Below, in pieces: positions 1 through 47,407 of a stretch of DNA of 47,407 nt. Source of the DNA: Chloroflexi bacterium OHK40 (lineage in GTDB: Bacteria; Chloroflexota; Chloroflexia; Chloroflexales; Chloroflexaceae); NCBI GenBank assembly GCA_004367505.1, contig SFCB01000106.1:1-47407 (forward strand). The letters are read 5' to 3'. Every line of letters begins with the position of its first letter. The stretch's first letter is position 1. The position numbers and the translations under genes are program-made. The notes under the pieces were generated by a model. The model was given only the letters and a program-made list of their open reading frames with translations. It was not told the DNA's origin and ran no database searches.

Positions 1-70
1 CCCCGGCGACCCCGGCGGCCCCGGCGGCCCCGGCGATCCATCCATCCCCGGCGGCCCCGGCGACCCCGGT
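1..70. repeat. 9-bp tandem G/C repeat at window edge
   Basis: The first 70 bases are about seven 9-bp units of the form CCCCGGCGR, interrupted once by TCCATCCAT. In the plus-strand frame beginning at base 2 the stretch is open to a TAA at 116-118 and reads as Gly-X-Y-like triplets (GDP, GGP, GGP, GDP, GGP, GDP). It could therefore be the 3' end of a collagen-like gene starting outside the window, or simply a minisatellite next to a dispersed hairpin repeat. I cannot decide between these because the window cuts it. Confidence 0.6.
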
Positions 71-74
71 CGTA

Positions 75-97
75 GAGACGCCCCACCGGGGCGTCTC
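75..97. repeat. GAGACGCCCC palindromic repeat, copy 1
   Basis: A perfect 10-bp inverted repeat: GAGACGCCCC at 75-84, a 3-base loop, and GGGGCGTCTC at 88-97. The same element occurs at 6189-6217 between hemD and hemB. Here its last two bases form part of the bchN stop codon (minus-strand TGA at 98-96). It could fold at the end of the bchN transcript, but no T-run follows it, so it is better described as a dispersed hairpin repeat than as an intrinsic terminator. Confidence 0.75.
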
Positions 98-1379
98 ATT
101 GTTGTGCAAGCGGAATAACATCTCCCGACGCGCTCGGCATCACCCCGGCGGTCCAGATTGGATCGAGGCCCAGCGGGTCAAGGCGGGTATGGCGGCGGAG
201 GGCCCGGGTGAAGAGTTGGACGAGGGGGTTCACCCCGGCCCAGCCGTGGATGGGCGAGAAGATGAACTCGGTGCCCCATTTGGCCACTACCCCACGGCCG
301 ATCAGCGGGTTGGCGGTGATGATATTGGAGATCACCAGGTCGGGCTGCTCGGCGGCGATGGAGCGTAGCTGGCGCTCGAAGTTGGCCTGCTCCACGAGGC
401 GCACCCCCTCCAGAGCGGCGAGCTCGCGGGCGTGGAAGCGCCGGTTGATGTAGGGGGTAGAGCACTCCAGCACCTCGGCGCCGGCGGCGCGCAGGAAGCG
501 GGCCAGCGGCAACTCCATGAGGATATCGGTGGCGAAGAAGACCTTTTTGCCACGCAGTAGCTCGGTATGCTCGCGGATACGCTCCCAGGCGGCCGCCTCC
601 CGCTCGGCAAGATCGATCCGCAGGCCGAAGTGGGCCGCGAGATCTTCCCAGAAGGCCCGGCAGCCATCGGGGCCGAAGGGGAAGAGCGAGGAGAGGATGG
701 TACACTCCCGCTCGTTGACCAGCTGGGTGGCCGTTCTGGGGAGAAAGGGCTGGAGCGGGGCAATGATCGTACCCGGCCCGATCGGGGGCAACTCGTGGAA
801 GTGGTTGGCGGGGAGAAAGCCAGCCACCGGGATGCCGAGCCGGGCGGCTTCGAGGGCAAAATCGTCGGCGATCGCATCGTTGACCGAGCCGAGGAAGACC
901 ACCCGTTTGTCCTCGGGCGGAGCGACGGGGCAGAAGGGGATCAGCGCCTGGAGCACCGAGTCCTCGCTCTGGGCGAAGGTGTAGTCGAGCCCGGAGGCGG
1001 GCACGAAGAGGACCGGCAGCTCAGGGGTGCTCAGCGAGTGGGCAAGCCCCTCGAACTCGACCTTCATCACCTCGGGGGTGCAGGAGGAGAGCAGGAAAAT
1101 CACCGAGGGCTTGTGCTCGCGGCGGATCTCGGCGATCTGATCGGCGATCTGGGGCTGGGAAGAGCTCAGATCGGCCTCTTCAAGCAGCGAGACCGCGAAG
1201 CGCGGGCGGGCGAAGATCATCACGCCGAGGGTGTTCTGCAACAGATGGGCGCAGGTGTGGGTGCCGAGGATCAGGAAGAAGCTGTCCTTGATCTTCTGGT
1301 AGAGCCAGCCCACGCTGACGAGGCCGCAGAACGAGTGGTAGAGGCCGTCCTCGCGAGTAAACTGAACCTTGGGCGGCAT
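96..1379 (-). CDS. bchN: Light-independent protochlorophyllide reductase subunit N
   Basis: BchN pairs with BchB to form the NifDK-like catalytic component that reduces ring D of protochlorophyllide in the dark, receiving electrons from the NifH-like BchL. The 427-residue product has the usual BchN length (about 420-430). It begins with a conserved N-terminal block containing FCGLVSVGW, followed by HTCAHLLQN and [10 protein letters not shown]; these carry the three cysteines that ligate the [4Fe-4S] cluster shared with BchB. I chose the ATG at 1379 (MPPKVQF) because GAGGGAG lies just upstream; a more distal ATG at 1394 is itself part of that ribosome-binding site. It is the last bch/hem gene of the minus-strand cluster in this window. 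bchB and bchL are not present and may lie beyond the left edge. Its own promoter and palindromic operator lie at 1402-1440. Confidence 0.95.
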
Positions 1380-1401
1380 AGGGCGCTCCCTCATCGGGGC
1401 G

Positions 1402-1440
1402 GTAGTGCGAAGTTTGAACTACAGGCGATGCCCCAGTATA
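1402..1440 (-). promoter_or_regulatory. bchN promoter with palindromic operator
   Basis: On the minus strand an extended -10 box TGC-TATACT (hexamer at 1440-1435) is followed 11 bases later by a 21-bp imperfect palindrome, GTAGT-N11-ACTAC, at 1402-1422. The sequence upstream of the -10 is strikingly A/T-rich for this genome. The same arrangement, with the same 11-bp spacing, stands before bchM, and the palindrome recurs before orf110-acsF. Its position just downstream of the expected transcription start favours repressor binding; that is inference. Confidence 0.6.
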
Positions 1441-1522
1441 GCACTTTATGAAAGTATTTGATATATAAACAATTGTGGTGCAATGGCTGTGCGTCGCCAG
1501 GGCCGGGCGGCCCCCGCGCCGG

Positions 1523-2455
1523 TCAGGCCGCCCAGTCCTGCGGCACCAGGAAGCTCGCCATGCGGGCCTCGGGGCTCCCGGGCTCGGGCCGATACTGGAA
1601 CTCCCAGCGGGCGAGGGGCGGCAGCGACATCAGGATGGCCTCGATGTTACCGTCGGTTTGCAGGCCGAAGCGGGTACCCCGATCGAAGGCCAGATTGAAC
1701 TCGGCGTAGCGGCCACGCCGGTAGAGCTGCCAGCTGCGCTCGCGTTCGCCGTAGGGGGTGGTGAGCCGGCGGCGCACGATCGGCAGGTAGGCGGCGATGA
1801 TCGCCTCGGCGCCATCGCGCACGAAGGCGAGGGTGCGCTCGAACATCCCCTCGCCCTCCGGGTGCAGGTTGTCGAAGAAGATCCCGCCGATCCCGCGCAT
1901 CTCCTTGCGGTGGGGCAGGAAGAAGTAGCGGTCGCACCACTCCTTGGCGGCCTGGTACTCGATCACGCCGTGCCGTTCGACATAGGCCTTCAGGGTGCGG
2001 TGGAAATGGCGTGCGTCGTCCTCAAACCCGTAGCTCGGGGTCAGATCCATTCCGCCGCCGAACCACCAGTCGTCGCCAGCCTCGAAGTAGCGCAGGTTGG
2101 CGTGGAAGGCGGGCACGTAGGGATTGCGCGGGTGGAGCACCATACTCACGCCGGTGGCGAAGTAGGGGTGCCCTCTGGTACCGGGGCGCTCCTGCCAGAT
2201 ACTGGGCGGAACCTCGTCGCCGGTGACGGCAGAGACATTGACCCCGGCTCGCTCGAAGACGGCGCCCTCGGTGAGAACGCGGGCAGTGCCGCCACCGCCG
2301 CCGGGGCGCTCCCAGGGCGCGGCCACGAATGTGCCCGGCGGCAGGCCCGCTACCGGCGCGCCATCGCGCTCTACGGCCTCGAAGGCCGCGATCAGCTCGG
2401 CCTGCACCTCGCGCACGATCTCGTGCACGAGCTCACGGGTATCGGTGACAGTCAT
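1523..2455 (-). CDS. hemF: Oxygen-dependent coproporphyrinogen III oxidase
   Basis: HemF oxidatively decarboxylates two propionates of coproporphyrinogen III to give protoporphyrinogen IX, using O2. The 310-residue protein carries family blocks GGGMDLTPSYGFEDDARHFH (around residue 140), FFLPHRKEMRGIGGIFFDN (around 175) and FNLAFDRGTRFGLQTDGNIE (around 255). Length is normal. The ATG at 2455 follows AAGGAG. It lies 36 bases after hemL and closes the hem run before bchN. An O2-dependent enzyme at this step means the pathway encoded here needs oxygen unless an anaerobic HemN/HemZ is encoded elsewhere. A G/C-rich inverted repeat (GGGCGGCC at 1505-1512, GGCCGCCC at 1526-1533) straddles the stop codon and could stall transcription, although there is no T-run. 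Confidence 0.96.
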   Translation of the reverse strand: MTVTDTRELVHEIVREVQAELIAAFEAVERDGAPVAGLPPGTFVAAPWERPGGGGGTARVLTEGAVFERAGVNVSAVTGDEVPPSIWQERPGTRGHPYFATGVSMVLHPRNPYVPAFHANLRYFEAGDDWWFGGGMDLTPSYGFEDDARHFHRTLKAYVERHGVIEYQAAKEWCDRYFFLPHRKEMRGIGGIFFDNLHPEGEGMFERTLAFVRDGAEAIIAAYLPIVRRRLTTPYGERERSWQLYRRGRYAEFNLAFDRGTRFGLQTDGNIEAILMSLPPLARWEFQYRPEPGSPEARMASFLVPQDWAA

Positions 2456-2491
2456 CGGTTTCGTGCTCCTTCTACGCGGGCCACGCGCCGA

Positions 2492-3796
2492 TCAGGCGCG
2501 CAGCGCCTCACGCATAGCGGCGAGAGTCTGGTCGATCGCCTCCGGGGTGTGGGCGGTGCTCACGAAGCCGGCCTCGAACTGGGATGGCGCGAGGTAGACG
2601 CCCCGTTCACAAAGGGCCCAGAAGAAGCGCGCGTAGCGCGACGGATCGACCCAGCGCTTCGCCTCGGCGTAGCTGGTGACCCGCACGCCGGGCTGCGTGA
2701 GGAAGTAAAAGCCGAACATCGTGCCGACCTGGCCCACCTGGAGCGGCACGCCCGCCTCCTCACCGAGCTGGCGGATGCCGTCGGCCAGGCGCCGGGCGCT
2801 CGCCTCGGCGGCGGCGAAGGGCGCCCCACCATTGTCGAAGGCCGCGCGCAAGGTTGCGAGGCCGGCGGCCATCGCCAGGGGGTTGCCGGAGAGCGTACCG
2901 GCCTGGTACATCGGCCCGGCGGGCGCCACGAGCTGCAAGATCTCGCGGCGGCCGGCGTAGGCGCCCACGGGCAGGCCACCACCGATCACCTTGCCGAGGC
3001 AGGTGAGATCGGGGGTGAGGCCCCAGAGGCCCTGAGCGCCACCCGGGCTCACCCGGAAGCCTGTCATCACCTCGTCGAGGATGAGCAGGGCGCCATACTG
3101 GTGGGCAATGGCCTGCAGACCCTCCAGGAAGCCGGGTTCGGGCAGCACGAAGCCCATGTTGGCGGCGATCGGCTCAACAATGACGGCGGCGATCTGCTCG
3201 CCCTCGGCCGTGAAGATCTGGCGCACCGCCTCCAGATCGTTGTACTCGGCGGTGAGGGTGTTGGCGGCCGCGCCCTTCGTCACCCCCGGGCTATCGGGCA
3301 AGCCGAGGGTGGCTACACCGCTACCAGCCTGCACGAGCAGCATATCGGCGTGGCCGTGGTAGCAGCCACTGAACTTGAGGATCTTCTCGCGGCCGGTGAA
3401 GGCCCGCGCCAGGCGCAGGGCGCTCATGGTCGCCTCGGTGCCGGAGTTGACGAAGCGCACCTGTTCGAGGCCCGGCATGAGCTGAATCACCAGCGCGGCC
3501 AACTCCGTCTCCCGGGCCGTGGGCGCGCCGAAGCTGGTACCGCGCGCCGCCTGGGCGGCGATGGCCTCGACCACGGCGGGGTGAGCGTGGCCAAGGAGGA
3601 GCGGCCCCCAGGAGAGCACGTAGTCGAGGTAGCGGTGGCCGTCCTCGTCGAAGAGCCAGGCGCCCTCACCGCGACTGAAGAAGATGGGCGTGCCACCCAC
3701 GCCGCGAAAGGCGCGCACGGGCGAGTTGACGCCGCCGGGGATCAGCTGTTGCGCTTCGGCAAAGAGTGCTTTTGAGCGAGCATAACGATCATTCAT
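2492..3796 (-). CDS. hemL: Glutamate-1-semialdehyde 2,1-aminomutase
   Basis: HemL is the PLP enzyme that converts glutamate-1-semialdehyde, the product of HemA, to 5-aminolevulinate in the C5 pathway. The 434-residue product shows LIPGGVNSPVRAFRGVGG near the N terminus, LILDEVMTGFRV (PLP-phosphate/Asp region) and GKVIGGGLPVGAYAGR containing the Schiff-base lysine, then YQAGTLSGNPLAMAAG. I start it at the ATG at 3796 (MNDRYARSK); the open frame continues upstream to 3865, but that part merely translates a dispersed repeat. GGAG precedes the chosen ATG. It lies between hemE and hemF in the same orientation, 153 bases after hemE. Confidence 0.95.
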   Translation of the reverse strand: MNDRYARSKALFAEAQQLIPGGVNSPVRAFRGVGGTPIFFSRGEGAWLFDEDGHRYLDYVLSWGPLLLGHAHPAVVEAIAAQAARGTSFGAPTARETELAALVIQLMPGLEQVRFVNSGTEATMSALRLARAFTGREKILKFSGCYHGHADMLLVQAGSGVATLGLPDSPGVTKGAAANTLTAEYNDLEAVRQIFTAEGEQIAAVIVEPIAANMGFVLPEPGFLEGLQAIAHQYGALLILDEVMTGFRVSPGGAQGLWGLTPDLTCLGKVIGGGLPVGAYAGRREILQLVAPAGPMYQAGTLSGNPLAMAAGLATLRAAFDNGGAPFAAAEASARRLADGIRQLGEEAGVPLQVGQVGTMFGFYFLTQPGVRVTSYAEAKRWVDPSRYARFFWALCERGVYLAPSQFEAGFVSTAHTPEAIDQTLAAMREALRA

Positions 3797-3838
3797 GGAG
3801 CGCTCCGTTATTGCGGGGGACAGATATTCCATCGATGC

Positions 3839-3858
3839 GATGGCTCCGCAGCGGTTCG
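3839..3858 (-). repeat. Dispersed upstream repeat, hemL copy
   Basis: A 20-base core which on the minus strand reads CGAACCGCTGCGGAGCCATC. Closely related cores occur at 12370-12389 (upstream of hemG) and 37585-37604 (upstream of galT), always in the same orientation relative to the downstream gene and 30-45 bases before its start codon. The surrounding sequence is also partly alike. It may be a mobile promoter-like or RNA-level element; function unknown. Confidence 0.55.
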
Positions 3859-3949
3859 TTCGCACCTCCCACCGCGCTCACCTATCGCCAGGGAAGCTAT
3901 GGGGCCGTGGAACGGTTCCGGACCGTGCGTCGCAGCCACGCCATCCAGT

Positions 3950-5086
3950 TCAGGAGCGCCCGCTTGCAGCGCGGCGGGCGGTTGCGGCGGTACTGCCCCC
4001 TGTCACCCTGCCCTCCTGGGGCGGCCGATAGCTCTGCACAAACTCCACGAGCCGTTGCACGTGCTCCTCGGGCGTCTCGGTGAGGATGCCGTGGCCGACG
4101 TTGAAGATGTGACCTGGGCGTCCGGCAGCTTGATCGAGAATGGCCCGCGCACGGCGCTCGATCTCGGGCCAGGGGCCGTGGAGCGCCAGCGGATCGAGGT
4201 TGCCCTGCACCGCCACGTCGTAGCCGCAGTGGGCCCAGCCGTCCGCCAGGCGCACCCGCCAGTCGAGCCCCAGCACATCGGCGCCGGTCTCGCGCAGGAG
4301 CGGGAGCATGCCATTCATATCGGTGCCGAAGTAGACGACGGGGGGAGGGGCGGCGGGGGATGGCTCCTTGTCCCCATGTCCTTCGGCGATGGCCGCCCGA
4401 AATGCCGTGATCGCCGCCTGAACGTGGGGCAGCACATACTCGACGTAGTCATCGGGAGCGAGGGCCCCGGCCCAGGAATCAAAGATCTGCACCACGTCGG
4501 CGCCGGCGCGCACCTGGGCCGCCAGGTAGCGGGCAACGAGGTCGCTCAGCTTCGCCATCAGGGCGTGCCAGCTCTGCGGGTCGTGGTACATGAGGGCCTT
4601 GGTGCGGCGATACTCACGGCTACCGCCGCCCTCGATCGCGTAGCTGGCGAGGGTGAAGGGCGCGCCGCTGAAGCCGTAGAGCGCGATATCGGCGGGGAGC
4701 GCGCGGCGCACCATGCGCAGGGCCTCCAGGGTGTAGCCGGAGGTCTCCTCGGGGTCGTAGTCGCGCAGGGCGGCGATGTCGGCGGGCGTGCGGATGGGGT
4801 TATGGATGACGGGCCCCTCACCCTTCTCGAAGGTCAGGTGGATACCGAGCCCCTCCAGGGGAGGGAGGATATCCGCAAAGATGATCGCGGCGTCCATGCC
4901 GAAGGCCTCGATCGGCTGCAGCGTCACCTCGGCGGCCACCTCGGGCGTCTTGACCATCTGGAGGAAGCCATGCCGCTCCCGCACGGCGCGGTAGGCCGAC
5001 ATATAGCGGCCAGCCTGGCGCATCAGCCAGATGGGGGTGCGGTCGGTCGGTTCGCAGCGACAGGCCGCCAGGATGCGATTGGTCAT
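3950..5086 (-). CDS. hemE: Uroporphyrinogen decarboxylase
   Basis: HemE removes the four acetate carboxyls of uroporphyrinogen III to make coproporphyrinogen III. The 378-residue product has the N-terminal signature [13 protein letters not shown], with the substrate-binding arginines, then [18 protein letters not shown] and FNVGHGI in the expected order. The ATG at 5086 (MTNRIL) is chosen because GAGAGAG lies upstream and homologs begin here; 26 further in-frame codons upstream look non-conserved. Residues about 235-249 form a Gly/Glu/Pro-rich insert ([14 protein letters not shown]) whose DNA resembles a low-complexity insert in smc of this window. It is followed by hemL and preceded by hemB (62-base gap). 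Confidence 0.95.
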
Positions 5087-5148
5087 ACGGCTCTCTCTCG
5101 GTATCGGCAGGGAGGGGGCGTACGGGCGCAGCGCCATGGCGCTCCGGC

Positions 5149-6162
5149 TTAGCCCCGCAGCCACCGCACGGCGTCCCGGGCCCAGTAGGTGATGATCATG
5201 TCGGCACCGGCGCGGGCGATGGCGGTGAGGCTCTCCAGGGCCACCCGGCGCTCGTCGATCCAGCCGCGCTCGGCGGCGGCCTTGACCATGCTGTACTCGC
5301 CGCTCACCTGGTAGGCCGCCAGGGGCAGACTGAAGCGGTCCTTTACCTGGCGGATAATATCGAGGTAGGCAAGGGCAGGCTTGACCATGAGGATATCGGC
5401 GCCTTCGTCCACATCCAGGGCCACCTCGCGCAGCGCCTCGCGAGCATTGGCCGGGTCCATCTGGTACTGGCTGCGGTCGCCGAAGCTGGGCGGGCTCTCG
5501 GCGGCGTCGCGGAAGGGCCCGTAGAAGGCCGAGGCAAACTTGGCGGCGTAGCTCATGATCGCGGTGTGCTGGAGCCCGGCGCCGTCGAGAGCGCCACGGA
5601 TGGTGGCCACCATGCCATCGATCATGCCCGACGGGGCGATGATATCGGCGCCGGCCTGGGCGTGCACAACGGCGGCCTTGCCGAGTAACTCCAGGGTGGG
5701 GTCGTTGAGCAGGTAGCCCTCACCCAGAGCCGGGTTGTAGCCCTCGGTGCCGGGCACGTTGATCACCCCACAGTGGCCGTGGTCGGTGTACTCGCAGAAG
5801 CACATGTCGGAGATCACGAGCATGTCGGGCACGGCCCGCTTGATCGCGGCCGCCGCCTGCGGCACAATCCCCTCCGGATCGAAGTTCTCGCTGCCCAGGG
5901 CGTCTTTGTGGGCGGGGATGCCGAAGAGCAGCACGGCGGGGATGCCGAGCTCGTAGAGGGCCTCGGCCTCGCGGGCGGCCATATCCACCGAGAGCTGGGC
6001 GTGGCCGGGCATCGAGGCGATCGGGCGGCTGACGCCGCTACCGTGGCGGATGAAGAGCGGGGCGATCAGCTGCTCTACGCGCAGGGTCGTCTCGCGCACC
6101 AGGCCACGCAGCGCGGTGGTACGGCGCAGACGGCGGGGGCGGGCGGCGGGAAAGCTATTCAT
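5149..6162 (-). CDS. hemB: Delta-aminolevulinic acid dehydratase (porphobilinogen synthase)
   Basis: HemB condenses two ALA molecules to porphobilinogen. The 337-residue product carries the zinc-type metal site [16 protein letters not shown], with three cysteines at about residues 120-130, rather than the aspartate-rich Mg-type site. Both catalytic lysines are visible: [14 protein letters not shown] at about 205 and [11 protein letters not shown] at about 260. A classical zinc enzyme is therefore expected. It is flanked by hemD (60-base gap that holds a 13-bp hairpin repeat) and hemE. Confidence 0.96.
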
Positions 6163-6188
6163 CGGCGTTCCTCCTGGGAACCGGCGTA

Positions 6189-6217
6189 GTAGAGATGCCC
6201 CAGTGGGGCGTCTCTAC
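6189..6217. repeat. GAGACGCCCC palindromic repeat, copy 2
   Basis: A 13-bp inverted repeat: GTAGAGATGCCCC at 6189-6201, loop AGT, and GGGGCGTCTCTAC at 6205-6217. One position is a G-T wobble. It belongs to the same family as the element at 75-97. It lies in the 60-base gap between hemD and hemB, so it would fold within the operon mRNA and could affect processing or relative expression of hemB. Confidence 0.75.
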
Positions 6218-6222
6218 GCCCG

Positions 6223-7056
6223 TTAACACGAACCATCCGCCCCGCCCGCCCCGCGCCCCTCCACGTGAGCCACCAGGGCGGCCACCAGGCCCTCCTCGGT
6301 GGCTTCGTCCGCCACGAGGGTAGGCTCCAGGCCCAGCTCACGGCAGGTCGCGGCGGTGCTCGGGCCGATGCAGGCGATAATCAGGCGGCGGGCGAGCTCC
6401 AGGCCCGCCGGGCCTAGCTGGGCGGCCAGGAAGCGGGCCGTGGAGCCGCTCGTGAAGAGCAGGGCGTCGAGCGCCCCACGCTCGATCAGCGTCGCGAGCT
6501 CGGCGCCGCCCGGCGCCGGTACGGTACGGTAGGCCACCACCCGGTCCACGCGGGCGCCGGCGGCCCGCAGGCGCTCCTCCAGCTCCGGGCGGGCAATATC
6601 GGCGTTGGGCAGGAGCACCCGCCGCCCGGCCGGATCGCCCAGCGCATCGGCCAACTCGGCGCCGGAGAAGGAGGCAGGCACGACGGCGGGAGGGGCACCG
6701 AGTAGTGCGCCGCAGGCCGCCGCAGTGGCCGGGCCTACCGCGCCGATCTTCAGCGAGACGCGGCTCGAGAGGCGTGGGGCGCGCGCGCCGAGGGCGCTCG
6801 CCACGGCTTCGACCGCCGTCACGCTGGTGAGCAGCAGCCACTCGTACATCCCGGCCTCCAGGCGGCCCATGGCCTCCTCCAGCGCGACCGGGTCGGCCGG
6901 TGGGGCATAGGCAATCGTGGGGTGCAACACTGGCTCGGCCCCCAGGCCCCGCAGGCGGGCTGCCAGGCCCTCGCCACGGCCCTCGGCACGCGGGATCAGC
7001 AGGCGTAGCCCGCGCAAGGGCTGGGGATGCCCATGGTGCTGCCGGGGATCGCTCAT
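6223..7056 (-). CDS. hemD: Uroporphyrinogen-III synthase
   Basis: HemD closes hydroxymethylbilane with inversion of ring D to form uroporphyrinogen III. The family is poorly conserved in sequence, but the 277-residue product shows the two Rossmann-like HemD halves: LRLLIPRAEGRGEGLAARL near the N terminus, and LLFTSGSTARFLAAQL followed by IACIGPSTAATCRELG in the second half. The ATG at 7056 overlaps the hemC stop as ATGA, so the two are probably translationally coupled. The open frame continues far upstream, but that part is antisense-like overlap with hemC. Position between hemC and hemB supports the call. Confidence 0.93.
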   Translation of the reverse strand: MSDPRQHHGHPQPLRGLRLLIPRAEGRGEGLAARLRGLGAEPVLHPTIAYAPPADPVALEEAMGRLEAGMYEWLLLTSVTAVEAVASALGARAPRLSSRVSLKIGAVGPATAAACGALLGAPPAVVPASFSGAELADALGDPAGRRVLLPNADIARPELEERLRAAGARVDRVVAYRTVPAPGGAELATLIERGALDALLFTSGSTARFLAAQLGPAGLELARRLIIACIGPSTAATCRELGLEPTLVADEATEEGLVAALVAHVEGRGAGGADGSC

Positions 7057-8114
7057 CGGGTACTCGCTCTCAGATTCTCCGCCGAAGACTCGGGCAAAGC
7101 CTGGTGGCCTGTCGCCAGAACGGCCAGGATCGCGCCGGCGCCACGGGTGAGTAATTCGTCGGCCAGAGCCGTGCCGAGCGTTTCCGGCTCGCCGGGGCTG
7201 CCAGCCAGTTCGCCCCGCACCACCGTGGCGCCATCCAGCGAACCGACCAGCCCGCGCAGGAGCAGGCTGGCGCCCTCGGCGCTGGCATGAGCCGCGATCG
7301 GCACCTGGCACCCGCCCTCCAGCCGGCGCAGAAAGGCCCGCTCGGCAAGGGCCGCAGCCCTGGTTGGCCCGTGGTCGAGCGGCGCCAGCAGCGCGCGCGT
7401 GGCGGCATCGCCGGCGCGACACTCGATGGCGAGGGTGCCCTGGGCCACCGCCGGGAGCATCTGCTCCGCCGGGAGGAGGTGAGCCACAAAAGCCGCGCCA
7501 TCGCTCACCACGCTCCCGTCCGCCCGCAGCAGGCCGAGCCGCTCCAGGCCGGCCGCAGCGAGCACCAGGGCATCGTACTGGCCCTCGGCGAGCTTGCGCA
7601 GCCGCGTATCGACATTGCCCCGCACATCGCGCAGCGTCAGGTCGGGACGCAGCGCGCGGAGCTGGCAGGCCCGGCGCAGCGAACTCGTACCGACGATCGC
7701 ACCCTGGGCGAGTGCGCCCTCAAACGGGGCACGCTCCCCGGCGCGCGCCTCGGCGCGGCTGTCGGCGCGCTGGTCGCCCCGCGCGGGCAGCACCAGCACA
7801 TCGCGCGGGTCGGCCCGCTCCGGAAAGGCGCCGAGCACCAGACCGTCGGGCAGGAGCGACGGCAGATCCTTACACGAGTGGACGCAGAGGTCCACCTCGT
7901 TGGCGAGCAAGGCGTGCTCCAGCTCCTTGACGAAGAGGCCCTTATCGCCCACGGCGGAGAGGGCCACATCGAGCACACGGTCGCCCCTGGTGGTGATCAC
8001 CCGAAGCTCAACCTCCAGGTCGGGGTGGAGCGCGGTGAGCCGGGCGGCAACCATCTCCGACTGCGCCAGGGCAAGCTTGCTGCCACGGGTACCGAGTGTC
8101 AGGCGACGGGCCAT
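7053..8114 (-). CDS. hemC: Porphobilinogen deaminase (hydroxymethylbilane synthase)
   Basis: HemC polymerises four porphobilinogens to hydroxymethylbilane on a dipyrromethane cofactor. The 353-residue product has LTLGTRGSKLALAQSEM at its start, DLCVHSCKDLPSLLPDGL (active-site Asp region), GTSSLRRACQLRALRPDL, and the cofactor-attachment cysteine in LRRLEGGCQVPIAAHA. The ATG at 8114 is preferred over a GTG one codon upstream. The stop overlaps the hemD start by four bases. It is somewhat longer than the usual 310 residues owing to an Ala/Arg-rich insert (about residues 110-130). Confidence 0.96.
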   Translation of the reverse strand: MARRLTLGTRGSKLALAQSEMVAARLTALHPDLEVELRVITTRGDRVLDVALSAVGDKGLFVKELEHALLANEVDLCVHSCKDLPSLLPDGLVLGAFPERADPRDVLVLPARGDQRADSRAEARAGERAPFEGALAQGAIVGTSSLRRACQLRALRPDLTLRDVRGNVDTRLRKLAEGQYDALVLAAAGLERLGLLRADGSVVSDGAAFVAHLLPAEQMLPAVAQGTLAIECRAGDAATRALLAPLDHGPTRAAALAERAFLRRLEGGCQVPIAAHASAEGASLLLRGLVGSLDGATVVRGELAGSPGEPETLGTALADELLTRGAGAILAVLATGHQALPESSAENLRASTR

Positions 8115-8186
8115 CACAGTACCAGGTTTCTACGTACGACAGGCGACGGGCAGAGGCGGCTCTGCTCGTGACCGCGCGTCGTAACG

Positions 8187-9491
8187 CTACACGGACTCCA
8201 GGTTGAACAGCTCGGTCACCATCGCGGCGTAGCGCTGGCCCTCCCCCTGGGCGGCGGCATCGCGCAGGCGGCGCGTCGGTGTGTGGAGCAGCTTGTTGAC
8301 GATACTGCGGGTGAGGCCCTCCACCACGCTGCGCTGCTCAGGCGAGAGATTGGCAAGACGACGCAGGGCCCGTTCCAGCTCGGCGTTGCGCAGGGCCTCG
8401 GCGTGCTCACGCAGCATCATGAGGGCCGGCACTGCCTCCTGGGTGCGCAACCATGCCTCGAAGGCATTCACCTCCTCGACGGCGATTGCGGCGGCCCGCT
8501 CGGCGGCGGCAGCGCGCTGGCCGAGGGTCGCCCGGACCACCTCCTGCAGGTCGTCCACCGTGCAGAGATGGACACCCGGGAGGGTAGCCACCTCGTGGTG
8601 AATATCGCGGGGCACCGCCAGGTCGATCAGCAGCATCTCAGGAGCGGCGCCGCGCTGCGCGTGCGCGCGAGCCCTGGCTTCGAGCGCGTCGGCGATATGC
8701 TTCTTATAGATGATCGGCACCGGGGCCGCCGTAGAGCTGATCAGAATATCGGTGCGGGCCAGAGCCTCAGGCAGATCGTCAAACGTGAGAGCCTCGGCCC
8801 CATAGCGCTCGGCAAGCTCGCGGGTGCGAGCCAGGGTCCGGTTGACGATCATGAGCCGGTCGGCGCCGTTGGCGAGCAGGTTCTGGGCGGCCAGCTCACT
8901 CACCTCGCCACCACCCACCAGCAACACCGCGCGTCCCTTCAGTTCGCCGAGGCGCCGCCGGGCCAGCTCCACACCAGCCTGGGAGACGCTCGCCGCGCCC
9001 TGGCCCAGCGCCGTCTCGGTGCGGGCCCGCTTTCCCGCAGTGAGAGCGTGCTGGAGCAGCCGGTGCAGCACCGGGCCAATACTGCCGACAGCCTGGGCGT
9101 GCTCGAAGGCCTGGCGCACCTGGCCCTGGATCTGGGCCTCGCCCAGTACCAGCGAGCGCAGGCCCGCCGCGGTGGCGCAGACGTGGTGCGCCACCGCTTC
9201 ACCAGTGAGGAAGAAGAGCGCATGGACGAACTCGTGCTCGGCGAGCCCGTGAAACGCGCCCAGAAAATCCACCAGGCTCTGGGCGGTAGTCGTGCCGTGA
9301 GCAACCCCATAGATCTCCACCCGATTGCAGGTAGAGAGGATGACCGCCTCCGCCAGGGGCGGCGGCATACCGTTCTGCGGCTGCGTGAGCTGGCTCAGAG
9401 CGGCCGTAATATCGCTCGGCGTAAAGGCCAGGCGTTCGCGCAGCTCTACCGGGGCGGTGGTGTGGTCGAGACCGGCAAGGATGAGCTTCAT
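8187..9491 (-). CDS. hemA: Glutamyl-tRNA reductase
   Basis: HemA reduces glutamyl-tRNA(Glu) with NADPH to glutamate-1-semialdehyde, the committed step of the C5 pathway. The 434-residue product shows [17 protein letters not shown] at the N terminus, the nucleophilic cysteine in [21 protein letters not shown], the NADPH-binding [18 protein letters not shown] and the dimerisation segment at the C terminus. The start is the ATG at 9491 ([12 protein letters not shown]), preceded by AAAGGG; the longer upstream frame translates the leader repeats. The gene has its own strong promoter (9554-9582), so the seven-gene hemA-C-D-B-E-L-F run can be transcribed independently of the bch genes upstream. Confidence 0.96.
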
Positions 9492-9498
9492 GCTCGGG

Positions 9499-9538
9499 CC
9501 CTTTGAAACCTGTTGAATCCCTTGCAAACCCTGGCAAA
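9499..9538 (-). repeat. Four 10-bp tandem repeats in the hemA leader
   Basis: On the minus strand the hemA 5' leader holds four consecutive 10-base units: TTTGCCAGGG, TTTGCAAGGG, ATTCAACAGG and TTTCAAAGGG. Each carries a purine-rich AGG/AGGG, and the last one supplies the ribosome-binding site. The units lie between the predicted transcription start and the ATG. A regulatory role is inference. Confidence 0.7.
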
Positions 9539-9553
9539 TCTCAGCGCTTGTGC

Positions 9554-9582
9554 ACGGTATCACACGTTCGGAAGGCTGTCAA
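9554..9582 (-). promoter_or_regulatory. hemA promoter
   Basis: On the minus strand a perfect -35 TTGACA (9582-9577) is followed after 17 bases by TACCGT (9559-9554), which is preceded by TGA, giving an extended -10. This is one of the best vegetative-type promoters in the window. It would start transcription about 55 bases before the hemA ATG. Confidence 0.75.
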
Positions 9583-9657
9583 TCCGCCCCATGTCCGGCC
9601 GGCCACACCACCGATTGGCGGGCCAGCACCAGGACGGGGCACAGCGCGCTGGCGGCG

Positions 9658-10956
9658 TCAGGCATCACCCGCCACGGCGATCAGGGTGGTGAGCGTGGGC
9701 TGCTCACCACGGAAAGCGGCAACGTCGATGCGGCGGAGCAGGATGAGCGCCACACAGAGCAGCAGCCCCTCGATCAGGAAGACGAGGATGTAGCCACCGG
9801 AAGCGCTGCCGAGGAGCGCGCCGCCGACATCGCGCACCACACCGGCGAGCAGATTGCCAAGGCCGCGGGCGCCCGCGTCGGCCACGCCCCAGGCGCCGAT
9901 GTAGAGCCCCACATTCTGCGGCGTGGTCATGTCGAGCATGAGCGCCAGATTGGTTGCGGTCGCGATCCCGGTGCCGAGGCCGAGCACGACGATCCCGGGC
10001 ACAAAGAGCGGTTGGGCGTTCATGATCCCGCTGAGCGCGATCAGCAAGAAGCCGAGGGCAGCCACGCCGGCGCCGAGGGCCGCGCCGGCCTTCTTGCTGA
10101 GGAAGCGGCTTAGCACAAAACCCTGGAGCAGCAGGGCCACGAGTGTTGCGCCGCCCCAGGCGGCGGTGAGCTGGGTTGTCTCGCGAACCGTCATCCCAAA
10201 GGCCTGAGCGCCGAAGGGCTCCAGCAGCACATCCTGCCCGAGGATGGCCGCCAGCAGCAGCACCAGGTAGAGGAAGAAGGCACGGGCCACCGGGTTAGCC
10301 ACGACGGCGGCGACTGCCTCGCGGGCCCCGTAGCGCTCGGTGGGACGGGCCAGCGCGCCGCGAGGCTCCAGGCCCACCAGGCCCAGGGCCCCCAGGGTGA
10401 GCGCCACACCGGCGCAGATGAAGAAGACCTCCACCAGCCGCTGGGGCGTATAGTCCTCCAGGGCGCGGCCGGTGGCGATCGCGGTGATGATCACGCTCGT
10501 GATCATCATGAACCACATCACGGCGATCGTCCGGGAGCGCTGGGCCTCGCTTGAGAGGTCGCTGGCCAGCGAGAGGTAGCAGACCACCGCCAGGTTAAAG
10601 CCCACGCCCCACGCGAGGAAGGTGAGCACCGCGAAGGCGAGGCCCGGCCAGAAGTTTGCGGCCATCGCCAGAGCGGCCAGTGGGGTGAGCGCAGCGCCGC
10701 CGATACAGAGCAGCAGGCCAGCGGCGATATAAGGCGTGCGGCGGTAGCCCCAGAGCGGGTGGCGATCGGAGTACTGGCCGATCGCTACTTGAATGGGCGC
10801 GAGCAGGTGCGGCAACACGATCAAGCCGGCGACGAGGCTGGCCAGCAAGCCGAGTTCGTAGATCATGATCCGGTTCAATACCCCGGTGATCGGCACCAGA
10901 CTCACCGCCACCGCTACGTGGATCAGCCCCAGCCGGAGATTCTTCAGGATGGTCAT
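9658..10956 (-). CDS. PucC/BCD-family (bacterio)chlorophyll delivery carrier
   Basis: A 432-residue major-facilitator-type membrane protein with about twelve hydrophobic segments. The N terminus (NLRLGLIHVAVAVSLVPITG, then LNRIMIYELGLLASLVAGLI) and the block IGQYSDRHPLWGYRRTPYI are typical of the PucC/LhaA/BCD family, which helps assemble light-harvesting complexes or handles bacteriochlorophyll in purple bacteria and cyanobacteria. The exact substrate is not established. It is placed between hemG (12-base gap, with AAGGGG before the ATG) and hemA, so it is embedded in the pigment operon. This supports a role in pigment handling over a generic sugar or drug carrier. Confidence 0.85.
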   Translation of the reverse strand: MTILKNLRLGLIHVAVAVSLVPITGVLNRIMIYELGLLASLVAGLIVLPHLLAPIQVAIGQYSDRHPLWGYRRTPYIAAGLLLCIGGAALTPLAALAMAANFWPGLAFAVLTFLAWGVGFNLAVVCYLSLASDLSSEAQRSRTIAVMWFMMITSVIITAIATGRALEDYTPQRLVEVFFICAGVALTLGALGLVGLEPRGALARPTERYGAREAVAAVVANPVARAFFLYLVLLLAAILGQDVLLEPFGAQAFGMTVRETTQLTAAWGGATLVALLLQGFVLSRFLSKKAGAALGAGVAALGFLLIALSGIMNAQPLFVPGIVVLGLGTGIATATNLALMLDMTTPQNVGLYIGAWGVADAGARGLGNLLAGVVRDVGGALLGSASGGYILVFLIEGLLLCVALILLRRIDVAAFRGEQPTLTTLIAVAGDA

Positions 10957-10968
10957 GGGTGCGCCCCT

Positions 10969-12339
10969 TCAGGCGGTCGCGCGGGCCCGGGCCACCAGCC
11001 GCCGGGCCAGGGCCGCGCCATTGCGCCAGCACTTCTCGACGCTTACGCCGCCGCGATAGTTGCCGAGCAGGTACAGGCCGGGCCAACTCGCCTCCATGCG
11101 CTCCAGGACGGCCAGGCGCTCGTCGTGCCCGGCCACATATTGTGGGATGGCCTGCGGCCAGCGGGTGACGTGCCGCAGCTGCGGTGTGCCACGCGCGCCG
11201 AGGATGGCGGCGTGCTCCTCCTCGGCCAGCGCGAGCACCTCGGCGTCGGGCAAGGCGGCAAGTTGTGGCATACGCGCGCCGCCAATGAAACTGGTGGTGA
11301 GCACGCTCCCCTCCGGCGCCCGGTCGGGAAAGAGCGAGGTGGGCCAGAGGATGCCGAGCACCCTGCGCCCCTCAACGGCTGGACAGAGCAGGCCGAAGCC
11401 GTCGAGCGGGTGGGCCATGTGCTCACGGAGGTAGCCCAGGTGCACGACAGCCATTGGCGCGTACGGGATAGCACGCAGCGCCCGGCTTGCGGCCCGGTCG
11501 AGGGCCTCAACCAGGCCAGCCGTGACGTGGGCCGGTGTCGCGAGGATCACCGCGCTTGCCTCGAGCAGCTGCGAGCGGCCCGAGCGCGCTACCTCCAGGC
11601 GCCACCCATCGCCGAGCGGCTCCAGGCCCGTCGCGAGCGTGTCGGTCCAGACAGCCTCGGCGCCCAGGCCGGCAGCGTAGGCGCGTGGCCAGGCCGCCAT
11701 GCCCTCCGTAAAGTTGAAGAGCACGCCGCGTGCCCGTTTCTGGCCGGTGGCCCGTGGCGCCGTCAGCATCCCGCGCAGCAGGCTCCCGGCCCGCTGCTCG
11801 GCGGCCCAGAGGGTGGGAAAGGCCGCCTTCATACTGGTCGCAGCCGGGTCGCCGCCGTAGACGCCGGAGACGAAGGGGTCCACCAGGCGCTCGGTGGGCT
11901 CCCGGCCAATCCGACGGGTGAAGAAGGCAGCCACGCTCTCATCGGCTGTGGTCGCCCGGGGGACGAGCGGCTCGGCGAGCAGGCGGAGCTTGGCCGGCGT
12001 CGAGAGCAGCGGCGAGCGCAGCATCGCGCCGGGCCTCATCGGGATCAGCTCGGGGCGGCCGCGCAAGAGAATGTAGCGCCGCGCGCCACGGCGGTCGGCG
12101 GTGATGCGCTGGTTGCCAAGACCGAGCTCGTCGAGCTCTTGCCAGAGCGTCTCGTCGCTACTGGTGACGGTATTGGGGCCACAGTCGAGCACAAAGCCAT
12201 CGGCAGTGGTGAGGCTGCGGAGCGCGCCACCTACCTCGGGCCGAGCCTCCACCAGAAGCACCGCCATACCCCGCCGCCGCAGCGCGTAGGCCGCGCTGAG
12301 CCCGCTGATTCCTCCGCCAACCACGACCACATCGTACAT
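10969..12339 (-). CDS. hemG: Protoporphyrinogen IX oxidase, FAD/O2-dependent HemY type
   Basis: Oxidises protoporphyrinogen IX to protoporphyrin IX, the last step before metal insertion. The 456-residue product begins with the dinucleotide-binding fold VVVGGGISGLSAAYALRRRG followed by VEARPEVGG, and ends with LLGNYRGGVSVEKCWRNG, the conserved FAD-binding C-terminal segment of HemY-type enzymes. Although named hemG in many annotations, it is the flavin monoamine-oxidase-like form (HemY), not the flavodoxin-like E. coli HemG. The ATG at 12339 is preceded by AGGGTG. The frame stays open far upstream but that part overlaps bchH in antiphase. It sits between bchH and the PucC-like gene. Confidence 0.94.
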   Translation of the reverse strand: MYDVVVVGGGISGLSAAYALRRRGMAVLLVEARPEVGGALRSLTTADGFVLDCGPNTVTSSDETLWQELDELGLGNQRITADRRGARRYILLRGRPELIPMRPGAMLRSPLLSTPAKLRLLAEPLVPRATTADESVAAFFTRRIGREPTERLVDPFVSGVYGGDPAATSMKAAFPTLWAAEQRAGSLLRGMLTAPRATGQKRARGVLFNFTEGMAAWPRAYAAGLGAEAVWTDTLATGLEPLGDGWRLEVARSGRSQLLEASAVILATPAHVTAGLVEALDRAASRALRAIPYAPMAVVHLGYLREHMAHPLDGFGLLCPAVEGRRVLGILWPTSLFPDRAPEGSVLTTSFIGGARMPQLAALPDAEVLALAEEEHAAILGARGTPQLRHVTRWPQAIPQYVAGHDERLAVLERMEASWPGLYLLGNYRGGVSVEKCWRNGAALARRLVARARATA

Positions 12340-12369
12340 GGGCGCACCCTGGCTATCCCAGATCAACCT

Positions 12370-12389
12370 GACGGCTCCGCACGGGTTCG
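12370..12389 (-). repeat. Dispersed upstream repeat, hemG copy
   Basis: Minus-strand core CGAACCCGTGCGGAGCCGTC, 30 bases before the hemG ATG. About 50 bases from this core to the start codon resemble the corresponding stretch before galT (core at 37585-37604), including a shared CAGGTTG and a GGGTG ribosome-binding site. The third copy is at 3839-3858. Confidence 0.55.
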
Positions 12390-12500
12390 GACCCACCGCC
12401 ACCGTTCCGTAACCCTCCAACGCCTGGTGTGAAAGGGTAGAAGGCCATGGAGCTGAGGCCGCGCGCTGCTTCCTCCCGCGTGCGACTCCACAGGCTACTT

Positions 12501-15500
12501 CTATCTCGCGACACTCACTCCTTCGAGCCGATCTTCCAGATCCTCGTAGATCGCGCGAAGCTGCTCGAGGGTTGCCTCGTCGGCCTCCCAGAAGCCACGG
12601 CCGCTCGCCTCCAGCAGGCGCCGCACCATCCCGGCGGCCGCGTGGGGGTTCAGGGCGGCCAGGCGCTCGCGCATCGCCGCATCGAGAGCGTAGGTCTCGG
12701 CGACACTCTGGTAGACCCAGCCCTCCACGGCACCGGTGGTGGCGCTCCAGCCGTAGGTGTGGCTCACGCGGGCCTCGATCTCGCGGGCGCCCTCGTAGCC
12801 GTGGGCGAGCATGGCTTCGTACCACTTCGGATTGAGCAGCTTGGCCCGCGTCTCCAGGCGCACCATCTGGGCAAGTGTGCCCACCCGGCCCGTCGCGGCG
12901 CTCACCGCATCGGCCACCAGCACCTCGGGCCGGCGTCCGCGCAGGTGCTCGACGCTCTTCGTCACGCCGCCGAGGCTCTCGTAGTAGGTGTCGATATCGC
13001 TGATCCCCACCTCGAAGCTGTCGATATTCTGGAAGCTCACCTCGACCGTAGCCAGGGCTCGTTCGAGGAGCGGGCGCGAGTCGCGCCACTCGCCGCCCCG
13101 GCCAAGCGTGAAGCCCTTGCGGCTCAGGTAGGCATCGGCGATCTGGCCATCCTCCTCCCAGGCCCCACTCTCGATCATATGGTTGACGTGGGCGCCATAG
13201 CTACCTGGCGCATTCGCGAAGACGCGGGTGGCGGCCTCGTCCAGCGGGATGCCCAGCGCGGCGGCGTGGGCCAGGGCATGCTTGCGTACGAAGTTCAGCT
13301 CGGTGGGTTCATCTGCGGCGGCGGCCATACGGGCGGCCCGGTCGATCAGGCGCATCTGGGCGCCGAGCAGATCGCGAAAGATCCCGCTCACGGTGGCCAC
13401 CACATCCACGCGCGGGCGGCCAAGCTCAGCCAGAGGCACCAGGGCCACTTCGGAGATCGTGCCGAGCTCGTCGGGCACGGGGCGGGCGCCCATCAGCGCG
13501 AGCACCTGGGCCACGCCCTCGCAGTCGGTCTTGAGGTTGTCGCTGCCCCAGAGCACCACCGCCACCGTCTCCGGGATCGCCCCACCAGCCGCGACGGCAC
13601 GCTCGAGCAGTTCATGGGTAAGGGCCATGGCCCGCTCCACCGCCACAGCGCTCGGGGCGCGGGAGGGATCCAGGCTATAGACGTTGCGGCCCGTCGGTAC
13701 CACACGCGGGTCGCGGACGATATCGTTGCTGGGCGAGGGCTGCACGAATCCGCCGCGCAGGCCGTGGAGCAGGCCGGGGAGCTCATTGTCGGCGGTGAGG
13801 TTGCGCAGCAGGTCCGACAGGAACGAACGCAGCTGGGAGAAGTCCGCGTGCAACAACGAGCACTGTGGCGCCAGGCCGGAGGGATGGGCCGGGCCTGAGT
13901 CGGGCGTATTGGCGGCGCCTGTCTGCGCAACCACAAACGCCCGGATCGCGGCGCGCAGCTCGGCATCCACCTGGCGCAGCTGCTCCTGGGCCTGAAGATC
14001 TTGGGCCGCACGCGCGCGGAGGCGCTCGTAATCGAGGCCGAGGCGCCGGGCAAGCTCCACGGGCAGGGTTGTCTCCACACCGTGCAGCTTGAAGCGGTGA
14101 AAGCTGGCCGTCAGGCTGAGCAGATCGACCAGCTCATCGGCGCCGGGGGCGCAGCCAAAGACGTGCAGGCCAGCCGGGATCATACGCTGCTCAACCTGGA
14201 GCAACTCGTGTGACAGCGCGGCGAGGTAGGCCTCATTCGCATCGGCTCCCTCGTGGCCAGGCTTCTGGCCGGACCCATCCGCCGGGAACGCCTCGATTCC
14301 CAGCTTCTCCGCCAGCTCTTTAATCGCCTCAACGAGCCCCGCATCGGGCCGCTGGCGGTAGCTATCGATCGCGTCCTTCAGCTGGCGCAGGCCTTTGTAG
14401 AGCCCGGCCTGCTGTAGCGGCGGCACGAGGTAGCTTAGCAGGGTAGCGGCGGAGCGGCGCTTGGCAATCGCGGCCTCGCTCGGATTGTTAACGCTATAGA
14501 GGTAGAAGTGGGGTAGATCGCCGATCAGGCGGCTGGGCCAATCATCGGCGCCAAGGCCCACCTGCTTACCCGGCATAAACTCCAGCGCGCCGTGGGTACC
14601 CACGTGGACCACCGCGTCGGCACGGAAGCCATGGCGCAGCCAGGTGTAAAAGGCGGCGAAAGCGTGATTGGGCGCAGCGTCACGCGCCATGAGCATACGC
14701 ATCGGATCGCGCTCGTAGCCGAAGGGAGGCTGCACACCGACGAAGACATTGCCGAACTGCTGGCCGAGCACCAGCAGGCGCCGGCCATCACTGAGCAACT
14801 CGCCGGGGGCGCGGCCCCAGAAGGGCTCGATCTCGCTGTACGCCGGGAAGAGCCGCCGGTAGTCGTCCAGGCTGAGCGTCGCGGCCACATTGGCGTCGGC
14901 GCCCTGAGCGAGGGCATTGCCACCGACCACCATCCGGCGCAACTCATCGGCGTCGGCGGGCAGATCCACGGTGTAGCCATCGGCCTTGAGGGCCACCAGG
15001 AGCTGAAAGAGACTACGGAAAACATCGAGGTAAGCGGCGCTCCCGACGTTGCCGAGGTTGGGCGGGAAGCTAAAGATCACCAGGGCCACGCGCTTGTCGG
15101 CATTGGGCATACGGCGCAGGGCCACGCGGCGGGCGATCCGCCCGGCGATCAGCTCGACCTCAGCAGGCGAGGGGACAAAACTCTCCCCGGCGACCGTCGG
15201 GCCACCGTAGACCAGGGGCTCAGCGGCGCCCTCAAGCTCGGGCACGGCCACGCTGAGCGCGGCCTGCACCGGCGCGAGCCCCCCCCAATCGGCGCGCCAG
15301 TCTTCTACCCGCTGGAAGGCTAGCGGCACTGGCGCCAGGTAGGCAACATCCAGCCCGGCGAGGGCGGCGCGAGCGTCCTCGGGGCGGCTCTCGGCGGGCC
15401 CCCCCACCAGGGCAAAGCCCGAGGCGTTCACGAGCAGATCGACCGAGGCCAGCGGGCCGCGAACCGGGGCAGACGCCTGAGCCGCGACGTGGAGCTTCCC

Positions 15501-16394
15501 GGCGCGCCCCTTCGGCCCAGCGTCCTGCAGCACAAAGAAGCGCTCAATTGCCGGGCGCATATCGAGGCCAGAAGCGTAAGCCAGCCGCGCCTCCATACCT
15601 CGGGCCTCCAGCGCACGCACCAACGCATCGAGATGCGCCGTATTGCCGCTCAGCACCACCGTGCGCAGTGCCAGGATCCCAACCACCCCGCCACCCTTCG
15701 CGCCCTTCGCGTGGCGCGCAATCCACCGCTCGTAGGCCTCCAGCGACTCAAAGGGGGCCGGGGCATCGGGGTGAACCAGGGCCTGCTCGGGGTAGCGCAC
15801 CGGGTCGAGCGCGGGCAGGCAGCCTTTATAGCCGGGCACATAGGCCTCGACAAGCAGGCAGAGCAGGCGGTACAGATTCTCTGGCGAACTATTCGTCCAG
15901 TACTGGTGAGCAACGATGTAGGTGTAGAGATCGCGAGCCTTACCGGGGATCAGCCGCAGCACCTTCGAGAGGTTGCGCAGCACAGCGAGCTGACGGCGGG
16001 CCTCGCCGCTCCCGCCCTGGGGGCGGAGCTTCTTCGCCCACTCGCGCAGCACCCCACCCCCGCCCTCGTCCTGGGCCGCGAGGCTAAACTTCCCGATCCG
16101 CGTCTGGCGGATAAGGGCCGGGTTCGAGGTAATCACCAGCACCGGGCATGTCGCGGTGGCGAGCAGCGCCTCCAGGGGCCGCACGTACTCCTCCCCGAAG
16201 AGGCGCGCGCCGAAGACAAAACACGCCCCCCGCAGGTCGTCCTCAAGGCGACGCCAACCGGCCGCGTCGCGCAGGGCGGCGGCGTCGTAGCAGGCGACGG
16301 ACAGCGCCACCCCGTGCTCCGCGTGGAGCCGCACGGCGGCCTGGCGCAATGCCGCGGCGTGGTTCCCGTCGATGGTGAGGAAGATGAAGCGCAT
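12501..16394 (-). CDS. bchH: Magnesium chelatase subunit H
   Basis: BchH is the large porphyrin-binding and catalytic subunit that inserts Mg2+ into protoporphyrin IX together with the AAA+ subunits BchI and BchD (not in this window). The 1297-residue product spans the full family length. It has the N-terminal BchH/CobN domain (FIFLTIDGNHAAALRQA), the central block VVHVGTHGALEFMPGKQVGL that is diagnostic for CobN/BchH, and the C-terminal LNPKWYEAMLAHGYEGAREI. The gene order next to acsF and bchM argues for BchH over the cobaltochelatase CobN, as does the Mg-branch context. Phototrophic Chlorobi and Chloroflexi often carry several bchH paralogs (bchS, bchT); only one is seen here. Confidence 0.95.
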   Translation of the reverse strand: MRFIFLTIDGNHAAALRQAAVRLHAEHGVALSVACYDAAALRDAAGWRRLEDDLRGACFVFGARLFGEEYVRPLEALLATATCPVLVITSNPALIRQTRIGKFSLAAQDEGGGGVLREWAKKLRPQGGSGEARRQLAVLRNLSKVLRLIPGKARDLYTYIVAHQYWTNSSPENLYRLLCLLVEAYVPGYKGCLPALDPVRYPEQALVHPDAPAPFESLEAYERWIARHAKGAKGGGVVGILALRTVVLSGNTAHLDALVRALEARGMEARLAYASGLDMRPAIERFFVLQDAGPKGRAGKLHVAAQASAPVRGPLASVDLLVNASGFALVGGPAESRPEDARAALAGLDVAYLAPVPLAFQRVEDWRADWGGLAPVQAALSVAVPELEGAAEPLVYGGPTVAGESFVPSPAEVELIAGRIARRVALRRMPNADKRVALVIFSFPPNLGNVGSAAYLDVFRSLFQLLVALKADGYTVDLPADADELRRMVVGGNALAQGADANVAATLSLDDYRRLFPAYSEIEPFWGRAPGELLSDGRRLLVLGQQFGNVFVGVQPPFGYERDPMRMLMARDAAPNHAFAAFYTWLRHGFRADAVVHVGTHGALEFMPGKQVGLGADDWPSRLIGDLPHFYLYSVNNPSEAAIAKRRSAATLLSYLVPPLQQAGLYKGLRQLKDAIDSYRQRPDAGLVEAIKELAEKLGIEAFPADGSGQKPGHEGADANEAYLAALSHELLQVEQRMIPAGLHVFGCAPGADELVDLLSLTASFHRFKLHGVETTLPVELARRLGLDYERLRARAAQDLQAQEQLRQVDAELRAAIRAFVVAQTGAANTPDSGPAHPSGLAPQCSLLHADFSQLRSFLSDLLRNLTADNELPGLLHGLRGGFVQPSPSNDIVRDPRVVPTGRNVYSLDPSRAPSAVAVERAMALTHELLERAVAAGGAIPETVAVVLWGSDNLKTDCEGVAQVLALMGARPVPDELGTISEVALVPLAELGRPRVDVVATVSGIFRDLLGAQMRLIDRAARMAAAADEPTELNFVRKHALAHAAALGIPLDEAATRVFANAPGSYGAHVNHMIESGAWEEDGQIADAYLSRKGFTLGRGGEWRDSRPLLERALATVEVSFQNIDSFEVGISDIDTYYESLGGVTKSVEHLRGRRPEVLVADAVSAATGRVGTLAQMVRLETRAKLLNPKWYEAMLAHGYEGAREIEARVSHTYGWSATTGAVEGWVYQSVAETYALDAAMRERLAALNPHAAAGMVRRLLEASGRGFWEADEATLEQLRAIYEDLEDRLEGVSVAR

Positions 16395-16505
16395 CTCAGT
16401 GCAACGCGCAACGAGCGCCGTGCAAGCGAAGCGGATGCCTGGCCGGGGCTGTTATGGGTAGCGCAGCCCCGACCTGGCCCGTGCACGGCGCATCGCGCAC
16501 GCTCC

Positions 16506-17612
16506 TCAATCGGCGGCAGACACCCGAACGGCGCGATCCGGCCCCGGATAGTTCGGGAAGCCCTGCAGGCCCTTCCAGCGCTCCTCGGCGGGGGTTACCC
16601 TGGGCGGCATCCGATAGGCGGCCAGCAGGCGCAGCGCCAGGGCCGCCCGCAGCCGGGCCGCCCGGGCCTGGTTGAGCGCACCTCCGCGCTCGGCCAGCGC
16701 GTTGGCCTGCTTATCGTAGGCGGCGGCAGCGTCCAGATGCTGGAAGAAGCGCGGATTGTCCACTGGCAGCGTCACCGGGTAAACCTGGGTCGCAATCTGG
16801 TCCGTAAGGCGGATTACCTGCTGGTCGTACTGGCGCCAGTCGAGCCCGAGCGCCTGATAGAACTCAGCGCGGCGGCAGTCATTCAGGTACATGGTGGCGT
16901 AGACGGCCAGGAGGAAGAAGCGGATCCAGCGCCGGTTGGCCGGCTGGTTGAGCAACTCCGGCTGGCTACGCATCAGCATGGAGAAGAACTCGCCGTGGCG
17001 GTACTCGTCGTTGCACCAGTTCTCGAACCACTTGAAGATCGGGTGGATCAGCCCCTCGGGATGGCGCTCCAGGTGGCGATAGATCGTGATATAGCGTGCG
17101 TAGCCGATCTTCTCGGAGAGATAGACCGTGTAGAAGATAAACTTCGGCTGGAAGAAGGTGTACTTCTTGCGCTTCTGCAGCACACTCAGGTCCAGCGCCA
17201 CATTAAGATCGCCCATCGTCCGGTTAAGAAAACCGGCGTGGCGCCCCTCATCGCGGCTCATGCACTTAAAGATCGCGCGCAGCGTCGGATCTTTGAGGTG
17301 CTTGACCATCTCGGCATAGAGGATGCAGCCCGAAAACTCCGCCGTACAGGAGCGCTCCAGGAACTCGATGAACATCGAGCGCACCGGCATATCGTCGAAG
17401 TTGGCGAGAAACTCCTCGTTGCGCTTGAAGTGGGTGCGGTTATAGTCGTGCTCGAACTCCTCGCGGATCCACTCGAACTCATCGCGTAGGCCGTTCTTGT
17501 CGATATCGAGCGCGTCGATCGCCTTATAGTCGGTGGTGTAGAACCGGGGGGAGATCGCCGACTCCTGCAGGGCGTGCCGGGTCGTCACGCTGAGATCGGG
17601 CATCTGCTCCAT
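16506..17612 (-). CDS. acsF: Aerobic Mg-protoporphyrin IX monomethyl ester oxidative cyclase
   Basis: AcsF is the diiron enzyme that uses O2 to form the fifth (isocyclic) ring of chlorophylls, yielding divinyl protochlorophyllide. The 368-residue product contains the expected iron ligands: an EFSGCILYAEMVKHL helix, MSRDEGRHAGFLN (first ExxH-type motif, about residue 125) and WCNDEYRHGEFF (second, about residue 215). The start is the ATG at 17612, six bases after GAAGGAG. It lies between orf110 and bchH. Presence of AcsF shows the organism can make bacteriochlorophyll in oxygen; an anaerobic BchE may exist elsewhere but is not visible here. Confidence 0.96.
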   Translation of the reverse strand: MEQMPDLSVTTRHALQESAISPRFYTTDYKAIDALDIDKNGLRDEFEWIREEFEHDYNRTHFKRNEEFLANFDDMPVRSMFIEFLERSCTAEFSGCILYAEMVKHLKDPTLRAIFKCMSRDEGRHAGFLNRTMGDLNVALDLSVLQKRKKYTFFQPKFIFYTVYLSEKIGYARYITIYRHLERHPEGLIHPIFKWFENWCNDEYRHGEFFSMLMRSQPELLNQPANRRWIRFFLLAVYATMYLNDCRRAEFYQALGLDWRQYDQQVIRLTDQIATQVYPVTLPVDNPRFFQHLDAAAAYDKQANALAERGGALNQARAARLRAALALRLLAAYRMPPRVTPAEERWKGLQGFPNYPGPDRAVRVSAAD

Positions 17613-17693
17613 TGCTAACTCCTTCGCCACTGCACCTTGCAACCGTCACCGTGCAGACGTACCCGCGCTGCCGGGCTAGCGCATGATGCTTTG

Positions 17694-18026
17694 CTACGGG
17701 TGTTCCACCAGCTCGTTCACCTCAACCAGGCTGCTCTTCTTGATCAGTGTGCGGCGCAGCCAGCTGGCCTTGTAGAGCTTGATCGGGCTCTGGTAGCTGA
17801 TCTCGCCGTGGGTCTGCCCATTGATGTTGGGCATCGAGAGGATCTCCAGCGTGTCGCCCGGCTGGATCTCCATCCCCGGAGGCAGATCGACGTGGAGATG
17901 GAAGTGCTCGTGCTCCGACTGAAGGTGCACGGTCGCCTCCCCCTCGGCCAGCGTCTCGCGCTCGTACCAGCGCCAGAGCAGCCAGCCCGCGAACGCCACC
18001 AGGGCGACGCTCAGCAGCTTGCGCAT
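17694..18026 (-). CDS. Small membrane-anchored protein of unknown function
   Basis: A 110-residue protein that I do not recognise. Residues about 4-20 (LLSVALVAFAGWLLWRWY) form one hydrophobic segment, either an N-terminal anchor or an uncleaved signal. The rest looks beta-rich and soluble, with a His/Glu patch HLQSEHEHFHLHVDLPPG and a turn LEILSMPNINGQ. The ribosome-binding site AGGAGG is the best in the cluster, and codon use matches the neighbours, so it is a real gene. It is co-oriented between bchM and acsF (81 bases before acsF) and has its own copy of the palindromic operator. A helper for the cyclase or methyltransferase, possibly membrane or metal related, is a reasonable guess from position only. 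Confidence 0.8.
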   Translation of the reverse strand: MRKLLSVALVAFAGWLLWRWYERETLAEGEATVHLQSEHEHFHLHVDLPPGMEIQPGDTLEILSMPNINGQTHGEISYQSPIKLYKASWLRRTLIKKSSLVEVNELVEHP

Positions 18027-18054
18027 TGGTTAACCTCCTGCTACCCTTGATGCC

Positions 18055-18075
18055 GTAGTACAGACTCTGAACTAC
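18055..18075 (-). promoter_or_regulatory. Palindromic operator before orf110-acsF
   Basis: GTAGT at 18055-18059, eleven bases, ACTAC at 18071-18075, followed by AGG exactly as at bchN and bchM. It ends 28 bases before the orf110 start. Unlike the other two copies, no good -10 hexamer stands 11 bases upstream, so the promoter here is weak or of another type, or the site acts on read-through from bchM. Confidence 0.55.
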
Positions 18076-18098
18076 AGGGGCCTGGCGATCTGTGGCTG

Positions 18099-18118
18099 GG
18101 ACGCAGCTGGCTGCGTCC
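18099..18118. repeat. Perfect 9-bp inverted repeat after bchM
   Basis: GGACGCAGC (18099-18107) and GCTGCGTCC (18110-18118) are separated by two bases. It lies 35 bases after the bchM stop and before the orf110 operator. No T-run follows on the minus strand, so it is a possible partial terminator or mRNA-processing hairpin rather than a clear intrinsic terminator. Confidence 0.5.
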
Positions 18119-18152
18119 GTCTGGCGTGGCAACCGGGCACGGCGGCGCGGGC

Positions 18153-18827
18153 TCAGGCCCGCACAGCCTCCACGAGCGTAACGTGGTAGAAACCGCTGCT
18201 CACCCGGCGGCTCCGCCGCACCTCCATCCCGCTCGCCTTCAGAGTCGCGAGCACCAGCCGCTCCGGGATCATCTGAATGTCGGTGCGGCGCTGGCTATGC
18301 GGAAACATGCCACCCACCCGGTGGAGCGCCGCAAGGAGCGGGCTCAACGGCGCAAAGGTAAACAGCAGCCGGTCGGCGCTGAGCGTCGCCAGGTGACGCA
18401 ACAGCGGGGCGAAGGCCGCTTCCGGGTAATGGATGAGCACATCAAAGCAGACGACCAGGTCGTAGCGCCCCTGGAGATCCTCCAGATCGGCCAGGGTGCA
18501 GGTGAGCCGATCGGCCAGGCCCGCGGCCGTGGCCGCCGCGCGCGTCGCCTCGACCATCTGCGGCGCGATGTCGACGGCCGTCACCTGGAGGCCACGGCGG
18601 GCCAGCGTGAGACTGAAGAGCCCCGTGCCGCAGCCGACATCGAGCGCCGTGCACCCAGCCCAGCCATCGAGCCAACTCGCGGCCGCTGCCAGCATCGCCG
18701 CGTGCCCCTGGCGGATCGAGCGGCGCACGGGCGAGAGGGCTGCGTCGCCGTAGATCGCCGACCAGCGCTGGAAACCGACCCCGTCGAAATACTGGCGCAG
18801 CCGTGCTTTGTGCTGGGCGATATCCAC
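18153..18827 (-). CDS. bchM: Magnesium-protoporphyrin O-methyltransferase
   Basis: BchM transfers a methyl from S-adenosylmethionine to the ring C propionate of Mg-protoporphyrin IX, giving the monomethyl ester used by AcsF. The 224-residue product has the class I methyltransferase motif I TALDVGCGTGLFSLTLARRG (around residue 62), motif II VTAVDIAPQMVEATR, and LVVCFDVLIHYPE. The C terminus (SSGFYHVTLVEA) fits the family. The start is GTG at 18827, with GGGAGG four to five bases upstream. It is the first gene of the minus-strand pigment cluster and has a promoter with the palindromic operator at 18860-18898. Confidence 0.94.
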   Translation of the reverse strand: MDIAQHKARLRQYFDGVGFQRWSAIYGDAALSPVRRSIRQGHAAMLAAAASWLDGWAGCTALDVGCGTGLFSLTLARRGLQVTAVDIAPQMVEATRAAATAAGLADRLTCTLADLEDLQGRYDLVVCFDVLIHYPEAAFAPLLRHLATLSADRLLFTFAPLSPLLAALHRVGGMFPHSQRRTDIQMIPERLVLATLKASGMEVRRSRRVSSGFYHVTLVEAVRA

Positions 18828-18859
18828 GGTCCTCCCAGGGCTGTCGGTGGCGTGGGGGC

Positions 18860-18898
18860 GTAGTGCAGACTGTTTACTACAGGTGTAGGGCGATTATA
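18860..18898 (-). promoter_or_regulatory. bchM promoter with palindromic operator
   Basis: On the minus strand an extended -10 TGC-TATAAT (18898-18893) is followed 11 bases later by the palindrome GTAGT-N11-ACTAC at 18860-18880. The sequence around the -10 (AGTGCTATAAT) and the spacing match the bchN promoter (AGTGCTATACT) almost exactly. A TTGACT lies only seven bases before the -10, so the usual -35 spacing is not met, and recognition may rely on the extended -10 or an activator. Confidence 0.65.
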
Positions 18899-19166
18899 GC
18901 ACTATAGTCAACCTTGTAATACTATAAACAAAATCTGTGCAACGGTTGCCACGAGCAGGTTTATGGCTTCCTGATGCTGAATCAGAAAGCACAACAGGAG
19001 ATCGAAAATGGTCAAAATTGCTCGCCGCACACCCCATGTCGCGGTGCCATGTCAAATTGCTACAACCTCAACCATTCTCGGGGAGTCGCTGCTTCTCCGC
19101 TGACCGGTTGGCGATCCGGGCAATCAGGGAGCGGCGGCCAGGCAGCGCACTCCCGCCACCACAACC

Positions 19167-19183
19167 CTGGCACGCTTCTTGCT
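19167..19183 (+). promoter_or_regulatory. Sigma-54-like -24/-12 element before kinase operon
   Basis: TGGCACG at 19168-19174 and TTGCT at 19179-19183, with GG and GC dinucleotides exactly ten bases apart, match the RpoN consensus TGGCACG-N4-TTGCW. A start about 12 bases after the GC would lie near 19194, shortly before the AAGGA ribosome-binding site at 19201. Whether this lineage has RpoN is not known from the window, so the match may be fortuitous. Confidence 0.35.
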
Positions 19184-19211
19184 TGTACAACACGCTGGTC
19201 AAGGACTACGC

Positions 19212-21689
19212 GTGAGTGAAGCGATGCCACAACCACCCGATTCGGCCCCGGCCGACGAGCTCGCCCACCTGCGGGCGCGTGTTGCCCAGCTTGAGCAGCT
19301 CCATGCGCAGACGAACGGCCATCCTTTCTCTGAGCAGCGCTACCGCGTGCTCGCCGACTCGATGCCCCAGATGGTCTGGGCTACGGATCGGAACGGCTAC
19401 CACCTCTACTACAACCGGCGCTGGTACGAGTATACCGGCCTCAGCGAGGCCGACTCGCTCGGGTTTGGCTTTGCCAATGCGCTTCACCCCGACGACAAGG
19501 AGCGCACCCTCCGGCGCTGGGAGCGAGCCTGGCGCGACGGTGAGAGCTACGAGATCGAGTACCGCTTCCGCCGCTACGATGGTGTCTACCACTGGTTTAT
19601 CGGCCGGGCCATGCCCGTGCGCGACGCCAGCGGCACGATTATCGAGTGGGTTGGCACGTGCACCGAGATCGACGAGCAGCGCCGCGCCCGCGAGGCGCTC
19701 GCCTTGGTTGCCGAGGCTAGCGCTCTGCTCGCCTCCTCGCTCGACTATAAGGAGACCCTCGCCCAGGTGGCGCGGATCGCCGTTCCCGCAATCGCCGACT
19801 GGTGCGCCCTCGACATCCTGGAGCCCGACGGGAGCATTCAGCGCCTCGCCGCTGCGCACACCGACCCGGCCAGGGTCGCGCTGGCCGAGGAGCTTCACCG
19901 CCGCTACCCCCACCAGCCTGATGCCCCGACCGGCGTGCCAGCCGTGATCCGTACCGCCCGGCCCGAGATCGTGCCCGCAGTCACGGCCGAGATGATCGCG
20001 GCCATCCCCGATGACGAGCTGCGCGGGATTATCGCCACCCTGGGGCTCCGCTCCGCGATGGTGCTCCCGCTCACGACCCACGGCCACACCCTCGGCGCCC
20101 TCACCCTGGTGACCGCCGAGTCGGGCCGCCATTTTACCGAGGCCGACCAGCGCCTCGCCGAGGATCTCTGCCGCCGCGCCGCTGCGGCGATCGAGCACGC
20201 CCGCCTCTACAGCGAGCTGCGCCAGTTCCGCGCCACCCTCGACCGCACCCACGACTGCGTCTTTATGTTTGACGCAGAAACGCTGCACTTCTTTTATGTC
20301 AATCAAGGAGCGATCGACCAGGTGGGCTACCCGGCTGAGGAGCTGCTGAACCTCACCCCGCTGGCGATCAAGCCGCGCTTCGACGAGGCGAGCTTCCGTG
20401 CTATGCTCGCCCCGCTGATCGCCGGTGAAGTGCCGCTTCACACCTTCGAGACGGTACACCGCCATAAAGCGGGCCACGAGATTCCGGTGGAGGTGTCGCT
20501 CCAGTATGTCACGCCCCCCGACGACGACCCCCGCTTCGTTGCCGTGGTGCGCGACATTACCGAGCGCAAGCGGGTGGATGCGGCGCTGCGAGCCAGCGAG
20601 CAGCGCTACCGCGCCCTCGCCGACTCGATGCCCCTGCTCGTCTGGATCGCCGACGCCCGGGGCGGCTTGATCGGCGCGAACGAACCCTGGGAGCGCTATA
20701 CTGGCTACGCAGTGGGCGATCTGGGGCCCGACAGGTGGCCCGCCATCGTCCACCCCGACGACATTGCGCCCACCACCGAGCGCTGGAATGCAAGCCTGGC
20801 CACCGGGGTACCTTTCGAGATCGAACAGCGGGTGCGGCGCCACGACGGCACCTTTCGCTGGCACCTGGTGCGGGCCCGCCCCGTACGCGACGACGCCGGC
20901 CAGATCGCCTACTGGGTGGGCACCAACACCGACATCGACGAGCAGAAGCGCAACGAGAGCACCCTGCGCCACCAGAGCGAGGTCCTCGCCCGGATCACCC
21001 GCCAGCTTGAGGAGCGCAACCGCGAGCTCGACCAGTTCGCCTATATCACCTCCCATGACCTCAAGGCCCCGCTGCGTGGGATAGCCAACCTGGCCCAGTG
21101 GATCGAGGAAGATCTCGGTGAGCACGCTACGGCTGAGATCCGCCAGCAGCTGGAGTTGCTCCGAGGCCGCGCCCACCGCATGGAAGCGCTGATCGATGGC
21201 ATCCTCCAGTACTCGCGCGTCGGCCGTGTCGGCGATACGCCGGGCTCCGTCGATGTCGGCGCGCTACTCGACGAGGTGATCGACCTACTCGCGCCCGCGC
21301 CCGACGTGACGATCCAGATCCAGCCCGAGCTGCCGGTGCTCTATACCGAGCACCTGCCGCTGCGGCAAGTCTTCCACAATCTGATCGGCAACGCCCTCAA
21401 GCACGGCGGCCCCGCTGTTCAGATCAGTATTAGCTACCGCGTCGATGGGCCATGGTATGCCTTCACCGTCGCCGACAATGGCCCCGGCATCGCGCCCCGC
21501 TATCATGAGCGCATCTTTGGTATCTTTCAGACGCTCGCCTCCCGCGACCGTGTGGAGGGGAGCGGCCTTGGCCTGGCTCTGGTGCGCAAGATCGTCGAGC
21601 ACCGGGGCGGACGGGTCACGCTCACGTCGGAGCCTGGCCACGGTGCAGCTTTCACCTTTACCTGGCCACGGGAGGAGCCCCATTCGTGA
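19212..21689 (+). CDS. PAS-GAF-PAS-PAS sensor histidine kinase
   Basis: An 825-residue cytoplasmic-looking kinase with no transmembrane segment. In order: a short coiled coil (about 10-30), PAS/PAC (about 40-155; RYRVLADSMPQMVWATDRNG), GAF (about 165-325), PAS (about 335-455), a third PAS/PAC that resembles the first (about 460-585; RYRALADSMPLLVWIADARG), HisKA with the phospho-histidine in YITSHDLKAPLRGI, and HATPase_c with NLIGNALKHG, VADNGPGI and GSGLGLALV. The HDLKAPLRG box is typical of phytochrome-type kinases, but there is no obvious chromophore cysteine, so the input signal is unknown. The start is GTG at 19212, six bases after AAGGA. The stop overlaps the next gene. Confidence 0.88.
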   Translation: MSEAMPQPPDSAPADELAHLRARVAQLEQLHAQTNGHPFSEQRYRVLADSMPQMVWATDRNGYHLYYNRRWYEYTGLSEADSLGFGFANALHPDDKERTLRRWERAWRDGESYEIEYRFRRYDGVYHWFIGRAMPVRDASGTIIEWVGTCTEIDEQRRAREALALVAEASALLASSLDYKETLAQVARIAVPAIADWCALDILEPDGSIQRLAAAHTDPARVALAEELHRRYPHQPDAPTGVPAVIRTARPEIVPAVTAEMIAAIPDDELRGIIATLGLRSAMVLPLTTHGHTLGALTLVTAESGRHFTEADQRLAEDLCRRAAAAIEHARLYSELRQFRATLDRTHDCVFMFDAETLHFFYVNQGAIDQVGYPAEELLNLTPLAIKPRFDEASFRAMLAPLIAGEVPLHTFETVHRHKAGHEIPVEVSLQYVTPPDDDPRFVAVVRDITERKRVDAALRASEQRYRALADSMPLLVWIADARGGLIGANEPWERYTGYAVGDLGPDRWPAIVHPDDIAPTTERWNASLATGVPFEIEQRVRRHDGTFRWHLVRARPVRDDAGQIAYWVGTNTDIDEQKRNESTLRHQSEVLARITRQLEERNRELDQFAYITSHDLKAPLRGIANLAQWIEEDLGEHATAEIRQQLELLRGRAHRMEALIDGILQYSRVGRVGDTPGSVDVGALLDEVIDLLAPAPDVTIQIQPELPVLYTEHLPLRQVFHNLIGNALKHGGPAVQISISYRVDGPWYAFTVADNGPGIAPRYHERIFGIFQTLASRDRVEGSGLGLALVRKIVEHRGGRVTLTSEPGHGAAFTFTWPREEPHS

Positions 21690-22123
21690 TGCAAGCGGAC
21701 ACCACCAAGCTGCTGAACATCCTGCTGGTTGACGACGACGACGTAGACGTGATGAATGTCCAGCGGGCCTTCAAGAAGAACAACATCCTCAATCCGCTCT
21801 TCATCGCCCGCGACGGTGTCGAGGCGCTGGAGATGCTGCGCGCGGATGAGCCCGGCGGCCTGCCGAAGGAGCGGCGCCTCGTGCTCCTCGATCTGAACAT
21901 GCCCCGCATGAACGGGCTCGAGCTCCTGCGCCACATCCGCGACGACCCGGCGCTGCGCTCGCTCACCGTGATCGTGCTCACGACTTCCGACGATGAGCGC
22001 GACAAGGTAGACGCCTACAACCTCAACGTCGCGGGCTATATCGTTAAGCCGGTCACCTTTGTGGCCTTTGTGGAGGCGATGGCGGCCCTCAACAAGTACT
22101 GGTCGATCAATGAGCTACCCTGA
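21689..22123 (+). CDS. Rcp1-like single-domain response regulator
   Basis: A 144-residue stand-alone receiver domain. The acidic pocket is LLVDDDDVDV near the N terminus, the phospho-acceptor aspartate lies in VLLDLNMPRMNG (about residue 70), and the conserved Thr and Lys lie in VLTTSDD and GYIVKPVTF. It has no output domain and resembles the Rcp1 partners of cyanobacterial and bacterial phytochrome kinases. Its ATG lies within the kinase stop region (GTGATG), and its 3' end overlaps the next kinase by 14 bases, so translation is probably coupled. It likely relays phosphate from the upstream kinase; it cannot bind DNA itself. Confidence 0.92.
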   Translation: MQADTTKLLNILLVDDDDVDVMNVQRAFKKNNILNPLFIARDGVEALEMLRADEPGGLPKERRLVLLDLNMPRMNGLELLRHIRDDPALRSLTVIVLTTSDDERDKVDAYNLNVAGYIVKPVTFVAFVEAMAALNKYWSINELP

Positions 22124-24074
22124 CGCGGCAGAGCCGCTTCGCCTGCTGATCATCGACGATGACGCGCTGGACCGCCAGGCGGTCCAGCGGGCGCTGCGCG
22201 CTGGCGGGCTCAGCATCAGTGTCCGGGAAGCCGAGGATAGCGCGGCGGCCATGGACGCCCTGCAGGCCGAAGACTTCGACTGCATCCTGCTCGACTTTCA
22301 GCTCCCCGGCGCCGATGGCCTGGAGGTTTTGCGCTCACTACGCGCAGCCGGCGTGCGCACCCCGGTGATCGTGCTGACCGGCCAGAGCGATGCCCAGGTG
22401 GCCGCCGATCTGATGAAGGCCGGCGCCGCCGACTACTTCGATAAAGGCCGGCTCATCGCCGAGGCCCTCGCCAGCAGCGTGCGCAACGCCCTCCGTGTCT
22501 TCCGGGCCGAGCAGAGCGCCGCCCGGGCCGAGGCCGAGCGCGACCACGCCGCCGCGGCCTTGCGCCATAGCGAGTATCTGCTCGCCACGACGCTGCGGAG
22601 CATCGGCGACGCCGTGATCGCCAGCGATCAGCAGGGCGCGATCAGCTTTATGAACGCGATGGCCTCCCGGCTCACCGGGTGGGAGGCATCCGAGGCCACC
22701 GGCCAGCCGCTCGATGCCGTCCTATCGCTGATCGACCCGGGCAGCGGCATGCCGCTGCCGGGCATCGCCGAGCATGTGCTGCGCAGTGGCGCCGTGTTCG
22801 AGGCCGTCGATGGGGCCACGCTCGCGAATCGCAGCGGTCGCCGCATCCACGTGGCAGGCAGCGGCGCGCCGATCAAGGACGACCAGGGCAGTGTGATGGG
22901 CGTGGTCGTGGTGCTGCGCGACATCACCGAGCGCGTGCGCACCGAGGAGCGCCTCCGGCTCCTCGCCGAGCTGAGCCAGGCGCTCGCGACCTCGCTCGAT
23001 TATCGCGAGCAGCTAATGAGCATGGCCAGACTGGCGGTGCCGCGCCTCGCCGATCACTGCGCCGTTGATATGCTACTGCCCGATGGCCAGATGGAGCGGG
23101 TAGTCGAGGTGGCCGCCAGTGATGTGGCCGAGGCCTATGCCGCCGCCGACCCGGTGCAGCCCCGGCTCTGCGTGCCACTTGAGGTACGCGACGGCGCACG
23201 CGGCACGATCCTCTTCGCGCGCGGGGCTGACCGGCCGCCCTTCACTCCCGAGGAGGTGACCTTCGCCGAGGAGCTCGCCCGGCGCGCCGCTCTCGCGATC
23301 GACAATGCCCTGCTGTACCGCGAGGCCCAGGAGGCCATTCACATCCGCGATGCCTTCCTCTCCGTGGCCTCCCACGAGCTCAAAACCCCGCTCACCTCGC
23401 TGCTCGGCTTCCTCGATCTGCTCCAGCGGCGGGTGGCGCCCGGCACCGTCGTCGGCGAACGCGAGCTGCGGCGCATCCAGGTTGCCGCCGACCAGGCCCA
23501 GCGCCTGAACAAGATGGTTACCTCACTGCTTGATCTCTCGCGCCTCCAGATGGGACAGCTCAGCATCGAACAGCGTCCCGTAGAGCTCGGGGCGCTGATA
23601 AGGCGGATCGCCGATGAGATCGAGCCGACCCTGCACGAGAACCACCAGCTGCGGATAGAGCTCCCCGCCGAGCCGCTGCCGATCATCGGCGATGATCTGC
23701 GGCTTGAGCAAGTGATCCATAACCTGATCCAGAACGCGGTCAAGTATAGCCCCCAGGGCGGGCAGATCACCCTGCGGCTCGCAGGAGTCGATGGCCAGGC
23801 GTGGTTGCAGGTGGAAGATGAGGGTATGGGCATCCCGCGTGAGGCCCTGGAACACATCTTCTCGCGCTTTTACCGCGCTACCAATGCCGCCAGCTACCAG
23901 GTGAGCGGGATGGGGGTGGGGCTCTACGTCGTACGCCAGGTGGTCAACCTCCACGGCGGGCGGGTGGAGGCCGCCAGCGTGGAGGGCAAGGGCAGCACCT
24001 TTACGATCTGGCTGCCCCTGGCCCCGCAGTACGGCGTTGGCGCGGCGACGGTTGAGGGCGAGGAGCGGGCATAG
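22110..24074 (+). CDS. Receiver-PAS-GAF hybrid histidine kinase
   Basis: A 654-residue protein with an N-terminal receiver (about 10-125; LLIIDDDALDRQ, phospho-Asp in CILLDFQLPGADG), PAS (about 150-270), GAF (about 285-415), HisKA with FLSVASHELKTPLTSLLGF, and HATPase_c with NLIQNAVKYS, VEDEGMGI and MGVGLYVVRQVV. It starts at the ATG at 22110 inside the preceding receiver gene. The receiver at the N terminus, instead of the C terminus, suggests that it accepts phosphate from another kinase and then signals onward. Together with the two preceding genes it forms a compact phosphorelay with no DNA-binding output in the window. Confidence 0.88.
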   Translation: MSYPDAAEPLRLLIIDDDALDRQAVQRALRAGGLSISVREAEDSAAAMDALQAEDFDCILLDFQLPGADGLEVLRSLRAAGVRTPVIVLTGQSDAQVAADLMKAGAADYFDKGRLIAEALASSVRNALRVFRAEQSAARAEAERDHAAAALRHSEYLLATTLRSIGDAVIASDQQGAISFMNAMASRLTGWEASEATGQPLDAVLSLIDPGSGMPLPGIAEHVLRSGAVFEAVDGATLANRSGRRIHVAGSGAPIKDDQGSVMGVVVVLRDITERVRTEERLRLLAELSQALATSLDYREQLMSMARLAVPRLADHCAVDMLLPDGQMERVVEVAASDVAEAYAAADPVQPRLCVPLEVRDGARGTILFARGADRPPFTPEEVTFAEELARRAALAIDNALLYREAQEAIHIRDAFLSVASHELKTPLTSLLGFLDLLQRRVAPGTVVGERELRRIQVAADQAQRLNKMVTSLLDLSRLQMGQLSIEQRPVELGALIRRIADEIEPTLHENHQLRIELPAEPLPIIGDDLRLEQVIHNLIQNAVKYSPQGGQITLRLAGVDGQAWLQVEDEGMGIPREALEHIFSRFYRATNAASYQVSGMGVGLYVVRQVVNLHGGRVEAASVEGKGSTFTIWLPLAPQYGVGAATVEGEERA

Positions 24075-24223
24075 GGCCTGCCTGACCTGTCGGCGCCAGG
24101 GCTGTCATACAGGCATGCCAGAGGTGGAGCGCGAGGCGCGGGATGTGCTGCCAGCCTGACGCCACGCGGAATCAGCCGGAGGGCAAGCAGGTGGCGCCCT
24201 GCTCCAGCCGATGGGATTGATGC

Positions 24224-24229
24224 TATTAT
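24224..24229 (+). promoter_or_regulatory. Extended -10 box before the MFS gene
   Basis: TGC-TATTAT ends ten bases before the ATG at 24239, so initiation at the usual distance would give a transcript with only a few leader bases or none. No clear -35 is seen. Confidence 0.4.
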
Positions 24230-24238
24230 GGGCGGGAG

Positions 24239-25501
24239 ATGCTTACCCTCACCCGCCCCGCGCGCCACTACCTCGTCCACGCCTCGCTGCTCACCTTCGG
24301 CCTCGCCATCAGCAGCCTCTTTTACAATCTGCTCCTCGTGGCCCTCGGCTACGACGAGCGCGCTATCGCCCTACCCTTCCTCGGCGAGCTCTCGCTCCTC
24401 GGCCTGCTGAACGGCCTCCCGGTGCTGGTCGCAGGCCTGAGCAGCCTGCCGCTCTGGTGGCTGGTGAGCCGCGTTGGTCCCCGGCCAGCCCTGGTGGCCG
24501 GCGCGCTGCTCCATGCCGGGGCGCTCCTCGGCGCCGCGCTCTGGCCAGAGCCGGTGCCGCTGCTGCTGTGCGCGGCCATGAGCGGGCCGGCCTCGGTGCT
24601 CTTCCAGGTGAGCGCGGCGCCGTTTATGATGCGCCACAGCGATGCCGCTGGGCGCGATACGCTCTTCGCCCTCAGTGCCGGGCTGAACATCGGGGTCGCC
24701 GGAGTTGGCAGCCTGGTGGGCGGCCTGGTTCCCGGCCTCCTCGCCGCCAACTTCCAGCTGCCGCCGGAGAGCGCCGCCGCCTACCGCGCCACGTTCGTGG
24801 TGGCAGCCGCCTGCACCGCCCTGGCGGCCCTGCCGCTACTCGGGCGCGCCGGTTCACGGCCGGTCCCAGCCAGCCCGCCGCCAGCGCCGCGCGCGGCCCA
24901 CGGGGAAGCCGCCAGCCCGGGTGCGGTGCGCCAGCTCCTCGGCGCCATCCGGGCCGGGCTGCCCTTTATGGTCTCGCCGCTGCTGATCTCCTGCGGCGCG
25001 GCGCTGCTGATCCCCTTTCTGAACCTCTACTTCCGGGAGCGCTTCGGCGCGCCCGACACGGCCCTGGGCGCAATCTTCGCGGCGATCGGCCTGGCGACGG
25101 GGGCGGCCACCCTCGCGGCGCCGCTGCTCTCGCGGCGCCTGGGCAAGATGGGCAGCGTCGTGCTCACGCAGACCCTGGCCATCCCCTGCCTGCTGCTGCT
25201 CGGCCTGGCACCAACCCTCTGGGTCGCCGCAGCCGTGGCCCTGGCTCGGGGCGCGCTGATGAACATGGCGGCACCACTCTACGATGCCTACGCCATGGAG
25301 CGGAGCCCCGAGCCGGCCCGCCCCACCGTGATCGGCCTGATCAATGGGGCCTTCGCGGCGGGCTATGTGGTAGGCCCCGCCGTCAGCGCCGAGGTGCAGC
25401 GGAGCTACGGCTTCGGGCCGCTGTTCGTGGCCACGGCCGGGTTCTACGCCTGCGCGGCCCTGGCGAACTACCTGCTCTTCCTGCGCCGCCGGGCAGACTG
25501 A
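24239..25501 (+). CDS. Major facilitator superfamily transporter
   Basis: A 420-residue integral membrane protein with about twelve hydrophobic segments arranged in two halves joined by a Pro/Arg-rich loop (about residues 205-230, RPVPASPPPAPRAAHG). The segment LVSRVGPRPALVAGALL after the second helix resembles the MFS motif A region. The substrate cannot be read from sequence. It follows the sensory operon by 164 bases with its own apparent promoter and converges on the GAF/phosphatase gene. Confidence 0.8.
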   Translation: MLTLTRPARHYLVHASLLTFGLAISSLFYNLLLVALGYDERAIALPFLGELSLLGLLNGLPVLVAGLSSLPLWWLVSRVGPRPALVAGALLHAGALLGAALWPEPVPLLLCAAMSGPASVLFQVSAAPFMMRHSDAAGRDTLFALSAGLNIGVAGVGSLVGGLVPGLLAANFQLPPESAAAYRATFVVAAACTALAALPLLGRAGSRPVPASPPPAPRAAHGEAASPGAVRQLLGAIRAGLPFMVSPLLISCGAALLIPFLNLYFRERFGAPDTALGAIFAAIGLATGAATLAAPLLSRRLGKMGSVVLTQTLAIPCLLLLGLAPTLWVAAAVALARGALMNMAAPLYDAYAMERSPEPARPTVIGLINGAFAAGYVVGPAVSAEVQRSYGFGPLFVATAGFYACAALANYLLFLRRRAD

Positions 25502-25552
25502 CGACGCACGCCCCATCCTCGCGCGTCAGCCGCAGGCCCGGATGCGGGACGC

Positions 25553-27943
25553 TCACTCCACGCGCACCACCACAACCGTCATGTCGTCGTGGGTTGGCAT
25601 GCCTTCGCTAAAGGCATGAACCTCGGCCAGCACCCGGTCGATCAGCGCCGTGGGCTCCAGGTGCCCCCAGCGCTGCACGAGCCGCTCCAGCCGCTCGAAG
25701 CCGAAGAGCTGGCGACACTGGTCGTGGGCCTCGACAATGCCGTCGGTGTAGAAGATCAGCGTGTCTCCCGGCTGCAACGCCGCCTCGATCTGCCCATACT
25801 CGATCTCGGGCGACATGCCGAGCGGCAGCGCCTGAGGGCCGTCGAGGTAGCTGGTACTGCCGTCGGCCCGGCGCAGGAGCGGGCTGAGCTGGCCACCCGA
25901 GGCGAGCACCAGCTGACGCCGGTCAGGGTCTACCAGGGCATAGCTCAGGGCGACAAAGCTGTTGCTCGGGACATCATCCACCAGCCAGCGGTTCGTCTCG
26001 GTGAGCACCACCCAGGGCGTTTCGTGATTGCGGGCCTCGGAGCGGCTCGTGGAGCGCGCGACGGCCATCAGCATGGCGGCCGGAAGCGACTTACCGCTCA
26101 CGTCGCCGACAATCACGCCGACGCGGCTACCGAGGTCGATCAGGTCGTAGAAGTCGCCGCCCGTCTCGCGGGCGGGGAGGCAGCGGGCGGCGAGGGCCAG
26201 GCCAGGCACACTCGGCAACTCGCGTGGGAAGAGGTTGGCCTGGATGCGACGGGCGATCTCCAGCTCTTGCTCGACGCGGGCCACCGACTCCTGGTAGAGG
26301 CGGGCGTTTTCGATCGCCAGGGCAGCGTGGTTGCCGAAGGTACGGGCGACCTCGAGATCGCGGTCGGTGAAGACGCGGGGGCGCGGCTCGGTGCCGGGCA
26401 AGCCTACGCGCGTATCGATATTGAGCACGCCGAGCACCCGGTCGCGGGCAATCAGTGGCACGCCGAGCCAGGCGTGGATGTTGGCCGAGGAGGGGAGCTG
26501 CATCCAGGGCATCTCCACGGCGCCAGCTACATAGAGCTGGGGCTCCCGCCGGCGCACCACCTCGCCGGCGGCGCTCCCCTCCAGGGGCAGGGTGATCCCA
26601 CGGGGCTCCACCTCGGGCGTGCGGCCCCGGGCGGCCACCATGCGCAGCTGCAGACCGTCGAGCAGCATGATCGAGGCCGTATCGTAGGGGATGAGCTTGT
26701 GCAGCTCCACAAGCACCAGACGCAGCACCTCGTCCGGGTCGAACGACGAGCTGAGCACCCGGGCCATCTCGCGCAATGTGTCGGCAGTGCGGCGCTGCTC
26801 CTGCTCGGCGGCGAAGAGCTGGGCATTCTCAACGGCGGCAGCGATCGAGGTGGCCACCGTCATCATCAGCTCAAGCTCCTCATCGCTGAAGATGAGCGGA
26901 CCGTTGTAGCTGTCCAGCGAGATCGTGCCGAAGATGCGCTCGCGGCTGATCAGGGGCACGATGACCAGCGACTCGATCCCGAGCGAGCGCCACAGCTCGC
27001 GCGACTGCGCCGCGAGAGGGTCGTTGTCGAAGTCGGTGATCACCACCGGGCGGCGGGTGGCATTCACCCGGGCGATGATTGGGTTGTCGCGCAGGTCCAG
27101 CTGTAGGCCGACGATCCCCGTCTCGGGGTACTCGGCCGCCACATAGCCCTGGTCCGCGCCAGTGATCAACACCGTCCCAGTATGATCGGCCCAGAACAGG
27201 CGCACCAACTCGCGGGCGGCGATCTCGAGAATCTCCTGCTGGTCGAGGCGGGCCGAGAGCACGGTCGCGATCCGCTGGACGAGCTCCATCCGGTGGGCCT
27301 GGCGCTCGGCAGCCTCGGCGTGGGCCTGGGCGGAGGCGAGCAGCCGGTCGCGCTCGCTGAAGAGGCGCATCTTCTGCACGCCCAGGCTGATATGGCTGGC
27401 CACCTGGTTGAGGAAATCGAGCGTCTGGCTATCGTAGCGGAAGGCGCGGTAATCCTGGATGGAGAGGACCCCGATCAGCTCACCGTCGCGGGCGACGACG
27501 GGCACTCCGGCCCAGGAACGCACGGGATTCTCCGGGCCAAGGGCGACCGGCTCGATCCCACGCCGGGTGAGCTCCCCGCGCTGCTCCACCAGGTCGTAGA
27601 AGAGCAGAGGCTCGCGATGGGTGAGGATCCAGCCACTCAACGAGGAGGCCGCGACGGGGGTGCCGACAAAGCTCACTGGCACCCACTCGCCCTCCTCCAC
27701 GAAGACGGCGCTGGTAACAACCCGGGTATCGGGCTCACAGAGCAGCAAGAAGAAGACCGAGGCGTCGGTCAGGCCGACGAAGATGCGGTAGATCTCACCC
27801 AACATGCGGTCCAGATCGTAGGAGGCGGTAACGATCTTGCCGATCTGACCGATCGCCTCGAGCTCGGCGATCTGGCGGCCACGCTGGGCGAGCAGGCGCA
27901 CATTCTGCACGTGCAGAGCCACCTGGGCGGCAACACTATGCAA
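25553..27943 (-). CDS. GAF-rich SpoIIE phosphatase, C-terminal part after frameshift
   Basis: This 796-residue frame (first codon TTG, not preceded by a ribosome-binding site) is the C-terminal part of a gene whose N-terminal part lies at 27943-29541. It begins inside the last helix of a GAF domain (HSVAAQVALHVQNVRLLAQRG). It continues with three more GAF domains (about residues 25-175, 220-370 and 385-545), a coiled linker, and a PP2C/SpoIIE phosphatase with GGDFYDLIDLG, VIVGDVSGKSLPA, FYTDGIVEA and DDMTVVVV, all metal-binding aspartates present. Such proteins usually act as switch phosphatases on anti-sigma-factor antagonists; no partner is visible nearby. Adding one T to the TTTT run at 27942-27945, or a -1 slip there, restores a single 1329-residue protein. 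Confidence 0.85.
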   Translation of the reverse strand: MHSVAAQVALHVQNVRLLAQRGRQIAELEAIGQIGKIVTASYDLDRMLGEIYRIFVGLTDASVFFLLLCEPDTRVVTSAVFVEEGEWVPVSFVGTPVAASSLSGWILTHREPLLFYDLVEQRGELTRRGIEPVALGPENPVRSWAGVPVVARDGELIGVLSIQDYRAFRYDSQTLDFLNQVASHISLGVQKMRLFSERDRLLASAQAHAEAAERQAHRMELVQRIATVLSARLDQQEILEIAARELVRLFWADHTGTVLITGADQGYVAAEYPETGIVGLQLDLRDNPIIARVNATRRPVVITDFDNDPLAAQSRELWRSLGIESLVIVPLISRERIFGTISLDSYNGPLIFSDEELELMMTVATSIAAAVENAQLFAAEQEQRRTADTLREMARVLSSSFDPDEVLRLVLVELHKLIPYDTASIMLLDGLQLRMVAARGRTPEVEPRGITLPLEGSAAGEVVRRREPQLYVAGAVEMPWMQLPSSANIHAWLGVPLIARDRVLGVLNIDTRVGLPGTEPRPRVFTDRDLEVARTFGNHAALAIENARLYQESVARVEQELEIARRIQANLFPRELPSVPGLALAARCLPARETGGDFYDLIDLGSRVGVIVGDVSGKSLPAAMLMAVARSTSRSEARNHETPWVVLTETNRWLVDDVPSNSFVALSYALVDPDRRQLVLASGGQLSPLLRRADGSTSYLDGPQALPLGMSPEIEYGQIEAALQPGDTLIFYTDGIVEAHDQCRQLFGFERLERLVQRWGHLEPTALIDRVLAEVHAFSEGMPTHDDMTVVVVRVE

Positions 27944-29541
27944 AAGCTCTCATCCCGGGCCGAGAAGACCCCGGGCATGTAGCTCTGGACATTGATCTGG
28001 CCGATGATCCGGCCATCACGATCGCGCAGGGGCACCCCGAGCCAGGAACGGGCCGGCCGCTCGGCGCCGGTGAGGGCGATCTCAATATCGGCGTGGGCCC
28101 CGATCTCGGCGGGCAAATCGCTGAAACGGAGGGCCTCGCCGGTGCGGATGATCCGTGCCGTGAAAGAGCGCGGCGGCGGGGGCTGATTCTGCCAGTAGTC
28201 GTAGGCATGCCCCTCGTCGATCGTCAGGCCATCGATGACGACACCGCGCTCGTGGTCATAGACGACCATCGAGAAGACATCGAGGGGCATGAAACTCTGC
28301 AGCGCATCGTGCACCTGGCGTAGCAAGGTGCGCACATCCTGGGCGGTGGATGCGGCCCGGCTCACCTCACCGAGGGCGCGCAGCTCAGCGATCTGCCGCT
28401 CGCGCTCATCGAGCAGGCGGGTGTTCTCGACGAGCACGGCAATCTGGTTGGCGGCCGACTGCGCCAGGCTCACCTCGTGGTCGTCGAAGGTACGGGGCGT
28501 GAGGCCAAAGAGGCTCAGGGTGCCGGCCACGCTCGCGCCAATCGTCAGCGGCAGGATGAGCGAGCTCTCGAAGGGCGGGAAGACCTCCAGGGGGATGCTG
28601 GTGATGCTCCGAGATGCGGCGTAGCGCTGACGCCAGCCGTGGGTTACGATCGTAGGCTGGCCGGTGATCACCACCTCGCGGATGGGGCTGCTGGCGAGGG
28701 GCGAGCGGCTGGTGCGCTGCACATAGGCCTCGGAGAAGCCTCGCTGGGCGTAGAGCACCAGAAACTCGCGCGCCTCATCGAGCAGACGCACATTGCCCGC
28801 ATCGAGCCGGAAGAGCTTGAGCACCACGCCGAGGGCCCGGTCGAGCACCTCGGCCAGGGGGCGCCGCTCGACGAGCGAAGCGGAGATCGCGCTCAGGGCG
28901 GTGATCTCCTCGGTGCGGGCCGCCACCTGGGAGGCCAGCGCCGCGCTCAAGCGGCCCTGGCGCTCGATCAGCGCGACGTTTTCCAGCGCGACCGCGATCA
29001 CGTTGGCCATGCGCTGGAGCAGATCGCGGTGGGCCTCGGTGTAGACTCCGATCTGATAGCTCTGGATGGAGATCACCCCCACGGCGTCCTGGCCGATCAT
29101 CAGGGGGACGCCGAGCCATGCCCGGGAGCGCTTCTCCACCTGCCCGAAGGGCACACGATCCTGTTCTGGATCGCGCTCGTAGACCAGATCGCGGTAGAGG
29201 AGTGGCTCGCGGCTGTGGACGATCGCGCCGGTGAGCGCGCCGTAGGGCACGTCCTCAAGGTACTCGGCCATACCCTCATCGACGAGCAGAGCGCACTTAA
29301 AGTACTCGGGGCGCTCATCGCAAAACGCAACATAGGTAGCGTCGAAGCTGAAGACGGTCGCAAGCTCGGCGCTGATCGCGGTGAAGATCTCGCGAAAGCT
29401 AGGGCGCTCACGGCAGGCCAGGCTAATGTTGTAGAGCGCGCTGAGCACGCGCTGATCACGCTCCTGCTGGCGGCGCAGCAGGTCGCGCTGGCGTTCGAGC
29501 TCTAGCACGAGTGGGTTACGCCTGGCGACGGGCCGTGTCAT
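27769..29541 (-). CDS. GAF-rich SpoIIE phosphatase, N-terminal part (frameshifted tail)
   Basis: The first 533 codons are the genuine N-terminal part: a coiled coil (LELERQRDLLRRQQERDQR), a GAF domain (about 35-185), a second (about 200-375) and most of a third (about 385-533). After the TTTT at 27942-27945 the frame is wrong, and the last 57 or so residues are an Arg/Ser/Pro-rich out-of-frame tail without GAF character. The true continuation (LHSVAAQVALHVQNV) lies in the -1 frame. A sequencing or assembly error, a real mutation or programmed slippage are all possible. The gene lies 56 bases after ygfZ in the same direction. Confidence 0.8.
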   Translation of the reverse strand: MTRPVARRNPLVLELERQRDLLRRQQERDQRVLSALYNISLACRERPSFREIFTAISAELATVFSFDATYVAFCDERPEYFKCALLVDEGMAEYLEDVPYGALTGAIVHSREPLLYRDLVYERDPEQDRVPFGQVEKRSRAWLGVPLMIGQDAVGVISIQSYQIGVYTEAHRDLLQRMANVIAVALENVALIERQGRLSAALASQVAARTEEITALSAISASLVERRPLAEVLDRALGVVLKLFRLDAGNVRLLDEAREFLVLYAQRGFSEAYVQRTSRSPLASSPIREVVITGQPTIVTHGWRQRYAASRSITSIPLEVFPPFESSLILPLTIGASVAGTLSLFGLTPRTFDDHEVSLAQSAANQIAVLVENTRLLDERERQIAELRALGEVSRAASTAQDVRTLLRQVHDALQSFMPLDVFSMVVYDHERGVVIDGLTIDEGHAYDYWQNQPPPPRSFTARIIRTGEALRFSDLPAEIGAHADIEIALTGAERPARSWLGVPLRDRDGRIIGQINVQSYMPGVFSARDESFCIVLPPRWLCTCRMCACSPSVAARSPSSRRSVRSARSLPPPTIWTACWVRSTASSSA

Positions 29542-29597
29542 GAGAACGCTCTACACCTCTGGCGCGATCGCCGCTGGCAGCAGAACGGCGACGAGCC

Positions 29598-30608
29598 CTA
29601 GCCGCCGAAGGGGAGCTCCACCACCTCGGCTGCGACGCCAGCGGCGCTGAGCCTGGTGCCGGGGGCGGCGTAAGCTGTGCGGACGTAGGCCAGGGCGATC
29701 AGGCCATAGCGCGGCGAGTCGACGACACTCGTTAGATCGCCGGCCTCTTTGCCGCCCGCATCGAGTTTGGCGAGCGGCGCAGTGGGCTGAGCGGGGAGCG
29801 CGGGCGCGGCCTCCAGGCGCAGGCCACGCAACTGCTTGGCCAGGCGCCCACGGCTCTCCATGCGCGCGATAATCTCCTGGCCCACGTAGCAGCCCTTGTG
29901 GAAGCTCACGGCGCCCCAGAGGCCTGTCTCAAGGGGAATATACTCCTGCGATAGCTCGCGGCCGTAGGCACCGTAGCCCTGCTCAACGCGCAACACCTCG
30001 TAAGTGGCTTCATCGAGGTGCCGGGCGCCGCCCGCCACCAGCGCAGCCCCGAGCTCGGTCAGGGCCTCTGGCGGCGCAATCAGGCTCAGGCCCTCGCCGC
30101 CGATCGGCTCACTGCGGGCCACCAGGATCCGGGCACCACCCCATGATGCTTCGGCAATGCCCCAGGGGGGCAGGGCGGCCCCTGGAATGCCGAGCGCGCC
30201 CAGGGCAGCCGGCGCCTCCGGCCCGTAGAGCGTCAACTGGCCCAGCGTGCTGCTGGCATCCTCGGGCCGCACCTTATCGTTAAAGAAAATATTCTTGCGC
30301 AACAGGTTGAAGATCGCCGGGCCGCGTCCCGGACTCGTCACGAGTAGCAGGGCGTCGTCCAGCGCGTAGACAGCGAGCAGGTCGATGATGCGGCCGATCG
30401 GCGTGGTGAGCACGGTTTGCGCCCCTTCGCCTGGCTTGAGCCGCTCGATATGGTTGGTCGAGAGCCGGTGCAGCAGGGCCGCCCGGTCCCGGTCGCGCAT
30501 CCAGACCCGGCCACGGGCACGATTGTCGTAGAGGGCAACACCCTCCAGAGCTGCGGCGTAGGCGTCGGCGTAAGCACGGGGAAGGGCGACAACAACACTG
30601 GTCTCGGT
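29598..30608 (-). CDS. ygfZ: YgfZ/GcvT-family folate-binding protein
   Basis: A 336-residue member of the aminomethyltransferase-like fold. The YgfZ signature KGCYVGQEIIARMESRGR is at about residue 225, including the conserved cysteine of KGCYxGQE. YgfZ proteins help assemble or repair certain Fe-S enzymes, such as MiaB, in a folate-dependent way. The N-terminal block (GVALYDNRARGRVWMRDRDR, then LHRLSTNHI) also fits. The start is placed at the ATG at 30608 (MTETSVVV); a GTG or ATG up to 42 bases earlier cannot be excluded because no clear ribosome-binding site is seen. It precedes the GAF/phosphatase gene. Confidence 0.88.
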   Translation of the reverse strand, partial: TETSVVVALPRAYADAYAAALEGVALYDNRARGRVWMRDRDRAALLHRLSTNHIERLKPGEGAQTVLTTPIGRIIDLLAVYALDDALLLVTSPGRGPAIFNLLRKNIFFNDKVRPEDASSTLGQLTLYGPEAPAALGALGIPGAALPPWGIAEASWGGARILVARSEPIGGEGLSLIAPPEALTELGAALVAGGARHLDEATYEVLRVEQGYGAYGRELSQEYIPLETGLWGAVSFHKGCYVGQEIIARMESRGRLAKQLRGLRLEAAPALPAQPTAPLAKLDAGGKEAGDLTSVVDSPRYGLIALAYVRTAYAAPGTRLSAAGVAAEVVELPFGG

Positions 30609-30708
30609 CATGGCGAGGTAGCCTGTCCGTATACCGTTCGCTAGAAGCATCCAGACGCCCCGGTGACCAGAGATTGCAACGCGGCGTCTTTACGTGCTGT
30701 TCACTCTC

Positions 30709-30714
30709 ATCATA
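30709..30714 (-). promoter_or_regulatory. Extended -10 box upstream of ygfZ
   Basis: Minus-strand TGG-TATGAT, about 100 bases before the ygfZ start. It resembles the smc box TGG-TACAAT. No -35 is apparent. Confidence 0.4.
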
Positions 30715-30819
30715 CCACACCAGGGGCGACCCGGCCCTGGCCTCGCGCACGCGGGAGCAGAAAAGGGCGCGGCGCATCGTGCGTGAGCAGTGGCGGTTTC
30801 TGCACCCCCGTGTGCCGTA

Positions 30820-30875
30820 GCGCTGAAGCGCACGGCGATAGGGCGGCGACGCCCGCCGGCGCGGGGGCTTGCGGG
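30820..30875 (+). repeat. Dispersed G/C-rich repeat, copy A
   Basis: A 56-base element starting GCGCTGAAGC and containing the palindrome CGCCCGCCGGCGCGGG. It aligns without gaps to the reverse complement of 32865-32920 at 45 of 56 positions, and to 47239-47285 at about 38 of 46. It lies in the roughly 850-base gap between ygfZ and the caspase gene. Confidence 0.7.
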
Positions 30876-30878
30876 GGA

Positions 30879-31122
30879 ACCCAGCCCCCCGCGTTCCCGG
30901 GTGCACGCGGGGCTCGCCGGCGTCACTCCCTGGACGCCCGCCGGCGCGGGCGTGACACCCATGCGCCGATGTGTCGTTCCCGCGCACGCGGGCACCCAGC
31001 CCCCCGCGTTCCCGGGTGCACGCGGGGCTCGCCGGCGTCGCTCCCTGGACGCCCGCCGGCGCGGGCGTGACACCCATGCGCCGATGTGTCGTTCCCGCGC
31101 ACGCGGGAACCCAGCCCCCCGC
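30879..31122. repeat. 115-bp tandem repeat, two copies plus a fragment
   Basis: Two almost identical 115-bp units (30879-30993 and 30994-31108; about two differences, A/G in GTCRCTCCC and C/A before ACCCAG) are followed by the first 14 bases of a third. Each unit is rich in small palindromes, such as CCCGCCGGCGCGGGC and TTCCCGCGCACGCGGGAA. There are no unique spacers, so this is not a CRISPR array. The frames open through it are repeat artefacts. Together with copy A it fills most of the 30609-31462 gap. Confidence 0.85.
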
Positions 31123-31178
31123 CTGCGCGGGGGGCTGGCGTGCACGATGGGACGCCACACACGCGCGGTCACTCGCCC

Positions 31179-31207
31179 TTGTAGCTCAGCGGCCCGGGCG
31201 CTATACT
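31179..31207 (+). promoter_or_regulatory. Promoter of the caspase-like gene
   Basis: TTGTAG at 31179-31184 and TATACT at 31202-31207 are 17 bases apart. Transcription would start near 31214, leaving a leader of about 250 bases before the ATG at 31463. Confidence 0.5.
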
Positions 31208-31462
31208 CTAACGTAATGGTGGTGCCATCAGCACCGCGATGGGTGACCACTGGTTCCGGTGCGCGCCGCCCACGGCGGCATCGCGGCGCGCGGGCTACCG
31301 CCTGAGGAAGCCGGCTTGCGCCGGCTCGCTCTGGCCTCGGCACGGTCGCGCGGTACCGCCGGAAGGTCGGCGTTTCCGCGCTGGTGGGGCCGGCTGCGCG
31401 CCTGGTGCACCATAGCAACACCAGAGCGGCGGCAATCGTCGGCAGCGAGGAGCAAGGGCGTG

Positions 31463-32773
31463 ATGGCAGCCTTCGAACGAGGCCGGGCACTGGTGGTGGG
31501 GGTAGGCGCCTACGGCGATCCGCGCTGGGACGTACCCCTGGCAGGGCGCGATGCGCGGGCACTCCACGCAGCGCTGATCGACCCCGAGGTGGGCGGATAT
31601 GATCCGGGCCGCACCGAACTGCTGCTCGATCAGACGGCGACCCGCGCGGAAGTATTGCTCGCCTTGCGTCGCCTGGCCGACCGCTGCGACGCCGAGAGTG
31701 TGGCGCTGGTGAGCTTCACCTGCCATGGTGCCGTCGGTACCGATGGGCTCTACTACCTGGCCACGGGCGACGCCCGCCTGACGCCCGCCCCGGACGAACG
31801 GGTGGCCCAGGGGAGTGGCCTGAGTGTGGCCGACCTGGCCCGTGCCCTGCGCGATATCCCCGCCCGCCAGGTGCTGCTGATCGTCAATGCTTGCTTCGCC
31901 GGCCATCTCGGCGCCACCCTCGGCGTCAACGGTATTGCCCCGGAGTTCGCCGATCGCGGCGTGGGCCAGATGCTGCCCGACGAGAGCGGCACGGAGCTGC
32001 TGGCCACCGGCGAGGGCCGGGCGATCATCACCGCCGCCCGCCAGAACCAGCGCTCCTACTTCAAGGCCGACGAGGCCCACAGCTACTTCGGCCAGGCCCT
32101 CCTCGATACACTGCGCGGGGGCGCCGGCGCCGGTGCCCTGGGCCTCTACGAGCTCTACACCAGCCTCTACCGCCAGGTGACAAGTGTTACCACACGGCGC
32201 CTGGGCCACGCCCAGGAGCCCGTGCTCACGGTGCTCCAGAACGCTGGCCCCTTCCCAGTCGCCCGCCCCGCTCGCGCCCACGGCGAGGGGCCACTCAGCC
32301 CAACCCCGCCACCCACGGCGGCCGTGCGGGAGGTGCCCCACGATATCGTGGCGGCGCTGGGCACGGGGGCCACGGCGATCAAGGCCGATCCGGGCAGCCG
32401 TGTGACAGTCGATAACCGTAAGCTGATCGACTTTGGCAACGCCACCGTGATGGGCGGCGTGACCATCGGCCAGGTTGCCGGCGGCGACATCATCAATGTG
32501 GGCGAACGCGACAACACGCCCGATCTTCCGCCCGACCCCCGCCAGCAACTCCCCATCCTGCGGGCCCGCGTGGAGGCGGCCCGTCACGTGGACGAAGGCG
32601 ATCGCGATGAGGCCGCCGCAAAGCTCGGCCTCGCCGAGAAGGCCCTGGCCCGCGGCGACAGCGCCCGCGCTCGCCGGAGTCTCGACGAGGCCCTCACGCT
32701 GCTCCGCGCCATGAACAACGGCTATATCACGAGCATCGTGCGCAAGCTGGAGGCCCTGGCCGCTCGAATCTAA
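31463..32773 (+). CDS. Caspase-like (peptidase C14) protein with C-terminal GGDIIN module
   Basis: A 436-residue protein. Residues about 1-245 form a prokaryotic caspase/metacaspase p20-like domain: ALVVGVGAYGD at the first strand, the catalytic His in SFTCHGA (about residue 92) and the catalytic Cys in LLIVNACFAGH (about 145). Then comes a Pro-rich linker. The segment TVDNRKLIDFGNATVMGGVT, then IGQVAGGDIINVG (about 312-345), resembles the short beta-repeats found in proteins of bacterial conflict systems. The C-terminal 85 residues form a TPR-like helical bundle (AAAKLGLAEKALARGDSARA). No NTPase is fused or adjacent. Caspase-like proteases of this type occur in defence and cell-death systems, in signalling and as orphans. 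The start at 31463 follows AGGAG by 11 bases; GTG just before it is an alternative. Confidence 0.85.
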   Translation: MAAFERGRALVVGVGAYGDPRWDVPLAGRDARALHAALIDPEVGGYDPGRTELLLDQTATRAEVLLALRRLADRCDAESVALVSFTCHGAVGTDGLYYLATGDARLTPAPDERVAQGSGLSVADLARALRDIPARQVLLIVNACFAGHLGATLGVNGIAPEFADRGVGQMLPDESGTELLATGEGRAIITAARQNQRSYFKADEAHSYFGQALLDTLRGGAGAGALGLYELYTSLYRQVTSVTTRRLGHAQEPVLTVLQNAGPFPVARPARAHGEGPLSPTPPPTAAVREVPHDIVAALGTGATAIKADPGSRVTVDNRKLIDFGNATVMGGVTIGQVAGGDIINVGERDNTPDLPPDPRQQLPILRARVEAARHVDEGDRDEAAAKLGLAEKALARGDSARARRSLDEALTLLRAMNNGYITSIVRKLEALAARI

Positions 32774-32864
32774 CCGGAATCCTCGCCCACCCGTACGGAC
32801 GCAACCTGCTAGCGCCCTCGGGCCAACGCCTCCGCATCCTCGGGGCGCAGACAGCCACTAACGG

Positions 32865-32920
32865 CCCGCGAGCGCCCGCCCAGGCGGGCGTTGTCGCCCC
32901 ATCCCCACGCGCTTCAGTGC
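32865..32920 (-). repeat. Dispersed G/C-rich repeat, copy B (inverted)
   Basis: The reverse complement matches copy A (30820-30875) at 45 of 56 positions without gaps, including the CGCCCGCC core. It lies about 90 bases after the caspase stop, so copies A and B form an inverted pair around the 115-bp repeats, the promoter and the caspase gene. Confidence 0.7.
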
Positions 32921-32959
32921 CAGAGTACGCAGGTATACAGGAATATACGGCCTACCCCC

Positions 32960-32987
32960 TGGACAGATCGTCTTTTGCTCGTATAAT
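32960..32987 (+). promoter_or_regulatory. Promoter of the SPFH gene
   Basis: TGGACA at 32960-32965 and a perfect TATAAT at 32982-32987 are separated by 16 bases. Transcription would start near 32994. Confidence 0.65.
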
Positions 32988-33157
32988 ATGCCCTACCTCC
33001 CAATGCCCAGCCACCCCCTGAACGACATGCTTTCAGGCACGGAGGGCGCGTGTAACGGTGTGGTGCGCCTGAGGCCTCCCGATCGCGCAGATCCGAACCG
33101 CTGCTGGCCCGCCGGCCTGCACCTGGAGCCTGCCGCTTTGCCTGATGGAGCGCTCCG

Positions 33158-34210
33158 ATGAACCCGTGGCGCCAGCTATTCTACCTGCTCCCATTGCTCC
33201 TTGCCGTAGCCCTGGCCTGGCTGATCACCCGAAGCCTGGCGATGCCAGGCCAGGAACTGTGGGTCTTTCTCTGTTTCTTCACCATCTTCGTGCCACTCGC
33301 ACTGATTCTCCCAGGCGGGGGCCTGCGCCAGGTGGAGCGCGATACGGCGGTGATTCGCAAGGATCTCTTCGGCAACGTGGACGAGTTCCGCGAGGGGAGC
33401 TTTCTCTATCTGCCACTCATCCACCGGATCGAGGCCCGTATCCCCAACTACCCGCTGCGCTTCGAGTTCGATATCGAGGCGATCGACACCCGCACGCCCC
33501 GCATCCAGCGCATCAATCGCATTCGGGTGCGGGTCGTCTACCGGATCGTCGAGTTCCGAACCTGCTACGAACTCTCTGAGAATTATGTCGAGCGCATCCA
33601 GCAACTACGGGAGGAGCGCAACCTGCGGCCGACCGACCCGGGGATGTGGAAACTGCTGATGAACGATGTGGTCCACCACCTCGTGGACGATGTGGTACGC
33701 ACCGGCGTCTGGGCATGGGCCGATCATATCGCCCAGGACCCAACGCTCAGGCTAGAGGTGCCCTTCGATAATGTGCCGACGCCCGAGCACGATCCGTACG
33801 CCCTGAGCCTGAACCGTGTGAAGCTGGCCCAGAAGATCGCCGACGAGCTGCTGGTAGTCGCCGACGATTGGGGCATCCTGATCGATCCGCCCGTGTTCGA
33901 GACGATCGACATCGACCCGGAACTGATCAAGGGCAAGACGCGCAACAAAGAGCGCGAGCTCCAGGATGCCGAGCACGACGCGCGCAAAGCGGCGATCGCC
34001 ATCCGCGAGAAGGGGCGGGCCGAGGCCGAAGTGCGGGCCCATACCGTCGCGGCGGTGATCGCCGTGTTGCTGCGGCAGCAGGAGCGCGGCGTGCGCCTGA
34101 ACGACCAGCTGCTCTACAATGTGGTGCGGGCCGCTATGTATAGCGATGGCGAGATGATCTGGAATGGTGTGGTAGAGAAGACGGCCGACAGCAGTGTGAA
34201 GGCCGCCTGA
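33158..34210 (+). CDS. SPFH/band-7 (stomatin-prohibitin-like) membrane protein
   Basis: A 350-residue protein with two N-terminal hydrophobic segments (about 8-27 and 35-56), followed by an SPFH domain (about 60-235; GGGLRQVERDTAVIRKDLFG, VRVRVVYRIVEF-like strands) and an Ala/Glu/Arg-rich helical stretch (about 265-300; KERELQDAEHDARKAAIAIR) typical of band-7 proteins. Family members form membrane-bound oligomeric scaffolds. No partner such as an NfeD-like protease is present. It is co-oriented after the caspase gene but has its own promoter. The start is the ATG at 33158 (MNPWRQLFYLL), four codons after a weak GGAGCG. Confidence 0.82.
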   Translation: MNPWRQLFYLLPLLLAVALAWLITRSLAMPGQELWVFLCFFTIFVPLALILPGGGLRQVERDTAVIRKDLFGNVDEFREGSFLYLPLIHRIEARIPNYPLRFEFDIEAIDTRTPRIQRINRIRVRVVYRIVEFRTCYELSENYVERIQQLREERNLRPTDPGMWKLLMNDVVHHLVDDVVRTGVWAWADHIAQDPTLRLEVPFDNVPTPEHDPYALSLNRVKLAQKIADELLVVADDWGILIDPPVFETIDIDPELIKGKTRNKERELQDAEHDARKAAIAIREKGRAEAEVRAHTVAAVIAVLLRQQERGVRLNDQLLYNVVRAAMYSDGEMIWNGVVEKTADSSVKAA

Positions 34211-34217
34211 CGCCCCC

Positions 34218-34670
34218 TCAGCGCACCTCAACCACCATCTCCACCTCCACAGCGTAGTTGAAGGGGATCGTCATCCCCACCGCGCTGCGGGCGTGCCGTC
34301 CCGCCTCGCCGAAAACCTCCCGTAGCAGGTCGCTGCAGCCGTGGATCACACCGGGCGTGTTGTCGAACCCCGGCGCCACGTTGACCATGCCCAACACTTT
34401 TACAACCTGCACGACCGCATCCAGACTGCCCGTGAGCGCCTTCACCGCGCGCAGGCAACCCAGGGCACAAAGCCGGGCGGCCTCGTAACCCACCTCAACC
34501 GTCAGGTCCGCGCCGAGTTTTCCTTTGATCTCCCGGTCGCCCCAGCGCGAGACTGAGCCCGCCGTGAAGATCAGGTTCCCCGTGCGCACCGCGAGCATAA
34601 ACCGGCCCACGTCCAGCTCAACCGGCTCCAGCGTGTAGCCCAGCTCCCGCAGCCGCTCCTCGTACGACAC
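34218..34670 (-). CDS. RidA (YjgF/YER057c/UK114)-family protein
   Basis: A 150-residue member of the RidA-like deaminase family, whose archetype hydrolyses reactive imine or enamine intermediates released by PLP enzymes. The segment GNLIFTAGSVSRWGD matches the family AGQ strand, and the Arg of HARSAVGMTIPFNYAVEVEMV occupies the position of the substrate-binding arginine. The protein is longer than RidA itself and fits the related subfamily of about 150 residues with an AGS variant, so the exact substrate is uncertain. It converges with the SPFH gene (7-base gap) and lies about 290 bases after the sugar-kinase gene in the same direction. Confidence 0.85.
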   Translation of the reverse strand: MSYEERLRELGYTLEPVELDVGRFMLAVRTGNLIFTAGSVSRWGDREIKGKLGADLTVEVGYEAARLCALGCLRAVKALTGSLDAVVQVVKVLGMVNVAPGFDNTPGVIHGCSDLLREVFGEAGRHARSAVGMTIPFNYAVEVEMVVEVR

Positions 34671-34957
34671 GGTGGCTTCCTTTCACAAGCGCCGCGAACT
34701 CCCGCAGCCGCCCGCGTATACTACCAGACGATTGTCCATCTGCCACACCCCGGGAGCGCGGGCCTCTGGCAGGAACGGATGGTTCTCCCTGAACCATCCC
34801 CGCCCACACCGAAACCCGGCACCCGCCCCGCCTGAGGGCATGCAGAACCCCGGTATTCGACCCGCTCAGCCGGAGGGCGTCGCTGCGCCCGCGCACAGGA
34901 GTTCACGCCCCAGCATGGGTGGAGCGACGCGCCGGTTCCTGGCACCCGGTTCTGGCT

Positions 34958-36406
34958 CTAATCCGCCCACCCCGCCCACGCCACCCCGGCGGCCATGGAG
35001 CCCGGCGAGGTGCCGCCGAGCACCCGGGCAGCCCGACCAGTGGCGGCACGATAGCGCGCGGCCACTTCGGCCACCGCTGCCTCGCTGTCGCGCCGGGCCA
35101 GTACCGCCACAGTGCCACCGCTGCCGCCGCCGGTGATCTTGGCGCCGTAGAGGCCGGCCCCCGCTCCCACCTCCCGCACCAGATCCACGAGCAAGTCGGT
35201 GCCATCGCTACCGAGGCCGCAGGCGCTGTAGCTCGCGTGGCTCTGCTCCATCAACTCGCCGAGCAGCCGTCGCTCTTCCTCACCCACGGCGCCCCCGGCC
35301 AGCAACGCGCGGAAGAGCCGCACTCGCTGCTGCTCATAGATCGGGTGGGCCGCGCAGGCGCGTACCGCGTAGGTTCTGGCAGGGTCCACGCGCGTCACCG
35401 TGTCGGTGATCCCGCCGTAGCGCGCCAGAAAGGCCGCCCCCTCAATCTGCTCCGGCACATGATCCCGGTAGCGGCGCTCCCACTCCGCCGGGGTAAGGTT
35501 TGCCAGGTAGCCGCCCCAGCGCGGATCATCCACCGTCACCCGGCCCGGCCCGGCAGGCGCCACGCCCAGCCCGGCCAACTCGGCCACGATCCGGTAGCCC
35601 ATGAAGGCGCCCACCCGCACCGCTCCGTAGTCGCTCCCACCCACGGCGTGGCGGAGCCCCGAGTCGATGCCCCAGATCGCCAGACCTTCCGGCAGGGCCA
35701 CCGGAGGCTCCAACTCGGCCGGCTGGCAACGCAGGGCCAGCAGCCGGCCGCCATCACCACAGGCGACCGTCATCTGGTCCATTACGCCACACGGCGCGCC
35801 AACCACCAGATTCTCCGCCCGCTGGCAGAGCACGGCCAACTCGCGGCCCTCCAGCGCGACGCCGAAGAGCGCCGCCGCCGCCCGTAACACGGCAACTTCG
35901 ATCGCGGCCGAGGAACTTACTCCTTTGCCAGCGGGCACCGTCGAGGCCACCAGAATGCGCAGCCCCCCGTTGATGGTCATGCCCCGCGCCCGTGCCAGCA
36001 CCAGCAGGGGCCCGATTACATAGGCCGCCCAGGCCTGTGCTGGCACGCCTGTGAGCAGGCTGTGGGCCGCAGCTTCGTCGAGGGGCACCCCACCAGGCGC
36101 GAGCGCCGCGAGATCGACGCGCGCCTCCAGCGGACGGGCACCTGGCTCTTCAGGGAGGCTCCGCACATGGATAGCGGGAGCCTCGGAGCGCTGCACGGCG
36201 GCAAAGGTGGCACAGGCCAGGGGCAACTCCAGCACCAGAGCGCCGGAGTAGTCGGCGATCCCACCCATCAGATCAAGGCGGCCCGGCGCGCGGGCCACAG
36301 CGATCGGCACGCCGGGGTCGAACAGGTCACTGTTAGCGTTGATCGCCGCAAGGAATCCCGGCAAGTCGGGCAGCTCAGCGGCCGGTGGTTGGATCAGGCG
36401 CCACAT
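34958..36406 (-). CDS. GHMP-family sugar kinase, L-arabinokinase/galactokinase type
   Basis: A 482-residue GHMP kinase. The N-terminal signature is [19 protein letters not shown] (about residue 40), where classical galactokinases have GRxNLIGEHxDYN; the GGIADYSG form is the one I know from plant L-arabinokinase (ARA1) and related bacterial proteins. The phosphate-binding loop is [17 protein letters not shown] (about 170) and the third GHMP motif is [15 protein letters not shown] (about 430). It makes a sugar-1-phosphate from galactose or L-arabinose. galT lies directly upstream (99-base gap) and a GH51 arabinofuranosidase sits on the other side of the regulator, so either substrate is plausible. 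The ATG at 36406 is chosen because GGAGGA precedes it; the longer frame upstream lacks conserved sequence. Confidence 0.85.
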
Positions 36407-36505
36407 CGGGGGGGGTCCTCCAGCAACTTCACAAGCGTTCAGCAGCTCGCGCGGTGCCACCTGGCACGCCCCATCGCCTGGGGAGCAACGCGGGAGCATC
36501 GGAGA

Positions 36506-37555
36506 TCACGCAACCGCCTCGCGATAGTGGATGGCCGGGAGCGCCCGGAGCTCAGCGGCCTTCTCCTCGGGCGCCGTATCGCTCAGGAAATTGCCGCCGC
36601 CGATCTCAGGGCCAGCCAGGTACTTCAGCGTATTGGGGCGGCGCAAGGGCGGCAGAAACCCGATGAAGGCGTGAAAATCGCCGTAGTCGCCGCCATCGGT
36701 GGGCGCCTGGTGTAGCGGCATCACATAGGGGAATGGCTGGCGCCAGAGGTTATCGTAGCGCACCGTCACCGCCTTCAAGCCACGGGCCAGGCTCTCCACC
36801 TCAGCATCGCTCAGCGCATACAGATGAGGCACACTGCGGCGGGGCGCCAGGTAGACCTCATAGGCATAGCGCGCAAAGTAGGGCACAAAGGCGATCGTAT
36901 GCTCATCCTCGTAGATCACCCGCCGCCCATCACGCTGCTCGGCGGCGATAATCTCGGCGAAGAGCGCCCGCCCGGTCTCCTGGCGGTAGCGCCGCTGAGC
37001 CACAAGCTCGGTATCGAAGGTCTTCCAGGTAAAGTTCGTGGCATAAATCTGGCCGTGGGGGTGGGGATTACTCACCCCCACGGCCTCGCCCTTATTCTCA
37101 AAGATCAGCACCTGGCGCACCTCCGGACGCGCGCCGAGATCAAACGTCTCGCGCTGCCAGGTGCCAACGATCGCGGTGATCGCGGCGTGATCCATCTCGG
37201 CCAGCGTCAGGTCGTGGCGCGGACCGTAGCAGATCACCCGGGCCCGGCCCTCGGCACGACGCGCGCGGTCGGGCGACGCGGGCGCCACTGGCTCGGGCGC
37301 GTCGGGGCCAACGCATGGGTGATCGTTATCGAACACATACACGCCGCTATAGGCCGGGTTCCGGGCGCCACTCACGCGCGTGTTGCCAGGGCAGAGATAG
37401 CAGTCGGGCAGGTATGGTGGGGGCGGAGGCTCGGGGTCAACGAGCGTCTGGCCCACCCAGGGCCGGCCCTGACGGTGCGCCGCGACGATCACCCACTCCT
37501 CGCGCAGGGGATGCCAGCGCTCCTCCCAGCGCCCCCGAAGATCCTCACGGTTCAT
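36506..37555 (-). CDS. galT: Galactose-1-phosphate uridylyltransferase
   Basis: GalT exchanges UMP between UDP-glucose and galactose-1-phosphate in the Leloir pathway. The 349-residue product has the zinc-site pair CYLCPGN (about residue 52), the catalytic histidine triad in [10 protein letters not shown] (about 165) and the C-terminal [15 protein letters not shown] and [11 protein letters not shown] blocks. The ATG at 37555 ([10 protein letters not shown]) follows GGGGTGGAG; a GTG three codons upstream is possible. It precedes the sugar kinase and is divergent from the DeoR-type regulator. A dispersed repeat lies 30 bases upstream. Given the neighbours, a side role with L-arabinose-1-phosphate is conceivable but unproven. 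Confidence 0.94.
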
Positions 37556-37584
37556 AGGCTCCACCCCTCATACCACAGCAACCT

Positions 37585-37604
37585 GATGGCTCCCCAACGG
37601 TTCG
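37585..37604 (-). repeat. Dispersed upstream repeat, galT copy
   Basis: Minus-strand core CGAACCGTTGGGGAGCCATC, followed by CAGGTTG as in the hemG copy (12370-12389). It is 30 bases before the galT start, the same distance as at hemG. Confidence 0.55.
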
Positions 37605-37814
37605 TCCTCGCCTTCCAGACCGCCACACCCCGATCACCCGTGTGGCGCTCGGGAACGGTAGCGGTGACACCGTGGGAAGCGGCGTGGCCACGGTCATCTG
37701 CCGCCACCTCCCGCGCCCCCTCCCCGTTCGCGCCCGCGCCCTGCATGTTCGCAATAGTCGCACGTTGTGGCGCTTCCGTCAAGAGCGAAATGCTCGAACA
37801 AGCATCATTACTGC

Positions 37815-37862
37815 ACGTTCGCGCAAGATTTGCTTGACGTTCGCGCATCGCCCGGGTATAGT
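37815..37862 (+). promoter_or_regulatory. DeoR-regulator promoter with direct-repeat operator
   Basis: TTGACG (37834-37839) and TATAGT (37857-37862) are 17 bases apart. The 11-mer ACGTTCGCGCA occurs at 37815-37825 and again at 37837-37847, exactly 22 bp (two helical turns) later, the second copy covering the -35. A partial relative (ATGTTCGCAA) lies near 37745. DeoR-family proteins often bind repeated TTCG-containing sites, so autoregulation is likely. Confidence 0.6.
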
Positions 37863-37904
37863 GAGCGGCAGCAGGGCGGCACACACGCAGGCAGCGAGGA
37901 ACCG

Positions 37905-38681
37905 ATGGGCAAGGCGGAGGCCCGCTCCGCATTCATCGTGCAGGAGCTTACGCGCCACGGCGCCGTGACAGTCGAGGCCCTGGCCGCACAGCTGGCGGTG
38001 GACAGCTCCACCATCCGGCGCGACCTGGAGCGCCTTGAGCGGCAGCGCATCCTGCGGCGAGTCCACGGCGGCGCCGTCTACGCCGATTCGCTCACCTACG
38101 CCCACGATCTCACCTTCCAGGGCAACATGGGCAAGCGGGTAGCGGAGAAGACCCGCATCGCCGCAGCCGCCGCCAGCCTGATCGCTCCCGGCGATACGAT
38201 CGCGCTCTCCCCCGGCAGTACCACTACCTTCCTCGCCCGCGCCATTCGCCAACAGCCGATCCGCCCGCTCACCGTCGTCACCAACGCCGTGAACATTGCC
38301 GTGGAGCTCAACGCCATCCCCGAGCTCACTCTGGTACTCACCGGCGGCATGCAGCTGCCCGATTTCTTCGCCCTCGTCGGGCCGATCGCCGAGCAGACTC
38401 TGGGCGACCTCTACACCAACCTGGCCTTCGTCGGCATGCACGGCGTGAGCGCTGAGCACGGGCTTACCGGCCCCAACCAGCTTGAGGCGCTCACCTTCCG
38501 CGCCACGATGCGCCGCAGCCGCCGGACGATCGTGCTCGCCGATAGCTCCAAGCTCGGCCAGGTGGCCCTCTACCGAATCGCCCCGATTGAGGCCGCCCAG
38601 CATCTCATCACCGACGCCCCGGACGATCACCCGGAGCTGCGCGCCATCGCCGAGCGCGGCATCACCATCCAGTCTGTCTGA
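37905..38681 (+). CDS. DeoR-family transcriptional regulator
   Basis: A 258-residue regulator with an N-terminal helix-turn-helix (AVTVEALAAQLAVDSSTIRR, about 18-38, then RRVHGGAVY) and a C-terminal sugar-phosphate-sensing isomerase-like domain (LSPGSTTTFLARAI; VTNAVNIAVEL; LADSSKLGQVALYRIAPI). The family usually represses sugar-use genes and is relieved by a phosphorylated sugar. Here the natural inducer would be a sugar phosphate from the adjacent kinase. The ATG at 37905 follows GAGGA. It is divergent from galT and about 100 bases before the GH51 gene. Confidence 0.93.
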   Translation: MGKAEARSAFIVQELTRHGAVTVEALAAQLAVDSSTIRRDLERLERQRILRRVHGGAVYADSLTYAHDLTFQGNMGKRVAEKTRIAAAAASLIAPGDTIALSPGSTTTFLARAIRQQPIRPLTVVTNAVNIAVELNAIPELTLVLTGGMQLPDFFALVGPIAEQTLGDLYTNLAFVGMHGVSAEHGLTGPNQLEALTFRATMRRSRRTIVLADSSKLGQVALYRIAPIEAAQHLITDAPDDHPELRAIAERGITIQSV

Positions 38682-38779
38682 GCAGCGCCTGATCGCGGCG
38701 CACGCCCCGCCAGCACGCAAAAGCCTGAACGCACGTACCCAATCGCCAGTGTCCAACCTTGAACACCCGGGAGCTTGCG

Positions 38780-40288
38780 ATGCCCACCACCGGCCCCTCC
38801 GCCCGCATCAGCCTCGACAACGAGCGCACGATCGCCCCGATCTCGCCGCTGCTCTTCGGCGGATTCGCCGAGCATATGGGTCGCTGCGTCTACGGCGGCC
38901 TGTACGACCCCGGCTCGGCTCAGGCTGATGAGCGCGGCTTTCGCCGTGATGTGCAGGCCGCCCTGCGCGAGATGGGCATCAGCGTGCTACGCTACCCCGG
39001 CGGCAACTTTCTCAGTGGCTACCACTGGCGCGACGGCGTAGGCCCCCGGGAGCAACGCCCTCGCCGCCGCGACCTGGCATGGCAGTCGATCGAGACGAAC
39101 CAGTTCGGCACCGACGAGTTCCTCGCCTACTGCAAGACGATCGGCGCCGCGCCGATGCTCGGCGTCAACCTGGGCACCGGCACGATCGAGGAGGCCGGCG
39201 CTCTGGTCGAGTACTGCAACGCCCCCTCCGGTACCGCCACAGCCGACATGCGGGTGGCCAATGGCCACCCCGAACCCTACGGCGTGCGCTACTGGTGCCT
39301 CGGCAACGAGATGGACGGCCCGTGGCAGATCGGCCACCTCGACGCCCACGCCTACGCCGTCAAGGCCCGCGAGGCCGCCAAGATTATGCGCTGGCACGAT
39401 CCCGCGATCAAGCTCATTCTCTGCGGCTCCTCCCACACCGAGATGCCCAGCTACCCCGAGTGGGACCGGGTGGTGCTCGAGCACTGCTGGGACCAGGTTG
39501 ACTATCTCGCGCTTCACTATTACGCCACAAACTATGACAACGATACCGCCAGCTATCTCGCCTCGGCGGCCCAGTTCGAGCGCCAGGTGGACACCCTCGC
39601 GGGGCTGCTACGCTTCATGCAGGGCCGGCTTCGCTCGCGTCACAGCGTCAAGCTCTCCTGGGACGAGTGGAACGTCTGGTACAAGGACCGCTCGGGCCGG
39701 GGCAACTGGCAGGAAGCCCCGCCACTGAGTGAGGAGCAGTACAACCTGGAGGATGCCCTGGTTGTCGCCCAGTGGCTCAATGTCTTCCTGCGGCGCTGCG
39801 ATGTGCTGGAGATCGCCTGCCTGGCCCAGGTGGTCAATACGATCGCGCCACTCACCACCCGCGGCGATGCGCTGCTCCGCCAGACAACGTTCTACCCCTT
39901 CGTGATGGTCAGCCGCCACGCCGCCGGGGTCGCCCTCAGCCCACTGGTCGCCGCCCCCGAGCTCGAGACCGCGCGCTACGGCCCGCAGCCCCTGCTCGAC
40001 GTAGCGGCCAGCTACGCCGCCGACAGCGATCGCGGCGCTGTCTTTATCGTCAACCGCAGCCAGTCCGAGCCGCTGACGGCGGAGATCGCCTGGCGGGGCG
40101 TGGCTCCCCAGCGCGCCAGTACGATCATCAGGCTGGCCGGTAGCCACGTAAGGGCCGCCAACAGCTTCGAGCAGCCCGACACCATCGTTCCACGCCAGCT
40201 TCCGGGCGGCCCCATCCACGACGGCCGGCTGACGCTCGAGCTCCCGCCCCTCTCGTTCACCGTGGTGGCCACGGAGGGGTATCGCTGA
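38780..40288 (+). CDS. Alpha-L-arabinofuranosidase, GH51
   Basis: A 502-residue intracellular-type GH51 enzyme that releases L-arabinofuranose from arabino-oligosaccharides. Diagnostic sequences are [20 protein letters not shown] near the N terminus, [14 protein letters not shown], the acid/base glutamate in [11 protein letters not shown] (about residue 175) and the nucleophile glutamate in [11 protein letters not shown] (about 295). There is no signal peptide. The start at ATG 38780 follows GGGAG. Placement after the DeoR regulator and near the sugar kinase points to an arabinose-use module. Confidence 0.94.
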
Positions 40289-40294
40289 GGCGAG

Positions 40295-40359
40295 GGCGAG
40301 CGACAGGCGCCCCTGGCGCCACCGCCGGTGTGGTACAATCCTGGCGCCTGTCGCTCGCC
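40295..40359 (+). promoter_or_regulatory. smc promoter within a 17-bp perfect inverted repeat
   Basis: GGCGAGCGACAGGCGCC at 40295-40311 and its exact reverse complement at 40343-40359 flank a 31-base segment containing the extended -10 TGG-TACAAT (hexamer 40334-40339). The right arm therefore begins about at the transcription start, and the left arm covers the -35 area, where no consensus is seen. It starts seven bases after the arabinofuranosidase stop. It may be an operator pair, a hairpin ending the upstream transcript, or both. Confidence 0.65.
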
Positions 40360-40377
40360 TCCCTGTGTAGTCGCCGC

Positions 40378-43300
40378 ATGCACCTCAAGCGCCTCGAGAT
40401 CCAGGGCTTCAAAACCTTCGCCAGCCGCACCGTCTTCGAGTTTCGGCCAGGGATCACCGCCATCGTCGGCCCCAATGGCAGCGGCAAGTCGAACCTTGCC
40501 GACGCCGTGCGCTGGGTGCTTGGCGAGCAGAGCCTGGCCACCCTGCGCTGCAAGCGCTCCGAGGAGCTGATCTACGCCGGTGGCGGACGCCGCGCCCCCG
40601 CCGGGCTGGCCGAGGTGAGCCTGACGATCGACAACAGCGACCGCCTGCTCCCCCTCGACTTCGACGAGGTGACGATTACTCGGCGCGCCACCAGGGCCGG
40701 AGATAGCGAGTACGCCATCAACCGGGCCCGTGTGCGCCTGCGCGACCTGCTAGAGGCCACCGAGCCCCTCGGCGGCTCCTACACGATCATCAACCAGGGC
40801 CTGGTGGACGCCGCCCTGACCTTGCGCCCCGAGGAGCGCCGCCGTCTCTTCGAAGACGCCGCCGAGATCGGTGGCTTCGAGGCCCGCAAGGCCGAGGCGC
40901 TGCGCCGCCTCCGCGAGACGGATGCCAACCTCAACCGGCTGGGCGATCTACTGGCCGAACTGGAGCCGCGCCTGCGCTCGCTGCGGCGCCAGGCCACCCA
41001 GGCCCGCCAGCACCGCGAGCTCGTGGCCGAGCTCCAGCAACTCCAGACGCGCTTCTACCGCGAGCAGTGGCGCATCGCGAGCGCCCTCACGGAGCGCACC
41101 CGCGCCGAGGCGCTGCGCCTGGAGCAGGCCCTCGCCCAGGCCCGCGCCGAGCAGGCCGCCCGTGGCGCCGAGCTCCAGGCCCTCCGCGCCGCGCTGCGCG
41201 CCCGCCGCGACGAGCTCGGCGCCCTGCACCAGGAGAGCGCCGAACTCCACCGCCGCGCCGAGGCTGCCCAGCGCGATCTGGCGGTGGGCAACGAGCGCGT
41301 GGCCGCCCTGAGCCGCCGTGCCGAGGACATCGAGCGCCAGCGCAACGAGCTTGAGCTGCGCCGCCAGCGGATCGAGGAGGAAGCCAGCGCCGCCCGCGCC
41401 GACCTGGCCCACGGCGAGGCCGAGCTCGAGGAGCGCCACGCGGCCTTGCGCAGCGCCGAGGCCGAGCGTGCCGGCGCTGAGACGGCCCGTCGCGCCCTGG
41501 CCCAGGAGCTGCGCCTGGCCCAGGATGCCGCCCTGCGCGCGGCCACCAGCGCCGCCGAGCAGCGCACTCGTGGCGAGCAACTCCAGGCCCAGGAGGCGCG
41601 CCTCGCCCGCGAGGCTGCCGAGCTCCAGGCCGCCCACGCCCAGGCCGCCGAACGCCTGGCCGAGGCCCGGGCCCGCGCCGAGGCCGCCCGCGCCGAGGCC
41701 GCCCGCGCCGAGGCCGCCCACGCCGAGGCCGCCCGCGCCGAGCAGGCCGCCCGCGCCGAGCTCGACGAGCTACGCGCGGCCCGCGCCGCCGCCGACGAGG
41801 AGCGCGCCGCCGCCCGCCGCGCCCTCGCCGATGCCGAAGCCCGCCTCGACTCGCTCAGCCGCCTCGCTCGCTCCTACGCCGGGGCTTTTGCTGGCGTGCG
41901 GGCCGCTATGCAGTGGGCCGAGCGCACCAGCCGCCCCGGCTTCGCCCTCGTCCAGTCGATCATCCGTACCCCCGCCGAACTGGAGACCGCCGTCGAGGTG
42001 GCGCTTGGCTCGCGCCTCCAGAATATCGTCGTCGAGCGCTGGGAGGATGCCGAGGAGGCCATCGCGGAGCTGAAGCGCAGTGGCGCTGGCCGGGCGACCT
42101 TTATGCCCCTGGATACCATCAGGAGAACTGAGAACCGGGAACCGGCAACCAGCAACCAGGAACCGGGAACCGCGGTCCTCGGTGTGGCCGCCGACCTGGT
42201 GGACTACGACGACCGCTACGCGGCGGTGGCCCGGCAGCTCCTCGGGCGCGTGCTGATCGTCCGCGATCTGCCCACCGCCCGCGCTGAACTGCGGCGACTC
42301 CCCACCGGCTGGACGATCGTCACCCTCGGTGGCGAGCAGGTACATAGCGGCGGCTCACTAACAGGCGGCGCCCAGACCAAGGAGAGCGGGGCGCTGCGCC
42401 GCGAGCGCGAGCTGCGCGAGTTGCCCGGCCAGGTGGCCGCCGCCCGTGCCGCCCTCGAGGCCGCCGAGGCCCGCCGCGCCACCCTGGAGCGCCGCTCCCA
42501 GGAACTGGCCGCCAGCCTGCGCGAGCTAGAGGGCCGCGCCCGCGAGCGCCAGCGCCAGCTCGATCAGGCCCGCGCGACACTCGATGCCGCCGAGCGCAGG
42601 GTGGCCCAGGCCGAGCAGGAAGGCGCGTGGGCTGAACAGGGCCGCCGGCGCGTCGCTGAGGCGGCCGCCGAGCTCGCGGCCCAGCGCGAACAGGCCCTGG
42701 CCAGCCTCGCTGCCGCTACTGAGGCCGCCGCCACCGCCGAGGCCCGCCTGGCGGAACTGCGCGCTCGCCAGGAGGCCGAGGCTCAGGCCGACCGCGCTGC
42801 CCAGGAGCGCCTGGCGACCCTGCGCGCTGCCGTTGCCGCCGCTGAGGGTCAGCTTCGCGCCAGCCGGAGCCTCCTCGCGGCCCACGAGCAATCCCTCGGG
42901 CTTGTGGTCCGCCAGGCCGCCGATGCCGACCAGGCCCGCGCCGGCCTGGAAGCCGAACGGCAGGCGCTGGCCGCCGATCACGAACGGCTTGCGGCCGCCC
43001 ACGCCGCCCTGCTCGGCGCGATTGACGCTATCCGTGCCCGGATCGACCCCGCCGAGTTCGCGCTCCAGCACGAAGAGCAGCGCCTCACCGCACTCGAACA
43101 GGCCGAGGCCGCCGCGACCGCTACCCTGCTGGAGCACGAAGCCGCCCATAGCCGTGCCGCCCTGGAGGCTCAGCGCGCTGCGGATCGCCAGGAGGCCCTC
43201 GCCGAGCGCGCCGCGGCTGATGGGGTGGATGTCTTTGCTGACGAAGGACCAGGGGACGAGGGACAGGAGGACGGGAGGATCGGGCAGCAGGGGGAGGAAG

Positions 43301-44040
43301 AATCGCCCCCGGCGCCCCTTCTCCCCGGCCCCCCGGCTCCTCCGCTCGCCGAGGCCATCGATGCCCTCAAGACGAAGATCCTCCGCCTCGGCGCCGTCAA
43401 CCCGCTGGCGCTGGAAGAGTACGAGGAGACGGCTGAACGGCAGCGCTTCCTCAGCGCCCAGGTGAACGACCTGCGGGCGGCCAGCGCGACCCTCACTGAG
43501 CTGATTGCCGAGCTCGACGCGGCGATGAGCAGCCGCTTCCAGGCCACCTTCCAGGCCGTGGCGGCTGAGTTCGAGCGCAGCTTCGCCCGCCTCTTCGGTG
43601 GTGGCTCGGCCAGGCTGCTCCTTACCGGCGGACCAGAAGGCAACGGCGTGGCCCACGCCGAGGGCGAAGAGGCGGACCCCGCCGCTAGGGGCCAGGGTGT
43701 GGAGATCGTCGCGCGGCCTCCAGGGAAACGCCAGCAGAACATCTCGCTTCTCTCTGGGGGCGAGCGCTCACTCACCGCCGTCGCCCTGCTCTTTGCCATC
43801 CTCAAAGTTAACCCCAGCCCCTTCTGCATCCTCGACGAGACCGACGCCGCCCTCGATGAGTCCAATGTCGGCCGCTTCGGCGAGGCGCTGCGCGAACTGA
43901 CCGCCCAGACCCAGTTCATCCTGATCACCCATAACCGTGGCACAATCGAGGCTGCCGACACCCTCTACGGCGTGACCATGGGCGACGACGGCGCATCCAG
44001 GACGGTCTCGCTCCGCGTCGAGGAGTACGTCGCTACTTGA
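40378..44040 (+). CDS. smc: Chromosome segregation ATPase SMC
   Basis: A 1220-residue SMC, which with ScpA/ScpB organises and separates chromosomes. Walker A is IVGPNGSGKSNLADAVRWVL (about residue 30), then two long Ala/Glu/Arg-rich coiled coils (about 170-500 and 670-1000) around the hinge (about 505-670), then the ABC signature LLSGGERSLTAVALLFAI and Walker B FCILDETDAALDE (about 1155). Two low-complexity inserts are unusual: a 14-codon heptanucleotide repeat in the hinge and a Gly/Glu then Pro-rich insert before the C-terminal head. The ATG at 40378 (MHLKRLEIQGFKTF) fits homologs; no ribosome-binding site is seen. The stop codon overlaps the -35 box of the metY promoter. Confidence 0.95.
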   Translation: MHLKRLEIQGFKTFASRTVFEFRPGITAIVGPNGSGKSNLADAVRWVLGEQSLATLRCKRSEELIYAGGGRRAPAGLAEVSLTIDNSDRLLPLDFDEVTITRRATRAGDSEYAINRARVRLRDLLEATEPLGGSYTIINQGLVDAALTLRPEERRRLFEDAAEIGGFEARKAEALRRLRETDANLNRLGDLLAELEPRLRSLRRQATQARQHRELVAELQQLQTRFYREQWRIASALTERTRAEALRLEQALAQARAEQAARGAELQALRAALRARRDELGALHQESAELHRRAEAAQRDLAVGNERVAALSRRAEDIERQRNELELRRQRIEEEASAARADLAHGEAELEERHAALRSAEAERAGAETARRALAQELRLAQDAALRAATSAAEQRTRGEQLQAQEARLAREAAELQAAHAQAAERLAEARARAEAARAEAARAEAAHAEAARAEQAARAELDELRAARAAADEERAAARRALADAEARLDSLSRLARSYAGAFAGVRAAMQWAERTSRPGFALVQSIIRTPAELETAVEVALGSRLQNIVVERWEDAEEAIAELKRSGAGRATFMPLDTIRRTENREPATSNQEPGTAVLGVAADLVDYDDRYAAVARQLLGRVLIVRDLPTARAELRRLPTGWTIVTLGGEQVHSGGSLTGGAQTKESGALRRERELRELPGQVAAARAALEAAEARRATLERRSQELAASLRELEGRARERQRQLDQARATLDAAERRVAQAEQEGAWAEQGRRRVAEAAAELAAQREQALASLAAATEAAATAEARLAELRARQEAEAQADRAAQERLATLRAAVAAAEGQLRASRSLLAAHEQSLGLVVRQAADADQARAGLEAERQALAADHERLAAAHAALLGAIDAIRARIDPAEFALQHEEQRLTALEQAEAAATATLLEHEAAHSRAALEAQRAADRQEALAERAAADGVDVFADEGPGDEGQEDGRIGQQGEEESPPAPLLPGPPAPPLAEAIDALKTKILRLGAVNPLALEEYEETAERQRFLSAQVNDLRAASATLTELIAELDAAMSSRFQATFQAVAAEFERSFARLFGGGSARLLLTGGPEGNGVAHAEGEEADPAARGQGVEIVARPPGKRQQNISLLSGGERSLTAVALLFAILKVNPSPFCILDETDAALDESNVGRFGEALRELTAQTQFILITHNRGTIEAADTLYGVTMGDDGASRTVSLRVEEYVAT
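42130..42171 (+). repeat. Heptanucleotide repeat in the smc hinge region
   Basis: Six consecutive 7-base units (GAGAACC, GGGAACC, GGCAACC, AGCAACC, AGGAACC, GGGAACC), 42 bases in all, inserted in frame between PLDTIR and VLGVAADLV. They encode a 14-residue Arg/Asn/Glu/Pro/Thr-rich stretch. A degenerate unit precedes them. Confidence 0.8.
43244..43345 (+). repeat. Low-complexity insert before the SMC C-terminal head
   Basis: Degenerate 7-8-base GGAC-type units on the 5' side (GGACCAGG, GGACGAG, GGACAGG, AGGACGG) turn into a C-rich stretch (CCCCCGGCGCCCCTTC). In protein: DEGPGDEGQEDGR, then SPPAPLLPGPPAPP. A shorter relative is in hemE (4338-4382). Confidence 0.6.
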
Positions 44041-44065
44041 CAAAGCTGAGTGCCTTTGCTATCAT
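44037..44065 (+). promoter_or_regulatory. metY promoter
   Basis: TTGACA at 44037-44042 overlaps the smc stop codon. After 17 bases comes TATCAT (44060-44065), preceded by TGC (extended -10). The start would be near 44072, about 20 bases before the riboswitch. Confidence 0.75.
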
Positions 44066-44094
44066 CGCGCCAGCACACGAACAACTACGCGCGG

Positions 44095-45803
<1,709 letters not shown>

Positions 45804-45835
45804 CCAGAACCCGCCCTGGCTGCTGGCAAAGGCTC

Positions 45836-45875
45836 GGTTCCCGCTATCCCCGCTCGCAGGGGGGGGGCGGGAACC
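45836..45875. repeat. Hairpin between metY and metX
   Basis: GGTTCCCGC (45836-45844) and GCGGGAACC (45867-45875) form a 9-bp perfect stem around a G-rich loop. No T-run follows. The 218-base metY-metX gap also shows no second riboswitch, so metX is probably read through from metY, with this hairpin as a possible attenuating or processing structure. Confidence 0.55.
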
Positions 45876-46021
45876 ACACCGGCTTCGGATCGCGTGCCAC
45901 GGTGTTAGGTCCACACATGCGAGCAGCCAGGGTCAGTGTCGTTCCGTGGAGCCAGGATAGTCACCACGCCACGCGCAGCGCGCCTGTAGCGCAAACGCTT
46001 CACGTGGCATGGGGCGGTTGA

Positions 46022-47176
46022 ATGATGACAGCCTTGCAGACCGAAGCCCACCCCGATGGTGTCGGGATCGTCCAGCGGCAGTACCTCACCTGGACCGAGG
46101 CACTGCCACTGGAGAGCGGGCAGCGCCTGGGCCCGCTGACGATCGCCTTCGAAACCTACGGCAGGCTCAACCAGGCCCGCAGCAACGCCATCCTGCTGCT
46201 GCACGCCCTCTCAGGCGATGCCCACGCCGCTGGCCGCCACAGCCCGGCTGACCGCAAGCCAGGCTGGTGGGACTCGATGGTGGGTCCTGGCCGGCCCTTC
46301 GACACCTCGCGCTACTTCGTGATCTGCTCCAACGTGATCGGCGGCTGCATGGGCTCCACCGGCCCCGCCAGCCGCGATCCCCGCACGGGTCAGCCTTACG
46401 GCGCCCGCTTCCCCGTCGTGACCATTGGCGACATGGTGCGCGCCCAGACCCGCCTGATCGACGCGCTGGGGATCGAACAGCTCCTGGCCGTGGCCGGCGG
46501 CTCCATGGGCGGGTTTCAGGCCCTGGAGTGGGCCACCGCCTACCCCGGCCGCGTCGGCGGCGCCCTGCTCCTGGCCACCAGCGCCCGCTCCGCCGCCCAG
46601 ACGATCGCCTGGAACAGCATCGGTCGCCGCGCGATCATGAGCGACCCGCGCTGGCGCGGCGGCGATTACTACGGCCACGAGCCGCCCAGCGACGGCCTCG
46701 CCGTAGCACGCATGATCGGCCATGTCACCTACCTCAGTGAGATCTCGCTCGAAGAGAAGTTCGGCCGCCGGCTGCAGGGCGCCAGGGAGCCTGCCTTCAG
46801 CCTGGAGCGCGAGTTCGCCATCGAGAGCTACCTCGACTACCAGGGAGCCAGCTTCAACGCCCGCTTCGACGCCAACAGTTACCTCTACATCACCAAAGCG
46901 ATGGACTACTGGGATCTGCCGGCCCGCTACGGCTCGCTCGAGGCCGCCATGGCCCGTGTGCAGGCCCGCACCCTGCTGATCTCCTTCACCAGCGACTGGC
47001 TCTACCCCACCGCCGAGTCGCGCGCGATCGCCGACGCCCTCACCCGTCAGGGCCGCCCGGTCGAGCACGTCGAGCTCCCCTCCACCGCCGGCCACGATGC
47101 CTTCCTCGTCGATGAGGCCGCTCAGCGCCCGATCATCACCGCCTTCCTCGACGAACTGGCCACCACCCTCCTCTAG
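46022..47176 (+). CDS. metX: Homoserine O-acetyltransferase
   Basis: MetX acetylates homoserine with acetyl-CoA, providing the MetY substrate. The 384-residue alpha/beta hydrolase shows the catalytic Ser in [16 protein letters not shown] (about residue 160), Asp in [10 protein letters not shown] (about 325) and His in [10 protein letters not shown] (about 360). The MetX blocks [16 protein letters not shown] and [18 protein letters not shown] are also present. The name MetX-type acetyltransferase is supported by family, but acyl choice (acetyl or succinyl) cannot be settled by sequence reading alone. The start at 46022 is ATGATG with only a weak ribosome-binding site. Confidence 0.95.
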
Positions 47177-47238
47177 CTCCTGCGCCCGCGCCCGGGTGTG
47201 CCGCATGGTCCGATCCCCCGCTCCCCTCGCGGGCCGTG

Positions 47239-47285
47239 GCGCTCAAGCGCGCGGCAATGGGGAGGCGAAGCTCGCCTGCGCGGGC
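47239..47285 (+). repeat. Dispersed G/C-rich repeat, copy C
   Basis: Starts GCGCTCAAGC and matches copy A (30820-30875) at about 38 of 46 positions. It lies 60 bases after metX. The third copy shows that the family is not limited to the caspase locus. Confidence 0.6.
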
Positions 47286-47339
47286 TCCCATGGCTACCGG
47301 TGCTAGGCCCAATACCTTTCAAATAAGGAGCGGCGTACG

Positions 47340-47393
47340 TTGACCACGCTCGACGAGCATGGTCGCCCGCACCGCTGGCAGCGGGTGCGGTAG
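47340..47393 (+). CDS. Possible 17-codon leader or gene start
   Basis: TTG at 47340 lies nine bases after a good AAGGAG (47325-47330) and opens a 17-codon frame (MTTLDEHGRPHRWQRVR) ended by TAG. It could be a leader peptide, a broken gene start, or chance. The window ends 14 bases later. Confidence 0.2.
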   Translation: MTTLDEHGRPHRWQRVR

Positions 47394-47407
47394 CTCGATG
47401 ACGGGCG

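Follow-up and report, generated by a model that had tools for sequence, protein, structure and literature searches.

Which sugar is phosphorylated by a galactokinase-like enzyme whose sugar-binding motif departs from that of galactokinases, and what does such an enzyme do next to a galT gene and an arabinofuranosidase gene? The question is raised by a locus of Chloroflexi bacterium OHK40, located within the window, i.e., the whole stretch of 47,407 nucleotides analyzed here (contig SFCB01000106.1). L-arabinose is a major sugar of the plant cell wall, and, to our knowledge, the L-arabinose routes of bacteria comprise the AraBAD isomerization and the oxidative pathways. The original prediction for this locus was a salvage of L-arabinose via L-arabinose-1-phosphate to UDP-arabinose, which would operate instead of AraBAD.

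The kinase gene (34958..36406, minus strand) encodes a protein starting with MWRL; its frame is open up to an ATG at 36499. As initially claimed, the translated sequence displays GGIADYSG where galactokinases carry GEHTDYN. Sequence, Pfam matches, alignment and tree place the product among the GHMP-family sugar-1-kinases: GHMP_kinases_N (PF00288, 3.5e-18), GHMP_kinases_C (PF08544, 1.1e-6), and GalKase_gal_bdg (PF10509, 1.2e-5) were all matched above the cut-off. At the same time, the protein scored below the cut-off of every NCBIfam galactokinase model (best score of 148 bits vs. 499; 124 bits vs. 227 for TIGR00131). Its predicted structure (mean pLDDT 94) matched galactokinases at Z 41 (6gr2_B, 2.3 Å over 377 residues).

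The deviating motif is not a product of chance, since the motif Glu is replaced by Gly in 53/53 aligned sequences of the kinase family vs. its retention in 15/15 canonical galactokinases. The Glu-His/Tyr pair of galactokinases thus becomes Gly-Ile, with the Gly position invariant, and the catalytic Arg43 and Asp210 are conserved in the family together with the ATP loop. In the tree, a 100/100 branch separates the 15 canonical galactokinases from the GGIADYSG kinases. The Glu and His/Tyr of the galactokinase motif are, as we assume, the residues contacting the C6 hydroxyl, and the plant arabinokinase ARA1 presumably carries GGIADYSG as well. The Gly-Ile swap combined with intact catalytic residues fits a sugar lacking the C6 hydroxyl, and the enzyme is probably an L-arabinose 1-kinase. 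The nearest solved relative, “AbGHMP” (PDB 9ulx/9uly; E 1.9e-155 over 472 residues), shares the identical GGIADYSG, falls within the kinase-family tree, and is the sole solved structure in the family; no published function was found for it in the open-access subset of the literature.

Directly upstream of the kinase gene and on the same strand lies galT (36506..37555, minus strand; ATG at 37555, with the ORF extending to a GTG at 37564), the product of which scored 296 bits against TIGR00209 (cut-off 102) and is proposed to be a pentose-1-phosphate uridylyltransferase. The HPH nucleophile motif (HPHGQ in the window protein) and the zinc ligands (C52, C55, H115, H164, and H166 of the E. coli enzyme) are kept in 52/52 GalTs of the family, this one included. 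Among the residues of the glucose-1-phosphate site of the E. coli/human GalT (K311, F312, V314, Y316, E317, and Q323 in E. coli numbering), K311 and E317 are retained and the other four are altered, yielding the signature K-Y-L-A-G-P-E. This signature was dropped as a proof of pentose use: the GalTs from ordinary gal operons of Streptomyces alter three of these four residues too, and the two groups have part of the changes at 314, 316, and 323 in common. With the other GalT of the same genome (see below), the window GalT shares 44% identity, compared with 64–70% for the GalTs adjoining other kinases of the family.

A DeoR-family regulator, recognized by Pfam (37905..38681, plus strand; the ORF opens at 37767, with MGKAEARS at 37905 as the likely start), and a GH51 alpha-L-arabinofuranosidase (38780..40288, plus strand; ORF from 38759) are encoded on the strand opposite to the kinase and galT. 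The regulator is 59–63% identical to those adjoining the kinase clusters of other Chloroflexota (Ktedonobacterial clusters), and the region 37556..37904 between the divergent galT and deoR genes likely harbors their promoter/operator, as suggested by the layout. The GH51 enzyme is ArfA-like, scoring 598 bits vs. the ArfA cut-off of 625, and shares 44% identity with its GH51 counterpart in the complete cluster at the locus L132 described below. The grouping of the kinase with galT, a DeoR regulator, and GH51 was therefore corroborated by the Pfam/NCBIfam matches within the window. Elsewhere in the window, a putative caspase-like (metacaspase) protein with a C-terminal extension reads ALVVGVGAYGD, SFTCHG, and NACFAG (31259-32773, plus strand), a tandem 115-base repeat resides between genes (30872-31131; two complete units at 97%, followed by the initial 30 bases of another), and an apparent run of heme biosynthesis genes (hemL, hemE, hemB, hemC, and hemA, named by eye) occupies 2492-9563 on the minus strand.

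The original prediction also proposed a search of the genome for a standard galK as well as for araA and araB. In the assembly of the same organism (G000; 6.9 Mb, 100% complete), a canonical GEHTDYN galactokinase, 30% identical to the window kinase, is encoded on contig C253, a second, canonical-type GalT (52% identical to that of E. coli) on C30, and a single true GalE on C299; therefore, the organism possesses a complete canonical galactose set besides the window pair. The genome search revealed no L-arabinose isomerase gene (araA) and nothing over the cut-off for L-ribulokinase. The genome does contain an operon composed of LacI, a substrate-binding protein, permeases, GH3, XylA, and XylB (C37; LacI and the permeases were named by eye) and a phosphatase of the type found in the kinase clusters of other bacteria (C42; 539 bits). 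Hence, phosphatase, galE, and xylAB are all present on other contigs, unlinked to the window.

The phosphatase gene on C42 adjoins a degenerate paralog of the GGIADYSG kinase, not the window kinase. This conserved pseudokinase (L092, 259-1602, minus strand) was also encountered in the same bacterial family at L108, L109, L110, L112, L113, L114, L115, and L118; the catalytic Arg is replaced by Trp and the catalytic Asp by Gly in 9/9 sequences, and the SSSA and GGG loops are lost. The pseudokinases are 49–62% identical across genomes and form a single 100/100 clade within the kinase family; perhaps they serve as a sugar sensor or as a partner of the phosphatase. In the same bacterial family, a Glyoxalase_3/VOC-family gene (L092, 3016-3780, minus strand, and its relatives) recurs just upstream of the phosphatase gene, a setting that differs from the arabinose cluster context.

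A scan of species genomes showed that the kinase family comprises at least 67 loci with 44–70% identity over the best segment. They are spread over about ten phyla, namely Chloroflexota, Acidobacteriota, Gemmatimonadota, Planctomycetota, Verrucomicrobiota, Armatimonadota-like lines, Myxococcota, Actinomycetota, and candidate phyla. Many of these loci come from metagenome bins, with short contigs in many of them, and some large Ktedonobacterial genomes have high contamination estimates; one locus belongs to the cultured Ktedonobacteria representative Dictyobacter aurantiacus (L012), whose cluster is composed of DeoR, galE, galT, phosphatase, and kinase. The usual gene order is galT, a phosphatase of the inositol monophosphatase (IMPase) fold, and the kinase. 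Among the 55 loci with at least 2.4 kb of upstream sequence, galT is located just upstream of the kinase in 41, the phosphatase is adjacent to it in 35, and the full order is kept in 31 (median gaps of 30 and 72 bp). The 13 control loci of canonical galK recovered by the same scan contained galT and galE only, and the phosphatase at none of them.

The other recurrent neighbors across the family loci are galE (20), GH51 (11), sugar-binding proteins (8), ABC proteins (8), xylA (7), xylB (4), GH127 (4), and mutarotase (4), along with GH43. The representative XylA and XylB neighbors are true members of their families by the equivalog cut-off, and xylA is not within the retrieved flanks of most loci. 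Two clusters are particularly instructive. At L132, ABC permeases are followed by GH51 (above the ArfA cut-off), galE, galT, phosphatase, kinase, and GH43, which by its gene content is an arabinan cluster, and at L133 the order is DeoR, galT, phosphatase, kinase, and xylA.

The cluster phosphatase is a divergent protein of the IMPase fold. Its model (pLDDT 89) matched SuhB at Z 26.4 (2.3 Å over 252 residues), and an archaeal IMPase/FBPase was matched at Z 26, too. The DPIDGT metal motif is invariant in 32/32 sequences, as are E81, D106, I108, D109, and D281. No curated equivalog fits this protein; the phosphatase of the locus L054 matches Pfam PF00459, and the copy from the OHK40 genome has no Pfam match.

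Co-occurrence of these genes was assessed with the Fisher test in a fixed sample of 389 Chloroflexota genomes, 22 with the kinase family and 367 without it. The xylose isomerase XylA was found in 22/22 kinase-bearing genomes vs. 67/367 of the others (9e-16; 11/11 vs. 40/209 at the genus level, 4e-8), and the phosphatase in 21/22 vs. 24/367 (3e-21; 3e-10 at the genus level). The 24 genomes with the phosphatase and no intact kinase belong mostly to the same bacterial family as OHK40, so the phosphatase should have another use or partner there. No association was seen for araA (2/22 vs. 30/367, p 0.7). Since araA does not track the kinase, the link with xylA is not simply a mark of general arabinose users; still, it may partly mirror general sugar users. 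The suggested replacement of AraBAD thus holds for OHK40, which lacks araA, and fails as a general rule: araA is neither enriched nor depleted among the carriers, and the kinase was rejected as a general substitute for it.

Overall, the best explanation, and a rather probable one on the strength of these comparisons, is that a catabolic pathway of L-arabinose, built on the Leloir pattern, has the window kinase and GalT as the enzymes of its two initial steps. On balance, we also lean toward the broader view that about ten phyla harbor a hitherto undescribed mode of bacterial L-arabinose breakdown copying the Leloir pathway, which would proceed via arabinose-1-phosphate, UDP-arabinose, UDP-xylose, and xylose-1-phosphate to a dedicated xylose-1-phosphate phosphatase and on to XylA/XylB. 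The open-access subset of the literature yielded no account of a comparable bacterial arabinokinase, nor of this arabinose-to-xylose route in any organism.

From the genes present, their families and catalytic residues, their conserved order, and their co-occurrence, we infer the substrates, the direction of the flux, and the regulation as follows. L-arabinose would be freed from arabinan or arabino-oligosaccharides by GH51 and converted by the kinase to L-arabinose-1-phosphate, from which the GalT paralog, using UDP-xylose (or UDP-glucose), would form UDP-L-arabinopyranose. L-arabinopyranose and D-xylopyranose are C4 epimers, just like galactose and glucose, and GalE could accordingly epimerize UDP-L-arabinopyranose at C4 to UDP-xylose. 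On loading the next arabinose-1-phosphate, GalT would give off xylose-1-phosphate, the UDP-pentoses acting as catalytic carriers. In the galactose pathway, phosphoglucomutase normally takes care of glucose-1-phosphate; this type of step requires a C6, which pentoses in the pyranose form lack. Hydrolysis of xylose-1-phosphate to D-xylose by the IMPase-fold enzyme, followed by conversion to xylulose-5-phosphate by XylA and XylB, would be a chemically sensible exit. Control of the divergent genes presumably falls to the DeoR regulator. A single Leloir-like scheme of this kind would leave none of the recurrent cluster members unexplained.

The endpoint is where this scheme parts from the plant-like salvage, in which L-arabinose would pass through arabinose-1-phosphate to UDP-L-arabinose destined for arabinose-containing glycans, the phosphatase merely trimming surplus sugar-1-phosphate and the xylAB neighbors being coincidental. 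A kinase and a uridylyltransferase are indeed enough to make UDP-arabinose, and plant arabinokinases have been the subject of published work (PMC12281597, PMC5897480): in plants, ARA1 and USP convert L-arabinose to UDP-arabinose (PMC12281597). Yet the neighbors are degradative (GH51, GH127, GH43, sugar importers, xylA, and xylB), xylA is present in 22/22 kinase-bearing genomes, and an unsystematic look at the annotated neighbors disclosed no glycosyltransferase or UDP-arabinose mutase, which makes salvage unlikely. Phosphatase, galE, xylA, and xylB at the related loci, together with xylA in every sampled kinase genome, point to breakdown via UDP-xylose rather than nucleotide-sugar salvage. Of the route anticipated originally, the part that stands is a GalK-fold kinase distinct from galactokinase, its GalT partner, ties to arabinofuranosidases (GH51, GH127, and GH43) in several lineages, and a genome without araA; for its plant-like UDP-arabinose endpoint, the support is weaker than for breakdown.

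It is hardly likely that the kinase and GalT constitute a second galactose pair of the Leloir type, with broad specificity, serving the galactose derived from arabinogalactan. Such a pair would agree with the GalK fold and the retained catalytic Arg and Asp, with GalT and GalE being Leloir enzymes, and with the co-occurrence of galactose and arabinose in plant polymers. The sugar-motif Glu and His/Tyr are, however, replaced throughout the kinase family, galactose needs no phosphatase, and arabinosidases and xylA are among the neighbors. Moreover, a canonical GalK separate from the kinase is encoded in 21/22 kinase-bearing Chloroflexota genomes (E 1e-76 or better), and OHK40 has its own canonical-type GalT; as the main reading, replacement of galactokinase was therefore rejected. 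A kinase acting on another sugar with C6 lacking or altered (e.g., D-fucose or a galacturonate-type sugar), with incidental arabinosidases, is very unlikely. In its favor, the loss of Glu and His alters the sugar pocket and alone does not name the sugar; against it, the arabinosidase, xylA, and xylB neighbors in several lineages favor a C5 sugar ending in xylose.

Provided that it is true, the Leloir-type breakdown of L-arabinose would explain arabinose use by bacteria possessing arabinofuranosidases but lacking araA. It would also assign functions to three widespread genes that the models used here name loosely or leave unnamed (the “galactokinase-like” GHMP kinase, the GalT paralog, and the IMPase-fold phosphatase), and it would represent the re-use of an entire pathway via a one-carbon shift of the substrate.

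With bacterial AraBAD, the proposed route would share the substrate and the end product, xylulose-5-phosphate, but it would bypass the isomerization of arabinose to ribulose, and OHK40 lacks araA; it would also cost one more phosphorylation, because the first phosphate is hydrolyzed. The plant salvage by ARA1 and UDP-sugar pyrophosphorylase has the same proposed first product, L-arabinose-1-phosphate. It differs in relying on USP and not on a GalT-type exchange and in yielding UDP-arabinose for the cell wall, whereas the route proposed here is bacterial, operon-encoded, and would be catabolic, with xylose as its end product. A further parallel is the Leloir pathway itself (GalK, GalT, and GalE), with the same three enzyme folds, the same sequence of 1-kinase, uridylyl exchange, and C4 epimerization of the UDP-sugar, and similarly conserved galT-kinase operons. 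Unlike in that pathway, the kinase and GalT are separate paralogs found beside the galactose enzymes, an IMPase-fold phosphatase would take the place of the phosphoglucomutase step, and the cluster is linked to arabinosidases, XylA, and XylB.
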